From contig JAUIHI010000009.1 of the NCBI GenBank assembly GCA_030432295.1, forward strand, positions 1 to 64,000: a stretch of DNA of 64,000 nucleotides, given 5' to 3'. This DNA is from Anaerolineae bacterium. Its GTDB lineage: Bacteria > Chloroflexota > Anaerolineae > Caldilineales > Caldilineaceae. Both the position numbers and the translations under genes were made by a program. The notes below the pieces were generated by a model. That model ran no database searches, was not told where the DNA came from, and saw nothing but the letters and a program-made list of their open reading frames with translations. This document shows positions 1 to 64,000 of this stretch, piece after piece (the stretch's first letter is position 1; the number at the start of each line of letters is the position of its first letter).

Positions 1-55
1 CAAAAAATCGTCGTCAAGGGCCAAATGCCTGTCACAACCGCCTGATTTCGACTCG

Positions 56-991
56 ATGATCCAATTCTATTGGCCCTTCCCTTCACATAACATCTGTTGG
101 GTTGGCTCGTTGTTGTCCAAACTCCAAGATACAGATACACTGATCAAGTATAACCCGGCCACAAATAGTGTAGTGGCTACCGCAGCATCTGGCGATGAGC
201 CATGGGATGTGGTTATCAATGAAGGGTTGAACGAAGTTTATGTGAGCAACTACGCCAGCAAAGATGTCTGGGTCTACGATGCGAATACGATGGTCATCAA
301 GAAGAAGATCCACGTGGGTCCGAATCCAATGATGATGGAGATATTCCCTGACATCAACACTGTCGCCGTGATTGTGCGCGGACTCAACGGCATTGCCATC
401 ATCGAGAACGGCAATGTGGTCCAATACATGCCTACAGGTGGCACAGGAGCCTTTGGTTTTGCCTCCGATCCGGTCAACAAACAACTGATCGTCGGCAACC
501 GTGACACGGGTAGCGCCTGGGTTATCTACAAGGATGGGGGAAACTGGCGTCTCAATGATGGCTCTGAGATGAAGGACTTTGGCGGTATGAAGCGGACTGG
601 ACCCTTCGAGATTGCCTACAATCCAAACAACAACCGGATCTACGTGATTTCCATGCGTCCGAGCGGTACTTGGTTTGTGGATGTAATTGAGAAGCAGTCT
701 ATGACTTCTCTGGTCACACTGGCAACTATCGATGTGGGCAGCAGCGGTTCGGATCGGGACCCGAATGTGGGTGGTGCAGGCATTGCGGTGAACCTAACGA
801 CCAACCACGTCTTTGTGGCCAATACGGCTGATGGCACAGTGACAGTCATCGGTGAAAATAACCAGGTTCTGTCTACGGTCACTGTAGGCCCCGATCCCTT
901 TGAAATTGCGGTGAACGAAGATACCCAGACGGTCTATGTGACTCTGCGAGCAGGAAACCGACTGGTCAAGTTCGCTGATGTTTTCCCATAG
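56..991 (+). CDS. YVTN-type beta-propeller protein, probably incomplete at 5' end
   Basis: The product carries several YVTN-like beta-propeller blades, for example NEGLNEVYVSNY near residue 55, NPNNNRIYVIS near 190 and NEDTQTVYVTLRAG near the end, each followed by a VWVYD or VTVIG type strand. Such propellers usually act outside the cytoplasm as binding or scaffold domains; the ligand cannot be told. No signal peptide is visible, and the first 25 residues (rich in Trp and Phe) do not look like propeller. The frame stays open to the left edge of the window, so the real start may lie upstream or a frameshift may separate it from an earlier blade; another frame encodes a blade-like KIVVKGQMPV at bases 4-33. 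Function is unassigned beyond the fold. Confidence 0.6.
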   Translation: MIQFYWPFPSHNICWVGSLLSKLQDTDTLIKYNPATNSVVATAASGDEPWDVVINEGLNEVYVSNYASKDVWVYDANTMVIKKKIHVGPNPMMMEIFPDINTVAVIVRGLNGIAIIENGNVVQYMPTGGTGAFGFASDPVNKQLIVGNRDTGSAWVIYKDGGNWRLNDGSEMKDFGGMKRTGPFEIAYNPNNNRIYVISMRPSGTWFVDVIEKQSMTSLVTLATIDVGSSGSDRDPNVGGAGIAVNLTTNHVFVANTADGTVTVIGENNQVLSTVTVGPDPFEIAVNEDTQTVYVTLRAGNRLVKFADVFP

Positions 992-1030
992 AATGTAGCA
1001 GGCATGACTTCCCGGAAGTTATGCATTAGA

Positions 1031-1069
1031 TAAAAAGAGGGCGGCTCGCAATGAGCCGCCCTCTTTTTA
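1031..1069. terminator. bidirectional Rho-independent terminator
   Basis: There is a perfect stem of about 17 bp (AAAAAGAGGGCGGCTC paired with GAGCCGCCCTCTTTTT) around a 5-nt loop. It is flanked by T-runs on both strands and lies between two convergent genes, so it can end transcription from either side. Confidence 0.9.
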
Positions 1070-1181
1070 TTTGGGGTGTTCAAAACCAATTGGCGGAGCA
1101 GGCATCTGGAAGTGCCCCGTTTCTATATGCCTACATCTTTGTCCAATTCAAAATATCCACACCTGATTGCATCGCCATTTC

Positions 1182-2636
1182 TTAGGGCACGTAAAGGCTA
1201 GGCAATCGTGAAACAAACGGCTCTCCTATACCAGCGGGGGTGTAACGCCCAGCCTTGATCGCCGCTTCCGCAAGCTCAGGAATACGCTCAATATCCGCGG
1301 GACCATTGATACCCACAAGCGCAAGTTGGGCTTGAATCGCAAGGCGACGCTCATCAGGAATCGCAAGTGAAGATGACTCTGGGGCGTAGATAGTTCGGCT
1401 GTTGACGGCAATCGTCTCAATACTGAAGGGATGGTAAGTCTGCGAAGCTGTCCAACTGATGTATATGGCTCCCAGCAGACTGGCTACGAGAGCATAACGA
1501 ATGAGCGTCTGGTCTGGCTGCTTGATTGAATCGATAAACGCACCCAGTGCCAGCATGGCAAATGTAATCGGTATAAGCAGAAGATTGTTGCGAGCAGCCA
1601 CTATCCCAGACGACGCAGCTACGAATGTGCAAATTAGCCAAAACAGCATAGAACCAGGCCAATAGATTTTTTTTATAACAGCATAAATGGACAGAAACAA
1701 GAGAAAGCAGAACCAGCCAACAATAAATCCTTTGGATAGCAGATCAAATGATGTCAGGCCGTGGGGAAGAAAAGAGAGGTGAAAGTGCTGTATCCAGCCA
1801 GAAATGGTGAGTGTTGACAGCGTGGACTCATCTACAATAGTGGCTCGATAGGTCCACCACGCAGCTATCATGGAAACCAGCGTAAAACTGTAAAAAAGGT
1901 GGGGTAATAGGGAATTACGCAAAGCTGTGTAGGAAGTTTTTGCGCTCAAGGAGAAGTGATTGCGTGAATAATAGGCTCCCAGGAGGGGTAATGTGAGAAC
2001 AAAGTTGAGCGAATCTTCCCGCACAAGCAGCCCCAATCCCGCCAAGGCAATTGAGAACAATAGGATGAGCAACCCTTTCCAGACTAACTTTGTGTAGTGA
2101 TTGCTGTTTTGTTGGCCCTTCTCCCTCTGACTCGAATTGATTGTTCGTAGTCCCTGCAATAGCGCTAACAGGGATACAGCAAAGAACAATGCCTGAAATA
2201 AATGTATGCCATCTGCAATCCAAACATAATGGAAAGAATTATATTTCGACGCATAGACAAGAGACATTGCCAGTATCCCAATATCCCTCGATAGCCCATA
2301 TATCTCTGCGATCCACACCATGAGCGTAAGAAATAGTGCAAACAGAGTAATCAGGAATACGCGATGCAGCGCAACATTTTCTCCAAATAAAGCGTAACGC
2401 AGCCCATTAAAATAGGTTGATAGCGGGCGAAAGCCAGCCGTCTCTGTATTGCTTGGATCCCAATTGTCAGACCAGGTGCTTCGTAACTCCTGTGGGGAAT
2501 ATTCCCGTATCAAGTGTAAATCATCCCAGACCATTGGGTAGTGGAGCGACGGCCAAACTAAAATCATGCCCAATACGAAAAAAAGGATAAAGCAGAATAG
2601 ATGCCCCCTTTGCACGAACAATGTGCTGTTTCGCAT
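1182..2636 (-). CDS. polytopic membrane protein, GT-C glycosyltransferase-like
   Basis: This is a 484-residue integral membrane protein with roughly ten hydrophobic segments. The first (residues about 12-30) is followed by PMVWDDLHLIREY, an acidic pair after TM1 as in the first extracytoplasmic loop of GT-C fold glycosyltransferases. GT-C enzymes move sugars from polyprenyl-phosphate carriers. The C-terminal 90 residues look soluble (PDERRLAIQAQLALVGINGP onward). No exact family is recognised and the sugar-transfer role is inferred only from topology and the DD motif. The gene converges on the propeller gene and lies 36 bp downstream of thyX on the same strand, so the two could be cotranscribed. 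Confidence 0.6.
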   Translation of the reverse strand: MRNSTLFVQRGHLFCFILFFVLGMILVWPSLHYPMVWDDLHLIREYSPQELRSTWSDNWDPSNTETAGFRPLSTYFNGLRYALFGENVALHRVFLITLFALFLTLMVWIAEIYGLSRDIGILAMSLVYASKYNSFHYVWIADGIHLFQALFFAVSLLALLQGLRTINSSQREKGQQNSNHYTKLVWKGLLILLFSIALAGLGLLVREDSLNFVLTLPLLGAYYSRNHFSLSAKTSYTALRNSLLPHLFYSFTLVSMIAAWWTYRATIVDESTLSTLTISGWIQHFHLSFLPHGLTSFDLLSKGFIVGWFCFLLFLSIYAVIKKIYWPGSMLFWLICTFVAASSGIVAARNNLLLIPITFAMLALGAFIDSIKQPDQTLIRYALVASLLGAIYISWTASQTYHPFSIETIAVNSRTIYAPESSSLAIPDERRLAIQAQLALVGINGPADIERIPELAEAAIKAGRYTPAGIGEPFVSRLPSLYVP

Positions 2637-2672
2637 ACGCTCCCTGACCTTGCCGAAATGACAACTATTGAC

Positions 2673-3728
2673 CTACTGCTCGGAAAACTGCTCCTCATAC
2701 ACCCGCCAATGCTCGGCAAAGACATCCGGCGCGATGGCGTGGAGCATCTCCAACACCCGCTGACCCATCGCCCGAATCTCCCACTGGGCCGCTTTGTCCA
2801 CGGCCCGCAGCCAAAGGAAATGGCTCCAGGCCGCAAAGTTCATTGTGGTGACGATGCGGGTTTCTGCCGCGTTGGGCAACAGAAAACGGGCATCCTCCTT
2901 GCGAATCCCCATCTCCCGTAGGTCCCGATAGGTGTTTTGCAGATAGTCCCAGGCTTCGGCCAGTCGGGCTTCGGCTTCGGGATGGGCAGCCACAGCGGGC
3001 GGGACAATCGCGCTCCACCCGCCTTTGCTCAGGTCCACATATCGTTGCGATTCCTGGCTGAAGCTGGCCAAGCGATGGCGCACCAACTGGTGGGTGCAGG
3101 CCCGGCTGATGCCTTCAAAAAGAAAGGTGGCCGAGCCGTGATGGGTGCGGCTCTCCGTGTCGCCCAGCAGCGGTTGGGTGTAGCCCAGCAGTGTGACCCG
3201 CATCCCGTCACGCTCGGCGGGGCGCAGGACCGAGAGATCGACCGGTGCTTCCTCGGCAAGGGCAGGCAACGAGAGCGCGCCAGCGTCAGCGGCATATTCT
3301 GCATAGACATTTGGCGCAATGGCATAGAGAATGGGCAATGCTTCCGTCCCAATCCCCCGGCGCAGAAAATCCAGCCAGACCCGTGTGTTGCCGCTAACAA
3401 CCCAACTGCCGTCCGCGTCCTGGGTCACTTCGCAGTGGCGGTTGAGCATCCGCCAGCGCAGGGGGGCGTCGCTGCCCCGCACACGCAGAGTGATGACGAT
3501 GTGCTCGATGATGTCTTCGTGGCCTTCCCGCACCCGAGCGCTGATGAAGTTCGCAGCCGTCCCCATCCGGTGGGTGCTGCGATAGCAGACCCGCCCGGCG
3601 AATTCGATGATATTTTCCTGATAGGTGCTCTGGCCGTTCCAGATGGTCGCCAGATCGCTCACATCGGCCAAATGGGCTGGGTCCAGCGCCGGGTTAGGAC
3701 GAGTGTAGGCAAGGAGTTCGATGTGCAT
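2673..3728 (-). CDS. thyX: flavin-dependent thymidylate synthase ThyX, extended form
   Basis: ThyX makes dTMP from dUMP using methylenetetrahydrofolate, FAD and NADPH. The diagnostic RHRxxSxxxxSxR motif is present (R217-H218-R219, S222, S227, R229), preceded by [15 protein letters not shown] as in classical ThyX and followed by the conserved [11 protein letters not shown] segment near 280-290. At 351 residues it is about 100-130 longer than the usual 220-250. The extra N-terminal part contains elements that themselves resemble ThyX: CYRS at 48-51, GHEDIIEH at 69-76, a LRVRGS strand at 81-86 and [11 protein letters not shown] at 114-124, but no RHR loop. It therefore looks like a tandem of a degenerate and an active ThyX-like half. 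The stop is 36 bp from the next gene. Confidence 0.93.
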
Positions 3729-4111
3729 GGGTCTGTTCCGTTGGGTGGTTCAAAGAGTGGATATGCAGTCGATTGTAGCACTGGCAGGGCTGTTTCTGCA
3801 CAATCGCGCAGGGGTAAGGGGGATTTTAGCCACAAGATCCAGTGAGCGTGCAATCTGTCCAGCGGGCCTGTGGATTTGTTGTGCAGGTTGCACATTGTCG
3901 CGCCGATACTCCCATGCTATCGTTTCTCAAGACTTCCCACGAGTCTGGAGAACAGAAGAACGTTCTGCATATCTACCCCACGGGCATACAGAACGGACCT
4001 ATTTGGAAACGCAAAAGCCGCCGCTTGGCCGCACTCGCTCCATAGGCGAGATCGCCAGATAGGGCAAAAGCTGCTCCACAAATTTCAGAGAAGAGGAAAG
4101 AGGAGAGGAAA
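3729..4111. other. 383-bp intergenic region between divergent thyX and amt
   Basis: Both flanking genes start here, so their promoters must lie in this stretch. I see a purine-rich Shine-Dalgarno run (AGAGGAAAGAGGAGAGG) immediately before the amt start codon. I found no convincing -35/-10 pair, no repeat family member and no credible gene; the short plus-strand frames have no start context and are arginine/serine-rich shadows. Confidence 0.4.
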
Positions 4112-5320
4112 ATGATTGACTCGGGAGATACAGCCTGGATTATTGTAGCCACTGCACTGGTACTACTCATGACACCCGCCTTGGGCTTCTTCTACGGCGG
4201 GATGGTACGCAAGAAAAGTATTTTGTCCACGCTCAATTTGAGCTTTATCACAATCGGTCTGATCAGCATCCAATGGGTGTTGATTGGCTATAGTCTCTCC
4301 TTTGGTGATAGTATTGGGGGGCTGGTTGGCGGCCTGAACTATCTGGGCTTGAACGGCGTCGGGTTGGAAGTGCTGGATGGACTGACGATCCCCCATCTGC
4401 TCTTTGCCGGTTTCCAGATGACTTTCGCCATCATCACCCCCGCGCTTATCACTGGCGCATTTGTCGAGCGGGTGCGTTTTAAGAGCTTTCTGGTCTTCAC
4501 TCTGCTGTGGGCCACGCTGGTCTACGATCCCGTAGCCCATTGGGTGTGGGGCGGCGGCATCTTCTATCAGATGGGCGCGCTGGACTTTGCGGGCGGCACA
4601 GTCGTCCACATTACGGCTGGCTATTCGGCTCTGGCCTTTTCCATGGCAATTCGCAAGCGCAAAGGGTTTGGCCGGATTACGATTGAGCCACACAACATTC
4701 CCTTTACTGTGCTGGGCGCGGGGCTGCTCTGGATGGGCTGGTTCGGCTTCAACGGTGGCAGTGCCCTGGCCGCTGACGGGACTGCGGTGTTGGCGCTTTT
4801 CAATACAAACACGGCTGCCGCGGCCGCCGCTGTGGTCTGGATGTTCCTGGCCTGGCGAGAGGGCAAGCCCAGTGTCCTGGGTATTGTGACCGGTGCAGTC
4901 GTTGGGCTGGTCGCCATCACCCCCGCCGCTGGTTTTGTGACACCCCTGGCGGCTATGCTCATCGGCGCGATTGCAGCGCCCATCAGCTACTACGCCATCG
5001 CCTTCCGCAACAAGCGGGGCTGGGACGAGAGCCTGGATGTGTGGGCCTGTCACGGTATGGCGGGCACCTGGGGTGCGCTGGCAACGGGTCTTTTCGCCAC
5101 CACTGCCATCAACGCAGCCGGGGCTGATGGCCTGTTCTATGGCAATCCCGGCCAGTTTGTAACCCAGTTGATTACCGTCGTCGTGACAATCGTCTATGCC
5201 GTGGCCATCACTTTCATCCTGACCAAAATTATCTCCAGCGTTTGGGGTCTTTCAGTCAGCGAAACGGAAGAAGAGGTCGGCCTGGACATTAGCGAGCACG
5301 GCGAGCGGGCTTACGCTTAA
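4112..5320 (+). CDS. amt: ammonium transporter (Amt/MEP/Rh family)
   Basis: This trimeric inner-membrane channel conducts ammonium/ammonia. The 402-residue product has the family's 11 hydrophobic segments, the twin pore histidines H166 (GGTVVHITAG) and H314 (WACHGMAGTWG), the conserved D158 of DFAGG, and the NPxF-like FGFNGGSAL segment. It has no cleavable signal; the N-terminus MIDSGDTAW leads directly to TM1. A strong Shine-Dalgarno sequence precedes the ATG. The stop is 15 bp upstream of the PII gene, the classical amt-glnK operon, in which PII binds the cytoplasmic face of Amt and closes it when nitrogen is plentiful. Confidence 0.96.
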   Translation: MIDSGDTAWIIVATALVLLMTPALGFFYGGMVRKKSILSTLNLSFITIGLISIQWVLIGYSLSFGDSIGGLVGGLNYLGLNGVGLEVLDGLTIPHLLFAGFQMTFAIITPALITGAFVERVRFKSFLVFTLLWATLVYDPVAHWVWGGGIFYQMGALDFAGGTVVHITAGYSALAFSMAIRKRKGFGRITIEPHNIPFTVLGAGLLWMGWFGFNGGSALAADGTAVLALFNTNTAAAAAAVVWMFLAWREGKPSVLGIVTGAVVGLVAITPAAGFVTPLAAMLIGAIAAPISYYAIAFRNKRGWDESLDVWACHGMAGTWGALATGLFATTAINAAGADGLFYGNPGQFVTQLITVVVTIVYAVAITFILTKIISSVWGLSVSETEEEVGLDISEHGERAYA

Positions 5321-5335
5321 AGGAGAATTCGGAAA

Positions 5336-5713
5336 ATGTTCAAGAAAATTGAAGCCTACATCCGCCACGAGAAACTGGACGATGTGAAGGCTGCGCTGAA
5401 AGAGATCGGCATTGTGGGGCTGAATGTGGTGGATGTGCACGGCCACGGACGCCAGGGCGGTATTGTGTTGAGCGGACGTCAGGGCAGCTACACAGTGGAT
5501 ATGCTGCCCCGCGCCCAGGTCAATATCGTCCTCAGCGAGCGCAATGTGGAGAAGACCATCGCCGCCATCCAGGAAGCAGCCATGACGGGCGCTCAGGGTG
5601 ACGGGGTGATCTTCATCTATCCGGTGGACGATGTGGTGCGCATTCGCACCGGCGAGCGGGGCGCAGATGCCCTGACCTACGAAGGTGATATTGACACGAA
5701 GGCGGGGAAGTAG
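5336..5713 (+). CDS. glnK: nitrogen regulatory protein PII (GlnK-like)
   Basis: PII proteins are small trimeric sensors of 2-oxoglutarate and ATP/ADP; next to amt they normally gate the transporter. The 125-residue product starts with the conserved beta strand MFKKIEAYIRHEKLDDVKAAL, has the T-loop region GRQGGIVLSGRQGSYTVDML with Tyr52 at the position often uridylylated, and the C-terminal GDGVIFIYPVDDVVRIRTGERG that forms the nucleotide-binding B and C loops. The T-loop is less canonical than in enterobacterial GlnK (no RGAEY motif), so modification by GlnD is uncertain. A good Shine-Dalgarno (AAAGGAG) lies 12 bases before ATG. The following inverted repeat may end the operon. Confidence 0.95.
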   Translation: MFKKIEAYIRHEKLDDVKAALKEIGIVGLNVVDVHGHGRQGGIVLSGRQGSYTVDMLPRAQVNIVLSERNVEKTIAAIQEAAMTGAQGDGVIFIYPVDDVVRIRTGERGADALTYEGDIDTKAGK

Positions 5714-5721
5714 GGATAGTA

Positions 5722-5792
5722 GATATTGGGTATTAGATATTTCGCAGAGGTGTGTTTATCTGAATCCTACGGAATATCTAATACCCAATATC
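5722..5792. repeat. heptameric inverted repeat, TTGGGTA family
   Basis: The left arm (5722-5744) and right arm (5770-5792) pair over about 22 bp and are built from TTGGGTA/TTAGATA units. The repeat lies between convergent glnK and the ABC permease and could act as a bidirectional terminator-like hairpin. The same family recurs at 6657, 11178, 12426, 18055 and inside two coding regions further on. Confidence 0.8.
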
Positions 5793-5796
5793 TTTT

Positions 5797-6645
5797 CTAC
5801 GTATTCGACCGCTGGGGCATCTTCTTTTCAATGTAGCGTACCAGCAGCGAGAGTGCAATCGTCATCACCAGATAGAGGAAGGCGACGACGTTGTAGGTCT
5901 CGAAGAAGCGGAAAGTGCTGGTGGCGTAGAGCTTGCCCAGTTGGGTGATGTCCTGCACGCCCAGCACAGAGACCAGCGACGAATCCTTCAGCATCGCCAC
6001 AAAGTCATTGCCCAGGGGTGGCAGCACCCGGCGCACGGCTTGGGGCAGAACGATGTGGCGCATAGACTGCCAATAGCTCATCCCCAAACTGCGGGCGGCT
6101 TCGATCTGCCCCTTCTCCACACTTTCAATTCCCGCCCGGAAAATCTCCGCAATAAACGCACTGTAGCCAATCACCAATGCCAGAATGGCCCGGGTGGTGA
6201 AGCTCAGGTCCCGGATGCTGAAATCGGCCAACCCCTGGCCCAGGTTCCCCACATCCAACGATAGCAGCCCTTCCCCCGCCCAGTTGATCAGATCGACCAG
6301 CCCCGGCGCGCCCACGAAGGCGATGTAATAGAGGATCACCAGCATTGGCACGCCCCGGACGATCTCCACGTAAAAGGTGGCGGCTTCCTGCACCACCCGA
6401 AGTTTGGAGAGGCGGGCCAGCCCAAAGATCAGCCCCACCAGCAGCGCGCAGGCAAAAGCGATAAGACAGACGTAGACCGTCACCCAGACGCCTTTGGCCA
6501 CGGCAGAGAAGATCAGCGCGTAGTCGGCGTCGGAGAGAATATTCCAGAGCAGGAGGACACCCAGCAACAGCGCGGCCAGCAGCCAATAGGGCAGCCGGGC
6601 GAGGCGATTGGTGGGGGTGTGGCGAGAAGGGGCAGAATGTGTCAT
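5797..6645 (-). CDS. amino-acid ABC transporter permease (HisM/GlnP type)
   Basis: This is the membrane subunit of a polar amino-acid importer. It has an N-terminal TM near residues 19-36, then the HisMQ core with about five TM helices, and the EAA loop [32 protein letters not shown] (residues roughly 183-214) that contacts the ATPase. The family-typical [16 protein letters not shown] follows the second helix. Length (282) is usual, with a somewhat enlarged periplasmic loop ([19 protein letters not shown]). The gene lies directly downstream of the tandem binding-protein gene, so the two make a transporter; the ATPase is not in the window. Confidence 0.92.
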
Positions 6646-6656
6646 CGGCGGTTAAC

Positions 6657-6728
6657 AGCTATTGGGTATTGGATATTTGGCAGTGATGACCAATCGTGTC
6701 ACTACCCACTATCCAATACCCAATAGCT
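6657..6728. repeat. heptameric inverted repeat, TTGGGTA family
   Basis: There is a perfect 19-bp stem, arms 6657-6675 and 6710-6728, built from ATTGGGT/ATTGGAT units. It lies in the short gap between the binding-protein stop and the permease start and could attenuate or stabilise the operon transcript. Confidence 0.8.
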
Positions 6729-6733
6729 AATCC

Positions 6734-8464
6734 CTAATTTGCTGGATCGAAGAGGAAGAACCACTTCGTGTTCAGGTAGTCGTCGTAGTCATCCAACACC
6801 AGCGTTTTGATGGCCGCGTTGAAGGCTTCGGTCAGGTCCGAGTCCGGCGTGAAGATGAAGCCGAAGTCCTCGGTTCCCAACGCGTCGCCCACAATTTTGA
6901 GTTTGTCCGGGTTGGCCCCGATGTAGCCCCGCCCGCTGGCCGCATCCACCAGCACCATATCCACATCGCCAGCGATCAGTGCCTGGACCGTCGCGCCGAA
7001 GTTTTCCAGCAGGACGATGCGCGGGTTGGTCTCGTCCCCATCCAGAATCTCGTAGACGGCTGTGTAGAAGCCAGTGGTCCCGGCCTGGGAACCCACCAGC
7101 AGTTCGGCGTCGGCGGCGAAGGTGGCCGGGTCGCTGAAGCGCTCCTCATCCGCCCGCACCAGCATAAATTGCTGGCTGGTCATATAGGGGCTGGAGAAGT
7201 CGATGACCGCTTCCCGCTCGTCGGTGATGGTAATCCCGTCCATCCCCACATCGAACTGTCCCGCGGCCACAGCCTGGATCATCGCATCCCAGGAGGTCAC
7301 CTGCCAGTCCACCACACAGTTGAGGCGGCGGCAGATTTCGTTCACTGCGTCGTATTCCCAGCCCACCGATGCCCCCGTAGCCGGGTCGATGAAATTGAGG
7401 GGCGTGTAGTCGTTGCCCGTCACCGCCACCACCACCTGGCCCGCCAAATCGGGCAACTGGTCGTATGCATCTGGCCCGTTGGGGTCGTTCAGGAAGAACC
7501 AGCGGGTGTTGAGGGAATTGATGAAACCGTCTTTCTTCATTGTGGCGATGGCCGCGTTGAAAGCTTCGGTCAGGTCCGAACCGGGGGTGAAGATAAAGCC
7601 GAAATCTTCTGTCCCCAGCGCGCCGCCCACAATTTTGAGTTTGTCCGGGTTGGCCCCGATGTAGCCCCGACCGCTGGCCGCATCCACCAGCACCATATCC
7701 ACATCGCCGGCGATCAGTGCCTGGACCGTCGCGCCGAAGTTTTCCAGCAGGACAATGCGCGGGTTGGTCTCGTCCCCATCCAGAATCTCATAGACGGCGG
7801 TGTAGAAGCCAGTGGTCCCGGCCTGCGCGCCCACCAGCAGTTCGGCGTCGGCGGCAAAGGTGGCCGGGTCGCTGAAGCGCTCCTCATCTGCCCGCACCAG
7901 CATAAACTGCTGGCTGGTCATATAGGGAGCCGAGAAGTCGATGACCGCTTCCCGTTCTTCGGTGATGGTAATCCCGTCCATCCCCACATCGAACTGCCCT
8001 GCGGCCACAGCCTGAATCATCGCATCCCAGGAGGTCACCTGCCAGTCCACCACACAGTTGAGGCGGCGGCAGATTTCGTTCACTGCGTCGTATTCCCAAC
8101 CCACGGACTTGCCCGTGGCGGGATCGATGAAATTGAGGGGCGTGTAGTCGTTGCCCGTCACCGCCACCACCACCCGTCCCGCAAGGTCCGGCAGATCGTA
8201 AACGACGTTCGTCGTGCCCACGGGCGCGGGGCCAGCCGTTGTCGATGTGGTTGTGGCCGGCTGTTCAGGCTGGGGCTGGGGCGCGGCCTCCTGATCAGTG
8301 GCCGGTGCTTCTGACGCCGGGGCCGGGGATTCCGCTGCGGCTTCACCGGCGGCGGGCGCGGCGGCGGGGGCAGCCGCTGGCTGGGCACAGGCGCTGATCA
8401 CCAGCAGCAGCGCGGCCAGAAGAAAAATGAGCGGCGAAAGACGAAAATGCAGAGAAGGTCGCAT
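6734..8464 (-). CDS. amino-acid ABC transporter lipoprotein with two tandem substrate-binding domains
   Basis: This is an extracytoplasmic binding protein of the SBP_bac_3 family. The start is set by the lipoprotein signal (MRPSLHFRLSPLIF... VISAC, lipid Cys26) and by a Shine-Dalgarno (AAAGGAG) just upstream; an earlier in-frame Met has neither. An Ala/Pro/Glu linker (about 27-90) is followed by two complete binding domains, roughly residues 92-335 and 338-576, which are nearly identical. Both contain VVVAVTGNDYTPLNFIDPAT, WEYDAVNEICRRLNC, FDVGMDGITIT and GDVDMVLVDAASGRGYIG. The copies are 738 bp (246 codons) apart at DNA level with few differences, pointing to recent duplication. The downstream permease completes the importer. 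Confidence 0.93.
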   Translation of the reverse strand: MRPSLHFRLSPLIFLLAALLLVISACAQPAAAPAAAPAAGEAAAESPAPASEAPATDQEAAPQPQPEQPATTTSTTAGPAPVGTTNVVYDLPDLAGRVVVAVTGNDYTPLNFIDPATGKSVGWEYDAVNEICRRLNCVVDWQVTSWDAMIQAVAAGQFDVGMDGITITEEREAVIDFSAPYMTSQQFMLVRADEERFSDPATFAADAELLVGAQAGTTGFYTAVYEILDGDETNPRIVLLENFGATVQALIAGDVDMVLVDAASGRGYIGANPDKLKIVGGALGTEDFGFIFTPGSDLTEAFNAAIATMKKDGFINSLNTRWFFLNDPNGPDAYDQLPDLAGQVVVAVTGNDYTPLNFIDPATGASVGWEYDAVNEICRRLNCVVDWQVTSWDAMIQAVAAGQFDVGMDGITITDEREAVIDFSSPYMTSQQFMLVRADEERFSDPATFAADAELLVGSQAGTTGFYTAVYEILDGDETNPRIVLLENFGATVQALIAGDVDMVLVDAASGRGYIGANPDKLKIVGDALGTEDFGFIFTPDSDLTEAFNAAIKTLVLDDYDDYLNTKWFFLFDPAN

Positions 8465-8513
8465 GGCAGTCTCCTTTGGGTAAATTGGGGCGAACAAACA
8501 GAATGCTGTTTGG

Positions 8514-8542
8514 AGTATACGCGGGATTGGGATAGGGGGCAA
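8514..8542 (-). promoter_or_regulatory. sigma-70-type promoter of the tandem binding-protein gene
   Basis: On the minus strand, TTGCCC (8537-8542) is followed after 17 bases by TATACT (8514-8519). Transcription would begin about 43 bases before the start codon. The -35 is a partial match. Confidence 0.5.
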
Positions 8543-8560
8543 ACGGCGGGGGGAAGTGGC

Positions 8561-8839
8561 TCAGTCCTCTGGCGCGTGTGAGCGAAGTTCCGCGTAGCGC
8601 GCTTCCCGGATTTCGGCGACCTTTTCTTCGGGGATGGCAACCATCTGCCCAAGAAACTGGAGTTGGAGTCGGGAATACTTGTCCAGATTGTCGATGTCCA
8701 GGGGTATCTCGTAGCGGCCGCATTCCACACAGTCGAAAACCCGGACAAATGTGCCATCGACCTTCTCTTCGTCGCGCAGATGGAGCAGGTCTGGGTTGGG
8801 GTGATTACATTTTGTTTTGCGTGGGGACTTTGGTGACAT
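8561..8839 (-). CDS. small zinc-ribbon-like hypothetical protein
   Basis: This is a 92-residue protein of unknown function. The chosen ATG (MSPKSPRKTKCNHPN) is preceded by AGGAA; an upstream in-frame Met only extends into non-conserved sequence. C11, H13, H20 and the pair in FDCVECGRYE could form a zinc site. The C-terminal half is charged and probably helical (EEKVAEIREARYAELRSH). It lies between the amino-acid transporter and a toxin-antitoxin pair, all on the minus strand. No family is recognised. Confidence 0.6.
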   Translation of the reverse strand: MSPKSPRKTKCNHPNPDLLHLRDEEKVDGTFVRVFDCVECGRYEIPLDIDNLDKYSRLQLQFLGQMVAIPEEKVAEIREARYAELRSHAPED

Positions 8840-8982
8840 GTGGACTATTCCTGCTGCGATAAACAACCGCTGTGCTGTTGTGGTTATTACTCTATGCTCA
8901 CCCCTGCAGGACGAGTCCAATGCGCTGGAACTTCTATTACCGCCAGCAGTCTGCACATCCTGTCCGGGATGGATTGTGCTGG

Positions 8983-9369
8983 TTACAATTGTTGCACCTG
9001 ATATGCCATGACTTCGAGAAGAACGTCTTCAAGGGCGGGTGCAGGGACGAGTTGGACGCCGTCAGCGCTGTGTTTGTGCTCCGGCGATGCCAGCCGCGGC
9101 CGATGCAAGGCGTTGTCATAGCGAAAAATGAGGTCATTTAGCGCATTTTGATAATGGTAGGTGTACATCAACTTCTCGATAATCGTATCTTCTCCATCCA
9201 AGAACTCGCGAAAATGAAGTCGGGATCCATCCACAAAGAGCAATTCGCCTGTCACATAGCCTTGTTCGCCGGGACGCGTCTCGAAATTGAGGGTGCTATC
9301 CACAACGAACGAAGCACTGGCATAGCCATCAACCAGAGATTTGATCCGATTGAAGTATATCTGAATCAC
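8983..9369 (-). CDS. TumE-family toxin-like protein
   Basis: The product has the TumE/DUF6516 pattern: an N-terminal YFNRIKSLVDG helix, then strands, the signature DGSRLHFREFLDGEDTIIEKLMYTYHYQ, LIFRYDN and a C-terminal SPEHKHS histidine patch. TumE is the toxin of the TumA/TumE type II toxin-antitoxin modules described in cyanobacteria. The start is GTG at 9367-9369. It overlaps the preceding partner gene by 41 bp, consistent with translational coupling. Length (128) is normal. The identity of family is fairly sure; toxicity here is inferred. Confidence 0.75.
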   Translation of the reverse strand: MIQIYFNRIKSLVDGYASASFVVDSTLNFETRPGEQGYVTGELLFVDGSRLHFREFLDGEDTIIEKLMYTYHYQNALNDLIFRYDNALHRPRLASPEHKHSADGVQLVPAPALEDVLLEVMAYQVQQL

Positions 9370-9658
9370 TGAATACCACCTCGCGCAACTTTTGTAGCTT
9401 TCCTTGCAGCCGCTCCATCAGACGATACTCGCCCGCCCAACGCACATATTCGTCATCTCCGCCTGTCAGGTCCTCCGCAGCCATTTCGGTGGCAAAGTAG
9501 GTTGACGACACGCCGTACTTTTCTTCAAATGGCAGCAGACGTTTTTGGGCTACTTGCAACGCCAATTGCAGTTTGGCAATCTCACTGTCAATAGCGGAAC
9601 GGACCAGTTGGCGCACCTGTCCTGCATCTCCGTTGGCTTCAATGTGGATGATACTCAT
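9329..9658 (-). CDS. putative antitoxin partner of the TumE-like gene
   Basis: The 109-residue product starts MSIIHIEANGD, with an AGGGGAGAAG Shine-Dalgarno just upstream; a longer reading has an unlikely Arg-rich extension. After a short beta start, residues about 15-60 are a long helix (VRQLVRSAIDSEIAKLQLALQVAQKRLLPFEEKYG), then an acidic stretch and a second helix (LMERLQGKLQKLREVVF). The mostly helical, acidic nature and 41-bp overlap with the TumE-like gene indicate the cognate antitoxin. Sequence alone does not place it in TumA with certainty. Confidence 0.65.
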   Translation of the reverse strand: MSIIHIEANGDAGQVRQLVRSAIDSEIAKLQLALQVAQKRLLPFEEKYGVSSTYFATEMAAEDLTGGDDEYVRWAGEYRLMERLQGKLQKLREVVFSDSDILQSDQISG

Positions 9659-9792
9659 CACTTCTCCCCTCTCGAAACATCTATTGCGCCTATTTCCAAT
9701 GGCCGATTGTTGCCAGTATATCACCCGTCGATCCACCTCGCAACCCCAGATTCGACAAAGGAGATTATCATTTCAGTGTTGGCACGCGAAGA

Positions 9793-9848
9793 AGCAGAGA
9801 CGCAAGAAAATTCCTCTGCGTCTCTGCTCCTTTGCACCTCTGCGTTAA
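9793..9848. repeat. short repeat hairpin, GCAGAGACGCA family
   Basis: GCAGAGACGCA (9793-9803) is mirrored by TGCGTCTCTGC (9817-9827), and a further CTCTGCGTTAAAAA follows. The same units recur at 15389-15571 and 24663-24748. It lies at the 3' end of the heme cluster. Confidence 0.7.
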
Positions 9849-9860
9849 AAATCTTCATCC

Positions 9861-11150
9861 CTATCGAATCGCCGCCAGTGCCTTCCGCGCCGCAGCAATC
9901 GTCGCGTCGATCTCCGCTTGCCCGTGCGCTGTGGAGAGGAAGCCCGCCTCGAACTGGGAAGGCGCGATGTAGACGCCGTTGTCCAGCATGGCCTGGAAGT
10001 AGGCGGCAAAGCGTGTGGTGTCCGCCACCTTCGCCGTCTCCCAGTCGATCACCGGCCCGTCCACAAAGAAGAAGCCGAACATCGATCCTACCCGTCCGGC
10101 GCGCATGGGGATGCCCGCCTTCTGCGCGGCGTCGAGTATTCCGCTCGTGAGCTGGTCGCCTACCGTCTCGAAGTGCTCCCACACGCCCGGCTCACGGATG
10201 GCCCGCAAAGTCTCGATGCCCGCGGTCATCGCCAGGGGATTGCCGGAGAGTGTCCCCGCCTGGTACATCGGCCCGACTGGGGCCACCATTTGCATAATAT
10301 CCCGCCTACCGCCATAGGCCCCCACTGGCAGGCCGCCGCCGATGACTTTGCCCAGGCAGGTCAGGTCCGGGGTGATGCCGTAGAGGGTCTGTGCGCCGCC
10401 GGGATGGACCCGGAAGCCCGTCATCACTTCGTCAAAAATCAGCAGCGCCCCGTCCGCCGCGGTCACATCCCGCAGCCCCTGCAAAAAGCCATCCACCGGC
10501 GGAATCATCCCCATATTGCCCGCCACAGGCTCCACAATCACCGCCGCGATTTCGCCGGGGAAGGTGCCGAATAACTCCTCCACCCCTTCCAAATCGTTGA
10601 AACGGACAGTCAGCGTATCGGCCACTGTGCTGGCAGGCACACCGGGAGAATCGGGCAGGCCCAGCGTCGCCACGCCGGAGCCAGCCTGCACCAGCAGCAT
10701 ATCCGCGTGGCCGTGATAGTTGCCCTGGAATTTGATGATTTTCGTGCGTTCCGTGTAGGCGCGAGCCAGGCGCAGCGCTGTCATTGTGGCTTCCGTGCCG
10801 GAGTTGACGAAGCGCACCATTTCAATGGCGGGCATCATCTCCGTCACCAGCCGGGCCAGTTCCACCTCTTGCGGGCAGGGCGCGCCAAAGCTGGAGCCAT
10901 TCAGCACCGCTTCTTGCAGCGCCGCCACCACCAGCGGGTGGGCGTGGCCCAGAATCAGCGGCCCCCAGGAAAGCACGTAGTCGATGTAACGGTTGCCGTC
11001 CACGTCGTGCATATACGCGCCCTCGCCCTTGCGGATGAAGAGGGGCTGGCCGCCCACGGCCCGAAAGGCCCGCACAGGCGAATTGACACCGCCGGGCAGC
11101 AGCTTCTGGGCTTCGGTAAAAAGTTCGATGGATTTGGGAATGTGTGGCAT
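9861..11150 (-). CDS. hemL: glutamate-1-semialdehyde 2,1-aminomutase
   Basis: HemL converts glutamate-1-semialdehyde to 5-aminolevulinate, the second step of the C5 tetrapyrrole route; it is a cytosolic PLP enzyme. The product is full length (429). It shows [18 protein letters not shown] at 19-36, the [19 protein letters not shown]-phosphate region, the NYHGH motif, FDEVMTGFR and the PLP-binding lysine K268 in [18 protein letters not shown]. The Shine-Dalgarno GGAG lies seven bases from ATG. It is the last gene of the minus-strand heme cluster, separated from hemH by a nested repeat of about 290 bp, so it may also have its own promoter. Confidence 0.97.
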
Positions 11151-11177
11151 TGGGTATCTCCGGTGGAATGGGTATTA

Positions 11178-11438
11178 GATATTGGGTATTGGATATTTCG
11201 TGGAGTAATCGACCAGTCCAGTGAGCGCTGATTGAGTGCCATCAGAATCCGAAGGATTCTGCGTCTTCGAGGCGTATCGAAGTCAAGCGAACGGGTAGAC
11301 GAGTTTTCTCCAGTCTATTCATACTTATTGGTCACCCGCGTGGTTTCGATACGGCTGGAAAAAGCCCCAGCCTACTCAACCGGCGCTGGTCCTGAATTGC
11401 AGTGTGTCACCCCAACGAAATATCCAATACCCAATATC
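11178..11438. repeat. long inverted repeat (TTGGGTA family) enclosing a palindromic element
   Basis: Two perfectly complementary 23-bp arms, 11178-11200 and 11416-11438, made of TTGGGTA/TTGGATA units, flank the 175-bp element at 11218-11392. The arrangement looks like an element inserted in the loop of a repeat hairpin between hemH and hemL. Confidence 0.8.
11218..11392 (+). repeat. interspersed palindromic element A, copy 1
   Basis: The ends are GAGCGCTGATTGAGT and CTACTCAACCGGCGCT, with internal inverted CGTATCGAAGTCAAGCG and GTGGTTTCGATACGG. A clearly related copy lies in opposite orientation at 16593-16747. It encodes no protein. Confidence 0.75.
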
Positions 11439-11440
11439 TG

Positions 11441-12391
11441 CTATTCAAATCGTTCCGCGGCCCGTTCGATCTCCTCCACAAGCGTCCCGATAAAAAGCGG
11501 GTCGTCGTTGAGGGCCGGGGGACGTTCCAGACGCACGCCCAGTTCTTTGGCGACGGCCTGGCCCTGAATGTCGATGTCGTAGAGAATCTCCACGTGGTCC
11601 GAGACGAAGCCGACAGGAATGCTGATGATATCCCGGATGCCCTGTTCGGCCAGGGCGGTGATGTGCTCTGGCAACTGAGGCCCCAGCCAGGGTTCCGGGC
11701 TGCGCCCTGCGGACTGGTAACTCCACGACCAGCGCGCGTCGGGCAGGCCCGCCCGCTCCGCAACCAGCCGGGCTGTCTCCTGCATCTGATCGTCGTAGGG
11801 ATCGCCCATTTTGATGATGCGCACGGGCAGGCTGTGGGCGCTTAGGATGACGTGAACTTTCTCCCGTTCGCTATCGGGCCAGCGCTCCAGTCCCATCCGC
11901 ACCCGATTCGCCAAGGCCTGAATCAGCCCCTCCGCGGTGTGGTAGTCGGTGACGTGGGAAAAGTCGATGTCGCCCCGATACATCTCCAGCCCGTCGGCGA
12001 TTTTGGCGTGATATTTGGCGATGCTCAGTTTGCTGTAGTGGGGGGCCAGCACAATACTCACCGCGGCCTGGATGCCGTCGTCGATCATCTGGCCCACCAC
12101 ATCTTCGATCCAGGGCGACCAGTGGCGCATGCCCAGATAGAAGCGGAAGCGGTCCGGGTACTGCTCTTCTAAACGCTCGGCCACGCACGCCATCTGCTGG
12201 CTGCTGAATTCAAAAAGGGGCGATTTGCCGCCGATCTGTCGGTAGTTGTTTGTGATCTCTTCCAGCACCGCAGGCGTCGTCGGGCGACCCTCGCGGATGT
12301 CGGCCAGATAGCCGGGAATCTCGTCCAGAGAATTTGGCCCGCCATAGGCCATCACCAGCACGCCGATGGGAGGGGTTGGGGATTGGGTCAT
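11441..12391 (-). CDS. hemH: ferrochelatase (likely coproporphyrin ferrochelatase CpfC)
   Basis: This enzyme inserts ferrous iron into the porphyrin. With ChdC and CgoX encoded beside it, the substrate is probably coproporphyrin III. The 316-residue product starts MTQSPTPPIGVLVMAYGGP, where GGAG precedes the ATG; the longer open frame upstream is an antisense-like shadow of hemE. It has the catalytic histidine H186 in VILSAHSLPVR, E268 in GFVSDHVEILYDID, and the SYQSAGRSPEPWLGPQL loop. There is no C-terminal Fe-S cysteine cluster. A 24-bp inverted repeat separates it from hemE. Confidence 0.95.
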   Translation of the reverse strand: MTQSPTPPIGVLVMAYGGPNSLDEIPGYLADIREGRPTTPAVLEEITNNYRQIGGKSPLFEFSSQQMACVAERLEEQYPDRFRFYLGMRHWSPWIEDVVGQMIDDGIQAAVSIVLAPHYSKLSIAKYHAKIADGLEMYRGDIDFSHVTDYHTAEGLIQALANRVRMGLERWPDSEREKVHVILSAHSLPVRIIKMGDPYDDQMQETARLVAERAGLPDARWSWSYQSAGRSPEPWLGPQLPEHITALAEQGIRDIISIPVGFVSDHVEILYDIDIQGQAVAKELGVRLERPPALNDDPLFIGTLVEEIERAAERFE

Positions 12392-12425
12392 TGGTTCGTT
12401 GCTCCGGGTGTGGGCGGGTAAAAGA

Positions 12426-12496
12426 GGTATTGGGTATTGGATATTTCGTGGAGATGTCCCTTCGACGTCACTACGAAATATCCAATACCCAATACC
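12426..12496. repeat. heptameric inverted repeat, TTGGGTA family
   Basis: There is a perfect 24-bp stem, arms 12426-12449 and 12473-12496, around a 23-nt loop in the hemE-hemH gap. The outer end touches the hemE stop codon. Confidence 0.85.
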
Positions 12497-12498
12497 TT

Positions 12499-13581
12499 CT
12501 ATCCCGTCTTCTCGTGTACGTAGTCCACCAGCCGCCGCACAGTCTCTACCGGCGTGGGGGGGAAGATGCCGTGGCCCAGGTTGAAGATGTGGCCGGGCCG
12601 TCCGCCTGCCTGTTCCAGCACCGCGTCGATGCGGGGCTTCAGTTCCCGCCAGGGCGCAAGCAGGGCCACCGGTTCCAGATTGCCCTGGATGGGTTTGTCG
12701 TGGCCGATCTGATCCCAGGCCCAGTCCAGGGGCATATGCCAGTCCACGCCGATCACATCCCCGCCGCAGGCCGCCACTGTGGGCAGAAAGGCGCTGGTCC
12801 CGGTGCTGAAGTTGATGACCGGCACGCCCGCCGAGGCTATCTTTTGGAAAAGGAGTGTATTGTAGGGCTGAATGTAGCGGATGTAATCGTCCTTGCCCAA
12901 CGCCTGCCCGGCCCAGGAATCGAAGACTTGCAGGGTAGCCGCGCCGGCTTTGGCCTGGGCCAGCAGATAGTCGGCCTGCACTGTCACCAATTTGGTCATC
13001 AGCCGCTTCCAGGCCGCAGGTTCGCTGTACATCAAACTTTTGGTTTTGATGAATGTGCGGCTGCTGCCCCCTTCGATGGCATAGCTGGCCAGGGTGAAGG
13101 GCGCGCCCGCAAAGCCGATCAGCGGAATGCCCCGGTTGTTCAATTCTGCGCTGACGATTTCGATGGCCCGCAGAGTAGCGGGCATTGTCTCCTGGGCGGG
13201 TGGCACGGCCAGCCTGTCCACATCTGCGGTCGTGCGGACGGGATTGGCGATCACCGGCCCTTCCCCCGCCGCGAAGCTCAGGTCCAGCCCCATCCCCACC
13301 AGCGGCGGCAGGATGTCGGCGAAGATAATCGCCGCGTCCAGGGCAAAGGCGTCGATGGGTTGCAGCGTCACTTCCACGGCCAGCTCTGCCGTGCGGATGA
13401 TCTCCAGAATCGAATACTTTTCCCGCAGCGCCCGGTATTCGGCCATATAGCGCCCGGCCTGGCGCATCAGCCAGATGGGGGTGTGACTGGCTTGCTTTCC
13501 CCTGGCGGCCAGCAGAAAGGGCGATGTGCCTTCCAATGGCGAAGCCGGGGGCGGTGCGGTCATTGTGTGTGCAGGTCTCAT
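12499..13581 (-). CDS. hemE: uroporphyrinogen decarboxylase
   Basis: HemE removes four carboxyls from uroporphyrinogen III to give coproporphyrinogen III. The 360-residue product has the signature PIWLMRQAGRYMAEYR (R40, R44), the catalytic aspartate in AIIFADILPP (D89), GFAGAPFTLASYAIEGG and the C-terminal GHIFNLGHGIFPPTP. The ATG overlaps the chdC stop by four bases (ATGA), with AAGGAA ahead, so translation is probably coupled. It acts directly before CgoX in the pathway. Confidence 0.97.
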   Translation of the reverse strand: MRPAHTMTAPPPASPLEGTSPFLLAARGKQASHTPIWLMRQAGRYMAEYRALREKYSILEIIRTAELAVEVTLQPIDAFALDAAIIFADILPPLVGMGLDLSFAAGEGPVIANPVRTTADVDRLAVPPAQETMPATLRAIEIVSAELNNRGIPLIGFAGAPFTLASYAIEGGSSRTFIKTKSLMYSEPAAWKRLMTKLVTVQADYLLAQAKAGAATLQVFDSWAGQALGKDDYIRYIQPYNTLLFQKIASAGVPVINFSTGTSAFLPTVAACGGDVIGVDWHMPLDWAWDQIGHDKPIQGNLEPVALLAPWRELKPRIDAVLEQAGGRPGHIFNLGHGIFPPTPVETVRRLVDYVHEKTG

Positions 13582-14297
13582 GCGGGGTTCCTTTTGCTCT
13601 GCCAGACCACCCGCCCCACAAAGAACGGCCCCAGCCGCTCCAGATGGAGGGAAGTCTGTTTGGTTTTGCGCATACTCTGGACAATCGACGAGAGGGGGTA
13701 GAGGTCAGCGCCCAGCAGCCCCACCACAAAGTCATTGTCCATCTTGTCCAGCCCGTGGGAGGCCAAGCGGATGTCTGTGCCCAGCCCGGCCCGGCCATAG
13801 GCCATCCCGATTGTGCCGTGCTCGCGCAGGATGGCGGTCTGCTCTTCACTGCTCAACTGCTCGAAAGAACCGGCCCGGCGCAGGGGATACCAGATGGCCC
13901 AGCGGTGGGCCGGGTCAATGACTTTGCGCCAGGGACGGTCCACTAGCGTCTCGTCCAAATCTGGCTCATAGCCCAGAGCGTAGGTGCGCCCGAACATTGT
14001 AAATTCGGGCTTGGGCAGCAGAGCCACAAAGGGCGGACGGTTGAGGAAGGGGCGCAGTTTCTCCACAAAATCGTTGGGATCTTCGCTGAAAGTCAGCAGC
14101 CCCACGCCCTGGGGGGCGTTCAAATCCTCGTATAGCACAGCGTCCAGCCCGGCCTCTTCCAATGCCTCAGCCAGCGCGCCGCTGTCAGTCACCTCCCCAT
14201 ACCCCAAAAATTGCATAAAAAGCCGCCTGTCGGAGAAGATCACTTCCCCATTGGCCCGGCCCCGCTCGCGGATGTCTAGTTGTTCTGCCACGTGCAA
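13578..14297 (-). CDS. hemQ: coproheme decarboxylase ChdC/HemQ (chlorite-dismutase family)
   Basis: ChdC converts coproheme to heme b with peroxide, the last step of the coproporphyrin-dependent pathway. The 239-residue product has the family's proximal heme histidine H160 (ILREHGTIGMAYG) and the reactive tyrosine Y137 within WAIWYPLRR. It also has the C-terminal LDKMDNDFVVGLLGADLYPLSS and TKQTSLHLERLGPFFVGRVVW segments. The Arg used by true chlorite dismutases on the distal side is not obvious, supporting decarboxylase rather than dismutase function. It overlaps hemE by four bases and follows hemB after a repeat. Confidence 0.93.
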   Translation of the reverse strand: MHVAEQLDIRERGRANGEVIFSDRRLFMQFLGYGEVTDSGALAEALEEAGLDAVLYEDLNAPQGVGLLTFSEDPNDFVEKLRPFLNRPPFVALLPKPEFTMFGRTYALGYEPDLDETLVDRPWRKVIDPAHRWAIWYPLRRAGSFEQLSSEEQTAILREHGTIGMAYGRAGLGTDIRLASHGLDKMDNDFVVGLLGADLYPLSSIVQSMRKTKQTSLHLERLGPFFVGRVVWQSKRNPA

Positions 14298-14316
14298 ACT
14301 CCTGTATTGTCTACTT

Positions 14317-14371
14317 GACGACGGACGATAGACGAAGTATGACAGTCGACGTTCGTCTGTCGTCCGTCGTC
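14317..14371. repeat. heptameric inverted repeat, GTCGTCC family
   Basis: The arms at 14317-14336 and 14352-14371 pair over 20 bp with one mismatch and consist of GACGACG/GACGATA-like units. It lies in the hemB-hemQ gap. Confidence 0.75.
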
Positions 14372-14384
14372 TGTCGTCGGCTCT

Positions 14385-15362
14385 CTACCGCAGCCACCCC
14401 GCCGCCTCCTTGGCGTGATAGGTCAAAATCAGATCGGCCCCGGCCCGGCGGATGCTGGTGAGGGTTTCCAGAATCACCCGCTGCTCGTCCAGCCAGCCGT
14501 TGGCCGCGGCGGCTTTGATCATCGCGTACTCACCGCTGACGTTATAGGCGGCCAATGGCAGTTCGGGGAAGCGATCCTTCACCCGGCGGATTACGTCCAG
14601 ATAGGGCAGGGCGGGCTTGACCATCAGAAAATCTGCGCCTTCAGCCACATCCAGCGCGGCTTCGCGCAGGGCTTCTTCTGTGTTGGCCGGGTCCATCTGA
14701 TGGGTCTTGCGGTCGCCGAAACGGGGTGCGCCGTCCGCGGCTTCCCGGAAGGGACCGTAGAAGGCCGAGGCGTACTTCACCGCATAGGACATCACCGGCA
14801 GATGGCTGTAGCCTTCTCCGTCCAGGGCCGTGCGGATGGCCATTACCATTCCGTCGATCATCCCACTGGGGGCCACAATGTCCGCGCCGCAGCGGGCGTG
14901 GGAAACGACGACCTTCTGCAATACTTCCAGTGTCTCGTCGTTGAGAACGTAGCCCTCCTCATTCAGCAGCCCGCAGTGGCCGTGATCCGTATACTCGCAC
15001 AGGCAGACGTCGGTGATGACGACCAGCTCCGGGTTGGCCTCTTTCAACGCCCGGATGGCCTGCTGCACAATCCCGTCGTCGGCGAAATTCTCCAGGCCGA
15101 TGGGGTCTTTATGGGCTGGGATGCCGAAGAGGACGACGGCGGGCACGCCCAGACTTTTCAGTTCCCCGGCTTCCGCCGCCAACTGGTCCACGGACAGGCG
15201 GAACTGACCGGGCATGGAACTGATGGGAATGCGCTGGTTTTCCCCGTGCTGGATGAAAAGCGGGTAGATGAAATCAGCCGGGTCGAGAGTCGTCTCCGCT
15301 ACCATCCGGCGCAGGGCCGGTGTGTGGCGCAGGCGGCGGGGACGAATTGTGGGAAATGTCAT
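14385..15362 (-). CDS. hemB: delta-aminolevulinic acid dehydratase (porphobilinogen synthase)
   Basis: HemB condenses two 5-aminolevulinate molecules to porphobilinogen. The 325-residue product contains the zinc-type cysteine triad C120, C122 and C130 in [14 protein letters not shown]. It has the two Schiff-base lysines K196 ([16 protein letters not shown]) and K249 ([13 protein letters not shown]), and the [21 protein letters not shown]-terminus. It is therefore the zinc-dependent class, not the magnesium-only one. It lies between hemC and hemQ in the cluster, in each case separated by repeat DNA rather than by overlap. Confidence 0.97.
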
Positions 15363-15388
15363 AAATGGCTCTTTCGTGAAAGCAATTT

Positions 15389-15571
15389 AACGCAGAGACG
15401 CAGAGGCGTAGAGGCGCAGAGAAAAAGCAAGAACAGAACGCTGATTGGGCGGAAACGGCGGATAGATTGGATTTTTAGGACACAGATGGTGCAGATGAAC
15501 ACAGATTTTTTGATCAGCGTTTATCTGCGTCCCGCTCCCTCTGCGTCTCTGCGTCTCCCTGTCTCTGCGTT
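15389..15571. repeat. nested short-repeat element, GCAGAGACGCA outer arms
   Basis: The outer arm AACGCAGAGACGCAGAG begins at 15389 and the complementary GTCTCTGCGTT ends at 15571. The inside (about 15477-15530) holds a second family, GGACACAGATG...ATGAACACAGAT with TTTATCTGCGTCCC. It fills most of the hemC-hemB gap. Confidence 0.7.
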
Positions 15572-15619
15572 AAAAATCCGCTCTGATCAGCCAAATCCGC
15601 GTCCTCCGCGTTCTATTCC

Positions 15620-16552
15620 TCATCCAATCAGTTCCAGAGCGCCCTGGGATTTGGCTGTTTCGGCCAGGGATGCGCCCAGTTCCAGCGCTGATGTCCCCCG
15701 GCCTTCCACAAGAATGATGCGACTGCCGTCCACCGCGGCCACCAGACCGGACAGGTGGATGGCCCTGCCGCTGACTGTTGCGTAGGCCCCGACAGGGATC
15801 GAGCAGCCCCCGCCCAGACTGGCGAGGAAAGCCCGCTCGGCTCGCACCGCTTCGGCCACTTTGGCGTTGTGGATAGCGGCCAGCAGCCCCAGCGTCGGTT
15901 CGTCATCGGCCCGGCACTGGACGGCCAGCGCGCCCTGTCCCGGCGCGGGCAGCATCACATCTAACGGCAGCCACTGGCTGATATTGGCGTCCAGCCCCAA
16001 GCGGGTGACGCCTGCACCGGCCAGCAGTGTGGCGTCGTAGTCGCCGTGCAGGGCTTTGTGGATGCGGGTCTCCACATTGCCCCGGATGGAACGGACGGTC
16101 AGCGCCGGGTGCAGAGCCAGCAGTTGGGCCTGGCGACGCAGACTGCTCGTCCCCACCACCGCGCCCCCGGGCAGTTCATCAAGCGTCTGCCCGTTCTTCG
16201 CCACCAGCACATCCCGCACATCCGCCCGGCCCAAAATTGCGCCCAGCGTCAGCCCCGGCGCGTCGTCCACTGGCAGGTCTTTCAGGGAATGGACGGCCAG
16301 ATCGATGCGCCCTTCCCGCAGGCCGTTTTCCAGTTCCAGCGTGAATAGCCCTTTGCCGCCGATCTCTGGCAGGGGGCGGTCCAGCGTCTTATCGCCCTGA
16401 GTGACATACGGCTCAATCGTGCATTCCAGCCCCGGCCAGGCGGCTTGCAGCGCGTCCATCACGTGGCGGCTCTGCCACATCGCCAGGGCGGAGGTGCGGG
16501 AGCCGAGGGTGAGCGAGTTGCGTATTGCGAATTGCGTGGGTAGTGATGTCAC
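15620..16552 (-). CDS. hemC: porphobilinogen deaminase (hydroxymethylbilane synthase)
   Basis: HemC joins four porphobilinogens into hydroxymethylbilane on a covalent dipyrromethane cofactor. The cofactor cysteine is C250 in SLGGGCSIPVGAYA. Other landmarks are LGSRTSALAMWQSRH, IGGKGLFTLELE, DLAVHSLKDLP, GTSSLRRQAQLL and LPAPGQGALAVQ. The product is full length (310). The start is GTG at 16550-16552. The first dozen residues (TQFAIRN) are encoded by a GCGTATT-type repeat, so the N-terminus has apparently been rewritten by repeat DNA. No hemD follows, which is unusual. Confidence 0.96.
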   Translation of the reverse strand: MTSLPTQFAIRNSLTLGSRTSALAMWQSRHVMDALQAAWPGLECTIEPYVTQGDKTLDRPLPEIGGKGLFTLELENGLREGRIDLAVHSLKDLPVDDAPGLTLGAILGRADVRDVLVAKNGQTLDELPGGAVVGTSSLRRQAQLLALHPALTVRSIRGNVETRIHKALHGDYDATLLAGAGVTRLGLDANISQWLPLDVMLPAPGQGALAVQCRADDEPTLGLLAAIHNAKVAEAVRAERAFLASLGGGCSIPVGAYATVSGRAIHLSGLVAAVDGSRIILVEGRGTSALELGASLAETAKSQGALELIG

Positions 16553-16797
16553 GGGACTGATGTACCTTTAGGAAACGTGAATAACGGCACAAGGCCAGCG
16601 CTGGTTGAGTAGGCGGGTGCTGTTTGCCGCCGTATCGAAACCAAGCGGGTGACCCATCAGAATGAGTAGTATAGAAAAATCTCGTCTACCCGTTCGCTTG
16701 ATTTCGATACGGCTCAAAGACTCGCCTACTCAATCAGCGCTCACTGGTCTGGTCTGCATCTTGTGGCTTTGCCGCCTTATGCAACACGCAATACGCA
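16517..16797. repeat. GCGTATT-family repeat arms enclosing element A copy 2
   Basis: TGCGTATTGCG at 16519-16529 (inside the hemC start) is complementary to CGCAATACGCA at 16787-16797 (abutting the hemA stop). Between them lies element A at 16593-16747. The layout mirrors 11178-11438 but with a different repeat family. Confidence 0.65.
16593..16747 (-). repeat. interspersed palindromic element A, copy 2
   Basis: It is the reverse-oriented relative of 11218-11392. It shares GAGCGCTGATTGAGT, CGTATCGAAATCAAGCGAAC, GGGTAGACGAG, GGTCACCCGC and the CTACTCAACCAGCGCT end. It sits between hemA and hemC. Confidence 0.75.
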
Positions 16798-18051
16798 TCA
16801 CCCCAGCCCAAACATCTCCCGCGCCAACTCCACCCCGGCGTTCTCGCCGTTCACCGCTTGCTCTTTCAGATAGAGGGTTGGCTCGTGGAGAAGCTGATTG
16901 ACCAGGACCTGGGAGAGCTTCTGGATGTGGCGGAGAGTGGCGTCGTCGATGTCGCCCAGATTGCGCAGGGTGCGCTCCATCTCCCGCTGGCGGATATTTT
17001 CGGCCTTGCGGCGCAAGTCCACAATCAGCGGGCGCACGCTCATCTCCCGGTAGCTGTTCTGCAGACTGGCGACTTCTTCGGCAATAATCGCCTCCACCTG
17101 GGGCACTTCCCCTTCCCGTGCGGAAAGCGCATCGTCCAGCGTCCCCCGCAGATCGTCCACATCGAAGAGACGGACGCCAGGCAGTTCGCCCACCGCCGGT
17201 TCGATGTCCCGGGGTACGGCCAGGTCTACCAGCAGCAACGGACGTTCTGGGCGTTGGGACAGGGCGTCCGCCACCAACTCTGCGGTCAGAAGGGGCTGGG
17301 GCGCGCCTGTGGCCGCGATCACCACATCGGCCTGGGCCAGCCGTTCGGCCAGACTCTCCAGGGGGAAGGCGCAGGCCCCAAAGTTCGCAGCCGCGCTTTG
17401 GGCTTTGGCAAAGGTGCGGTTGACTACCTCCACGCAGCCCGCGCCCCGGTGGCTGAGTGATTTCAGCGCCAGCCGCCCCATCTCCCCCGCGCCGATGACC
17501 AGCACCCGCTGCTGGCGCAGGTCGCCCGCGTGCTGCTGGGCCAGGGTCAGGGCCACAGAGCTGATGCTGGCCGGGTTGGCGCTGATGGCCGTCTCGTTGC
17601 GCGCTCGCTTCCCCGCCCGGATAGCCGCCCGGAAGAGATGTGTCAGGCAATGGCCCAGCACACCGGCTTCCGTCGCCTGCATAAAGGCGTCGGTCACCTG
17701 TCCCAAAATCTGGGGTTCGCCCAGCACCAGCGAATCCAGCCCGGTGGATACCCGCAACAGATGGGAGACTGCGTCCCAGCCTGTGCGCAGGTAGAGATGG
17801 CTGGACAATTCCTCCCGTTCCACACCGGTCGCGGCGGAGAGCATCGCCGTCAATTCGTCCTGCACGGCAGCCGGGCTGGCCGACGAACAGGCATAGATTT
17901 CCAGCCGGTTGCAGGTGGAGATCAGAGCCATTTCGCCGACGGGTGCGCCCACCGAAAGTAGCTGGGGCAAATCGCAGGCCAGCCGCTCGCGCACCTCTAC
18001 CGGTGCGGTGCGGTGATTGACGCCGAGACAGAGAATGGGAGGATTTTTCAT
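16798..18051 (-). CDS. hemA: glutamyl-tRNA reductase
   Basis: HemA reduces Glu-tRNA(Glu) to glutamate-1-semialdehyde, the committed step of the C5 route. The 417-residue product has VNHRTAPVEVRERLA, the catalytic C47 in LISTCNRLEIYA, GEPQILGQVTDAF and the Rossmann motif VLVIGAGEMGRLALKSL. The C-terminal dimerisation helices (LRRKAENIRQREMERTL) are also present. The start at MKNPPILCLG is preferred; the frame continues upstream only through repeat-encoded residues. It is the third gene of the cluster, after the radical SAM and cgoX genes. Confidence 0.97.
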   Translation of the reverse strand: MKNPPILCLGVNHRTAPVEVRERLACDLPQLLSVGAPVGEMALISTCNRLEIYACSSASPAAVQDELTAMLSAATGVEREELSSHLYLRTGWDAVSHLLRVSTGLDSLVLGEPQILGQVTDAFMQATEAGVLGHCLTHLFRAAIRAGKRARNETAISANPASISSVALTLAQQHAGDLRQQRVLVIGAGEMGRLALKSLSHRGAGCVEVVNRTFAKAQSAAANFGACAFPLESLAERLAQADVVIAATGAPQPLLTAELVADALSQRPERPLLLVDLAVPRDIEPAVGELPGVRLFDVDDLRGTLDDALSAREGEVPQVEAIIAEEVASLQNSYREMSVRPLIVDLRRKAENIRQREMERTLRNLGDIDDATLRHIQKLSQVLVNQLLHEPTLYLKEQAVNGENAGVELAREMFGLG

Positions 18052-18054
18052 GGG

Positions 18055-18173
18055 TATTGGATATTGGATTTTTTGAGTTCGATGGTTGGTGTGTGCTTCA
18101 ATCTGACATCTCTCCCCACAAAGGTGTTCAGGTTCCACAGGAGTACACTGCTCAATCGCTACTATCCAATATC
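18055..18173. repeat. TTGGATA-family repeat arms around the hemA-cgoX gap
   Basis: GGGTATTGGATATTGGAT at about 18052-18069 is mirrored by ATCCAATAT at 18164-18172, which is inside the last codons of cgoX. The arms are shorter than in other members (9 bp perfect). Confidence 0.55.
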
Positions 18174-19597
18174 TTTTCCGCCGCCTGCTGGCCCTGGTGG
18201 ATACAGTCCGGGATGCCGATGCCCCGGTACGGGCTGCCGGTCAGGTGCAGACCTGCGGGCAGAGCGGCTTCGATGGCCGCCACCCGCTCCAGATGGCCCA
18301 CGTCGTATTGGGGCGTGGCGTTCTGCCAGCGGAAGATGCGGTGAAAGAGGGGCGTCGCGTCGATGTCCATAATGGCTTTCAGTTCCTGCCGGGCGATCTG
18401 CTCGATCTCCTCGTCGCTCCGTTGCATCATCTCCGGGCTGCGGGAGCCGCCGAAGAAGACCCGCAATAGCGCGTACCCGTCCGGGGCGCGCTGGTCAAAT
18501 TTTGTCGATGTCCAGGTGATGGCGTTGATGGGCCGGTTTTCGCTGCGGGGGATGACCACCCCAAAGCCGTCCAGGGGGTGGTCAAGTTCGTCCCGCTTGT
18601 AGGCGAAAGAGATTGTCCCAGTGCTGACGTAGCGGATTTCATCCAAACCCGCGGCCGCTTCCGGCGCGATCTCCGCCAGAAGTGGACCAGCCACATACGT
18701 CGGCACGGCTAGCACAATTGCATCGGCATCCAGCGTGCCGCCGTCGCTCAGTTCCAGCCGATAACCCTCCCCATTGCGGGCGATGGATTGAACGCCCGTA
18801 TTCAGTCGGCAGTCGCCGGTCAGCCGGGGGTGCAGGGCGTCGATCAGCCGCTCCATTCCCCCAGCCAGGGACATAAACATCGACATCGGCTTGCTGCCGT
18901 TGGCCCCATTGGGTTTCGGAGCGGTGAGACGCGCCCGCATGGAAGCCAGCATTCCCCGCATCAGACTGCCGTGCTGCTTCTCCATCTCCCGGAAGCGGGG
19001 GAAAGTCGCCATCATCGACTGCTTCTCCGCCTCCGCGTTGTAGATGCCAGAGAGCAGGGGTTCAGCGATTTTGTCCAGAGCTTCCCGGCCCAGCCGCCGC
19101 TCGATAAAGCCCGCCAGTGTCTCGTCACTGTCGTCCTTCTTGGCCGGGATGAAGAGGTCCATCCCCATACGTAGCTTACCCCAGGGCGAAATCAGCGGCG
19201 TCAGTGCGAAGGGGGTAAATTTGGTGGGGACAATCAGCAGCACCCCGTCGGGCATGGCCGCGGGACGGCCTTTGTGCAGGACAAATGTCTTGCGTTTGTG
19301 GTCATTCGTGGGTAGAAACTCAGATTCCAGCCCCAACTGCCGGGCCAGTTGCAGACCCCAGGGCTTTTGGGTGATGAAGGAATCCGGCCCGGCTTCGACG
19401 ATGAAAGGGGCGTCGCCGTAGCCGTCAATGCGTTCCGTGCGCAGTTTTCCGCCCCAGCGATCCGAACGTTCCAGCAGCGCATACGCCACCGGCTTGCCTT
19501 CCGACGCTGCCTTCTCTTGCAGGTGAAAGGCGCAGGCCATCCCCGCAATGCCGCCGCCGACAATCGCCACGTCTACACGGCTATTCTGTTCGCTCAC
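18152..19597 (-). CDS. hemY: coproporphyrinogen III / protoporphyrinogen oxidase (HemY/CgoX type)
   Basis: This FAD-dependent oxygen-using enzyme oxidises coproporphyrinogen III to coproporphyrin III in organisms with ChdC. The 481-residue product starts with the dinucleotide motif VAIVGGGIAGMACAFHLQE and LERSDRWGGKLRTE. It has EAGPDSFITQKPWGLQLARQLGL, the AEPLLSGIYNAEAEKQSMMATFP signature, and ends with HLTGSPYRGIGIPDCIHQGQQAAE. The GTG start overlaps the stop of the upstream radical SAM gene by four bases. Assignment to copro- rather than protoporphyrinogen oxidation rests on the chdC neighbour. The C-terminus is partly repeat-encoded. Confidence 0.93.
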   Translation of the reverse strand: MSEQNSRVDVAIVGGGIAGMACAFHLQEKAASEGKPVAYALLERSDRWGGKLRTERIDGYGDAPFIVEAGPDSFITQKPWGLQLARQLGLESEFLPTNDHKRKTFVLHKGRPAAMPDGVLLIVPTKFTPFALTPLISPWGKLRMGMDLFIPAKKDDSDETLAGFIERRLGREALDKIAEPLLSGIYNAEAEKQSMMATFPRFREMEKQHGSLMRGMLASMRARLTAPKPNGANGSKPMSMFMSLAGGMERLIDALHPRLTGDCRLNTGVQSIARNGEGYRLELSDGGTLDADAIVLAVPTYVAGPLLAEIAPEAAAGLDEIRYVSTGTISFAYKRDELDHPLDGFGVVIPRSENRPINAITWTSTKFDQRAPDGYALLRVFFGGSRSPEMMQRSDEEIEQIARQELKAIMDIDATPLFHRIFRWQNATPQYDVGHLERVAAIEAALPAGLHLTGSPYRGIGIPDCIHQGQQAAEKILDSSD

Positions 19598-20835
19598 AGG
19601 TCTACCCCTTCCATACGGATGTTAGAAGTTCGACTTCTCTCAGAAGTCGAACTTCTGGAAGTCGAACTTCTCGACTGCCGGGGTTCGTAGGAGCAGAAGG
19701 GTTCTTCGCCCAGATAGTCGAGGGTTGTGCCGTAGGCTCTGGCCCGACAGCCGCCGCACAGACTGGTGAACTCGCAGACGCCACATTTGCCGCCCAGTTG
19801 AGATGGGTCACGCAGTTGGGTGAAGAGGTCCGAACTTTCCCAGATTTCCTGGAAGGGCTGGTTGCGGATGTTGCCCGCCTCCACCGGCAGGTAGCCGCAG
19901 GGGAAGACTTCGCCCCGGTGACTGACAAAACAGACGCCAGTCCCGGCCAGGCAGCCTTTGGAGACGGCGCGCATAGCTGCGTCGCCGCTGGCCGATCCGC
20001 CGTTGGCCGCGCCGGGATGCCCGCCGGGGTGTCCGCCCGGATGACCCCCGCCAGCATTCTTCTGCCGGTGCATACTCTGGGGGCGCTCCCGCACAATGCC
20101 CTGGCGACGCTCCTCGGCCTGGCGCTGGCGCACGACCCGGAAGTAGTGGGGGGCGCAGGTGGCTTTCAGTTCAATCCCGCCTTCCATCTCCGCGTCGTAG
20201 AGCCAATGGAGCACATTTTCGTACTCCGTCGGGCTGATCTGCTGGTCCGCAGCGATCTCCATCCCGCAGCCCACAGGCACGAGGAGGAAGAGGTGGAGTG
20301 CAGCCGCGCCCAGCCCCTTGGCCAGAGCCAGTGTCTCCGGCATCTGGTGAATGTTGTGGCGGGCGACGGTCGTATTGATCTGATAGGGCACGCCGACGCT
20401 GCGCAGATGGCTCATCCCTTCCAGCGACTTCTCGAACGCGCCTGCCCCCCGGAAAATGTTGTGGGTGGGGGCGTCTGCGCCGTCAAAGCTGACGCTGACC
20501 CGGCGGATGCCAGAATCTTTGATGTGGCGGGCCACATTGTCGTCGATGAGCGTGCCGTTGGTGGCCAGAGCGACGATCAGCCCCGCGTCGGACGCGTGAC
20601 GGGCGATGTCAAAAATATCCGGGCGGTAGAGGGGTTCGCCGCCGGAAAGGATGAAAATGGGCCGGGCGAACGCAGCCACCTGATCGATGAGGTCAAACGC
20701 TTCCTGGGTGTTCAGGTCCTGGGGCAGAAGCTGGTCGGCGACGGTAATCCGCCGGCAGTGGATGCAGGCCAAATTGCAGCCAGCCGTGCTTTCCCAGAAG
20801 ATCAGTCGGGGCGGGGCATAGACAGAGGGGTTCAT
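19594..20835 (-). CDS. radical SAM/SPASM protein, AhbD/NirJ-like (putative coproheme decarboxylase)
   Basis: This is a 413-residue radical SAM enzyme. The 4Fe-4S motif is C20, C24, C27 (CNLACIHC), followed by the SGGEPLYRPD loop. KATCAPHYFRV at about 224-234 is typical of heme-biosynthesis members such as NirJ and AhbD, and a SPASM-type cysteine region runs C295-C381 (CGVCEFTSLCGGC). AhbD decarboxylates coproheme anaerobically to heme, which fits its place at the head of the heme genes. A GGHP triple repeat at 263-274 sits in an insertion before the SPASM region and could bind metal. The last 25 residues (SRSSTSRSS...) are encoded by a GAAGTCGAACTTCT repeat. AhbD is the best reading; an unrelated SPASM maturase is possible. 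Confidence 0.7.
   Translation of the reverse strand: MNPSVYAPPRLIFWESTAGCNLACIHCRRITVADQLLPQDLNTQEAFDLIDQVAAFARPIFILSGGEPLYRPDIFDIARHASDAGLIVALATNGTLIDDNVARHIKDSGIRRVSVSFDGADAPTHNIFRGAGAFEKSLEGMSHLRSVGVPYQINTTVARHNIHQMPETLALAKGLGAAALHLFLLVPVGCGMEIAADQQISPTEYENVLHWLYDAEMEGGIELKATCAPHYFRVVRQRQAEERRQGIVRERPQSMHRQKNAGGGHPGGHPGGHPGAANGGSASGDAAMRAVSKGCLAGTGVCFVSHRGEVFPCGYLPVEAGNIRNQPFQEIWESSDLFTQLRDPSQLGGKCGVCEFTSLCGGCRARAYGTTLDYLGEEPFCSYEPRQSRSSTSRSSTSERSRTSNIRMEGVDL
19624..19676. repeat. GAAGTCGAACTTCT repeat inside the radical SAM 3' end
   Basis: Three copies of a near-palindromic unit (AGAAGTTCGACTTCT, AGAAGTCGAACTTCT, GGAAGTCGAACTTCT) lie in frame at the end of the gene. A related pair occurs at 56637-56669. 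Confidence 0.8.
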
Positions 20836-20968
20836 TGGAAGCCTTCACTTCGTTGAAAACGATGGTTAAATCCTGTGAAAATCTCAGTAAATCTGAGTTT
20901 ATCATAGGATTTGCTAGCTTCCAACTGGTGAGATGGGCAGGTTTGGCTGGTCAGGTGGGGGGGAATAA

Positions 20969-21003
20969 AGAAAGGTGAGATCGCCCGGCGATCTCACCTT
21001 TCT
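20969..21003 (-). terminator. Rho-independent terminator after the mannonate dehydratase gene
   Basis: There is a perfect 16-bp stem AGAAAGGTGAGATCGC/GCGATCTCACCTTTCT with a 3-nt loop. On the minus strand it is followed by TTTATTCC. It insulates this gene from the heme cluster downstream. Confidence 0.85.
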
Positions 21004-21027
21004 CGTCACATTCGGTACATTTGGTTC

Positions 21028-22086
21028 TTACGCGGGTCCGCCGTACTCGTTGTTGACCGCCTGCATCAGCGCCCGCATATAGGCAATCGAATAGGCTGCG
21101 CCCACCCGTGGCCCGCCCAGCATAGCCGGGATGTGGTCGGGGATGATGCAGCCATCGAACTTCACCTCGCGCAGGGCCTTCATTACGTCGTACATATCCT
21201 GATAGCCGTTGTCGATCAGCGTCTCCACCCACGGCTCTGGCATCGGATTCGAGACGTTGCGGAAGTGGACTTTGAACAATTGCCCCTTTTCGCCGAAGTA
21301 TTTGATGGCATCCACGGGTGTGTTGCCCATCCCTTTTTCGCCGCCTTCCAGCCAGCAGCCTACGCAGAGGCAGACGCCGATATTCGGGCTGTCAGCAATC
21401 TCCATCGCCTTTTTATAGCCAGCAAAGTTGCCGAACATACAACGGGGAATACCGCCCAGGTCATAGACGGGCGGATCGTCCGGGTGGACGCCGATACGCA
21501 CGCCCGCATCTTCCGCCACAGGCACAATCTCCCGCATCAGGTGGGCGTAATTGTCCCACAGTTCTTCTTCGCTGTAGCGCCGTCCGTGGGTCAGCTCGCC
21601 TTCGTAGATCGTGCCTGCCCAGTGGCCCTTGGCGTCGCTGAGGTCAAGGGTGCGGGCGTCCATTCCGCCGCGGCCCTCGGCCCGGCCAGAGGACCAGATG
21701 CCGTTGGCCATGTGGGCGTAGGTGTTGTAGTAGATGCCCGCCGCGCCGATATTACGGATGAACTGCTTGAACTCTTCGACTTTGGCGTCCCGGCCCGGCA
21801 GGTTGAGGGTGATCTCCGGCACGTTGTGGACGCCCAGATTAGTGATGCGGTAGATTTTCAGGCCCCAGTCGCCAAAGCGTTTGACCAGACTTTTATAAAA
21901 ATCCAGGCTGTGCTGCTCTGGATTGCGCACGCCCACCATCGCCCATTCCACGCCGAGCTGCTGGAAGAACTGCAAGTCTTCGTCGCTGGCGTCGGCTCCG
22001 GTCTGGATGGCGATCTGAATGCCTTCTGTGCTGGAATAATAGCCAGGCACAGCGCGCATGGGGATTTGATTCGGTTTTGTAACCAT
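21028..22086 (-). CDS. mannonate dehydratase (UxuA-like)
   Basis: UxuA-type enzymes dehydrate D-mannonate to 2-keto-3-deoxygluconate in hexuronate breakdown; the fold is a metal-dependent TIM barrel. Landmarks are GVHPDDPPVYDLGGIPRCMF (metal/substrate loop), GVCLCVGCWLEGG, FKVHFRNVSNP and the C-terminal GCIIPDHIPAM. Several ATGs are possible; 22086 is chosen because GGAG lies ten bases ahead, and 22092 is the alternative. The N-terminal part (YYSSTEGIQIAIQTGADASDED) differs from E. coli UxuA, so it may act on a related sugar acid. It is a single gene with its own terminator. Confidence 0.82.
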   Translation of the reverse strand: MVTKPNQIPMRAVPGYYSSTEGIQIAIQTGADASDEDLQFFQQLGVEWAMVGVRNPEQHSLDFYKSLVKRFGDWGLKIYRITNLGVHNVPEITLNLPGRDAKVEEFKQFIRNIGAAGIYYNTYAHMANGIWSSGRAEGRGGMDARTLDLSDAKGHWAGTIYEGELTHGRRYSEEELWDNYAHLMREIVPVAEDAGVRIGVHPDDPPVYDLGGIPRCMFGNFAGYKKAMEIADSPNIGVCLCVGCWLEGGEKGMGNTPVDAIKYFGEKGQLFKVHFRNVSNPMPEPWVETLIDNGYQDMYDVMKALREVKFDGCIIPDHIPAMLGGPRVGAAYSIAYMRALMQAVNNEYGGPA

Positions 22087-22202
22087 TTCCATTTGTCTCC
22101 GTTGTTGGTTCGTTCCGAGAAAAATTTTGGGAAGAGAAGAACGCTTTCCCACAAACTATTATACGTCTCGACTCCATAAACATCAACGGCGCGCAAAACC
22201 GG

Positions 22203-22416
22203 GGGTGTAATTCAGATTTGGGGCGAACTGGAATCGTCTGTGCCGCCCGGTGCTAAAGACACCGGGCTACCGAGCTACGCCCCCTGAACGGGGCTTTCGC
22301 ATAAACGGACAAACCGTTTCTAAGCCGGATTTATCCGGCGTCGCTCAATAGCTCTGGGTCTTTAGCCCGGTGCGGTCGTCGCAAACCCACCCCTGCCCCA
22401 AACTTGAATTACACCC
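22203..22416. repeat. interspersed palindromic element B
   Basis: A 22-bp outer inverted repeat (GGGTGTAATTCAGATTTGGGG and its near complement at 22395-22416) encloses CCCGGTGCTAAAGACACCGGG and CTTTAGCCCGGTG. It lies in the gene-free stretch 22087-22561. No coding potential is visible. Confidence 0.7.
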
Positions 22417-22475
22417 CAAAACCGGGCGGAACCGCTCGCTTCAAAGGCTGTGTCGTAACGACGAATTCTGCAACA

Positions 22476-22556
22476 CAGAAAATCACCACGGAAGACACAG
22501 AACAGACAGAAAACTCCTCTATGGCTTACCTTCCGTGTATTTTGCGGTCAATGTTG
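22476..22556. repeat. short-repeat element, ACACAGA family
   Basis: Units such as ACACAGAAAATCACCACGGAAG and ACACAGAACAGACAGAAAAC are followed by the complementary CTTCCGTG. It is the second repeat in the 475-bp gap before the kinase gene. Confidence 0.5.
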
Positions 22557-22561
22557 CATCG

Positions 22562-23557
22562 TTACCGGTTTTGAAGGAAACGGGTCAGGTGGCCTTCTGC
22601 GCGCTCAAAAAAGCCGCGGATGAATTTTTGCTCGTTGGGGTCCTGATCGTCGATGAGCAGATTGGCAAAGTCGAGGATACGGCGCACAGTGTGGATGGCG
22701 ATCTCACCGGGATAGCTTTCCGGCCAGGGCAGGCGACGGGTATAGCCCTCCTGAAAGGCTGTGCGCAGAGTAGGCGCGTCTTCCCGGCTCTGAATATAGA
22801 AGAAGACCAGCCCCACATCCTGCACCGGATAGCCCCACACCAGGTCCTCGAAGTCGATGGGGTTGACCCGGCCCCGGTGTACTTTCACATTGTACTGGTG
22901 CAGATCGTAGTGGATGACCTGGGGCGGTTGGCCCCGACCCCAAAGCTCCTTCTGCGCGTCAGCAACTGTTTCGTAGGCGCGGGTCAGCAGCTCCCAAAGA
23001 TTTTCGTTGAGCCGTTCCCGAAAGGCTGGCTCGAAGAGGATGGGTGGATCCGTCGGGTTGAAAATCGTGTCATTGCGTCGGATTTCAAAGGCGGCGGGCG
23101 GCGTCCAATCCGCGGCGTGCTGGTGGAGACGGGCCAACAGTTCGCCCGTAGCCGCGTAGTTGGCGGGCGTCAGCACTTCGCCCATATCCTTGCCGGGAAC
23201 CCAGGAAAAGACGACGACGTGGCGGGCTTCTGGCACGCCATCCACCTGGGCTGTGGTGAAAAGAGCGCCGTCCCGGGTATGCAGAGGTGCGGGCAAAGTC
23301 AGCTCCGTGTCCTGGGCGAGCGCGTCCAGCCACATCATCTCCGAGCGCACGTCATCCGGGCCATATTTGCCGGGGCGGGTAATGCGCAGCACAAATTTCT
23401 CGCCGTCGGCCGTCTCCACCCGAAAGACGTAGTTCCAGCCGTCGCTAATGAAACGTAGCCCGGCAACTGACAGATCGTATTCTTGCAGCGCGGTTAGGGC
23501 CAGCGCTCGCAGCCGACGAATGCGGCCTTGGGGTTTGAGTTCGTAGAATGGTTTCAT
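22562..23557 (-). CDS. APH-family phosphotransferase (kinase)
   Basis: This is a 331-residue protein-kinase-like small-molecule kinase. The catalytic Brenner motif is VIHYDLHQYN (H216, D218, N223), with the metal site PIDFEDLVWG (D235). The N-terminal lobe contains GWNYVFRVETADGEKFVLRIT. The start MKPFYELKPQG overlaps the stop of the dehydrogenase gene by four bases (ATGA); the longer open frame upstream only shadows that gene. Homologues phosphorylate aminoglycosides, homoserine, choline or sugars; the substrate here is unknown. Translational coupling with the dehydrogenase suggests a shared pathway. Confidence 0.82.
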   Translation of the reverse strand: MKPFYELKPQGRIRRLRALALTALQEYDLSVAGLRFISDGWNYVFRVETADGEKFVLRITRPGKYGPDDVRSEMMWLDALAQDTELTLPAPLHTRDGALFTTAQVDGVPEARHVVVFSWVPGKDMGEVLTPANYAATGELLARLHQHAADWTPPAAFEIRRNDTIFNPTDPPILFEPAFRERLNENLWELLTRAYETVADAQKELWGRGQPPQVIHYDLHQYNVKVHRGRVNPIDFEDLVWGYPVQDVGLVFFYIQSREDAPTLRTAFQEGYTRRLPWPESYPGEIAIHTVRRILDFANLLIDDQDPNEQKFIRGFFERAEGHLTRFLQNR

Positions 23558-24621
23558 TTTTGGCTGAAATCCACACAGAGTTTGATGGCGTCGGTCGGGT
23601 CCTGAAAAGTGTGGAGAAAGGCGTCCGCGGCCTGGCTGAAAGGCACAATCGGATCGGCGATACCGTCGGATGTGAGCCAGCCCCGGCGGAAGAAGTCCAC
23701 GACTGTTGCTTCCAACCGGGCCAGGTCCCACAGGGGCGCTTCCCGGCTGGGGTTGTCCCACACGGGCATACTGCTGATCAGTTCCAGCCGGTTGTGATGC
23801 CACTCCGCGCCAAAGGGCAGATGGCTGTGATCGCCTTTGTAATAGCCCAGCGTCACCACCCGGGCGCACTGGCCCACACTGCGCATGGCCCCGTAGAGCG
23901 CCCGATAGCTGCCGCTGGCCTCAATCGCCACATCCGCGGGGCGTCCCAGCAGACGGCGCACGGCTAGCCCCACATCCTCAGCGGTTGGATCAATTGTCGT
24001 GGTTGCGCCGAAGCGTTCGGCCAGGGCACGACGTTTGGGCAGGGGTTCGACGGCCACAATCTCTGCGCAGCCGGCCCGAGCCAGCAGTTGGACCACACAC
24101 AGCCCAATCGCTCCCATCCCGGAGACGGCCACTGTGTCGCCCAGTGTAATCCGGGCATCCCGCACCGCGCCGTAAGCGTAGAGTGCTGGGTCCAGGCAGA
24201 CCGCATCCGCGGGGGAGAGTTCGTCGGGCAGAGGATGGACGGCGGCGGCGGCTTTGGTCACAGTTTCCGCCACTGGTCCGTAGCAGTAGACCCGCTGGCC
24301 GGGCTGAAAGTCGGCCACATCTGCGCCCGCATGGGCGGCTACTTCCGTCACTTCGCCCACGGCCATATTACCGATGAACTGGCCGACAAAGCCCGGCGCG
24401 GCGTTGGGCGCGTCGGCGGGGGTGGGTACAAAGAGACGCAGATTCGGGTCGAAGCGCTGCTCCTGAAAGGGGGACTCGCCGCTGAAGATGTGGAACATTG
24501 TGCCGTGCTTGACCGCCGCGAATTCCGTGCGGAAACGGACCTGACCTGGCTGCACCGGCGCGTCGGAATAATCGGCCAGAATCGCGTGTTGGGGCGCGTC
24601 TACAAAAAGTCCACGGGGCAT
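23554..24621 (-). CDS. MDR-family dehydrogenase lacking catalytic-zinc ligands
   Basis: This is a 355-residue medium-chain dehydrogenase/reductase. The Rossmann domain has VAVSGMGAIGLCVVQLLARAG (roughly 170-190) and the acidic end IVAVEPLPKRRALAERFGAT, with the usual ADVAIEASGSYRALYGAMRSVG downstream. The N-terminal catalytic domain lacks the GHE and Cys/His zinc ligands of alcohol dehydrogenases; the equivalent region reads EFAAVKHGTMFHIFSGESP. The start MPRGLFVDAPQH is chosen because upstream codons are repeat-derived (AETQRRG). It is coupled to the kinase gene. The substrate is likely a sugar or polyol derivative, by context only. Confidence 0.82.
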   Translation of the reverse strand: MPRGLFVDAPQHAILADYSDAPVQPGQVRFRTEFAAVKHGTMFHIFSGESPFQEQRFDPNLRLFVPTPADAPNAAPGFVGQFIGNMAVGEVTEVAAHAGADVADFQPGQRVYCYGPVAETVTKAAAAVHPLPDELSPADAVCLDPALYAYGAVRDARITLGDTVAVSGMGAIGLCVVQLLARAGCAEIVAVEPLPKRRALAERFGATTTIDPTAEDVGLAVRRLLGRPADVAIEASGSYRALYGAMRSVGQCARVVTLGYYKGDHSHLPFGAEWHHNRLELISSMPVWDNPSREAPLWDLARLEATVVDFFRRGWLTSDGIADPIVPFSQAADAFLHTFQDPTDAIKLCVDFSQK

Positions 24622-24662
24622 AGAGTTTTCTGCTTTCTGGCGAGGGTGGGTCGGTAATGAGA

Positions 24663-24748
24663 TTTTAACGCAGAGACGCAGAGATGCAAAGGCACAGAGA
24701 AGAGCTTTTCCCTCTGCGACCCCCCGCCTCTGCGTCTCTGCGTTAAAA
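24663..24748. repeat. perfect inverted repeat, GCAGAGACGCA family
   Basis: The 21-bp arms at 24663-24683 and 24728-24748 are perfectly complementary and consist of AACGCAGAGACGCAGAG units. It separates the MlrC-like gene from the dehydrogenase. Confidence 0.85.
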
Positions 24749-24772
24749 TAGTCGGACAGAATCGCGCCGCGT

Positions 24773-26284
24773 CTATTTGCGGTCAATGCCCCAGAGCGAC
24801 CGGTCGGCAAAGCGATAGGGCAACTGGTCAAAGTGGGGGATGAGCGCACCGGGCGAGGCGATGTAAAGAACTGCTTTGGCAATCGGTCCGTAGCCAGCGT
24901 GGAAGTGCTGCATGGATTTGACGACGATCAGCCGCTTCTTCAGCGCGTCGATTCCTACCTGTGTCAGCGCGTCCGGGTTGAAGGATTGGGTGCGCTGGCT
25001 GTTGACCTGCACCTCCACCCCGTTGCCGAGGTCCAGGGCCACCGCGTCGCCCAGCCGGGATTTGGCCGTCTTGGGCGGCTTGCCCACTGTCTGCACCGCG
25101 TCCAGTGCTAGACCGCCGACCGTCGCGGTCACATCCAACGGGTCGCCGGATTGGGGTCCCATTTTTCCGCCCAAGCGCAGGGCAAAGCGTGCGCCCTTCC
25201 CGGCGTTGATCGCCAATTGGACCACCACCAGGTCCCAGAAGTTGGCGAAGGCGATGTCGCCGATGCCCCGTTCCAGCACCCGGCGCAGGACAAAAGTGGA
25301 GTCGTTGGCCGCACCGCCGCCCGCATTGTCCGACACATCAGCCAGGACAACCGGCCCGCTGCCCGGCCCGTCGGCCAATTCCAGCGCCCGGTCCAGGGCC
25401 TCGTCGATGGTCTGATAGGGAGGCTGGGCTTCGGCTGCAATGGTTTCCAGCCTATGTTGGAGTTCTGCGGCCAGGCGTGCGCCTTCGTTGGGCCGGTCGT
25501 CGGTGATGACGAGCAGCTTTGCCCCCATATCCGCCACATCGCCCCAGGGGAAGCCGTGGCCGAAGGAGACGGAAAGCACGCCGTGGCTGCCCTCCAACTC
25601 CTGCATCTCGTCCACAAATGTGCGCATGGGTTCCCGGGTGGTGTGGAAGACGCCGATCATCCGGCAGTCGTGGACGCTCATCAGCGGTGTGATTTTGCCT
25701 GCCAACTGGTCGGCGATGATTGTAAAGACCTCCTCGGCCCGCTCGGCAAAGTCTGTGTGGGGATACTCTTTGAAGGTGATCAGCACATCCGCATCGGTCA
25801 GCATCCGCTGGGTGATGTGGCAGTGCAGGTCCAACTCTACGCCGATGGGCACGTCCGGCCCCACGACGGCGCGGATGGCGCTGATCAGATCGCCCTCGCC
25901 GTCGGCGCAATCTACGCCCTCCTGCTCCGCCGCGGGCAGGTCCCAGCCTTCGATGACCATCGCGCCGTGCAGGCTGAGCAGCACAGCGTCCACAGGCATA
26001 GCAGCTTCCAAATCTTCCAGAATTTCGCCGCGCAGACGCAGATAGTCCTTGCGCAGGGTGACGCCGCTGGGCATGGCAAAGGCGCAGACACTCTCGACCA
26101 CCTCCCAGCCTTTTGCTTCTGCCATCCGCCGCCAGGTGAGCAGGGGCACGGCGAAGATAAAGGGGTCATCGCCGTGCTGGCCGTGACGGGTGTAGTAGGT
26201 CTCCTCGAAGTCCCGGTAGCTGGTGACGAAGGGAGAGAAGGTATTGGTCTCTGTGCCCAGACAGGCAGTGAATATTTTTGTCAT
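24773..26284 (-). CDS. M81 family metallopeptidase-like protein (MlrC, microcystinase C type)
   Basis: This is a 503-residue member of the MlrC/DUF1485 family. The characteristic start KIFTACLGTETNTFSPF is followed by the zinc-site region GVELDLHCHITQRMLTDADVLITFKEYPHTD, SVSFGHGFPWGDVADMG and ADVSDNAGGGAANDSTFVLR. MlrC was first described as the last enzyme of microcystin breakdown, but most homologues have unknown amidohydrolase roles. The start is MTKIFTAC at 26284; the extension upstream is Pro/Ser-rich and unconserved. It is probably the first gene of the dehydrogenase-kinase group or a single gene. Confidence 0.87.
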   Translation of the reverse strand: MTKIFTACLGTETNTFSPFVTSYRDFEETYYTRHGQHGDDPFIFAVPLLTWRRMAEAKGWEVVESVCAFAMPSGVTLRKDYLRLRGEILEDLEAAMPVDAVLLSLHGAMVIEGWDLPAAEQEGVDCADGEGDLISAIRAVVGPDVPIGVELDLHCHITQRMLTDADVLITFKEYPHTDFAERAEEVFTIIADQLAGKITPLMSVHDCRMIGVFHTTREPMRTFVDEMQELEGSHGVLSVSFGHGFPWGDVADMGAKLLVITDDRPNEGARLAAELQHRLETIAAEAQPPYQTIDEALDRALELADGPGSGPVVLADVSDNAGGGAANDSTFVLRRVLERGIGDIAFANFWDLVVVQLAINAGKGARFALRLGGKMGPQSGDPLDVTATVGGLALDAVQTVGKPPKTAKSRLGDAVALDLGNGVEVQVNSQRTQSFNPDALTQVGIDALKKRLIVVKSMQHFHAGYGPIAKAVLYIASPGALIPHFDQLPYRFADRSLWGIDRK

Positions 26285-26333
26285 TGGGGGTTCCAGTGAT
26301 GATGGCTGCGGGATGGATGGGTACGGGCAAACC

Positions 26334-26639
26334 TTAAGCTGTGGCGTATTCGACTTCGACTGCCAGCCGCAGGCCAAGCGAATGCAGCAGTGTGTTCAGG
26401 CTGGACAACTGCGGATTCCCCTGGGCAGAAAGCATTCTGTACAGGTTCTCCCGGTTGAGCGCGGATTCGCGTGCAACCTCCGACATTCCGATTGCCTCTG
26501 TCACGTGGCGTAGCGCCAGCAGAAAGACTTCCTGGCTGCCGTCTTCAAGTGCAGCATTTAGGTAAGCCGCCGCTTCCAAAGGGTCCTTCAGGCTCTCTAT
26601 TAGTCCATCTTCATAGAGCACAGATGGTGGATAACTCAT
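26334..26639 (-). CDS. antitoxin, HTH addiction-module antidote (HI1420-like)
   Basis: The 101-residue product has the family layout: N-terminal EDGLIESLKDPLEAAAYLNAALEDGS, then LLALRHVTEAIGMSEVARESALNRENLYRMLSAQGNPQLSSLNTLLHSLGLRL, a helix-turn-helix of the Xre type. This is the downstream antidote class first noted in HI1420. Its ATG overlaps the toxin stop by one base (TAATG). It likely neutralises the toxin and represses the pair. Confidence 0.87.
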   Translation of the reverse strand: MSYPPSVLYEDGLIESLKDPLEAAAYLNAALEDGSQEVFLLALRHVTEAIGMSEVARESALNRENLYRMLSAQGNPQLSSLNTLLHSLGLRLAVEVEYATA

Positions 26640-26971
26640 TAGTTCCTCCTCTTATAATCAGCCCAAAATCGCTGTGCTTCTTCGATATCCCGGCGTTGAG
26701 TCCGCTTATCGCCTCCGCACAGCAGAATCACAATTCTCTTCCCGTCCCGACCAAAATAGATACGGTATCCAGGCCCGTAAGAGATACGCAATTCGCTTAC
26801 TCCACGTCCAATTGATTTTGTATCGCCAAGATTTCCCAAGAGAATGCGGTCAAGACGGACACGGATTCTTGCCCGTGCTTCCCTGTCGCGAAGGTTTCGA
26901 AGCCATTCCTGGAATGGTTTTCGGCCATCTTCAGTTTGGTATTCGCGTACTTCAATCGCAGTGTCGGCCAT
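26639..26971 (-). CDS. RelE/ParE-superfamily toxin (HI1419-like)
   Basis: The 110-residue product is of the phage-derived Gp49/HI1419 toxin type: VREYQTEDGRKPFQEWLRNLRDREARARIRVRLDRILLGNLGD, then VSELRISYGPGYRIYFGRDGKRIVILLCGGDKRTQRRDIEEA. The RIYF and LLCGGDKRTQ strands are the family signature of mRNA interferases that act on ribosomes. The toxin precedes the antitoxin, as is usual for this subclass. The promoter was not identified; an AT-rich stretch lies just upstream. Confidence 0.88.
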   Translation of the reverse strand: MADTAIEVREYQTEDGRKPFQEWLRNLRDREARARIRVRLDRILLGNLGDTKSIGRGVSELRISYGPGYRIYFGRDGKRIVILLCGGDKRTQRRDIEEAQRFWADYKRRN

Positions 26972-27024
26972 TGCTAGAAGTGTAGCATAAAAGCTACAGG
27001 TTGTGAAGGTATACGAAGGAACCG

Positions 27025-27918
27025 CTACTTGTATTGCTCATACGCGGCCAGCCCGATCTTCCCAAAAGCGCTGTCGATGGCGACGATCCGATCCCATTTG
27101 GCGACTGGATCCGCGGCCACGGACTGATCATCCCAGCGGCAGAAGACGGTGACAGCGATGTGGGAATTATCGTTGGCGTAGAGGATGCCGCTGGCGTTGC
27201 GCACGCCACCCAGTGTGCCGGTCTTGTGGGCGAAGGGTGTGCCCGGCGGCAGAAAGCGGGGCAACCGTTCGTTGAGTTGCTGCTTGAGCAGAATCTCCAG
27301 CATCCCGTCGCAGGCGGCCCGGCTGACGATCTCGCCCCGCCAGATCATTTGCAGCAGATCGTTCAGGGCGCGGGGTGTGCCCACATTGTTCTCTGGCCCG
27401 CTACTGTAGGCGATGCCGTCCCGTTTGCTGCTCTGTTTCGCCAGGGCCAGCAAGTCCTGGGTGGGGTCGGCGGAGACGAGCATATCGTCGAAAATGCCCC
27501 GCACGGTCAGGGGCACATGGATGTCGGTCAACCCCAATTCGTGCATCGCCTTCGTCACATTTGCCACGCCCAGCCGGTGCATGACCATATCCGTGGCCGT
27601 GTTGTCGCTGATAATAATCATCAGTGTAATCAGGTCATGGGCTGTGGGTTTCAGCCCGTCGGCGCAGAAAGTGAGGACGCCGCTGGGCAGATTCTTCTCG
27701 GCGGTGGTCAGCTCCCAGCGCTCTTCCATGCGGAAACGCCCCGCGTGGAGCTGGCGGAAGGCTTCGACCAGCACGGGGATTTTGAAGACGCTGGCGAGGG
27801 GGAAGGAGCGGTCAGCGTTGATGGCGGTCTCTTCGCCGCTTTCCAGATGGCGCACACAGACGCCCATCTCTGCGCCGCTGTCGGCAATGATGGAACGAAT
27901 TTCGGTTTCGAGTGACAC
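27025..27918 (-). CDS. class A beta-lactamase-fold serine hydrolase, no signal peptide
   Basis: This is a 297-residue PBP-like serine hydrolase with S43-x-x-K46 (ASVFKIPV), the SDN loop at 104-106 (IISDNTATD) and K232-T-G (HKTGTLGG). The omega-loop ExxLN of true class A enzymes is not found; PENNVGTPRAL stands near that place. The start is GTG at 27916-27918 with GAGGAA ahead. No export signal is seen, so it appears cytoplasmic, unlike secreted lactamases. Possible roles are peptidoglycan fragment or ester hydrolysis; resistance is not implied. Confidence 0.85.
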   Translation of the reverse strand: MSLETEIRSIIADSGAEMGVCVRHLESGEETAINADRSFPLASVFKIPVLVEAFRQLHAGRFRMEERWELTTAEKNLPSGVLTFCADGLKPTAHDLITLMIIISDNTATDMVMHRLGVANVTKAMHELGLTDIHVPLTVRGIFDDMLVSADPTQDLLALAKQSSKRDGIAYSSGPENNVGTPRALNDLLQMIWRGEIVSRAACDGMLEILLKQQLNERLPRFLPPGTPFAHKTGTLGGVRNASGILYANDNSHIAVTVFCRWDDQSVAADPVAKWDRIVAIDSAFGKIGLAAYEQYK

Positions 27919-27972
27919 AGGGGGATTCCTCTGCTATACTGTGGGTGATAGTATATTGTTCTGAGAATAGCT

Positions 27973-28050
27973 TTGTATACACGGATCAAAAGGAACACGG
28001 ATTTCTTCTGTGAAAATCTGTGTAATCTGCGTTCTGATTTTCGTTCTTAT
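27973..28050. repeat. short-repeat element, ACACGGAT family
   Basis: TACACGGATCAAAAGGAACACGGATTTCTTCTGTG is followed by AAAATCTGTGTAATCTGCGT. Related sequence occurs at 15477-15530, 49921-49986 and 60128-60205. It lies just upstream of the PIN-module antitoxin. Confidence 0.5.
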
Positions 28051-28122
28051 CGGTGTCAGCCGGTCGTGTGGCTTGGAATGAAAATGAACGAAGCGTGTCC
28101 AGATGTCAAAAGGATAGCACAA

Positions 28123-28362
28123 ATGACAGTTCAGACCTATCACGAATTGATTGCTGAAGGTATTAAAGAACTCCCAGAACATACGCTGGCCGAGATAACC
28201 GATTTTGTCTATTTTGTTCGGCAACGGGTGTTGGGCGAAAATGCCGAAAGCGATCTCTACCAAACTATGCTGGATTTAGAACGGAACCGACTGGTGGCTG
28301 AATCGGAGGCCCATTTGGAGGAGGAGTTTGCCGGTTATGAGCAACGCTTCCCTAGAGAGTAG
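28123..28362 (+). CDS. putative antitoxin of PIN-domain module
   Basis: This is a 79-residue acidic, helical protein: MTVQTYHELIAEGIKELPEHTLAEITDFVYFVRQRVLG followed by LERNRLVAESEAHLEEEFAGYEQRF. The first part resembles DUF2281-type antitoxin N-termini (ELPEHTLAEITDFVYFV). AAAGGA lies eight bases before the chosen ATG; longer readings run into repeat DNA. It overlaps the PIN-domain gene by 26 bp, the usual antitoxin-toxin order. Confidence 0.7.
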   Translation: MTVQTYHELIAEGIKELPEHTLAEITDFVYFVRQRVLGENAESDLYQTMLDLERNRLVAESEAHLEEEFAGYEQRFPRE

Positions 28363-28744
28363 CTACGTTGCCGACACAATGGCGATCGTTTTGCACCTGG
28401 AAGGTAGACGAACAAGCCCGCGGATTAAATCTATTTTCGATGGGGTGCTGCGGGCAGAAACGGCTATTTACGTGCCAGCGATTGTCTTTGCAGAGATTCT
28501 CTATCTCTCCGAAAGGCAGAGAATTACAGCATCTCTCGCCGACCTTCAACAGCTTCTCAACGCGAATCTCCGCATTGAAGAATTCCCGCTCTCCTTCGCT
28601 GCTGTTTCAGCCGCAGCCGAAATTACTGACATCCCCGAACTCCACGATCGGTTGATCGCCGGGACAGCCCGGTTCTTGAAAATTCCACTCCTTACAAATG
28701 ATCCTCAAATTCAGGCGTCCCGCTTTGTGCAGACGATCTGGTAA
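28337..28744 (+). CDS. VapC-like PIN-domain ribonuclease toxin
   Basis: The 135-residue product has PIN-domain acidic residues: AxD in YVADTMAIVLHLEG, E in FAEILYLSERQ, D in ELHDRLIAG and D in LLTNDPQIQ. Such proteins are magnesium-dependent RNases that cut tRNA or other RNA when released from antitoxin. GGAGGAG precedes the ATG at 28337; an in-frame TTG at 28328 is an alternative start. The gene ends six bases before the convergent ABC permease gene. Confidence 0.87.
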   Translation: MSNASLESSYVADTMAIVLHLEGRRTSPRIKSIFDGVLRAETAIYVPAIVFAEILYLSERQRITASLADLQQLLNANLRIEEFPLSFAAVSAAAEITDIPELHDRLIAGTARFLKIPLLTNDPQIQASRFVQTIW

Positions 28745-28750
28745 TTCCCG

Positions 28751-29650
28751 CTAATCCCGATTACGCGGATCAAACGCGTCGCGCAGACCGTCGCCCAGGA
28801 AGTTGAAGGCCAGCACTGTAATCACAATCATCAGGCCGGGGAAGAAGGCGATGTGGGGATAGCGCAGGATAAAGGCGCGGCCGTCGGCCAATGTGCCGCC
28901 CCAGGAAGGGTTGGGGGGACGGATACCCAGCCCCAAAAAGGAGAGGGCCGACTCCAGAATAATAATGCCGCCAATGCCCAAACTGGCCAGGACGATCACC
29001 GGCCCCATCACATTGGGCAGCAGATGGCGCCAGATGATGCGCCAGTCGCGCACGCCCACAGCCTTGGCCGCAGTGATAAAGTCCTGCTGCTTCAGGCTCA
29101 TCACCTCGGCCCGCACCACACGGGCAAAGCGCGCCCAGCCTGTAAAGCCGATAACGACGATTGTTGTGACCAGACTTGGCCCCAGCACCGCGGCCAACAC
29201 CACGAGCAGCGCAATAATCGGGAAGGCCATCAGTGTGTCGATAAGGCGGGAGAGCAGCGTATCCACCCAGCCGCCGAAATAGCCTGCCACCGCGCCGATG
29301 ACAATCCCCACCAGCACAGAAATTCCCGTCGCCACCAGCCCCACCAGCAGTGCCACCCGTGAGCCAAAGATCACCCGGCTGAGCAGGTCCCGGCCCAGGT
29401 GGTCGTAGCCGAAGGGGTGGTCCCAACTGGGGCCGACACCCCGCACCCCCCGAAAGATGTCTGTGATCGGGTCATAGGGGGCAATCAGCGGGGCAAAGAT
29501 GGCGATCAGCACCAGCAGAATGATCAGTGTCAGACCCACCAGCGACATCCGGTTGGCGCGGAAACGTTGCCAGGCCTGCAAAAGCTCGGATCGGCCACCC
29601 GGCTGGCTGGTTGCTTTGGGGGGAAGTTGGTCGGCAGATGCGACGCTCAT
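28751..29650 (-). CDS. peptide ABC transporter permease (DppC/OppC)
   Basis: This is the second membrane subunit of a dipeptide/oligopeptide importer. The N-terminal OppC segment (WQRFRANRMSLVGLTLIILLVLIAIFAPLIAPYDP, about 27-61) precedes the GYDHLGRDLLSRVIFGSRVAL motif and the EAA loop ITAAKAVGVRDWRIIWRHLLPNVMGPVIV. The protein ends ILRYPHIAFFPGLMIVITVLAFNFLGDGLRDAFDPR. Length is normal. It starts four bases downstream of the dppB stop. Confidence 0.95.
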   Translation of the reverse strand: MSVASADQLPPKATSQPGGRSELLQAWQRFRANRMSLVGLTLIILLVLIAIFAPLIAPYDPITDIFRGVRGVGPSWDHPFGYDHLGRDLLSRVIFGSRVALLVGLVATGISVLVGIVIGAVAGYFGGWVDTLLSRLIDTLMAFPIIALLVVLAAVLGPSLVTTIVVIGFTGWARFARVVRAEVMSLKQQDFITAAKAVGVRDWRIIWRHLLPNVMGPVIVLASLGIGGIIILESALSFLGLGIRPPNPSWGGTLADGRAFILRYPHIAFFPGLMIVITVLAFNFLGDGLRDAFDPRNRD

Positions 29651-29653
29651 AGG

Positions 29654-30616
29654 CTATTCTATCCGAATACGCGGGTCAATGATGGCGTAGGTCAGGTCTG
29701 TGAGCAAATTGACCAGTACGACGAGGACAGCGAGCACAACCACCAGGGATTGCACCACCTGATAGTCCAGGCGAAAGACCGAGTCGGTGAAGAGGCGGCC
29801 AATGCCGGGGATGGCGAAGACGGTCTCGACGACGATTGTGCCGCTGAGAATGAAGGCGATGCGGAAGCCGATGACTGTCACCACCGGCAGCAGGGCATTG
29901 CGCACCGCGTGGCGGGTGATCACCACATATTTTGCCAGCCCTTTGGCATAGGCCGTGCGCACGTAATCCTGGCCCAGGGCTTCAATCGTCGCCGCCCGCA
30001 TCACCCGTGTCACCACTGCCAACTGTTCGGTCGTCAGCACCAGCACCGGCAGAATGTAGCCCTGCCAGGAGCGCAGGCCGAAAGGCGGAATTTTGCCGAT
30101 GAGTGGGATGTCACCGAACCACTGGGGAATGTAGAGGACGAAAAGGACGATGAGCATCAGCCCCAGCCAGAAGTTGGGGAGGGAGACACCCAGGGTGGAG
30201 CCGACGGCGCTGGCATAATCAAAGGCCGAGTTGCGCTTGACCCCAGCCCAGATGCCGGCGGGGATGGCGACAGCCAATGAGATAAAAAGAGCAATGACAT
30301 TGATAATAGCGGTAACGGGGATGGCCTCAAAGATCATCTCCCGTACAGGGACACCCGTGCGGATCAGCGAATCACCGAAATCCCCCCGCAGCAGATTCCA
30401 GGCCCAGACCAGATATTGCTCGTAGTAGGGCCGGTCCAGCCCCCATTTGGCTTTGATGGCCTCGATCTGCTCCTGGCTGATGCGGATTTCTCCTTCGCCC
30501 AGCAGCATATAGACCGGATCACCCGGCATTAATCGCATGACAGCGAAAGTAATCAGGCTGATAAGAAAGATAACGAGAGCGCCCTGGAGCAGGCGGCGGG
30601 TGATGTAGGAGAGCAT
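29654..30616 (-). CDS. peptide ABC transporter permease (DppB/OppB)
   Basis: This is the first membrane subunit of the importer, 320 residues from MLSYITRRLLQGALVIFLISLITF. It has the family MPGDPVYMLLGEG segment, WGLDRPYYEQYLVWAWNLLRGDFGDSL and the EAA loop IEALGQDYVRTAYAKGLAKYVVITRHAVRNALLPVV. The start at 30616 is chosen over an upstream Met because the 24 extra residues (NQSSNHPFNQSPN) are encoded by an ATCAACCA-type repeat. It lies between the binding protein and dppC. Confidence 0.95.
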   Translation of the reverse strand: MLSYITRRLLQGALVIFLISLITFAVMRLMPGDPVYMLLGEGEIRISQEQIEAIKAKWGLDRPYYEQYLVWAWNLLRGDFGDSLIRTGVPVREMIFEAIPVTAIINVIALFISLAVAIPAGIWAGVKRNSAFDYASAVGSTLGVSLPNFWLGLMLIVLFVLYIPQWFGDIPLIGKIPPFGLRSWQGYILPVLVLTTEQLAVVTRVMRAATIEALGQDYVRTAYAKGLAKYVVITRHAVRNALLPVVTVIGFRIAFILSGTIVVETVFAIPGIGRLFTDSVFRLDYQVVQSLVVVLAVLVVLVNLLTDLTYAIIDPRIRIE

Positions 30617-30653
30617 AGGGAAGTTGGGTGACTGGTTGAATGGATGATTGGAT

Positions 30654-30698
30654 GACTGGTTGATTGGATGAGCAGCGAGCCTACCCAATCAACCAGTC
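30654..30698. repeat. inverted repeat, TTGATTGG family
   Basis: GACTGGTTGATTGG (30654-30667) pairs with CCAATCAACCAGTC (30685-30698) over 14 bp, with further TGGATGA units to the left. It lies between the binding-protein stop and dppB. Kindred repeats are at 55565-55652 and 60649-60707. Confidence 0.75.
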
Positions 30699-30708
30699 AA
30701 CTACTCAA

Positions 30709-32387
30709 CTAACTTTCGTCAATCCACCACTTGTACGCCTGCTGGTAAATTGGGTCGCCAGTTTTGGGATTTTCCGGCAGACCTTTGATGCGGGTGTTGA
30801 AGACGTTTATCCACTCGTCAAACTGGAGATTGAGTGCGACAACTTCATCGACAAAAATCTCCTGGATTTCGTGATAGATGGGCATCCGTTTGGCCGGATC
30901 GACCACCTGAAGCCCGGTCTCGATCAACTCATCCAGGCGGGGATTGTTGATGCCGCTGAAGTTGTTGCCGCCGGTCGAATGGAGGGTGCTGAACGGGTCC
31001 GGCTCGATGGCGGTTCCGTAGGTCCAGTTGAAGAGAGAACAATCCATCGTGCCCTCGCGCAGGGACTGTAGGATGGAAGCCACCGGCGCTTCTTCCAACT
31101 GCATATCGATGCCCACTTCCGCGAACATCTGCTGGGCCAGTTCGGCAATGGGCCGCCGGGCCTGGTCGCCGGTGATGGTTGTGCAGGTGAAGGTGAGCTT
31201 CACCCCGTCCTTTTCACGGGTGCCGTCTGCGCCAGCCAGCCAGCCAGCATCGTCCAGCATCGCGTTGGCCTTGGCCGGGTCGTACTCGTATTGGGGCAGG
31301 TCGGCATTGTAATAGGGGCTGGCCGGGGACAGATTGGAATGGCTGATCTGGGCTGCACCGTTCCAGAGGTCATCAATGATACGCTGACGATCCAGCGCGT
31401 GCATCATTGCCTTGCGTACCATTTTGTCGGACAGCGCGGGCGTTCGCAGGTTGAGCGGGAGATGTTTGATGGAGTTGGCCAGGGTGCGATAGACCACAAA
31501 GCCCGGGTCCGATTCCAGGAAGACACTGTCTTCTACCAGCAGGGGCCAGACGGCAGAATCAGCTTCACCTGATTGAAGGGCAATCATCCGCACAGAGGGT
31601 TCGGGGACCACATCCTGGCGTAGCACGTCGATGTTGGGGCGGCCCCGGAAGTGATCGTCGAAGGCTTCCAGTTCGGTGAATTCGGCGGGTCGCCACTCTT
31701 TCAGTTTGTAGGGGCCAGTGCCGATGGGTGCGGTGCGGTATGTTTCCTCGCCCACCTCCGCGTGGTATTTGGACTGGACGATAGCCGTGCCCGCCCAGCC
31801 TGTCAGGGAAGCGGCGTTGACCGATTCCATATTGACGACGACCGTATATTTGTCCGGAGCCTCCACCGAACCCACGCCCGTAAATTCACCAGCAATCGAC
31901 GCGCCGTTCTCCGGGTTGCGGTAGAAGTCGTAGGTGTAGACCACATCCTCTGCGGTGAATTCAGTGCCGTCGTGGAACTTGACCCCTTCATTGAGTTGGA
32001 AGGTGTATGTCAATCCGTCGTCGGATACATCCACCGATTTGGCCAGCACCATCTCGACTTCATTGAATTCATCGATGGCTACCAGTGGGTTGTGGATGTT
32101 GATGACCATCACCCATTCTACCGTAGGGCCAACATTGTCCGGGCCAAGCCCAGAGACTTCCTGGTGGCCCATCCACGTCATTGTGCCGCCTGCTTGGGGC
32201 CGTCGCTGGCGGCGGCGGGGGCCGCAGCTTCTGCTGGAGCAGCCGCGGGCGCTTCGCCACCACTGCTGGTTGTCGGTGCGGCGGGCGCGGCACAGGCCGC
32301 CATCAAAGCCGCGCCACTGCCCAACGCGGTATAGCGCAGGAACTCGCGGCGGCTCATTGCAGAGAGCGCAAGGGAGCGTTTCGTCAT
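30709..32387 (-). CDS. peptide ABC transporter substrate-binding lipoprotein, frameshifted
   Basis: This is an SBP_bac_5 family binding protein. The N-terminus (MTKRSLALSAMSRREFLRYTALGSG... AAC) is a Tat signal with lipobox, followed by an Ala-rich linker ending DGPKQ, but that frame stops at 32178. The mature domain (GGTMTWMGHQEVSGLG... to KWWIDES) continues in the next frame. One extra G in the CAGGCGGC at about 32189 would join them as DGPKQGGTMTW. This is either a natural one-base deletion or a sequencing error. Body motifs include TFQLNEGVKFHDGTEFTAEDVVYTYDF and GTGPYKLKEW. It heads the dpp operon. Confidence 0.8.
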
Positions 32388-32539
32388 AGGAGTCGTCCTT
32401 TCTGGAATTGGGTAACAACGCTGACAATACCGCTGATCACGCCAACCGGGGGAACGGGTTCGTGTTACCAGCGATGGGGCCTATCCACAACAAAAACAGA
32501 ACAGAGAGGATACAGAATGCCTGTGGTATAGCTGGCGTG

Positions 32540-32568
32540 AGTATAGCGGATGGGGTGAAGGCTGTCAA
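32540..32568 (-). promoter_or_regulatory. sigma-70 promoter of the peptide-transporter operon
   Basis: On the minus strand a perfect TTGACA (32563-32568) is followed after 17 bases by TATACT (32540-32545). It gives a leader of about 145 bases before the binding-protein start. This is the best promoter match in the window. Confidence 0.75.
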
Positions 32569-32672
32569 GGAAGAATAGTGACGAAAGTTGACAAATTTTG
32601 TCGGGATAGGTGCAACAAAACGCACAGGATTCCACACAAAAGGCTGTATGGGCATACACATTAGTTCTCTCG

Positions 32673-32701
32673 TTTCCATCCAGCCAGCCCTATGCTATAA
32701 T
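32673..32701 (+). promoter_or_regulatory. extended -10 promoter of the modular-protein operon
   Basis: TGCTATAAT (TATAAT at 32696-32701, preceded by TG and one base) with a weak -35 TTTCCA 17 bases upstream. A transcript would start about 75 bases before the gene at 32784. The rest of the 396-bp gap holds the divergent promoter and no gene. Confidence 0.55.
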
Positions 32702-32783
32702 CCCCCTAATTGTCCGCTGCCGCACATCACCAGCGATTGCAGAGCGCAGGCACAAACGCGAGCCACAGAGCGAGGGTAAACAA

Positions 32784-34256
32784 ATGGACACAACGCCACA
32801 GATCGGCCAGCAGAGTACCCTATCGGGCCAAGTGACCGACCCGGACGGCACAATCCAGCCCGGCTTGCCTGTGAGCCTGCACCAGGCCAACCCCTCCCGG
32901 CTGGTGGCCCAGACGACTGTCAACGCCACGGGTCGGTATGAATTAAGCGATCTGGCCCCAGGCATCTACACCCTGCGCGTGGCTCCGGGCACCGACCAGG
33001 CCAGCGAACGGCCCGACATCTACATCAGCGGCGCGGAGGACGAGGTGCAGGATATCACTGTGCCCCAGGCTACCGGCCTGCGCTATCGGGTGACGGCCAA
33101 GCGCCTCTTGACCCCCGAAGAGACGGGCAACAGCAATCACATTTCGGGACAGGTGCTCGACGCCGACGGCAAGCCTCTGGACGACGTGACTGTGCGTATG
33201 CGTTGGACCGGGGCCGCGCCGGATATGAAATTCCCCACCGTCCAGAGCGGCCAGAGTCCCTTCCAGCCCAGAGGCTATTTTGAATTTGTCCACACCCCCG
33301 GCGTCTTCAGTGTGGAGGTGGTGGACCCCGAACACGAAAGTGAGTTGGCCGACAATCTGATCACCGCGGATATGCCCCAGCGCAGCCGGCCCATCACCTA
33401 CGAAATCACCTTCCAACTGGCGACCGCGGCCCGACCTGTGGCGGCCCGTAGCGTCATCGCCGGGCAGATTCCCGGCGGCCCGCTCAACGGCGCGGTCACC
33501 CTCAGCGGTGGCGGCGGCGAACCCCAGGCCCGCCGACTGGACCAGCAGCGCACCTTTCGTTTTGATGGCCTCCCGGCGGGCATCTATCAGGTCAGCCTGG
33601 AAGGGGTAGGGGTGATTGCCGAGGATTTGATCCTCAACGGGACAGACGAGGCCAGCGTAGACTTCCCTATGCGCGGCCAGATCAGCGGGCAGGTGCTGCC
33701 AGCCAAAGCTGGGGAAAAGGTGATGCTCACCTGTCAGGAGTACAGCATCCGCAAAGTGGCGGTCACCGGGGCCGATGGCGTCTATCGCTTTGCTGCTCTG
33801 CCCGCGGATGACTACACCCTCACTTTGCAGGAGAGCGATCTGCCCGCCCAGAAAATTTCGCTGGATGGACGCCGCCTGACCGAAGGGCCGACCTTTGAGC
33901 GCCAGCAGACTTCAGTGCCCCCGTCGCCGCCTGTGGTTCCCCCTCCGGTGACCCCGCCGCCACCCGAAGACAATCCACCCCCTGCCAGTACAAAACCCCT
34001 GCGCCACTATATGCTGCTGGACAACAGCGAACCTGCCGTGACAACCCAGCGGCTGCTCCAGGCCCAGGACTATATTCTGCGCACCAAAGTCACTGTGGGC
34101 TATGACGACGACGTTGTGACAGAGGCCGAGCGGGTCACAATTGTCGGCCCGGCTGCGTCCGAAGTCATCCAGGCCCTGGCTGCGGCGCATATCCCGGTCC
34201 AGCGGGTATCGGGCGATCTGGACAAAATTTGCCAGGAATTGGAGGCACTGCAATGA
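32784..34256 (+). CDS. modular protein with carboxypeptidase-regulatory-like domains and unrecognised C-terminal domain
   Basis: The 490-residue product lacks a signal peptide. Successive beta-sandwich modules of the Cna-B/carboxypeptidase-regulatory type are visible at about 10-70 (LSGQVTDPDGTIQPGLPVSL), 120-200 (ISGQVLDADGKPLDDVTV), 245-310 (IAGQIPGGPLNGAVTL) and 330-400 (ISGQVLPAKAGEKVML), each with a GxYxxxxLPxGxYxL end. A Pro-rich linker at about 405-430 leads to an 80-residue domain (KPLRHYMLLDNSEP... VTVGYDDDVVTEAERVTIVG) that recurs in the next gene. The start follows GAGGG. It is translationally coupled to that gene by ATGA overlap. Function unknown. Confidence 0.7.
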   Translation: MDTTPQIGQQSTLSGQVTDPDGTIQPGLPVSLHQANPSRLVAQTTVNATGRYELSDLAPGIYTLRVAPGTDQASERPDIYISGAEDEVQDITVPQATGLRYRVTAKRLLTPEETGNSNHISGQVLDADGKPLDDVTVRMRWTGAAPDMKFPTVQSGQSPFQPRGYFEFVHTPGVFSVEVVDPEHESELADNLITADMPQRSRPITYEITFQLATAARPVAARSVIAGQIPGGPLNGAVTLSGGGGEPQARRLDQQRTFRFDGLPAGIYQVSLEGVGVIAEDLILNGTDEASVDFPMRGQISGQVLPAKAGEKVMLTCQEYSIRKVAVTGADGVYRFAALPADDYTLTLQESDLPAQKISLDGRRLTEGPTFERQQTSVPPSPPVVPPPVTPPPPEDNPPPASTKPLRHYMLLDNSEPAVTTQRLLQAQDYILRTKVTVGYDDDVVTEAERVTIVGPAASEVIQALAAAHIPVQRVSGDLDKICQELEALQ

Positions 34257-35653
34257 GTTCAATGGACCGCTTTGTGCGCTGGTTGACCGGGGAAGAGGGG
34301 AATGAAAATTCGTCCTCGGATGAAAACCCCTCCCTGGGCGATAATCCTTTTTTGGGCGAAAAAAACCTGAGCCGAAAGGTGGACAGCACCGGGCTGCCCG
34401 CGTTGGAAACCAATGCCGAACCCTATGGCGTCACAGTCGAAACAGCGACAGTTGCGCCGGGAACCGCCTATTGGCGGCTGACCCGGGTCCACCACCTCAG
34501 CGCCGACGAGAACAGAGGACGCCATCACATTTATATTGACGCCCGCAAAGCCGACGGCAGCCGGGCCTTCAACACCCAGGCCCACATCACCTGGGACGGG
34601 GGCGAGCATACGACGACACTGGACAAGCCCGTCAACGAACCCGCGGCCAACTTTCCTATGTTCAAGTGGCAAAAATGCACGGTGGAAATGGTGGGAATGC
34701 CCAGCGACAAGGCCCACGGCATCAGCAGCAGCCACCCGGACGAGCCGAACCCGGACAACTCTCAAAGTGGCAACACCCTTTTCCATCACTCGTTTCTGGT
34801 GATTTTCCAAGAGATAGTCGCTCCCCAATCCGTGGCAACCGGTGAGATTCGGGGCCGGGTGGAGCACAGCCGGGACGGGCTGACTGTAGAACTGCGCCAG
34901 GCCGAGGCTGTAAAGGCCACTGCGCCCGTGGCTGGCGACGGGACCTTCGCCTTCGAGAAAGTGGCTCCGGGCGACTATATTTTGGGCTTGGAAGATCAGA
35001 GCATTCCTGTGCAGGTGAAGGCGGGCAAGACTGTCGAGCCTGTGCTTGCGTTGGCTGTCAGCGAAAGTATTATCGAGGGCACAGTCCACGGCGGCGGGGG
35101 ATTGACCCTGCGGCTGGTCTCTGGGGATGAGGTAATGGCCGAGGGTCCCCTGGGACAGAGCGGCGCTTTCCGGTTGCGCAATCTGGGCGCGGGTCTCTAT
35201 CACGTGCAGGTGCTGCGTACTGACGAGAGCGAACCGGCAGTCGAATCCGGCGCGCTGGCCATGGACGGCAGCAATAAGCGCACGGTGGAGTTGACCGTAC
35301 CAGAACCGGAATCAGAACCAGAACCCGTGCCCGTTCCGCCAACACCAGGTCCGGTTCCAAGTGATCCCCCGGCGACTCCCGTCAGCAGCGGCTCGCCGTT
35401 GGATCATTACGTACTCTTCCCAGACGACGACACTCCCGAAAATCGGGCGCAGCTGGCCGCTTTGCTTCCTCAACTGGCCGAGAAGAACTTGGCCTTCGGC
35501 TTCGATTATCAAGAAGCGGCCCGGTCCAATACGGTGACTGTCGTGGGTGGCGAGGATGGGATCCCTGCGTCCCAGTTGAGCTTTCTCCTCGGCAAAGGCG
35601 TGGCGTTGAATCAACTGACAGGAACGCCGGAAGAGAATGCCGCACAGGTGTGA
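34253..35653 (+). CDS. modular protein sharing the C-terminal domain of its neighbour
   Basis: The 466-residue product starts MSSMDRFVRWLTGEEG, with no signal peptide. After an acidic Asn/Ser stretch, residues about 55-195 form a domain with YWRLTRVHHLSADENRGRHH, NTQAHITWDGGEHTTTLDKPVNEPAANFPM and GNTLFHHSFLVIFQEI. Two short beta modules follow (GRVEHSRDGLTVELRQ; GTVHGGGGLTLRLVSG), then a Pro/Glu linker (PEPESEPEPVPVPPTPGP) and a C-terminal domain (SPLDHYVLFPDDDTPENRAQ... NTVTVVGGEDGIPASQLSFLLG) similar to that of the preceding gene. No family can be named. The pair probably works together, perhaps carbohydrate-related given downstream genes. Confidence 0.7.
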   Translation: MSSMDRFVRWLTGEEGNENSSSDENPSLGDNPFLGEKNLSRKVDSTGLPALETNAEPYGVTVETATVAPGTAYWRLTRVHHLSADENRGRHHIYIDARKADGSRAFNTQAHITWDGGEHTTTLDKPVNEPAANFPMFKWQKCTVEMVGMPSDKAHGISSSHPDEPNPDNSQSGNTLFHHSFLVIFQEIVAPQSVATGEIRGRVEHSRDGLTVELRQAEAVKATAPVAGDGTFAFEKVAPGDYILGLEDQSIPVQVKAGKTVEPVLALAVSESIIEGTVHGGGGLTLRLVSGDEVMAEGPLGQSGAFRLRNLGAGLYHVQVLRTDESEPAVESGALAMDGSNKRTVELTVPEPESEPEPVPVPPTPGPVPSDPPATPVSSGSPLDHYVLFPDDDTPENRAQLAALLPQLAEKNLAFGFDYQEAARSNTVTVVGGEDGIPASQLSFLLGKGVALNQLTGTPEENAAQV

Positions 35654-35696
35654 GGGCGGCAGGCGATCTCCTGAGCCTGTCGAAGGATGGTAATGA

Positions 35697-35728
35697 AATA
35701 GTGAATGGTGAATAGCGAATAGTGAATT
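35697..35728. repeat. AATAGTG short tandem repeat
   Basis: Units AATAGTGAAT, GGTGAAT, AGCGAAT and AGTGAAT are repeated in tandem up to four bases before the aminotransferase start codon, leaving it without a Shine-Dalgarno. Confidence 0.6.
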
Positions 35729-35732
35729 ATTA

Positions 35733-36593
35733 ATGAGTCGCATCTCAACCCGCTTTGTGGTCTGTAATGGCGACCTGATCCCGCCCGGTGCGGCGACGGT
35801 CTCTGTACTGGGCAGCACCCTCTATGGAGCGTTCGGCGTTTACGAAAGCATCCAACTCTGGAACGGCGTCGTCTTCCATCTGGACGATCACCTGTCCCGG
35901 TTGCTGGCTTCGGCGGCTGCTATTGGCTTGCCCCTCTCCGGCGATCTGGCCGTCCATCGGGACTGGGTGCATCAACTGATCCAGGCGGAAGGCAGCCCGC
36001 TCGATGCAACCATTCGCCTCTTTTCTGTCGGTCCGGAAGCCGACGCTCAGCCCCGCAGCTTTCTCTGGCTGGAACCTCTGCACCCACCTTCGCCCCAAAT
36101 GATTCGTGACGGTGTGGGTGCGGTCAGCTATTCGGGTGAGCGGGCGCTGCCGACGGTCAAGTCCCTGAATACACTCGTCAATACGCTGGCCCGTCACGCT
36201 TCCCAGGCCGCGGACGAACACGAAGGGCTGCTGGTGGACGCCGACGGCAATGTGCGGGAAGGGGCCAGCAGCACTTTTTACGCCGTGCAGGAAGGAGCGC
36301 TCCTCATCCCCCCGCCAGAGGATATTCTGGAAGGGGTGACGTTGCAGATCGTTCTCGACCTGGCCGAGGACGCGGGGATTCCCGTGCACCGTCTCCCCCT
36401 GCCTTTGGCCGAACGGGACGGGTGGGATGAAGCCTTTCTCACCAGCACCAGCCGCCATATTTTACCTCTGGTTCGGCTGGACGGAAATGCAATCGGTAAT
36501 GGCACACCCGGCCTACTGACGAAGGAACTGTCCCGGCGCTTTGAGGCATACTTTGAGAAAGTGACGGGGCGAGCCTATGGGTTGAATGTATGA
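35733..36593 (+). CDS. class IV PLP aminotransferase / aminodeoxychorismate lyase-like
   Basis: This is a 286-residue fold-type IV PLP enzyme of the branched-chain aminotransferase, D-amino acid aminotransferase and PabC group. The PLP lysine is K143 in LPTVKSLNTLVNTLA. DADGNVREGASSTFYAV and PPPEDILEGVTLQIVLDLAED match the cofactor glutamate and phosphate-binding regions. An N-terminal YGAFGVYESIQLWNG precedes. Which amino or keto acid it uses cannot be told. It overlaps the next gene by four bases, placing it in the glycan-type operon, where it might supply an amino sugar or amino acid substituent. Confidence 0.87.
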   Translation: MSRISTRFVVCNGDLIPPGAATVSVLGSTLYGAFGVYESIQLWNGVVFHLDDHLSRLLASAAAIGLPLSGDLAVHRDWVHQLIQAEGSPLDATIRLFSVGPEADAQPRSFLWLEPLHPPSPQMIRDGVGAVSYSGERALPTVKSLNTLVNTLARHASQAADEHEGLLVDADGNVREGASSTFYAVQEGALLIPPPEDILEGVTLQIVLDLAEDAGIPVHRLPLPLAERDGWDEAFLTSTSRHILPLVRLDGNAIGNGTPGLLTKELSRRFEAYFEKVTGRAYGLNV

Positions 36594-37735
36594 ATGAGAC
36601 ACCGCTCAAGGTCTGTTATTTCGGAACCTATCGGGCTGAGTACTCTCGCAACCGTATTTTGATAGAGGGGCTGCGCCGTAACGGTGTGCAGGTGATCGAG
36701 TGTCACGAGCGGCTCTGGGGCGGGATCGAAGACCGGGTGGAGACTGTGCAGGGGGGCTGGAAACGTCTCGGTTTTTGGTGGCGACTAGTAACTGTTTATG
36801 CGCGACTCATCCGACGCTACTGGCAGTTGGGCGGAGCCTACGATGTATTAGTGGTCGGCTATCCAGGCCAGTTGGATGTCTTTCTGGCCCGGATACTTAG
36901 TTGGCTGCACCGCAAACCGCTTGTCTGGGATATTTTTATGTCCATTTATCTCATCGCGCTGGAGCGAGGGCTGGATGGCAAGAGCCGATTGGGCGTGGTT
37001 CTGTTGCGTCGATTGGAGTGGCTGGCCTGTCGTCTGCCGGACCAATTGATCATCGACACCGCTGCCTATGCGGCCTGGTTTGAAGAAACCCACGGCGTGC
37101 CAGCCTCACGCTTTGGCCTGATTCCCACCGGTGCGGATGATAGGGTATTCTTTCCGATTCCTCCCTCTGCCGACAAATCTGACTCTTTCACTGTTCTCTA
37201 TTACGGCACATTTATTCCCAACCACGGCGTGTTGACGATTGTCGAGGCGGCGGCTTTGCTGGCTGATGATCCATCTATTCATTTTGAGATGATCGGGGCT
37301 GGGCCGGATCAGGCGGCGGCGGTGGCCCTAGCCCAAGAAAAGGGACTGACAAACTGTACTTTTGCCGGTTGGTTGGAGCCAAAAGCACTGCGCCAACGCA
37401 TTGCCGATGCCGATCTTTGTTTGGGGGTTTTTGGTGTTACGCCCCAATCGTTGATGACTGTGCAGAACAAAATTTACGAGTGTCTGGCTATGCGGAAGGC
37501 GGTTTTGACGGGAGAGGGGCCGGCGGTAAGCAAGAGTTTTCAGCATCGGGAATACCTCTACTTGTGCGAGCGGAAAAATCCCCAGGCGTTGACCGAAGCT
37601 ATCCGTGTCCTGCGTAACGATCCCGAACTGTGTCAAGAAATGGCCGCGCAGGGGTATGCCCGCTTTGTTCAATCATACGGAATGGGGCCGTTGGGCAAGC
37701 GCGCCCTCTCGATTCTGAAACGGCTGGATGGATAG
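36590..37735 (+). CDS. GT4-like glycosyltransferase
   Basis: This 381-residue GT-B glycosyltransferase starts with a nucleotide-fold strand and loop (KVCYFGTYRAEYSRNRILIEGL). Its C-terminal domain has VLYYGTFIPNHGVLTIVEAAALL, FEMIGAGPDQ and the donor-site stretch LCLGVFGVTPQSLMTVQNKIYECLAMRKAVLTGEG. A hydrophobic segment (VLVVGYPGQLDVFLARILSWL) is likely membrane-associating. It forms an operon with genes on either side (ATGA overlap upstream, six-base gap downstream). Sugar donor and acceptor are unknown. Confidence 0.88.
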   Translation: MNETPLKVCYFGTYRAEYSRNRILIEGLRRNGVQVIECHERLWGGIEDRVETVQGGWKRLGFWWRLVTVYARLIRRYWQLGGAYDVLVVGYPGQLDVFLARILSWLHRKPLVWDIFMSIYLIALERGLDGKSRLGVVLLRRLEWLACRLPDQLIIDTAAYAAWFEETHGVPASRFGLIPTGADDRVFFPIPPSADKSDSFTVLYYGTFIPNHGVLTIVEAAALLADDPSIHFEMIGAGPDQAAAVALAQEKGLTNCTFAGWLEPKALRQRIADADLCLGVFGVTPQSLMTVQNKIYECLAMRKAVLTGEGPAVSKSFQHREYLYLCERKNPQALTEAIRVLRNDPELCQEMAAQGYARFVQSYGMGPLGKRALSILKRLDG

Positions 37736-37741
37736 AGAGAT

Positions 37742-38644
37742 ATGTCTTCCCCTCTAATTTCCGTCATTGTGCCTAATCTCAACTCGCCGCTTATTGACCG
37801 CACTATCGAGGCATTGCGTGCCCAGACTGTCGATCCGCATCGAGTCGAAATTCTGGTGGTGGGGCTGGACGAGCTAGGGTTGGTGCAGACCGACGAACGG
37901 GTGAGGCTGATTTCGGATGGCGGTCGGGCCAGCGCGGCATCCAACCGCAATCGGGGAATGGCGGCGGCTGAAGGTGACATCTTTTGCTTCACAGATGCGG
38001 ACTGTATACCTGCACCGGATTGGTTGGAACGGATCACTGCTCCATATGTAGACGAGTGGGTATCTGTCGTTGGTGGCGGTGTTAGCTTTGAGCAGGGTAA
38101 TTATTGGTCCTTATGCGACAATTTGAGCTGGTTCTATCAGTTTCTATCGTCGTCCCCACTAGGACTGCGCCCCCATTTACCTTCGCTGAATCTGAGCATT
38201 CGGCGGGAGGTTTTTGAAGATGTAGGTGGGATGTCAGATGCTTATCCCGTGGCTGCTGGGGAAGACACAGAATGGACAGAACGCATGGCACAAGCTCGAT
38301 ATGCGCTTCACTTTGTGCCGGATGCGTTTGTCACCCACATCGATCGACGCACGTCCCTGACAGCGTTGTGGCAGCATGGCTATAGCTATGGTCAGTATTC
38401 GCCCAAGATTGGCTACCCTGGTGGCCAGCCTCCGGCCCATGCTCCAGCCCCGGCTTTGACGGAGCGCCTACTGCCCCAGCACTGGTGGCTGATGCTCCTA
38501 CTCTCCCCCCTTTTTGCATCCCTGGCAACCCTGCGTGTCCTTCGTTCACACAGTATCTGGCAGGCGGCACCCGGCATCTGGCTGAGCAAACTAGCCTGGT
38601 GTTTTGGTGCTGCCCACACATTGCGGCGCAGAAAAATCGCGTGA
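37742..38644 (+). CDS. GT2 family glycosyltransferase
   Basis: This is a 300-residue GT-A enzyme. LISVIVPNLNSPLIDRTIEAL opens the fold, FTDADCIPAPDWLERI carries the DxD, and GEDTEWTERMAQARY is the ED motif typical of GT2. The C-terminus has one or two hydrophobic segments (LLPQHWWLMLLLSPLFASLATL), suggesting membrane anchoring. GT2 enzymes transfer sugars to lipid-linked or polymer acceptors in the cytoplasm. The substrate is not deducible. Confidence 0.88.
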   Translation: MSSPLISVIVPNLNSPLIDRTIEALRAQTVDPHRVEILVVGLDELGLVQTDERVRLISDGGRASAASNRNRGMAAAEGDIFCFTDADCIPAPDWLERITAPYVDEWVSVVGGGVSFEQGNYWSLCDNLSWFYQFLSSSPLGLRPHLPSLNLSIRREVFEDVGGMSDAYPVAAGEDTEWTERMAQARYALHFVPDAFVTHIDRRTSLTALWQHGYSYGQYSPKIGYPGGQPPAHAPAPALTERLLPQHWWLMLLLSPLFASLATLRVLRSHSIWQAAPGIWLSKLAWCFGAAHTLRRRKIA

Positions 38645-38718
38645 TCCGAGGGCGCGTGCTATACTTCTTTAGATCATTTCCGGCTCCTTCAAATGCCAAT
38701 TATGAGACTTCTGCGTAG

Positions 38719-39558
38719 ATGCACGTAACAGTAGCGATTCCTTGCTATAACGGCGCTCCCTTTTTGGAAACGACGATCAGATCGGTTCTGGCGCAGAGAC
38801 GACCTGCTGACGAAGTGCTGGTGGTGGATGACGGCTCTGCAGACGAAAGCGCTGCTATCGCAGCCAAATATCCAGTGCGCCTGATCTCGCATGCCACCAA
38901 TCAGGGGCTGTCCGCAGTGCGTAACAGCGCCATTACAGAGACTGCTGGTGACATTCTGGCTTTTATCGATGTGGATGCGTCAGCCGATCCGGTCTGGTTG
39001 GAGAAACTACTGGAGAGTTATACTGATCGGGGCGTCTCTGGTGTAGGGGGGGCGGGAATTGAGTCAAACATCCAAAATGGTGTGGATCGCTGGCGTCAAC
39101 TCCACGCTAGCCAGGGGCACGGAAACCGTCTGCTGGACAACGCTCCCTATCTTTTCGGTCTGAATATGTCTTTTCGGGTGGATGCGTTGCGTTCGGTGGG
39201 TGGTTTCGATACGAATTTGCGCACGAATGCCGAAGATATGGATATCGGTTATCGGCTGAACGACGCTGGCTATCGTCTTGTCTACCGCCCAGATGCGCTC
39301 GTCTATCATCAGCGCCACGACGATCTGGAATCAATGCGCCGGACAATCTACCGCTGGTATTACTGGGCTTTTGTGGTCAAGCGTAAGAATGGTCGCAATC
39401 CCTGGACACTGGTCGCTGGCACTCTGCGTCGGCTGGTCTGGACAGACACCGCGCCGGATATCTTCGTACGGCAGGATAGGAAATTGGTGAAACTGGATTT
39501 TCAGATGGCTAAGATCAAACTGGCCGCGCTGTGGGATGCTTCCCGGACGGCCCTATGA
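38719..39558 (+). CDS. GT2 family glycosyltransferase
   Basis: The 279-residue product has HVTVAIPCYNGAPFLETTIRSVL, VLVVDDGSADESAAIA, FIDVDASADPVWLEKL (DxD), FGLNMSFRVDALRSVGGFD and TNAEDMDIGYRLNDAGY with the downstream HQRHDD. All are GT2/cellulose-synthase-like rhamnosyl- or galactosyltransferase features. Its stop overlaps the following methyltransferase start (ATGA). It is likely the last sugar transferase of this run. Confidence 0.9.
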   Translation: MHVTVAIPCYNGAPFLETTIRSVLAQRRPADEVLVVDDGSADESAAIAAKYPVRLISHATNQGLSAVRNSAITETAGDILAFIDVDASADPVWLEKLLESYTDRGVSGVGGAGIESNIQNGVDRWRQLHASQGHGNRLLDNAPYLFGLNMSFRVDALRSVGGFDTNLRTNAEDMDIGYRLNDAGYRLVYRPDALVYHQRHDDLESMRRTIYRWYYWAFVVKRKNGRNPWTLVAGTLRRLVWTDTAPDIFVRQDRKLVKLDFQMAKIKLAALWDASRTAL

Positions 39559-40373
39559 CTCAGATTGTTGCCCCACTCTCCTTCCAGGATTTTGTGCGAC
39601 TGGGATCGCACCAATCCTATGGACAGGGCAACCCAATGGCTGCCCTCTTCTTTCGTCTATTCGGCCCTCTGGGAACCCACGCCCGCATCCGCAACGCACG
39701 GCTGATTCATACACTGGCTGGGCTGGACTTGGCAGGGATGCGGGCGCTGGATGTGGGCTGTGGCCACGGCTATACTCTCTTCTGGCTGGCTGAACACTTC
39801 CCCACAATGCGACTGGAAGGGATCGACACAGCTGCCGATCAAATCGCCGGTTGTCAGCGGGCCAGCGCGGCCAAGGGGTTTGCTAATCTCCACTTTCGTG
39901 CCGGAACACCCTACGATCTTCCTGACCATCCCACCTACGATCTGCTGATCGCCATCGATGTGCTGGAACATCTGCCCGACGACCGGGGAGCGCTGCGCGC
40001 TTTCGCTGCCGCTCTGAAACCAGGGGGGTATCTGGCGGTCCACGTACCTCTGCGCCATCAAGTACAGCAGCGTATATTCCCGGCCTTTCGTCGCCACACA
40101 GTTAGCGATCACGTGCGGGACGAATATCTGCCCGAAGAGATCATGGAGAAGGTGGAGGAGGCCGGATTGGAAATCCAGCGCTTTGGCTATGGTTTCGGCT
40201 ATTGGGGCGAACTTTCCTTTGAATTGAACAATCTCTTTTGGCACAATCGCTGGCTACGCAATCTGACGGCCCTGGCTACCCTGCCTTTGACTCTGCCGTT
40301 GGGTTATCGGGATGCGTGTCAGCATTTGGTCTTTGGCAATTCTATGGCGCTTCTGGCCCGCCGTGCCATATAA
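39555..40373 (+). CDS. SAM-dependent methyltransferase, class I
   Basis: The 272-residue product starts MTQIVAPLSFQDFVRLGSHQ at the ATGA overlap. Motif I is ALDVGCGHGYTLFWLAEHFP, the acidic end of strand 2 is LEGIDTAADQI, and motif post-I includes YDLLIAIDVLEHLPDDRGALRAFAAALKPGGYLAVHVP. These are Methyltransf_11/23 features. The long C-terminal half probably binds the acceptor. It is the first of three consecutive methyltransferases. Confidence 0.88.
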   Translation: MTQIVAPLSFQDFVRLGSHQSYGQGNPMAALFFRLFGPLGTHARIRNARLIHTLAGLDLAGMRALDVGCGHGYTLFWLAEHFPTMRLEGIDTAADQIAGCQRASAAKGFANLHFRAGTPYDLPDHPTYDLLIAIDVLEHLPDDRGALRAFAAALKPGGYLAVHVPLRHQVQQRIFPAFRRHTVSDHVRDEYLPEEIMEKVEEAGLEIQRFGYGFGYWGELSFELNNLFWHNRWLRNLTALATLPLTLPLGYRDACQHLVFGNSMALLARRAI

Positions 40374-40406
40374 TCCAGCCGATGCCTGCCCCACGGGGAA
40401 TATTCT

Positions 40407-41174
40407 ATGAATCAACTGCAATCTGCCCCTGCCAGCCTTTCTGATCTGCAAGACTCCTATGACCGGCTTTATGGCGAGTGGATGGGCCAGCACGTCAACG
40501 ATGACCAGGCCTGCCGGATGCTAGATTATCTGGGAACGCGGCCTGGGCAACGGCTACTCGACATCGGTTGTGGCACGGGGCATACTGTGCGGGCTGCGCT
40601 GGACCGGGGGCTAGACGCAGTAGGAGTAGATATTTCGGCGGTAGCCCTGAGCCAGGCCGCGATCCAGTATGGGCTGGGAAATCGGGTCTTTCTGGCCGCG
40701 GCCGAAGACCTGCCCTGGTCGGATGGGACCTTTGACCACATCTCCATTTTGGGCAGCCTGGAACATTTCCTGGACCCAGCCTGCTCTGTGCGCGAAGTGG
40801 CACGGCTGCTGAAACCGGGTGGACGCGCCGCCATTCTGGTCCCCAATTCCCACCACATCCGTGCCATTTACAATGTCTTCCAATACGGCGAGATACTCTC
40901 GGATCTGCAAGATTACGAGCGTTTTGCCACCCGCAAAGAGTGGGAACGACTCTTCACACAGAACGGGCTGCAGGTGGAATCGGTGTATAAGTACGACACG
41001 GGGATGGCCCGGATTTACAGACCGGGCCGAGAACTCTTTTGGTTTGTCTATAATGCCCTCTTCCGGCTCTTTGGCAATCGCTGGATTCCTTTCAATCTGA
41101 CCTATACGTTTATTTTCATCTGCACACTTGGGCTAGAGCAGCCCAACCCGCCCCAAAGGGGGCAGACCCAATGA
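40407..41174 (+). CDS. SAM-dependent methyltransferase, class I
   Basis: The 255-residue product has motif I RLLDIGCGTGHTVRAALDRG, VGVDISAVALSQAAIQYGL, and DHISILGSLEHFLDPACSVREVARLLKPGGRAAILVPN. The last 45 residues are hydrophobic (LFWFVYNALFRLFGNRWIPFNLTYTFIFICTLG), suggesting membrane association near a lipid-linked acceptor. It overlaps the next gene by four bases. Confidence 0.88.
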   Translation: MNQLQSAPASLSDLQDSYDRLYGEWMGQHVNDDQACRMLDYLGTRPGQRLLDIGCGTGHTVRAALDRGLDAVGVDISAVALSQAAIQYGLGNRVFLAAAEDLPWSDGTFDHISILGSLEHFLDPACSVREVARLLKPGGRAAILVPNSHHIRAIYNVFQYGEILSDLQDYERFATRKEWERLFTQNGLQVESVYKYDTGMARIYRPGRELFWFVYNALFRLFGNRWIPFNLTYTFIFICTLGLEQPNPPQRGQTQ

Positions 41175-42085
41175 GCGCTCTGGCCGTCGAGTTGTTGCTG
41201 GCAATCAATCGTCTCTTTCCCGTGTCGCCCAATCTGCGGGAAATCGATCAGGCCAAAGGCAGTGTTGCGGACTATCAGGAGTGGGAGAGGCAGGAGTTGC
41301 TCCGGGTGGCCCAGAGCTTTGGCCCCTATTGGGATTTTGCTGGGAAAGATGTGCTGGACCTGGGCTGCGGGCTGGGCGGCAAGACGGTAGCCTACGCCCA
41401 ACTGGGCGCTGCCAGTGTCACCGGGCTGGACCTGCGCAGCCAGAGCTTGCGCGCCGCGTCGGAGGAAAATAGTCGACACAATCCAACCCCATCGACAGTG
41501 GGGTTCTGTCTTTCCGACGCGGCAAAGATGTCCTTTGCCGATGAGAGTTTTGATCTGATTGTATCGGTCAATGTGCTGGAACACGTGGAAGATCTCTATT
41601 TCGCTTTGGCCGAGTGCAAGCGGGTTCTGCGCCCTGGTGGGCTAATGCTCTTTCATTTCCCCCCCTTCTACAGTCCGTGGGGCGCGCACCTGGAAGGGTG
41701 GATCAATTTCCCCTGGCCCCACGTCTTCTTCGCGGATCGTACACTTCTTCAGGCTGCGCATCGAATCGAGCTACGACAGCGGCGCAATACCGCCTATATT
41801 CCCACCGCGCAGGTGCGATGGGGGGAATTAACGCACCTGCCTGAATTAAACCGGGTGACAACTCAACAGTTCGAGCATCTGCTTTCGGCTCTGGGAATAC
41901 AGGTGTTGGACCAAAAGATGTTGCCACTCGGATACCACTATTTTGCACAACCCGGCCCCTTTCACCTGCAGATTCTCTCCCTGCTCCGGTGCCTGGCCTG
42001 GACTCCGCTTGTGCGTGAAGTTGTCACAACCAAAATGTCATGGGTATTGGGCAAAGTGGCTGATGTGAACGACGAACAACAATGA
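41171..42085 (+). CDS. SAM-dependent methyltransferase, class I
   Basis: The 304-residue product has motif I VLDLGCGLGGKTVAYAQLGA, VTGLDLRSQSLRAASEENSR, and FDLIVSVNVLEHVEDLYFALAECKRVLRPGGLMLFHFPPFYSPWG. HxPPFYSPWGxH occurs in methyltransferases of glycan clusters. ATGA overlaps at both ends couple it to the preceding methyltransferase and the following membrane protein. Confidence 0.88.
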   Translation: MSALAVELLLAINRLFPVSPNLREIDQAKGSVADYQEWERQELLRVAQSFGPYWDFAGKDVLDLGCGLGGKTVAYAQLGAASVTGLDLRSQSLRAASEENSRHNPTPSTVGFCLSDAAKMSFADESFDLIVSVNVLEHVEDLYFALAECKRVLRPGGLMLFHFPPFYSPWGAHLEGWINFPWPHVFFADRTLLQAAHRIELRQRRNTAYIPTAQVRWGELTHLPELNRVTTQQFEHLLSALGIQVLDQKMLPLGYHYFAQPGPFHLQILSLLRCLAWTPLVREVVTTKMSWVLGKVADVNDEQQ

Positions 42086-43056
42086 ACCGATTTTTGTTGA
42101 AGACCCCTCTATTCGCCAAAGCTGTCTATGTCCTCGTTCCTATAGGTGTTCTCGCTCTGATGGCTTGGCTAGTGGTCAAAAATCGGGATATGATTCTCGG
42201 TTTCCCGTGGCAGGTACACATTCCGTCGTTGCTCCTGGCGGCTCTGCTGCATTCTCTTGCCCTCCTGGTTACCTATTGGGTATGGCATTTGATGATTGGG
42301 CGGTTGACCGGCTTGAACGACCCGTGGACCGATCTACGCATCTACTACATCTCCACCCTTGCCAAGCGAATCCCGAGCAGTATTCCTTATATCAGTGGAC
42401 GATTGGTGCTTTATCGACAGGTTGGTGTCTCGTCGGCAGTCGTGCTCAACAGCATCATTCTGGAAAATCTTCTTATTGGCATTGGTGGTGTGTTTGTCTT
42501 GATAGTTTTTTGGAATTTCTATACGGGGGAGCTTCCTACATATGTGGTCTATGCGTTAGGGATCGTGGCCCTTTTTCTGTTGGGTGCAATGGTCTTACGC
42601 TTTGAGACTGTTCGGCAGTATGCCAACAAATTGTTGCGTCGGCTGAATTTAGCCGAACTTTACCATTCACCTACGACTAGGGACTTCGTTTTGTGGACGG
42701 GGTGGTACATTCTGCCCTGGCTGCTTGCCGGTGGTTCGCTGTATTTTGCTGTTCGTGGCGTGACGAACGATGTTTCGATTACAATCGGCGATGCGTTGGT
42801 GATCTCTACACTTTCCACATTAGTGGCGCTTCTCAATTTGATCCTTCCGGTTGGCTTTGGGCTAAAGGAGGTTTCTATGACAGCCTTAATGTTGCCTTGG
42901 ATGCCAGCATCAGTCGCCATACTCTTCAGTCTCGTCTATCGCCTGCTGCACACGCTAGACGAAGTCTTCTGGGCATTGGTCGTTTTATACATTTCCAACC
43001 CGACCAAGAGATTGCCTGTTGCCGTGGTCCAGGAGCGCCTTGGAAAGGAGGAATAA
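42082..43056 (+). CDS. flippase-like integral membrane protein (LPG synthase TM / UPF0104 type)
   Basis: This is a 324-residue polytopic protein with about eight TM helices. The pattern (LLLAALLHSLALLVTYWVWH; RIYYISTLAKRIPSSIPYISGRLVLYRQVG; VSTLSTLVALLNLILPVGFGLKEVSMTALM) matches the AglD/UPF0104 group related to the membrane part of lysylphosphatidylglycerol synthase. These often occur in glycan clusters and have been proposed to move or modify lipid-linked intermediates. It closes the run of overlapping genes 35733-43056. Confidence 0.75.
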   Translation: MNRFLLKTPLFAKAVYVLVPIGVLALMAWLVVKNRDMILGFPWQVHIPSLLLAALLHSLALLVTYWVWHLMIGRLTGLNDPWTDLRIYYISTLAKRIPSSIPYISGRLVLYRQVGVSSAVVLNSIILENLLIGIGGVFVLIVFWNFYTGELPTYVVYALGIVALFLLGAMVLRFETVRQYANKLLRRLNLAELYHSPTTRDFVLWTGWYILPWLLAGGSLYFAVRGVTNDVSITIGDALVISTLSTLVALLNLILPVGFGLKEVSMTALMLPWMPASVAILFSLVYRLLHTLDEVFWALVVLYISNPTKRLPVAVVQERLGKEE

Positions 43057-43235
43057 GCATCTACTACTCCATTTGGGGTATAGGTTTGGGAGTATATTGT
43101 ATCCAAATAGGGTATTGTGTTATTCATCCTGAGCTATATAATTTATGGTAAGTCCAACAAGCATTCGGTTCTATCGCTTTTTGGGTCGTGCTGTATAGTG
43201 TGCATATTAAATTCTAGTTGAATGGAGAAGAGTCT

Positions 43236-44774
43236 ATGAAGGCACGAAAGTCAGTGGTAGTTTTGTCTGTGATCCTGGCGATATTGATAACCACAGTGGC
43301 AGGTGCTCAGATCACCTACGAAAAGCCCACAATCACCAGCTATCAGGTTGTCAACTTGGGGACCAATGCCTCCACGATCAACGCAGATTACTACAAATCC
43401 GATGGTACAAAGGCGTTTTCCAACACTTTTGCAAATGTACCAGCCAAAGGCGTGGTAACTGTGCAACAAGCTTTGGAATCTGGCCTGCCCTCTGGTCAGT
43501 TTTCGGCTGTGTTAAGCGCTAGCGAGCCGCTGGCCGCCATTGTGAATCAGCAGTTGGGTGACTCTGGCAGCGGTACATCTACCGCTCCGTTCAGTTCCTA
43601 TGGTGCCATTAGTAGCGGCTCCAAGGAGGTGACGATTCCTATCATCATGCACAATTGGTTTGGATATCACACCGAACTCTTTATTCAGAATGTGAGTGGT
43701 ACGCCTGCTACCGTGACTATTGATTACAAGCCCACATCTCTGAATGGCTGCACGACCGGTACTGCTACCTCTAATAACTCTGCTGGAACCTTGCCCGCCA
43801 GTTCAGCAACGTCCGTATCCCAGCGAAATACGACTGCGATTGCTGCTACGGGCCTGACCGGTGGCTGCAATGCCTTCAATGCTCGTTTCCTGGGCGCTGC
43901 GACTGTCAAATCTACTGGTGGTGACATTGCTGTGGTTGTGAACCAGTATGTACAGGACAAACTGTTTACATACAACGGTTTCTCCAGTACTGGTGGCACG
44001 ACGGTGGTCTTTCCTGCCTACCTGCGCAACTGGTACAACTATTATGCCAGTTTGACCATTGCCAATCCGGGCGGGACCGATGCACAGGTCACCGTGACCT
44101 ACACACCTGCCGCCGGTTCCAACCCAACCGCAGCGATCACAGCCAATCATACAGTGCCGGCTGGCAAGTCCATTACCGTGTATGATGGACCAGGGACTGG
44201 TGCATCTGATCTGTCGACAGCATATCCTAATGGCTCAAACAATCGGTTCTTTGGTAGTGTGAAGATTGTATCCAATAATAGTGTTCCAGTGGTGGCTGTG
44301 GTCAACCAGGAAGCAACAGCAGCGGCTGGTAATCAAGCTGGTGCCTACAATGGGGCAACCTCGACAGAGGGCACCAAGAAGATCAGCGTTCCTCTGATTC
44401 AGTCTGATTTCTATGGATACTATACATCCCTGACCATAGCCACAGTGGACGGCACGGATGCAAACCTGAAGATTACCTACACCTCAGATGGTACGTATTC
44501 TGCTGTAAAGAACACCTCAAAGGAATACACGATATCCACCACCAACGGTGTGTTGAACCGCTATGAGGGTCCCACAGCCAGTGCTGCTCTAAGCGATATT
44601 CTGGACGATGCAGCCTGGAAGAGTGGCGGCACCGGACGTTTCATAGGTTCTGCGGTGATCGAAGTTGTCAGTGGCTCGAATATTGTTGCCTTCGTCAATT
44701 CTGAAAGCAATTCTGCTCCTCAGGCTAGCACCCGGGATTCGCTCTATTCCTTCAATGCATTCAACGTGCAATAG
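43236..44774 (+). CDS. secreted protein with four repeated beta modules
   Basis: The 512-residue product has a Sec signal (MKARKSVVVLSVILAILITTVAGAQ). The start at 43236 has GGAG eight bases ahead. Four similar modules follow, at about 32-125, 131-245, 256-365 and 382-495. Each starts with a hydrophobic strand and an aromatic patch (HNWFGYHTELFIQN, RNWYNYYASLTIAN, SDFYGYYTSLTIAT) and ends with an AVVNQ-type strand (LAAIVNQQ, IAVVVNQY, PVVAVVNQE, NIVAFVNSE). Thr/Ser/Asn richness suits an exported, possibly glycosylated or S-layer-type surface protein. No named family recognised. Confidence 0.75.
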   Translation: MKARKSVVVLSVILAILITTVAGAQITYEKPTITSYQVVNLGTNASTINADYYKSDGTKAFSNTFANVPAKGVVTVQQALESGLPSGQFSAVLSASEPLAAIVNQQLGDSGSGTSTAPFSSYGAISSGSKEVTIPIIMHNWFGYHTELFIQNVSGTPATVTIDYKPTSLNGCTTGTATSNNSAGTLPASSATSVSQRNTTAIAATGLTGGCNAFNARFLGAATVKSTGGDIAVVVNQYVQDKLFTYNGFSSTGGTTVVFPAYLRNWYNYYASLTIANPGGTDAQVTVTYTPAAGSNPTAAITANHTVPAGKSITVYDGPGTGASDLSTAYPNGSNNRFFGSVKIVSNNSVPVVAVVNQEATAAAGNQAGAYNGATSTEGTKKISVPLIQSDFYGYYTSLTIATVDGTDANLKITYTSDGTYSAVKNTSKEYTISTTNGVLNRYEGPTASAALSDILDDAAWKSGGTGRFIGSAVIEVVSGSNIVAFVNSESNSAPQASTRDSLYSFNAFNVQ

Positions 44775-44862
44775 GGATGAAGACCTGACTAGCAAAATGA
44801 TGGCAGGTTCTGGATGTCTAACGTTTCTGCTATCTCTGGACAGAACAATCAATTGATTATCT

Positions 44863-44900
44863 GGAATAAGACCACCAGGAAATCCTGGTGGTCTTATTCC
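44863..44900 (+). terminator. hairpin terminator after the secreted-protein gene
   Basis: A perfect 17-bp stem, GGAATAAGACCACCAGG / CCTGGTGGTCTTATTCC, with a 4-nt loop lies 90 bases after the stop. There is no long T-run, so activity is less certain. Confidence 0.6.
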
Positions 44901-45010
44901 GTTATGTAACCACTCTGCGCTTGTGAGCTTTGGGGTAGTTGCCCTTAGTGCAGTACACTCACTGGATAATTTGTGTTTTTGTAGCTGAAACTTATTGAGA
45001 GGAGCGTAAT

Positions 45011-46210
45011 ATGGGTCGTATCCGAAGAGGTTTGATGTATTCGCTGTTGTTAGTGATGCTGCTGTTAAGTGCATGTGGAGATGGTGATCTCCCTACGCCT
45101 GTAGTTCTGCCTGACTCCGAGCCATCTTCCACAGCAACTGTCGCTGCGCCAGCGATTGATACGCCAACAGTACCCTCTCGAGATATTCAGTCGCCCCTCT
45201 CGTCTCCAATCAGCACTCCGGATTCTGTGCTCCGCTCACTACAATACGCCAAGCCGGATCGTCCGTATCTAATGTTCTCATCGAGTGAAGGCAAACCTGG
45301 CTGGTATCTCTACGACCTGGAACAAGGCACACAGACATTTGCTCCGTTTCAAGAGATTCCCGGATATATTGTGCGGAATGCTCTCTGGCTACCAGAATTG
45401 GATGCCTTCGTATTACAAAGAGTAGATTCCCAACAGCAGACTGATTTATATCTGCATGATTTTTCCGGTGCCTTAATTGCCCCGATCACGACAGATTTGA
45501 TTGACGAAGGGGGAGCATCTGTAGCACCCAATTTAGAAGAATTTGCTTTTGTCTGTGTTCAGAATGATCTGGACATTTGTAAGACCCAGCTGAATGGTGT
45601 AGGGTGGGTCAACCTGACCAATATTCGAACACGAGAGGCATCCCCCCTCTGGTCGCCGGATGGTCAGCAGATCATGTTTCTCTCCGATGCAGCAGGCATC
45701 ACAAATATCTGGCTGATGAATCCGGATGGGTCCAATCGTAGAAACTTGAGCGGGATAACATTGGGAACCGATTTGGTAGTAGAGAGTAATGCTAGTTGGT
45801 CCCCAGACGGCGACTCTATTCTTTTTGAGTCTATGCGGGATGAAAACCTGGAAGTATATATAGTCAGTCCCGACGGCACGAATCTGCGGAATTTGACGAA
45901 CAATCCTGCCTCCGATATGAATCCGGTGTTTTCTCCAGATGGATCGGCGGTTGTGTTCCAGTCCGACCGAAACAGCGGCACAGATGTGTATGTGCTGGAC
46001 TTGGCATCCGAGAGTCTGGTGAACATATCCAACAGCCCAGAAGCACGTGAGAACAATTTCATTTGGTCACCCGATGGAAGTAAACTCTATTTTGATAGCG
46101 ACGAAAGAGGCAACTATGATATTTATGTTGTCAACATTGATGGAACAGGGAAAGAATTGGTCATAGGTAACCCAGCCGATGACGTTGATCCCCAATGGAT
46201 CAACCCGTAA
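45011..46210 (+). CDS. lipoprotein with TolB-like PD40 beta-propeller repeats
   Basis: The 399-residue product has a lipoprotein signal (MGRIRRGLMYSLLLVMLLLSAC, lipid Cys22), then a Pro/Thr/Ser linker to about residue 75. The rest is a beta-propeller with PD40 repeats: SPLWSPDGQQIMFLSD, ASWSPDGDSILFES, PVFSPDGSAVVFQSD and FIWSPDGSKLYFDSD, each followed by an IWLMNPDGSN-like strand. TolB and related periplasmic propellers bind partner proteins or glycans. GAGAGGAG precedes the ATG. It sits between the secreted protein and epimerases, each with its own hairpin, so it is probably transcribed alone. Confidence 0.88.
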   Translation: MGRIRRGLMYSLLLVMLLLSACGDGDLPTPVVLPDSEPSSTATVAAPAIDTPTVPSRDIQSPLSSPISTPDSVLRSLQYAKPDRPYLMFSSSEGKPGWYLYDLEQGTQTFAPFQEIPGYIVRNALWLPELDAFVLQRVDSQQQTDLYLHDFSGALIAPITTDLIDEGGASVAPNLEEFAFVCVQNDLDICKTQLNGVGWVNLTNIRTREASPLWSPDGQQIMFLSDAAGITNIWLMNPDGSNRRNLSGITLGTDLVVESNASWSPDGDSILFESMRDENLEVYIVSPDGTNLRNLTNNPASDMNPVFSPDGSAVVFQSDRNSGTDVYVLDLASESLVNISNSPEARENNFIWSPDGSKLYFDSDERGNYDIYVVNIDGTGKELVIGNPADDVDPQWINP

Positions 46211-46245
46211 ACCGTAAGAAGTTCACGAATTAGCGTGTTGGCAGA

Positions 46246-46280
46246 AAACTGTTTGGCTCGGGTTGCGAGCCAAACAGTTT
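46246..46280 (+). terminator. hairpin terminator after the PD40 lipoprotein gene
   Basis: A 15-bp perfect stem AAACTGTTTGGCTCG / CGAGCCAAACAGTTT with a 5-nt loop lies 36 bases after the stop. Only a short T-run is part of the stem. Confidence 0.65.
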
Positions 46281-46362
46281 CGTCTATTGCCGAATGTGAA
46301 TTTTACGCTTCAGTTGAACAGAGATATTTGACCAACACCTGTAGAAAATTGGAATTGTTGTT

Positions 46363-47418
46363 ATGAATGTTTTAGTGACAGGTAGTAGTGGGCTGATCGG
46401 CTCTGAGGCCGTACTTCACTACGACCGCCAGGGGCATACTGTACTCGGCATTGACAATAACTTTCGCAAAGTATTTTTTGGGCAGATGGGCGATACCACC
46501 TGGAATTTGAAACGACTTAAGGAAAATACGCAAAGATTTACCCACTTCGACCTGGATATTCGCAACCGGGAAGCGATATTTGCCTTATTTCAGCGACACC
46601 AGATCGATCTGGTGATCCATTGTGCATCGCAGCCATCCCACGATAAAGCCAAAGATATTCCTTTGTTGGACTTTGAGGTCAATGCTATGGGCACAATGAA
46701 TTTATTGGAGGCGACCCGGCTCTACGCACCCAATTCAGTCTTTGTCTTTTTTAGCACGAACAAAGTCTATGGGGACGCACCTAATGAATTACCACTGGTT
46801 GAACTAGAAACCCGCTATGACTATGCTCTGAACGAACACTACGCGGGGATCGACGAACACTGTCGGATCGATCAGTCCCTTCATTCTCTTTTCGGTGCAT
46901 CAAAGCTGGCGGCGGATGTGATGGCTCAGGAGTATGGTCGCAATTTTGGTTTGAAAGTGGGGATATTCCGTGGAGGTTGTCTGACCGGTTCGGCTCATTC
47001 CGGTGTGGAGTTGCAGGGATTCTTGTCCTATCTGGTCCACGTAGCTGTGACAGGCCAGCCATATACGATTTTTGGCTACAAGGGAAAACAGGTGAGGGAC
47101 CAGATCCACAGCCAGGATGTCGTTGCTGCGATTGATGCCTTTGTCAACGCACCGCGGCCCGGAGAAGTGTATAATCTGGGTGGGGGCCGGATTAATAGCG
47201 CGTCAATTTTGGAGTGTATTACCATGATTGAAGAGCGAACAGGACGCTCTATTCAATGGCAGTACAGCAACCAGAACCGGGCCGGCGATCACATCTGTTA
47301 TATCTCCGACATGACCAAATTCCGTTCCCACTTTCCGAACTGGAAATTGGAGTACTCTCTTGAACGAATAATTGACGAGATGATACTGGCTAAAACCGAG
47401 AAATTTATCGAAGGTTAA
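46363..47418 (+). CDS. NAD-dependent sugar epimerase, CDP-paratose/tyvelose 2-epimerase-like
   Basis: This is a 351-residue extended short-chain dehydrogenase. NAD site MNVLVTGSSGLIGSEAV; GIDNNFRKVFFGQMGDTTWN, FFSTNKVYGDAPNELPL, GIDEHCRIDQSLHSLFGASKLAADVMAQEYGR and FRGGCLTGSAHSGVELQGFLSYL closely follow the RfbE pattern (CDP-paratose 2-epimerase, making CDP-tyvelose). The catalytic Tyr of YxxxK is replaced by Phe in SLFGASK, which is also seen in some RfbE-like enzymes; I cannot confirm this. It is followed after nine bases by a second epimerase, probably as one operon. Confidence 0.8.
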   Translation: MNVLVTGSSGLIGSEAVLHYDRQGHTVLGIDNNFRKVFFGQMGDTTWNLKRLKENTQRFTHFDLDIRNREAIFALFQRHQIDLVIHCASQPSHDKAKDIPLLDFEVNAMGTMNLLEATRLYAPNSVFVFFSTNKVYGDAPNELPLVELETRYDYALNEHYAGIDEHCRIDQSLHSLFGASKLAADVMAQEYGRNFGLKVGIFRGGCLTGSAHSGVELQGFLSYLVHVAVTGQPYTIFGYKGKQVRDQIHSQDVVAAIDAFVNAPRPGEVYNLGGGRINSASILECITMIEERTGRSIQWQYSNQNRAGDHICYISDMTKFRSHFPNWKLEYSLERIIDEMILAKTEKFIEG

Positions 47419-47427
47419 CGACAGGCG

Positions 47428-48552
47428 ATGAATGTTTTGATTACCGGCGGCGCTGGCTTTATCGGTTCCTTTGTGGCAGAGCAACTGATTGCACAGGGCC
47501 ATGTTGTGACTCTGTATGACAATCTTACCTCCCAGGTTCATCCTGATGGTGCTCCGGACTATCTCCCGTCCCAGGCAAGCCTATCTATCGGTGACATTCG
47601 CAGCCGGGACGATCTTTTGCCCCTGGTGGACAATGCTGACAGCATTGTCCACTGTGCGGCCGCAGTAGGTGTGGGGCAGTTCATGTATCAACCGCACCAC
47701 TATATGGATGTGAATGTGGGGGGGACAGCCCTCTTGTTGGAGTTGATCTCGAAACGCAAGAAACCGCTACACAAGCTAATAATTCCTACTTCCATGACGG
47801 GCTACGGAGAAGGCGTATATCGCCGATTGTCCGATGGCAACATTACGCGCGTAGATGTCCGCACACGAGAACATATTCAGCGTTATGGCTGGGAACCAAT
47901 TGATAAGGAGACCGGCGGACCACTTGAGCCTGTGCCAACTCCTGAAACGGCAGAGCCAATAGCTCACAATATCTACGCACTAAGTAAACGTTATCAGGAA
48001 GAAATGGCATTGAGCTTGGGACAGGTATATGGGTTCCAGGTTGTGTGCTTGCGCCTTTTTAATGTCTATGGACCCAGGCAATCTCTGCGCAATCCATACA
48101 CTGGTGTGCTTGCCATCTTTCTGAGTCGGTTATTGGCTGGGCAAGGTCCAGTTATCTATGAAGACGGGCAGCAGACCAGAGACTTTATATCTGTACACGA
48201 TGTAGCTCGTTCCATTGTGATGACGTTGGAGTCACCAACACTTACATCAACAGTCATGAACATAGGTAGTGGTCTCCCTCGCACGATCTTGGAGTCTGCA
48301 CTCTCCCTTGCCGCTTTGTTGGATAGTAGACCAATCCAGCCAGAAGTGTTGGGTCAATATCGCAAAGGTGACATCCGTCACTGCTTTGCGGACATTTCCA
48401 AAGCGCGCCAATTGATAGGGTTTGTTCCCGAAGTTACGTGGGAGACCGGACTGGAAGAGTTGATCGCCTGGGCTAAGAATGCGCCATCAATAGATCATTT
48501 TTCACAAGTTGCTAATGAGTTGACCAACCACGGGTTGTTGGAAAAAACGTAG
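47428..48552 (+). CDS. NAD-dependent sugar epimerase/dehydratase, dTDP-L-rhamnose 4-epimerase-like
   Basis: The 374-residue product has MNVLITGGAGFIGSFVAEQL, the VHCAAAVGVGQFMYQPHHYMDVNVGGTALLLE stretch, catalytic Y and K in NIYALSKRYQEEM, LRLFNVYGPRQSLRNPYTGVLAIFLSRLL and a C-terminal LIGFVPEVTWETGL. The AAAVGVGQ pattern is that of dTDP-L-rhamnose 4-epimerase and similar WbiB/Tll enzymes. With the upstream gene it would supply modified deoxysugars for the glycosyltransferases nearby. The gene converges on the lipoprotein gene 25 bp away. Confidence 0.82.
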   Translation: MNVLITGGAGFIGSFVAEQLIAQGHVVTLYDNLTSQVHPDGAPDYLPSQASLSIGDIRSRDDLLPLVDNADSIVHCAAAVGVGQFMYQPHHYMDVNVGGTALLLELISKRKKPLHKLIIPTSMTGYGEGVYRRLSDGNITRVDVRTREHIQRYGWEPIDKETGGPLEPVPTPETAEPIAHNIYALSKRYQEEMALSLGQVYGFQVVCLRLFNVYGPRQSLRNPYTGVLAIFLSRLLAGQGPVIYEDGQQTRDFISVHDVARSIVMTLESPTLTSTVMNIGSGLPRTILESALSLAALLDSRPIQPEVLGQYRKGDIRHCFADISKARQLIGFVPEVTWETGLEELIAWAKNAPSIDHFSQVANELTNHGLLEKT

Positions 48553-48577
48553 CAACCGGGCCTGACAAGCACTCCCC

Positions 48578-49903
48578 CTACGGCATCCCCACATCCACGG
48601 AAATGCGGTCAACGTAATTGTTCGCCACGCCCACAAATTCGTGGATCAGCCCGCCCCACCAGAAGTTTGTGCCTACGGGCGGGCGCTCGTCCATCACAAT
48701 ACAGCCGCTGACCCGCCCGGCCTTGCCTGGCAGCAGATACCACTGCTCCACCCCGTCGATCACCCGGCGCTCCAGTTCATCCTGGCTGCCGATGGCGAAA
48801 CGGTAGGGGAAGTCGATGCCAGTGGTGTCGAAGTTGATGCCAAAACGCCAGACACCTGCCTGTTGAAACCACTCTTTATTCCCGTCCGCAGCCAATGTAT
48901 TGTAGTTTTCGCTAAAGCGGTATTCCTGTCCTGGCCAGGGACCGGTGGTTCGGATGGGCACAGTGCCTTCGTTCACCACCACAGCCTCAAAGCAGAGCTT
49001 CTCGCCCAGGGGCACGCTGACGACCCGGTTCATCTCGCCCTGCCAGTCGATCTCGCCCTGGGCCACATCGGCCCTGGGCTTGCCCCCCTCTTCAATCGTC
49101 AATTCACTGATCACCCGCACCCGGTTGCCCGCACTGTCCCGGGCTTCCCCCACAATCTGATAGGTTCCGTCCGGCGGCGGCTCAGCGTTCAGGTCCACGC
49201 CGCCTTCGTAGCGGTATTCGTGATAGCCCTGCTCCTCCGGATCCACTACATTCGGCCCTTCGGCGATGTGATACTTGAAGTCGGGGTTGGCTGGCGAAAT
49301 CAGATAGACCTGCACTGCATCCACATCTTTGGTCAGATAATAGCTGATGCTCACCCAATCGTCACGCAGACCGTCCTGATTGGGGCGAAAAATCTGGGGC
49401 ACAACCGCGAAATTGTGTAGCTCAGGCAGAGCCGTATCCCCATTTTCCAGGGTAATCTGGCCGTCGACCTCCTGGCGGTTGCCGTTGTCCTCCACGGCTT
49501 CGATCACCCAGCGGTAGACGCCGTCGTCCAGCACCTGGCTCAGAATCTCCTCTGTGCCGCCCGGAATTTCTACAACCCGAGGTTCGTCCACCACCCCGCC
49601 CCAGAGAACGTCGTAGTCGCCGGGGGAGCGTCGCCGATCCTGGCGGAAGTAGAAGCGCTCGCCCGCGGCATTCTCAAAATAGATGCTCACATCTGCCGAC
49701 CGGCTCAGGCTGTAGTGGATGGCCGTGGCGTCGGTGTCGCCGTCCGCGTTGGGCGAAATCAAATCCGGCGCAACTGTCACATTGCTCAGCAGCGGGCCAA
49801 AGCTCAAATCCAGCCGCCCACAGCCCGCCAACAGCAGGACGAATAAGAATAACCACAAAGAGCGCAAAGAACACAAAGAAGTGTAATTAGTGTCTGGTCG
49901 CAT
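48578..49903 (-). CDS. surface lipoprotein with Ig/FlgD-like modules
   Basis: The 441-residue product has a lipoprotein signal with lipobox LLLAGC (Cys near 28). SNVTVAPDLISPNADGDTDATAIHYSLSRSADVSIYF and AVVPQIFRPNQDGLRDDWVSISYYLTKDVDAVQVYL are two FlgD-like Ig modules with PNxDG starts, each followed by a YEGGV/DGTY strand. The C-terminal 150 residues (LGEKLCFEAVVVNEGTVPIRTTGPWPG...) resemble an Ig-like accessory domain. The signal-peptide start (TSLCSLRSLWLF) is encoded by an ACACAAAGA/GCGCAAAGA repeat. Probably a cell-surface structural or adhesion protein. Confidence 0.75.
   Translation of the reverse strand: MRPDTNYTSLCSLRSLWLFLFVLLLAGCGRLDLSFGPLLSNVTVAPDLISPNADGDTDATAIHYSLSRSADVSIYFENAAGERFYFRQDRRRSPGDYDVLWGGVVDEPRVVEIPGGTEEILSQVLDDGVYRWVIEAVEDNGNRQEVDGQITLENGDTALPELHNFAVVPQIFRPNQDGLRDDWVSISYYLTKDVDAVQVYLISPANPDFKYHIAEGPNVVDPEEQGYHEYRYEGGVDLNAEPPPDGTYQIVGEARDSAGNRVRVISELTIEEGGKPRADVAQGEIDWQGEMNRVVSVPLGEKLCFEAVVVNEGTVPIRTTGPWPGQEYRFSENYNTLAADGNKEWFQQAGVWRFGINFDTTGIDFPYRFAIGSQDELERRVIDGVEQWYLLPGKAGRVSGCIVMDERPPVGTNFWWGGLIHEFVGVANNYVDRISVDVGMP
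49856..49881. repeat. CACAAAGAGCGCAAAGAACACAA repeat in signal-peptide region
   Basis: Tandem units CACAAAGA, GCGCAAAGA and ACACAAAGA are read on the minus strand as codons 7-16 of the lipoprotein. Confidence 0.65.
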
Positions 49904-49920
49904 AACCGTTCCATTTATCC

Positions 49921-49986
49921 AGAGGACGCGGATTCGCGCAGATTTTATCAGCGTAAATCATCCTTTTCAGCGTCATCAGCGTCCTA
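49921..49986. repeat. short-repeat element between lipoprotein and aminotransferase genes
   Basis: AGAGGACGCGGATTCGCGCAG with the mirrored CAGCGTCATCAGCGTCCT, and TTTTATCAGCGTAAATC in the middle. It is related to 60128-60205. Confidence 0.5.
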
Positions 49987-49989
49987 TTT

Positions 49990-51261
49990 TTAAGCCAGCG
50001 CGTCCAGCACTTTGTTCACGCCGTCAATCGTCTCTTCCATCTCCAAATTGCTCAGCATCGGATTGACATTGAGCATCACCGTCCGGCCCAGCAGGTCCAG
50101 CGAGCGGGGACACATATCCGGTGAATAGTCGATCTCCCGTTGCGCCCAGCGCCAGGGACCCCCGTCGGCTGTCCACGTGCGCTTTTCCAACACAGGAAAC
50201 CAGTGGGCATAGACGTGAAAATCCCGTCGATCCGGGCGGTAGACCTGACCCGCGCTGATATTCTCGGCGTGCAAGGCCGCGCTGATCTGCTCGGCCTTTT
50301 CCGGCGTCTCCACAAAGAAAAATACGTGGATGCCGCTGTCCCCCGCCGGATCGGGCACATCCCGGAAGGTGACCCCTCGCTGGGCTGCGGTCTCGGCGAT
50401 GCCGGCCAGGAGCATCCGCTGGCGGGCCTGAATCCCATCCACCAGCCCATCCAGCCGCTGCATCTGCACCAGCCCCACCGCCGCGAGCAGTTCGGACATA
50501 CGGAAGTTGGCCCCCCACAGAATGTCCTCTTCGGGCAGTTCCAGCCGGTTCCAGGCCGAAACGTCGTGATACATAAAGGCCCGCTGCCAGATGGCCTCGT
50601 CATTCGTCGTCATCACCCCACCCTCGCCGGTGGTGATGATTTTGCTGAATTGAAGGCTGAAGCAGCCCACATCCCCAATCGATCCCAGCCGCTGGCCTTT
50701 GTAGCTGGCCCCGTTGCCCTGCGCGCAATCTTCCACCACCCGCAGATTGTGCTGGCGGGCCAGGGCCATCAACTCATCCATTCGGCTGGGCGCGCCCCGC
50801 ATATGCACGGGCAGAATCGCCTTTGTGTAGGGGGAAATCTTGGCGGCCACATCCGCGGGGTCGAGGGTCAACGAACCATCCACCTCGGCCACAATCGGGA
50901 TGCCACCGACGGCCAGCACCGCTGTAGCGCTGGCAATCCACGTATAGGCAGGCACAATGACTTCGTCGCCTGCGCCCACGCCCACAGCCTGCAATCCGCA
51001 GATCAGCGCAGCCGTGCCGGATGTGACCGCCAGCGCCCGTTTCACCCCGACCGACGCGGCGAAAACCTTTTCCAGGGCCTCCACTTTCGATTCGCCGCCG
51101 CTGGGGCCGTAAAAACGGAAGAGCCGTTTGGAGCGCAGCACTTCCAACACCGCGGCCTCTTCCTCCTCGGCAATGATCATCCCGCCGGGGAACATCGGCG
51201 GATCGGGCTGTTGGCGGGCAGGCGGTCCGCCGTGGATGGCTAATTTTTGTGGGCTGGTCAT
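49990..51261 (-). CDS. DegT/DnrJ/EryC1/StrS-family aminotransferase
   Basis: This is a 423-residue PLP-dependent sugar aminotransferase-type enzyme. Landmarks are LAVTSGTAALICGLQAVGVGAGDEVIVPAYTWIASA, PVHMRGAPSRMDELMALA, VVEDCAQGNGASYKG and the PLP lysine in CFSLQFSKIITTGEGG. Members aminate nucleotide-linked ketosugars (or scyllo-inosose) for glycans. The start MTSPQKLAIHGG has AAGGGA ahead; an upstream TTG is less likely. It is immediately downstream (11 bp) of the large GT-C protein gene, forming an apparent operon. Confidence 0.92.
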   Translation of the reverse strand: MTSPQKLAIHGGPPARQQPDPPMFPGGMIIAEEEEAAVLEVLRSKRLFRFYGPSGGESKVEALEKVFAASVGVKRALAVTSGTAALICGLQAVGVGAGDEVIVPAYTWIASATAVLAVGGIPIVAEVDGSLTLDPADVAAKISPYTKAILPVHMRGAPSRMDELMALARQHNLRVVEDCAQGNGASYKGQRLGSIGDVGCFSLQFSKIITTGEGGVMTTNDEAIWQRAFMYHDVSAWNRLELPEEDILWGANFRMSELLAAVGLVQMQRLDGLVDGIQARQRMLLAGIAETAAQRGVTFRDVPDPAGDSGIHVFFFVETPEKAEQISAALHAENISAGQVYRPDRRDFHVYAHWFPVLEKRTWTADGGPWRWAQREIDYSPDMCPRSLDLLGRTVMLNVNPMLSNLEMEETIDGVNKVLDALA

Positions 51262-51272
51262 GGGATTCCCTT

Positions 51273-54194
51273 TCAAGGCTGGGCAGGCGATTGGACACGA
51301 ATGCGAGCGACTTCGACAAAATCATCCCCATTGGGCAGGCGCAGACGGGGCAATCCGTTGCGGTTGGCGTCGTAGACCGCAACGATCAGCCGGTATTCGC
51401 CGGGCTGTTCGGGCGCGGCCAGCTTTATTATCTGGGAAAGTACCTCATTCGGCAACCAGGTGGACGAGCCGCGGGGCAGGTTTTCGTCTGCCTGCCCCGC
51501 CGGACGTCCGTCGCCGTCCAGCCATTGCACGCTCATTGTGTAATCGGTGGAGGCAGGAACATAGCTCTGCCAGACGAATGTCAGCGGCAGAATAGCGCCT
51601 GGCTCGATCTCGGCTGGCAAATCGCTCTCTGTCAGACCAGCCAGCGTAACCGCTTCGCCAAAGCGGGCCGATAGCTGGGGCGTAAGCGGTGGCAGGTCAA
51701 AATGGCGGCTGCTGGACAGAACCGTCACCGGCAGTTCGACGGGTCGGGTAGGCATCGATTCGGATGTGAGTTCCAGCCAGTAGTCCCCCGGCGGCAGGTC
51801 AAGCGGGACAGGAATCTGATGCACAGTTCGGATGGGCTGCTGGGCCGGCAGACTGAGATCGACAGTCAGCGATTGTCCGCCGCGCTGAATGGCCCGTTCC
51901 CGTTCGTTCCAATGGACTGTCAGGCCGTCAACCCGTTGGACCACAGGCGTATACCAGAGGATCTGGAGCAGAAAAGATTCACCCGCGCTGGCGCTGCTGT
52001 TGACAAGAATTGGGCGCACAAAAAGGTCATCCACAAGCGGATGCCAGGTGGTCGGGTCTTCGCCTTCCGACAGCGGAATCGGTTGGGGCAGCGCAATTTC
52101 GATGGTCGTGCGCTTGCCCTGCCGTGTGCCATCTGCGCTCAGCAGGTCCATCCCTGTCGTATCGACGGCGGGGTCGTAAACGCCCAGACGCAGTTGATAG
52201 TTCCCCGCGGGTGCGCCCGCGCCGATCCACTCGGCCACTGGAATCCGGCCTGCCACAATCTGGCCGATCTGCCAGCGGAAGGTGGGAAAGTCATAGGCCG
52301 AAAGGCGCCGGTCCCCAATGCGGGAAAAGAGAAGGCCTGCTTCCGTGCGGGTCTCACCGGTCAGGTAGAGATCGGGCAGAGGCGTCTGGGGGTGGGTCAG
52401 TCGCCAGAAGAGGAGCAGGTCTCCGTTTTCCTCAACGGAATAGCCCAGCAATTCCACGGCATCGCCAAAATTGGCCTGAACGGGCTGTTGGATAGGCGGC
52501 GCGTCGCTGATGGCCCGGGCGTCCAGTTGGGTGTAGTGGCGCAGTTTCAGCCCCCAAAATTGGGGGTAAAAGGGTTGCTCGACACCGGCCCGGTTGAGTT
52601 GTATCCCCGCCGCGTCCGCGGGATCGATCACATCTTCCTGCCAGTCCACCAGCCACACGCCGGTTTTGTCCAACAGGGCCGGGCGCAAAATGGCCGTGCT
52701 GTTGTCCAGGTCCACCACTGCGTTGACGTCCAAAATTTCGATGTTGGGTAGGCGCACGGGTTCGATTTCCGGCGCGTAGTAACGCCAGACAGGCCAGGCG
52801 TGGCCGCTGACCAGTACCACCGCTTCATCCTCGCCCATCTGTCCCTGGATATACGAGGTCAGTTCCCGCCACTGGTCTTTGGTAAAGGCTGTGTCCGTAA
52901 ACCAGTTGCGATCCGCCTGGATAAATCCAGCCAAAAGCAACCCCGTCCCCACCAGACCAGCAATCGCAGGTAAGGCGCGGGGTTGGGTGTTGCAGGCCAC
53001 CCGTTGCAACTGCTGCCAGATGGGTACGAAAGCCCGCAGCAGCCCGGCCAATCCTGCGCTCCAAATCATCAGCAGCCCCGGTAGGGCCACCATCACATAG
53101 CGGGCGTTGAATTTGGGCGTAAAAGAGGCAAGGGTGAGGACGGCAGCGATAGGGATGAGGAGCAGTAGAAGAGGATATTGGACCCTATAGAATGCGGAAT
53201 GCGGAATGCGGAATGCGGAATTGGGGATCGTCTCCGCGTCTGTTGCCGTTTTCCGTTTTGCATCTACCTTCAGTCCGATCAGTGCCAGAACTGTCACTGC
53301 TGCGTACATCCAGAGCAGGCGGGTGGCCTGGCCTTCTAGCACCGTCTCGCCGCTGGTGAAGCGGATGGCGATGGCGGTCAGGGCTTCCCACAGTTTGAAC
53401 GAACCTTCCCAATAGCTGGTGTCCACATCCAGCCGGGCGAAGAGATTGCCCAGCCAGGGGGTGAAGAGGAGGAAGACAGCAGTGTTGGCGAGAAGCCAGG
53501 GGAGGAGATTAGAGATGGGAGATGGGAGATGGGGGCGGGTCTGTAATGTGTGATGTGGGCTTCTGAAAAGTTGCAGAAGGTAGGCAACATTGACCGCCAG
53601 GAGCAGAAAGACGGCGAAATAGTGGGTGTAGAGCGCAGCCGTAGCCAACGCCACATAGACGCCCCACTGAATTACCTGAAAACCCTTTGGATCACCGCTG
53701 CTTTGCCCCGTTGCCGCGGGCCTCTTCCCTTCCCAATATCCAATATTCAATAACCAATACCCAATACCCACTCCCAGCGCCACCAGGAGCGTATACATCC
53801 GTGCTTCCTGGCTGTAGTAGAGAAGAAGCGGGTGAAAGGCCGCGAAAAGCCCGGCCAGTACACCCGCCAACTGGCTGCGACTCCAGCGAATGGTCAGGGC
53901 GGAGAGAAGGGGGAGAATCAGCAGACCAAAGAAGACCGACGGGAAACGCAGGCTCCACTCGCCCCATCCGGCCAGCCGTCCCCAGCCGGAGACGAGCGCG
54001 TAGTAGAGGGGGGGCTGAATGTCGTCCGCGGTCCACTGGGCCAAGGATGCCAGATCGTACTGGGCCACAATCGCGGTCACGCCCTCGTCGTACCAGAGGC
54101 TTTGGCCGTCCAGTCTGTAGACGCGCAGGGCAAAGGCGCTCAGAATCAGCGCCAGGAGAAGAATACGAAAAAGATTGGAGGTAGAACCAGGCAT
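51273..54194 (-). CDS. large GT-C (GT39-like) membrane glycosyltransferase with soluble C-terminal domains
   Basis: The 973-residue product has about twelve N-terminal TM helices. Its first loop LDGQSLWYDEGVTAIVAQYD carries the D/E motif of ArnT/GT39 enzymes that use polyprenyl-phosphate sugars, and FHPLLLYYSQEARMY is also typical. Residues about 475 onward are soluble, with several beta modules; the last (LPLTFVWQSYVPASTDYTMS to DFVEVARIRV) resembles the C-terminus of the protein at 60249. Codons near 140-155, 220 and 324-334 are repeat-derived (GYWLLNIGYW, SPISN, PNSAFRIPHSAF). The start at 54194 is the best Met before the first helix; longer readings are possible. Confidence 0.8.
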   Translation of the reverse strand: MPGSTSNLFRILLLALILSAFALRVYRLDGQSLWYDEGVTAIVAQYDLASLAQWTADDIQPPLYYALVSGWGRLAGWGEWSLRFPSVFFGLLILPLLSALTIRWSRSQLAGVLAGLFAAFHPLLLYYSQEARMYTLLVALGVGIGYWLLNIGYWEGKRPAATGQSSGDPKGFQVIQWGVYVALATAALYTHYFAVFLLLAVNVAYLLQLFRSPHHTLQTRPHLPSPISNLLPWLLANTAVFLLFTPWLGNLFARLDVDTSYWEGSFKLWEALTAIAIRFTSGETVLEGQATRLLWMYAAVTVLALIGLKVDAKRKTATDAETIPNSAFRIPHSAFYRVQYPLLLLLIPIAAVLTLASFTPKFNARYVMVALPGLLMIWSAGLAGLLRAFVPIWQQLQRVACNTQPRALPAIAGLVGTGLLLAGFIQADRNWFTDTAFTKDQWRELTSYIQGQMGEDEAVVLVSGHAWPVWRYYAPEIEPVRLPNIEILDVNAVVDLDNSTAILRPALLDKTGVWLVDWQEDVIDPADAAGIQLNRAGVEQPFYPQFWGLKLRHYTQLDARAISDAPPIQQPVQANFGDAVELLGYSVEENGDLLLFWRLTHPQTPLPDLYLTGETRTEAGLLFSRIGDRRLSAYDFPTFRWQIGQIVAGRIPVAEWIGAGAPAGNYQLRLGVYDPAVDTTGMDLLSADGTRQGKRTTIEIALPQPIPLSEGEDPTTWHPLVDDLFVRPILVNSSASAGESFLLQILWYTPVVQRVDGLTVHWNERERAIQRGGQSLTVDLSLPAQQPIRTVHQIPVPLDLPPGDYWLELTSESMPTRPVELPVTVLSSSRHFDLPPLTPQLSARFGEAVTLAGLTESDLPAEIEPGAILPLTFVWQSYVPASTDYTMSVQWLDGDGRPAGQADENLPRGSSTWLPNEVLSQIIKLAAPEQPGEYRLIVAVYDANRNGLPRLRLPNGDDFVEVARIRVQSPAQP
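53191..53223. repeat. GAATGCG tandem heptamers inside the GT-C gene
   Basis: There are four to five tandem copies of the heptamer AATGCGG, read in frame on the minus strand as PNSAFRIPHSAF. It lies in a cytoplasmic or loop segment between helices. Confidence 0.8.
53731..53772. repeat. CCAATAT/CCAATAC tandem heptamers inside the GT-C gene
   Basis: Units CCAATAT, CCAATAT, TCAATAA, CCAATAC, CCAATAC are read in frame as GIGYWLLNIGYW. It is the same family as the intergenic hairpins at 5722, 6657, 11178 and 12426. Confidence 0.8.
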
Positions 54195-54355
54195 CCCAGT
54201 AGGCCAAAATGAAAGCGGGGATGCGGACGAGTTAGGCACGATTGCACACAGACAGTTTTCCCCACACTTTGGCACAGTATATCACAATATCACACCCCGT
54301 CATCGATCTGAGACCGGTGGGGTTTGGCTGGCGCATTCCACAAATGGGAGCAAGC

Positions 54356-54435
54356 AAGTGCCGGGGACTTCACGCTGGGCAATTGTTCTCTTCGAGCGGG
54401 ATTGCTCCCCGCATTATCGCAAGTCCCCGGCACTT
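54356..54435. repeat. inverted repeat AAGTGCCGGGGACTT
   Basis: Perfect 15-bp arms at 54356-54370 and 54421-54435 surround a 50-bp interior. It lies in the 386-bp gap between divergent genes 51273-54194 and 54581-55561, where no other gene or clear promoter was seen. Confidence 0.7.
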
Positions 54436-54580
54436 TTCTATATTCACTCCAATCTGGGGCGTACCCGGTTTGACAGCGAAGCCAGCGCGTGATTTACTGC
54501 GAAGATGCGCGCAGGGCCGTTTTCAGTGTAGAATGGGGTGTGCGCTTTTGGACAGAACCACTCATCGAACGGAGCATACG

Positions 54581-55561
54581 ATGGATAAAATACGCTGGGG
54601 TATTCTTGGCACAGGCCGCATCGCTGGCGACTTTGCCCGGGGCTTGGCTGCGGTGGACGACGCCGAGCTGGTGGCCGTCGGTTCCCGCACCGCGGAATCG
54701 GCCAACGCCTTTGCCGACAAATTTTCTGTGCCCACCCGTCACGCATCCTACGAAGCACTGGCAAATGACCCGAATGTCGATATTGTCTATGTCGCCACCC
54801 CCCATTCCCTGCACAAAGAGAATACAATCCTCTGTCTCGAAGGGGGGCGGGCTGTGCTTTGTGAGAAGCCCTTTGCCATCAACGCGGGCGAAGCCGAGGA
54901 GATGATTGCCGCATCCCAGCGTACGGGCAAATTTCTGATGGAGGCCATGTGGACCCACTGCCTGCCACACATGCAAGAGGTAGCCCGGCTGATTGCAGAC
55001 GGGTCCATCGGTGATATTCAGGTCATCCAGGCCGACTTCTGCTTCCGCTCGAAGGTGAATCCGGCCAGCCGTCTCTACCGCCCGGAACTGGGCGGCGGCG
55101 CGCTGCTGGATGTGGGTGTCTATCCTGTGGCCCTGGCCTACCGCTTCCTGGGCCAGCCGGATGCGGTGCGCACCTGGGCCCACCTGGGCGTAACCGGCGT
55201 GGACGAGAACGCGGGGATGGTCTTCGGCTACAACAGTGGCGCAATGGCGGTGTTGACCACTTCCGTGCGGGCCAACACCCACCACATCGCCCGCATATCC
55301 GGCTCCGCGGGCGAGATTGTTGTCCACGAACGCTGGTGGGCGCCGTCCAGTTTTACCCTGCGCCGGGACGGCCACGAACCTCAGGAATTCCACCCGGAAA
55401 GTGTGGGCAACGGCTGGAACTACGAAGCCATCGAAGCGGGCCGCTGTCTGCGCGCTGGCCTGACCGAAAGTCCAATCGTCCCCCACGCCGACACCCTGGC
55501 CGTCATGCGCCTGCTGGACGGGCTGCGGGCCGAGTGGGGCTTGCGCTATCCGATGGAGTAG
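54581..55561 (+). CDS. Gfo/Idh/MocA family oxidoreductase
   Basis: This is a 326-residue NAD(P)-dependent sugar or polyol dehydrogenase. The Rossmann motif is IRWGILGTGRIAGDFARGL, the EKP motif is VLCEKPFAINAGEAEEM, and the catalytic region is GGGALLDVGVYPVALAYRFLG, as in dimeric dihydrodiol dehydrogenase/glucose-fructose oxidoreductase relatives. The ATG at 54581 has GGAG seven bases ahead; the frame extends upstream without conserved sequence. It is followed by an aldo/keto reductase on the same strand. Confidence 0.92.
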   Translation: MDKIRWGILGTGRIAGDFARGLAAVDDAELVAVGSRTAESANAFADKFSVPTRHASYEALANDPNVDIVYVATPHSLHKENTILCLEGGRAVLCEKPFAINAGEAEEMIAASQRTGKFLMEAMWTHCLPHMQEVARLIADGSIGDIQVIQADFCFRSKVNPASRLYRPELGGGALLDVGVYPVALAYRFLGQPDAVRTWAHLGVTGVDENAGMVFGYNSGAMAVLTTSVRANTHHIARISGSAGEIVVHERWWAPSSFTLRRDGHEPQEFHPESVGNGWNYEAIEAGRCLRAGLTESPIVPHADTLAVMRLLDGLRAEWGLRYPME

Positions 55562-55564
55562 GTG

Positions 55565-55652
55565 ATCGGTTGATTATTTGACTGGGGTACTTGCACACGC
55601 CACGAATCAACCAATCAACCAGTGAACCAATGAACTAAGCAACGAATCAACA
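55565..55652. repeat. ATCAACCA short-repeat element
   Basis: GGTTGATTATTTGACTGG is mirrored by AATCAACCAATCAACCAGTGAACCAATGAAC, with a further AATCAAC. It occupies the gap between the two oxidoreductase genes. Confidence 0.7.
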
Positions 55653-55669
55653 GTTTTTGGAGAACACAA

Positions 55670-56629
55670 ATGGACTACGGAAAAGTACCGGGCATTGACA
55701 AACCGATCTCCCGTCTGGTGCAGGGCACGGTGATGCTGCACACCAGCCATCTGGACGAGGATTTCGCCCTGCTGGACGCTATCTACGAAGCAGGTGGCAC
55801 GACTTTTGATACTGCCCACGGCTACGGCGGCGGGGAATGCGAGCGCAGCCTGGGCGCGTGGATCAACAGCCGGGGCATCCGGGACAAAGTAGTGATTCTG
55901 GGCAAGGGCGCGCACCACAACCGGGACCGCCAGCGGGTGACACCCTACGACATCACCAGCGATCTCCACGACTCTCTGGCCCGCATGAAAGTGGACTTCA
56001 TCGACCTCTACGTCCTGCACCGGGACGATCCCTCCAATCCGGTGGGGCCGATTGTAGAGGTGTTGAACGAGCATCACAAAGCGGGCAAAATCGGCAGCTT
56101 TGGCGGATCCAACTGGACGCCCGCCCGCATCGCCGAGGCTAACGCCTACGCCGCGGCCAACGGGCTGAAACCTTTCGTCGTCAGCAGCCCCAACTTCAGT
56201 ATGGCCGTGCAGAAGGAATCTCCCTGGGAGAACTGCCTGAGCATAGCCGGGCCGGATGCGGCCGCGGACCGGGCCTGGTACAAAGAGCAGAAGATGCCCC
56301 TCTTCGTCTGGTCGAGCCTGGCCGGTGGCTTCCTCACAGGCCGCTTTCGCCGGGACAATTTGGACAGCTTCAGCGGCTATAACGACGAACTGGTCGTGCG
56401 CTGCTATTGCACCGAAGAGAACTTCGGCCGCATCGACCGGGCTGAGGAAATCGGCAAAGCCAAAGGGCTGACCCTTCCCCAGATTTCCCTCTCCTACGTA
56501 CTGCACAGCGGACTGGATGTCTACGCGCTGGTGGGGACCCGCACGGGCGACGAGTTCCGGGAGAACATCCACGCCAGCCAGGTGAAGCTGAGCGCAGAGG
56601 AAGTGGCGTATATTAACGGCGGGGCATAA
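55670..56629 (+). CDS. aldo/keto reductase family oxidoreductase
   Basis: The 319-residue product is a NADPH-dependent TIM-barrel reductase. The tetrad is visible as D and Y in TTFDTAHGYGGGECE, K in VILGKGAHHNRD and H in YVLHRDDPSNP. The later MPLFVWSSLAGGFLTGRF and YALVGTRTGDEF are the NADP-binding region. It is similar to YajO/L-glyceraldehyde 3-phosphate reductase-like members. GGAGAACACAA precedes the ATG. It likely shares a transcript with the Gfo/Idh gene. Confidence 0.92.
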   Translation: MDYGKVPGIDKPISRLVQGTVMLHTSHLDEDFALLDAIYEAGGTTFDTAHGYGGGECERSLGAWINSRGIRDKVVILGKGAHHNRDRQRVTPYDITSDLHDSLARMKVDFIDLYVLHRDDPSNPVGPIVEVLNEHHKAGKIGSFGGSNWTPARIAEANAYAAANGLKPFVVSSPNFSMAVQKESPWENCLSIAGPDAAADRAWYKEQKMPLFVWSSLAGGFLTGRFRRDNLDSFSGYNDELVVRCYCTEENFGRIDRAEEIGKAKGLTLPQISLSYVLHSGLDVYALVGTRTGDEFRENIHASQVKLSAEEVAYINGGA

Positions 56630-56636
56630 TTCTCAA

Positions 56637-56669
56637 AGAAGTTCAACTTTTCGGAAAAGTCGAACTTCT
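56637..56669. repeat. GAAGTCGAACTTCT-family inverted repeat
   Basis: AGAAGTTCAACTTTTC (56637-56652) pairs with GAAAAGTCGAACTTCT (56654-56669) with one G-T mismatch. It lies eight bases after the aldo/keto reductase stop and is kin to 19624-19676. Confidence 0.75.
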
Positions 56670-56713
56670 GGAATATCGAAAACTTAGTTTCCAGAGTGTC
56701 GAAGGAAGAAACG

Positions 56714-57670
56714 ATGAAAGTTCTTGTCACCGGCGGGGCCGGTTTTATTGGGAGCCACGTGGCCGACGGGCTGCTGGCCGCGGGCCATCAGGTGGTGGTG
56801 GTGGACAATCTGTACACAGGGAAAACGAAGAATGTCCCGGCAGGGGCGACCTTTTACGAGGCTGATCTGCGGGATCAGCCCCGGCTGTCCGAGATTTTTG
56901 CGGTGGAGAAGCCCGATGCTATCGCCCATCAGGCCGCGCTGGCCAATGTGCGCGACAGTATGACAGACCCGGCCACCTACGCCCAGGTGAACGTCGTGGG
57001 CACGCTCCACCTGCTGGAGTTGGCCCGCAAGCACGGAGTGAAGAAAATTGTCTTTGCCAGCACTGGCGGAGCCACCTACGGCGAAGGCTACAGCGAGGAC
57101 GGCGGCCCCACCGGTGGTGGGCGACTTCCCTTTACCGAAGCCAGCAAGGCCCAGCCCAAAGATAACTACGGGGCCAACAAACTGAGCTGCGAATATCATC
57201 TGGACCTCTACTGGCAGAACTACGGGCTGGACTACGTGGCCCTGCGCTACCCGAATGTCTATGGCCCCCGCCAGGACAGCAAAGGCGAGGCGGGCGTCAT
57301 CGCAATTTTCGCTGGCGCGATGCTGCAAAACCTGCCCACCAAAATCACCGGCGACGGCAAGCAGATTCGGGATTTCTGCTTTGTGGGCGACATTGCCCGA
57401 GCCAACCGGCTGGCGTTAGAGAGCGACGCCCACGGCATTATCAATGTGGGCACAGGCGTCCCCACGGACATCAACCGGGTCCACGCTGTGCTGTCGGTTG
57501 CCACTGGCTACACCCAGGCCCCGGTCTACGTGGCCCGGCCCGCGGGTGAGGTACTGGCAACCTATCTGGACAGTTCAAAAGCGAAAAATGTGCTGGGCTG
57601 GCAGGCGGAAGTTACACTGGAAGAGGGGATGGCGCGCACGGTGGCGTGGCTGCGGGGAGTTGCTTCCTAA
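56714..57670 (+). CDS. UDP-glucose 4-epimerase-like NAD-dependent epimerase
   Basis: The 318-residue product is an extended short-chain dehydrogenase of the GalE type: MKVLVTGGAGFIGSHVADGLL, HQAALANVRDSMTDPATYAQVNVVGTLHLLELA, FASTGGATYGEG, catalytic Y and K in DNYGANKLSCEYHL, and ALRYPNVYGPRQ. GAAGGAAGAAACG precedes the ATG at 56714. It likely supplies galactose- or other 4-epimer nucleotide sugars. Its end overlaps the convergent DUF5615 gene by four bases. Confidence 0.9.
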   Translation: MKVLVTGGAGFIGSHVADGLLAAGHQVVVVDNLYTGKTKNVPAGATFYEADLRDQPRLSEIFAVEKPDAIAHQAALANVRDSMTDPATYAQVNVVGTLHLLELARKHGVKKIVFASTGGATYGEGYSEDGGPTGGGRLPFTEASKAQPKDNYGANKLSCEYHLDLYWQNYGLDYVALRYPNVYGPRQDSKGEAGVIAIFAGAMLQNLPTKITGDGKQIRDFCFVGDIARANRLALESDAHGIINVGTGVPTDINRVHAVLSVATGYTQAPVYVARPAGEVLATYLDSSKAKNVLGWQAEVTLEEGMARTVAWLRGVAS

Positions 57671-58026
57671 TCGATTCGGCGAATCCGATGGCGATCTTTC
57701 TCGATGACTACAAAACTGTGCTGAATATCCTCCTCGACTTGGAGGGACAGAAATCGTGCCAGTTCGGTGTGAATATCGGATAGCGTCAGTGGCGTTATAC
57801 GCAGAAGGATTACGCCGTTGTGGGAGAACCTCCGGGAAAAGACGAGGGAGCCGAAGTCTTTATCCCGGGTGATGAGAATTCGGCCTTCGGTAGCTGCAAA
57901 TTGCAGGATTTCCCGGTCAACCGCTTGACTCATTTCTACATCGGCAGCCGTCACTACGTCGTGGCCCAGCGATCTCAAAAATTCAACGGTCAGGCGATAG
58001 ACGTCCTGATCGCAAAAGATACGCAT
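57667..58026 (-). CDS. DUF5615 PIN-like protein (putative toxin)
   Basis: The 119-residue product begins MRIFCDQDVYRLTVEFLRSLGHDVVTAADVEMSQAVDREILQ and has ILITRDKDFGSLVF, the acidic residues of PIN-like DUF5615 proteins. These are encoded beside DUF433 genes and regarded as toxin-antitoxin-like modules. The ATG overlaps the DUF433 stop by one base. It may be a ribonuclease. Confidence 0.85.
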   Translation of the reverse strand: MRIFCDQDVYRLTVEFLRSLGHDVVTAADVEMSQAVDREILQFAATEGRILITRDKDFGSLVFSRRFSHNGVILLRITPLTLSDIHTELARFLSLQVEEDIQHSFVVIEKDRHRIRRID

Positions 58027-58259
58027 CAGACTGCCAGAGCCAAATGAACTTCCTCTGCTTTGACCAGATTGACCGCATAGCGAATGCAGGCGCGGATATC
58101 ATCAATTGCGAGGATTGGATAGTAGTCGCGAATGATTGTGTCGAAGCCAATACCGGCTTCTAACAACTCTAAGACGGCATAGACGGGGACCCGCGTACCT
58201 GCGACAGTCGGTTGGGCAAAATGCACTTCGGGATCGATGACGATGCGATTTTGATCCAT
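58026..58259 (-). CDS. DUF433 domain protein (putative antitoxin)
   Basis: The 77-residue product is a complete DUF433 domain: IVIDPEVHFAQPTVAGTRVPVYAVLELLEAGIGFDTIIRDYYPILAIDDIRACIRYA. This is a winged-helix-like DNA-binding fold that accompanies DUF5615. It presumably represses and neutralises its partner. AGGAGG lies six bases before the start. Confidence 0.87.
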   Translation of the reverse strand: MDQNRIVIDPEVHFAQPTVAGTRVPVYAVLELLEAGIGFDTIIRDYYPILAIDDIRACIRYAVNLVKAEEVHLALAV

Positions 58260-58327
58260 TGGTCAAACCTCCTTTGTATTGATCGGCAGTATACCTGAGC
58301 AGTCGCGCAAAGTCAACGGTTGGCAAA

Positions 58328-59278
58328 ATGCACATCCTCATCAACGGCTGGTTCTGGGGACAATCCACCACCGGCAGCGGACAATATCTGCACCGGCTGG
58401 TGGAGCATCTGGCCCGGGTGGAGACCGGTACGAGATTTACCCTCCTAACACCGGAAAAAAGAGATTGGGGATTGGAGATTGGAGATTGGGCGTCCCAATC
58501 TCCAATCTCCAATCTCCAATCCCCCATCCCCAACCTCCCCCGCCAACTCGCCAAACTCTATTGGGAACAGATTACGATTCCCTCGATGGCCCTACGACTC
58601 GGCGCGGATTTGCTTTTCGTCCCCTATTGGGCGGCTCCCTTCTGGCAGCCCGTCCCCACTGTCGTCACCGTCCACGACCTGATTCCCCTGCTCTTGCCTG
58701 CCTATCGGGGCGACCTGCTCAACCGTCTCTACACCGGGCTGGTCAGCCTCACCGCACGCCGGGCAGCGGCGGTGATAACGGTCAGCGAAGCCGGGGCGCG
58801 GGATGTGACAACGCATCTTTCGATTCCATCAACCCGGATTTTCCCAGTCCATCACGGCCCGAATATGGCGGAGTCAGACCAGGAAGACCGGCCAGCCCCG
58901 GACGTCATCCGCGCAAAATACGCCCTGCCGGAACGCTACTTTCTCTATCTGGGCGGTTTTGATGCGCGCAAAAATGTGGCGGGGATTCTGGCGGGCTACC
59001 GGCGCTATCTGGACAAAGGCGGCGACCCCGCTGTGAAGCTCGTCCTGGCCGGGAAGCTGCCGGAGCGGGATACCGACTTTTTCCCCGATCCCCGGCGTAT
59101 GGCCGCGGCCCTGAGTCTGGGTGAACAAATCTACTACGCGGGTTGGGTGGACGAGGCCGACAAACCCGCGCTCTACGGCGGGGCCACTGCCTATCTCTTT
59201 CCCAGCCACTACGAGGGCTTTGGGATGATGCTGCTGGAAGCGATGGCCGCGGGCTGTCCGGTGATTACAAGTCAGTAG
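58328..59278 (+). CDS. GT4 family glycosyltransferase, truncated at C-terminus
   Basis: The 316-residue product starts MHILINGWFWGQSTTGSGQYLHRL and has TVVTVHDLIPLLLP, YFLYLGGFDARKNVAGILAGYRRYL, YYAGWVDEADKPALYGGATAYLFPSHYEGFGMMLLEAMAAGCPVITS, all GT4 mannosyltransferase-like. The protein stops one residue after PVITS; normal members continue for 50-80 residues with the SLPEVxGDAAxLVDP region. The stop lies inside the 3' end of the convergent ybaK gene. An in-frame 28-bp hairpin of GATTGGA units encodes about residues 46-65. It may be inactive. Confidence 0.82.
   Translation: MHILINGWFWGQSTTGSGQYLHRLVEHLARVETGTRFTLLTPEKRDWGLEIGDWASQSPISNLQSPIPNLPRQLAKLYWEQITIPSMALRLGADLLFVPYWAAPFWQPVPTVVTVHDLIPLLLPAYRGDLLNRLYTGLVSLTARRAAAVITVSEAGARDVTTHLSIPSTRIFPVHHGPNMAESDQEDRPAPDVIRAKYALPERYFLYLGGFDARKNVAGILAGYRRYLDKGGDPAVKLVLAGKLPERDTDFFPDPRRMAAALSLGEQIYYAGWVDEADKPALYGGATAYLFPSHYEGFGMMLLEAMAAGCPVITSQ
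58463..58521. repeat. GATTGGA heptamer hairpin inside the GT4 gene
   Basis: Two 28-nt arms (58463-58490 and 58494-58521) of tandem GATTGGA/GATTGGG units pair with one mismatch around a 3-nt loop. They are read in frame as DWGLEIGDWASQSPISNLQS. Confidence 0.88.
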
Positions 59279-59780
59279 CTTCACTCAACGCAATCACTTC
59301 CGGCTCAGTGACCCGCAGCAACTCCCCCACCGTCAATTCCAGCATTGTGTGGTGATCCCCGCCGCCGCCGTAGATCAGCGCGTCGTCGCCAAAAGCAGTG
59401 ATCGCACTGTCCAACAGCACAGGCAGCCGGGTGATGTGTCCGAAGGGGGGCACGCCACCGGCTGGGAATCCCAGCAACGCCAGGACCACTTCCGGTGGGG
59501 CCAGCTTTACCCGCTTTTTGCCCACCCCAAAGCGCTCGGCCAGTGGACGCTTCTCCACCCGGCTCTCCCCGTTGCTGATCACCACCACAGGTAGCCCATC
59601 GGGCGTGGCGGGGGTCTCCACCAAAAAGAGCAACGTTTTGACAATCTGTTCCGAACGCACGCCCAGGGCCGCGGCAGCCGCGGGCACAGTGGGCGTCTCG
59701 CCGATGTCGGCGATCAATCGGGCGGCGATGGATTGTGTGGCGATAAATTCGGCCAGATCAGCCGGTGTGCGTTCAGGCAT
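59265..59780 (-). CDS. YbaK/EbsC-family aminoacyl-tRNA deacylase
   Basis: The 171-residue product belongs to the YbaK/ProX family, which hydrolyses mischarged Cys-, Ala- or other aminoacyl-tRNA(Pro). Landmarks are ALGVRSEQIVKTLLFLVE (catalytic Lys of IVKT), VVVISNGESRVEKRPLAERFG, GFPAGGVPPFGH and IYGGGGDHHTMLELTVGELLRVT. Its last codons overlap the end of the truncated glycosyltransferase gene. Confidence 0.92.
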   Translation of the reverse strand: MPERTPADLAEFIATQSIAARLIADIGETPTVPAAAAALGVRSEQIVKTLLFLVETPATPDGLPVVVISNGESRVEKRPLAERFGVGKKRVKLAPPEVVLALLGFPAGGVPPFGHITRLPVLLDSAITAFGDDALIYGGGGDHHTMLELTVGELLRVTEPEVIALSEATDL

Positions 59781-59886
59781 TGGGATACTCCGGGTTGGAT
59801 GAATGACGATTTCGCCACACTGTAGCGCAAAATTACCGTCGAATCAATTTGGCGGCTGTAAAAAACCGTTTCAACAGATCGGATGG

Positions 59887-60037
59887 CGTAGGTTGGGTGG
59901 AATCCCAGCCTGCAATAGACCCGCCCTATCAACACCTCTGGGATTCCACCCAACGCAGGCGATCCTCCGCCGTTGGGTTCTTTCCCCACACCTTCGCCGG
60001 TATTCGCCATTTTTCTGGGGCAAGAACCCAACCTACG
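59887..60037. repeat. interspersed palindromic element C (CGTAGGTTGGGT ends)
   Basis: CGTAGGTTGGGTGGAATCCCAG begins the element and ACCCAACCTACG ends it, with internal GGGATTCCACCCAACGCAGG and GTTGGGTTCTTTCCCC. It lies in the 468-bp stretch 59781-60248, which carries no gene. Confidence 0.7.
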
Positions 60038-60127
60038 GCAACCCGCGCAGAGATTCCCCCATCTCCTCTCCGCCGCGTATAATAGACAGAGTAATATCCA
60101 GATTTGTTCCGGGTGTACCTCGCAGTG

Positions 60128-60205
60128 AAAACAGGAACGCAGATTACGCAGATTTTATCCGTGCGAATCCATCCTATCCGTGTGCATCCGTGTCCTTTAT
60201 TTTCA
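60128..60205. repeat. short-repeat element, ACGCAGATT/CCGTGTGCATCC family
   Basis: AACGCAGATTACGCAGATTTTATCC, then GCGAATCCATCC and TATCCGTGTGCATCCGTGTCC. It is kin to 27973 and 49921. It precedes the start of the next membrane-protein gene. Confidence 0.5.
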
Positions 60206-60248
60206 GTAGACAGTTTCATTCCCAACCGTAGCCGCGGACAGATCGATT

Positions 60249-62462
60249 TTGAATTCCTTCTCTCAGCCCAACACCGAACGCAAACTCTTTTTTCTGATTT
60301 TGCTTCTTTTCATCAGCTTCCGGGTGATGTCCGTCTTTCTGTTCCGCACAGGCGGCTTCATCGCCGACTTCTCCGATTACGACTACTACCGTACCTGGGC
60401 GCTGCTGACTCCGGCGGGCTACCGGGCCTTCGAGAATATGTGGACGGTCTACCCGCCCCTTTTCCCTGCCCTGATGATTTCTGTGTTCCAACTCTCTGCC
60501 CTCATCCCGCCCTGGGCAGACCCCCGCCTCTTTTTCTACAACTTTCTTAGCTTCGCACTCCTGATTTTTGAAATTGGCAACTTCCTGCTCATCTACCGTC
60601 TGGCGAAGAAGTTGGAGATTGGAAGCGTTGAAACGGCTCCCGCCGAAGCAACCAATCAACCAATCAACCAATCGACCACCCATCCCATCATCCCATCATC
60701 CCTTCTCCCACCCATCCTCTACGCACTCCTCTTCACCCCCGCCTACACTTTCCTCGGCTGGTTCGAGTCGATGCCCCTCTTCTTTATGCTGCTGGGGCTG
60801 GATTTGCTGCTGGAAAGCCGCCGTCGGCGTTGGGGTTGGGTGGGGAGCGCGTTGGCCGCGGGGCTGGGGATTCTGGCCAAGCTGACGCCCGCGCTGCTGA
60901 TTCCCCTGGCCGTGCGCTGGATGGGGGCGAAATTGAGCGTGCCCGCGGCCCGCGCCGAATGGTTCAATCCGCGTTCGACCGGAAATCTCCTGCGGCCAAC
61001 GCTTTACACACTGCTCGCTGCCGCCGCGGTGAGCGGATTTGGCTATCTGCTGGTGGGGGGCAACCCGGCATTCGCATTCAGCAGCCTGCGCGCCAACAGC
61101 ATTCGCCCGCCCTGGCAGAGTCTGTGGGCGCTGCTGGATGGATACTACGGCTTTGGCCAGGTCCCGCTGGATATGCGCAATCTGGCCGGGCTGGACGGTC
61201 CCCTCTGGCAGAGTAGCCTGCCCTGGACAACCATCACAATTGCCTTTGGCCTGCTCTTTCTCTGGCTCTATACCCGCCCCTACAACTGGCAGCAGCCCCG
61301 CACGCTCATCGCCTTTGCCGGGGTCAGTGTCATCTGGCTCTTTCTCTACAGCAAAGGCTGGAGTCCCCAATTTGCCCTGTGGGTAATGGCATTTCTGATG
61401 CTTCTCCTGCCAGACTTTCGAGGGGTCGCCATTTCCATCGGGCTGATGTTCAGCAATTTTGTCGAGTCCCATATTTTCATTATTATGCTGCCCAACGCGC
61501 ACTGGCTGCTGTGGGGTACAGTTCTCTTTCGCACCGCGCTCTTAATTCTGGTGGCCACGGAATTTCTGGGACAAATCTGGCCAGGCGGGACAGGTACGCG
61601 CATCCGCGGCTGGAGTAGCCGCCTGAGTTGGGGTGTGTTGACTGTCGGCGTATTGGCCGCGTTGCTCTCTCTGCCCAGCCTGGGACGGGCCTACGCCGAC
61701 TCCCGTCTGGCCGTCCATCCCTGCCGGGAAGCGGTGGAATATTTGCAGGTTCAGGCTGAATGGCCGGAGCGGGTGATCGCTACGGAACAGAGCGACGTCT
61801 GGGAGCAATTTTACCCCTGGCTGCGCACAGACTACGACATCCGTCTGATCGACGGCTATCGGCCCGGCGCGGAACCGGCCCAAGTGATTGGAGAGAAGCT
61901 GGCGGCTGTGGGCCAGGAGACCGGTGGGTTCTGGTGGCTGGCGATGGGTGATAAGCCACCCCAGGCCGCCGAGTACTTCCAGCGGGGCGATGTGCAGACG
62001 CTCGATGCCCAAACACTGGGCGATTGCCAACTGGCCCGGATTGTCCAACTGCCCCAGGCACCCATCGCCTCGGCAGCGACGGACGGCGGTCCGATCCATC
62101 TACTCGCCACCGAAACGGGCCAGGCCAGGCCGGGGGAAGCGCTGCATTTCGTGGTATACTGGCAGGCGGAAACGCCTGTGACGACCAGCTACACAGTCTT
62201 TGCCCAACTGCTCAACGAAGCCGGGCAACTGATCGTCCAGCAGGACAATCTGCCGGTGATGGGGCTGGCCCCCACCGACACCTGGCAGCCGGGAGTCGTC
62301 GTGCGCGATCCTTACCGGCTGGCGATTCCCCCAGAGGCAGCGCCCGGAAACTACCGGCTGATCGTCGGGCTGTACACAGCGGCGGGTCGTGTGCCGTTGC
62401 GGCTGGCCGACGGCAGCCAGTCCGATTTCGTCGAAATTTCCATACCGATTGCCAACCCGTAG
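60249..62462 (+). CDS. GT-C-like membrane glycosyltransferase (GT87/DUF2029-like) with soluble C-terminal domain
   Basis: The 737-residue product has about ten TM helices. The first loop is FRTGGFIADFSDYDYYRTWALLT, with D residues after TM1 as in GT-C mannosyltransferases; NMWTVYPPLFPAL and FGWFESMPLFFMLLGLDLLLES-type segments also fit the GT87/PIG-M group. From about 500 the protein is soluble, ending with a beta domain (LHFVVYWQAETPVTTSYTVF to SDFVEISIPI) similar to the end of the protein at 51273. The start is taken as TTG at 60249; the nearest ATG would remove the first helix. Residues about 134-153 (NQPINQSTTHPI) are repeat-encoded. Confidence 0.8.
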   Translation: MNSFSQPNTERKLFFLILLLFISFRVMSVFLFRTGGFIADFSDYDYYRTWALLTPAGYRAFENMWTVYPPLFPALMISVFQLSALIPPWADPRLFFYNFLSFALLIFEIGNFLLIYRLAKKLEIGSVETAPAEATNQPINQSTTHPIIPSSLLPPILYALLFTPAYTFLGWFESMPLFFMLLGLDLLLESRRRRWGWVGSALAAGLGILAKLTPALLIPLAVRWMGAKLSVPAARAEWFNPRSTGNLLRPTLYTLLAAAAVSGFGYLLVGGNPAFAFSSLRANSIRPPWQSLWALLDGYYGFGQVPLDMRNLAGLDGPLWQSSLPWTTITIAFGLLFLWLYTRPYNWQQPRTLIAFAGVSVIWLFLYSKGWSPQFALWVMAFLMLLLPDFRGVAISIGLMFSNFVESHIFIIMLPNAHWLLWGTVLFRTALLILVATEFLGQIWPGGTGTRIRGWSSRLSWGVLTVGVLAALLSLPSLGRAYADSRLAVHPCREAVEYLQVQAEWPERVIATEQSDVWEQFYPWLRTDYDIRLIDGYRPGAEPAQVIGEKLAAVGQETGGFWWLAMGDKPPQAAEYFQRGDVQTLDAQTLGDCQLARIVQLPQAPIASAATDGGPIHLLATETGQARPGEALHFVVYWQAETPVTTSYTVFAQLLNEAGQLIVQQDNLPVMGLAPTDTWQPGVVVRDPYRLAIPPEAAPGNYRLIVGLYTAAGRVPLRLADGSQSDFVEISIPIANP
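60649..60707. repeat. ATCAACCA repeat inside the GT-C gene
   Basis: The units AACCAATC, AACCAATC, AACCAATC, then CATCCCATCATCCCATC are in frame and encode ATNQPINQSTTHPIIPS between two membrane helices. Confidence 0.8.
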
Positions 62463-62517
62463 GGGCGCTGCGTGCTGCGCCCGTAGGCTGGAGGGCGCAG
62501 CACGCAGCGCCCCTACG
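62458..62517. repeat. perfect 25-bp palindrome, CGTAGGGGCG family
   Basis: The arms at 62458-62482 and 62493-62517 are fully complementary with a 10-nt loop. The left arm supplies the TAG stop of the preceding gene; the right arm ends eight bases before the next start. It may act as a terminator or mRNA-stabilising structure. Confidence 0.85.
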
Positions 62518-62524
62518 ACTTCAT

Positions 62525-64000
62525 ATGACTGTTTTATCCACCGACCCAACCGAACCCACACCCATCACCCGCCGGGAGCGCAGAACCGCCTTTCTTGTCG
62601 CGGCCCTGCTCTTTGCCTGCTACCTGCTCACCTACACCGGTGTCATTCAGAGCAGCGACGGGCTGGCGATGTTTGCCACCACCGAAAGTATTGTGCGGCG
62701 GGGCGAGGTGGACACAAACCAACTGCTGTGGATGGGTCTGCAACAGGGCAGCTTTGGGCCAGACGGCGAACTCTACAGCCGTAAAGGGTTGGGGATGACG
62801 CTGCTGGCTCTGCCGCTGGTCTGGCTGGCCCGGCTTTGGCCTGCCTTGGGACTGGCCCAGACCGCGCTGCTGCTCAATCCTCTGCTTACCGCCTGGACCG
62901 GTGGCCTGCTCTATCTGGCGGTGATCCGTCTGGGGTGGAGCCGATTTGCCGCTATCGCCGCTGCCTTGGCCTTCGGATTGGCGACCCTGGCCTGGCCCTA
63001 CACTCAGACTTTTTTCAGCGATACAATGGCCGGCTGGGGTCTCTTTGCCGCCACCTATTGGCTGCTGGCCTTTCAGCAGGAAAAGCACAAGCATATCCTC
63101 TTTTGGGCCGGGCTGGCCTGGGGGTTGGCCTATCTCTCCCGCTCCATCAATCTGGTTACGTTGCCGGTTTACGGCCTGGCGTTGATGGCTGTGTTGGCGA
63201 AGGGATGGGGATTGGATATTGGGTATTGGGTATTTCGCAGGCGCAGTGCTGGGAGCCAACACCCAATATCTAATACCCAATCTCTACTCTCCAATTTCCC
63301 ATTTCGGGAATGGATTCTCTTCGCCGCCCCCATTCTGGTCGCGGGGATTGTCTCGCTCTGGTGGAACTGGCTGCGCTTTGGCGCTCTGCTGGAAAGTGGT
63401 TATGTGGAGAGCGAAGCCTTCAACGGCGACTGGCTCTTCGGGCTGGCCGGTCTGCTGGTCAGCCCAGGCCGGGGACTCCTCTGGTACAGCCCGGTGCTGC
63501 TGCTGGTTCCGCTGGGCGTGGGCTGGTTTTGGCGGCGGGCGCGCTGGCTGCTGGTGAGCAGCGTGGGGCTGGCCCTGATCTATTGGCTGCTCTATGCCAA
63601 GTGGTATATGTGGCACGGGGGCTACAGTTGGGGGCCGCGCTTTCTGGTCCCGGTTCTGCCCTTTCTGCTGTTGATGACTGGGCCGGCTTGGCAGTGGATT
63701 TTCGTGGAAGAGCGCTGGGGACGGATCGGGCGTTGGCTGACGACGCTGCTGGTGCTGCTCTCCTTAAGCGTTCAATGGCTGGGAATGCTCGTTCCCTTTT
63801 CGCTGGTGCAGGACTGGCTGGACCGGACGGTCAAACCCCTTTTTGCGCCGGAGACTTTTACCCAATGGGCCTATTCGCCCCTCCTGCGCCAGTGGGATTT
63901 CATCCGGGACGACACAATCGTCTTTGCCTGGTGGCGGCTGGGGTCGCACGGGCCGGATTGGTTCGCGCTTTTCCTGCTTCTGGCCGGGTTGTCGGGCGGC
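62525..64000 (+). CDS. polytopic membrane glycosyltransferase-like protein, cut by the right edge
   Basis: The open frame runs from the ATG at 62525 to the window end (492 codons) without a stop. The product starts MTVLSTDPTEPTPITRRERR, then has about ten hydrophobic helices. LYSRKGLGMTLLALPLVW near residue 85 and the late MWHGGYSWGPRFLVPVLPFLLL match dolichol/undecaprenyl-phosphate-sugar GT-C proteins of the GT39/GT83 kind. Residues about 230-258 (GLDIGYWVFRRRS... QHPISNTQSLLSNF) are encoded by a TTGGATA-type repeat in frame. It follows the previous GT-C gene and is likely cotranscribed. C-terminus unknown. Confidence 0.78.
   Translation, partial: MTVLSTDPTEPTPITRRERRTAFLVAALLFACYLLTYTGVIQSSDGLAMFATTESIVRRGEVDTNQLLWMGLQQGSFGPDGELYSRKGLGMTLLALPLVWLARLWPALGLAQTALLLNPLLTAWTGGLLYLAVIRLGWSRFAAIAAALAFGLATLAWPYTQTFFSDTMAGWGLFAATYWLLAFQQEKHKHILFWAGLAWGLAYLSRSINLVTLPVYGLALMAVLAKGWGLDIGYWVFRRRSAGSQHPISNTQSLLSNFPFREWILFAAPILVAGIVSLWWNWLRFGALLESGYVESEAFNGDWLFGLAGLLVSPGRGLLWYSPVLLLVPLGVGWFWRRARWLLVSSVGLALIYWLLYAKWYMWHGGYSWGPRFLVPVLPFLLLMTGPAWQWIFVEERWGRIGRWLTTLLVLLSLSVQWLGMLVPFSLVQDWLDRTVKPLFAPETFTQWAYSPLLRQWDFIRDDTIVFAWWRLGSHGPDWFALFLLLAGLSGG
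63207..63298. repeat. TTGGATA/TTGGGTA repeat inside the last membrane-protein gene
   Basis: ATTGGATATTGGGT (63211-63224) pairs with ACCCAATATCTAAT (63261-63274) with one mismatch; tandem units extend on both sides, up to CTCTCCAATTTCCC. It is in frame with the coding sequence. Confidence 0.8.

Follow-up and report, generated by a model that had tools for sequence, protein, structure and literature searches.

A conserved gene pair of Anaerolineae encodes leaderless proteins that share a CWB2-like C-terminal domain

We analysed a stretch of 64,000 nucleotides from an Anaerolineae bacterium (contig JAUIHI010000009.1, positions 1 to 64,000), here called the window, and found that two of its genes, A and B (Table 1), represent a real, conserved two-gene unit whose products end in homologous C-terminal domains (CTDs). 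According to the best reading of its sequence, the CTD would be a divergent, single-copy wall-polymer-binding module that is CWB2-like (CW_binding_2, PF04122) and not a member of CWB2. As an explanation of the pair we tentatively suggest, with a confidence that stops a little short of even, that A and B are a co-translated cell-envelope pair in which rods of prealbumin-like modules each end in one polymer-binding CTD of this kind.

Both genes and their ATGA overlap (34253-34256) had been placed correctly in a preliminary description of the sequence, which was also right that neither protein has an export signal and that sugar-modification genes lie downstream: the aminotransferase class IV gene is followed by glycosyltransferases, and the downstream genes are rich in the GT2, PMT_2, and GT1 families. 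The aminotransferase gene is kept behind B in seven loci from Caldilineaceae (the family of the window) and near relatives. On the other side, directly 5' of A and on the opposite strand, lie peptide-type ABC transporter genes (28751-32427; two permeases and a binding protein, as judged by sequence), which are absent from the corresponding position in locus L080. A small gene pair at 27973-28744 resembles VapBC-type toxin–antitoxin genes on a reading of the sequence only, its second gene being PIN-like.

Table 1. Positions of the A-B gene pair, its domains, and flanking elements in the window.
Feature	Position	Strand	Description and evidence
Promoter-like element TATGCTATAAT, 5' of gene A	32691-32701	+	extended -10 type; read from sequence; blastn
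Gene A	32784-34256	+	490 aa; leaderless; three CarboxypepD_reg (prealbumin-like) modules, Pro-rich linker, CTD; lacks the TIM-like domain with which A of relatives starts
Pro-rich linker of A	33906-33995	+	sequence
CTD of A	33996-34253	+	86 residues; CWB2-like alpha/beta domain; profile match 2.0e-30
Gene B	34253-35653	+	466 aa; leaderless; BN domain, two prealbumin-like modules, Pro-rich linker, CTD
BN domain of B (VHHLS...HHIYID)	34400-34828	+	AlphaFold2 pLDDT 95.8
Two CarboxypepD_reg/EMC7-like modules of B	34847-35302	+	first by Pfam; second by repeat-like sequence only
Pro-rich linker of B	35306-35395	+	sequence
CTD of B	35396-35650	+	85 residues; CWB2-like alpha/beta domain; profile match 8.9e-28
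Aminotransferase class IV gene, 3' of A-B	35733-36593	+	Pfam PF01063 1.1e-38

The modules of A were recognized by Pfam in three stretches (PF13620, 2.1e-26), and the first module of B matched PF09430 (2.9e-06, 27.9 bits at a cut-off of 26.6) as well as PF13620 (2.2e-05). Such CarboxypepD_reg/Cna-B modules (PF13620) are ordinary linker or rod modules that occur as repeats in A and B and do not define the pair. The N-terminal parts of the two proteins are less different than in the earlier view: B also has Cna-B/CarboxypepD_reg-like modules, and BN itself is modelled by AlphaFold2 as a prealbumin/Cna-B-like beta-sandwich with an N-terminal extension. The best structural matches of this model were 6fwv (Z 7.5) and transthyretin (Z 7.1), and by sequence BN matched nothing in the PDB and only weakly in Pfam. 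The settings of BN outside the pair are mostly extracytoplasmic in type; in the same genome, tandem BN domains stand on a protein with an N-terminal transmembrane (TM) segment or signal. Two further BN proteins were observed. One, in the window's own genome (C15, L147 8781-11495), has four cNMP-binding domains, a TM segment, a linker, and a C-terminal BN, and thus the look of a membrane-spanning sensor; the other, in another genome (L046 123-2189), combines BN with SH3_3, an N-acetylmuramidase domain (PF11860), and a C-terminal hydrophobic (2TM-like) region and has no N-terminal signal.

The pair occurs in many families of the class, a wide range of filamentous Chloroflexota, and the genomes of the same genus that have it include MAGs assigned to Litorilinea aerophila. 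A CTD-bearing A lies directly upstream of B in 47 of 51 loci (the window and 50 others); the four exceptions are a locus cut by a contig end (L099), a single fused protein (L119), and two loci in which no A adjoins B (L087 and L113). Wherever a copy of B lacks the CTD, the gene is truncated at the end of its contig.

The preliminary description also needs correction in that the A protein of the window is a shortened form. Its relatives, of about 1000 aa, carry about 450 extra N-terminal residues, with a TIM-like domain of about 380 residues at the N-terminus ('FPRPPDDNGRGVHWS') that starts A in every locus with an uncut A, except the window and L080, a Litorilinea relative. This domain had no sequence match in Pfam or the PDB; its NEP and TEGG motifs liken it to clan GH-A glycosidases. 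Of the two presumed catalytic glutamates in these motifs, the acid/base residue is conserved in 36 of 39 sequences and the nucleophile in 40 of 41, and both are lost in L084. As the promoter-like stretch 5' of A is common to relatives (by blastn, window positions 32671-32706 correspond to the stretch upstream of A in L080 and L081), the TIM-like domain was probably lost from the A of the window by internal deletion. The sole A-type TIM copy that we found in the window's genome (C26, L194 6216-8837) is a 35-48% TIM paralogue with prealbumin-like repeats, no CTD, and replacements of both glutamates. Since it is such a diverged, CTD-less paralogue, the idea that the missing half of A has simply been relocated in the genome was rejected.

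That A and B share a C-terminal domain behind a Pro-rich linker is borne out by several comparisons. The first 51 residues of the two CTDs align without gaps, with a local BLOSUM62 score of 55, whereas none of 5000 shuffles scored above 47. Profiles built without the window recovered both of its copies (1e-22 to 1e-24): the profile of A-type CTDs from other genomes matched the A of the window at 6e-24 and B at 1.7e-12, and the profile of B-type CTDs matched B at 1.5e-22 and A at 2.3e-15. Each profile also recovered the other type: the A-profile found all 46 copies of B, and the B-profile missed one of the 47 copies of A. A tree was built from 119 CTDs; its deep forks are weak, but A and B copies clustered strongly (3 label changes each, compared to 37 in shuffles), and the two types thus form largely separate lineages.

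AlphaFold2 confidently predicted the CTD as a four-stranded alpha/beta Rossmann-like fold (pLDDT 93.9, pTM 0.83, 78 aligned sequences). The matches listed by structure searches with Foldseek and VIA-align were all generic Rossmann matches with Z < 8, NAD kinase being the best (Z 7.1), and no CWB2 chain was among them; we rejected an identification of the CTD by fold on this ground. A search of the viral library with the CTD gave nothing clear.

Sequence profiles connected the CTD to CWB2. Against all PDB sequences, the best matches of the CTD profile were CWB2 proteins (7 of 7, 4.5e-4 to 3e-3), and a search with canonical CTD copies found Cwp8 at 4.1e-11, SlpA HMW chains at 1e-8 to 1.6e-7, and the Cwp6 amidase at 0.002, the first family other than CWB2 following at E 0.011. 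With the broad alignment A3 of the CTD the match drops to E 0.026, so that it is mainly the canonical copies that carry the claim. Using hhalign, the CTD was matched to CWB2 units of other Chloroflexota at 91, 84, and 68% with three CTD alignments, all in the same register, compared to 0.4% for BN as a control. The NCBIfam Clostridium S-layer model matched the CTD of L140 (1.6e-4), and the ten best matches of a CWB2 profile on 7947 ORFs were all CTD proteins, not all of them matched on the CTD itself. In two scans of CTD rows (17 and 15), Pfam CW_binding_2 gave no match even at E 10, and it matched nothing in 31 genomes, one of them the genome of the window. The similarity is limited to the second half of the CTD (about 40 columns, VxIVGG..VS..L..G..VxRxxG), and the ATG..FPDAL half, present in the CWB2 alignments A6 and A7, is absent from the CTD alignments A3 and A5. 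Since the likeness stops at one half, without an FPDAL counterpart, and the Pfam model finds nothing, we call the domain CWB2-like.

The likeness to CWB2 of C. difficile SlpA, Cwp6, and Cwp8 thus lies in the VxIVGGxxxVSxxxxxxLxxxGxxVxRxxG half, the collinear register, and the surface and amidase proteins as carriers. CWB2 units occur in three tandem copies, which exchange strands with each other and presumably bind wall polymer (PMC8881574; PMC9045149), whereas the CTD is present once per protein, is a compact single domain in the AlphaFold model, unlike the strand-swapping units (PMC8881574), and sits on proteins without a signal peptide, unlike CWB2 proteins. A further parallel is the C. difficile phage endolysin CD16/50L, which is leaderless and dimeric and binds wall polysaccharide by a simplified, single-copy CWB2 relative; like the CTD, this binding domain is Rossmann-like, has no Pfam entry, and forms the C-terminus of a wall-active protein that has no leader (PMC9045149). 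However, CD16/50L is a phage lysis protein that is released by holin and acts as a homodimer, whereas the CTD belongs to gene pairs on the chromosome and to proteins with three amidase domains. Among phages, no homologue of B was found.

Within the class, the CTD profile matched 85 of 199 genomes; in a sample of 301 genomes from the whole phylum, the profile with canonical copies matched 19. Three contexts were seen, namely A-B pairs, TIM+CTD proteins of 440-460 residues, which are also found outside the class, and Amidase_2 proteins of 700-1400 residues, one of which is encoded by the same genome as the window (L137 5347-9276); the partner modules are presumed glycosidase-like TIM-barrel, Amidase_2, and prealbumin-like domains. 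The domain is therefore not private to the pair. The preliminary description had named single homologues in unrelated contexts beforehand as a finding that would refute its two-component assembly. Such homologues exist in other leaderless proteins (TIM+CTD, and TIM-like + 3x Amidase_2 + CTD), so that of the proposed two-component unit the uncatalogued domain and the pairing stand, but not its specificity for the pair. In the Amidase_2 proteins, the last Amidase_2 has zinc-type GHxE...CPG motifs and the earlier copies are mostly without them, and this arrangement of zinc-less copies next to one zinc-type copy suggests wall binding. There is one CTD per protein, always at the C-terminus; of 124 CTD ORFs, nearly all end within 0-15 residues of it. 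An N-terminal hydrophobic segment was found in no member of the CTD family; in many loci, a stop codon lies just 5-20 residues ahead of the first domain, which excludes a hidden signal peptide there.

The minimal TIM+CTD gene is preceded in several loci (L198, L199, L200, L201, L202, L204, L142) by a gene for a leaderless TPR protein of ~800-890 aa with a Peptidase_C25-like domain. Several loci have a second long TPR protein before it, and the catalytic His/Cys is lost in some copies. In two Anaerolineae genomes, the CTD gene is immediately followed by an FtsZ gene with PF00091 and PF12327 (L203 6328-7443, L204 7781-9163). A C25 protease as a universal CTD-processing partner was considered and rejected, since it is present in only 22 of 199 class genomes, no C25 homologue was found in the window's genome, and the gene is missing from most CTD-bearing genomes.

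In the envelope pair that we propose, each CTD would bind a wall or surface polymer, by analogy with its relatives, the ligand expected of CWB2 being an anionic secondary wall polymer. Because the CTD resembles CWB2, a wall polymer is the likely common partner of the two domains. The clan GH-A-like TIM domain of an ancestral A may have acted on, or bound, the same glycan, and its loss in the lineage of the window would have left scaffold and anchor. The single CTDs of A and B could combine to hold the polymer, as CWB2 trimers and endolysin dimers do. An envelope location would fit the glycan or peptidoglycan modules that accompany the CTD (Amidase_2, and TIM with NEP and TEGG), the downstream GT2, PMT_2, and GT1 genes, and the position of BN behind a TM segment elsewhere in the genome. 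Its main difficulty is export, as in a family without any signal peptide an extracellular role needs another export route. The lack of signal peptides would suit a cytosolic pair that binds or acts on an intracellular glycan or precursor, with the CTD as a small Rossmann-type ligand-binding or dimerisation domain, and so would the generic Rossmann matches led by NAD kinase and the company of the minimal TIM+CTD genes, whose cytosolic-looking TPR/C25 and, in two loci, FtsZ neighbours speak against the envelope. Amidase_2 enzymes can be cytosolic as well, AmpD being an example. We nevertheless regard a cytosolic pair as unlikely, if still worth serious thought, in view of the CWB2 similarity, the zinc-less Amidase_2 copies, the extracytoplasmic BN domains elsewhere, and the Pro-rich linkers and prealbumin rods, which are typical of surface proteins.

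The export problem would be solved differently if the CTD were a C-terminal export or sorting tag of a signal-peptide-independent Chloroflexota secretion system and the preceding modules its cargo. The CTD is always the last domain, and the leaderless proteins that it ends carry modules of extracellular type; a TM segment or signal makes the paralogous BN domains extracytoplasmic; and GhlA, the surface hook protein of L. aerophila, is likewise reported to have no signal peptide (PMC13319060). The C-terminal domain on many cargoes and the C25 gene near minimal TIM+CTD genes are also reminiscent of type IX secretion with its C25 sortase, but the type IX cargo domain is a beta-sandwich behind a Sec signal, whereas the CTD is alpha/beta without one. 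As no linked transporter was found and the C25 gene has the limited distribution described above, we consider an export tag rather improbable; a role as eCIS cargo was rejected, since CTD and the eCIS marker PF14065 occur together in 24 genomes compared to 25.6 expected (p 0.64). Poorer still are the prospects of the strict form of the preliminary description, in which the CTD is a protein–protein dock by which A and B bind each other or a shared protein: the pairing in 47 of 51 loci and the separate A and B lineages agree with it, but CTDs occur singly on other proteins of the same and other genomes, and in L087 and L113 no A stands next to B. We give an equally small chance to a more far-reaching version of the envelope pair, in which a CWB2-type anchor is split over two polypeptides, the CTDs of A and B must assemble, and the CTD also exports leaderless proteins by an undescribed Chloroflexota route.

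The envelope layers of Chloroflexota are poorly known, and the conserved leaderless A-B pair is a concrete candidate for a component of them. Litorilinea has a lattice-like protein layer of unidentified composition and an inner layer of which the same is true (PMC13319060); together with the leaderless GhlA, these layers make the envelope pair a testable idea in L. aerophila. If A and B are located outside the cell, the question of their export path arises. The wider CTD family, with its amidase and TIM+CTD proteins, offers a handle on wall remodelling in the phylum.
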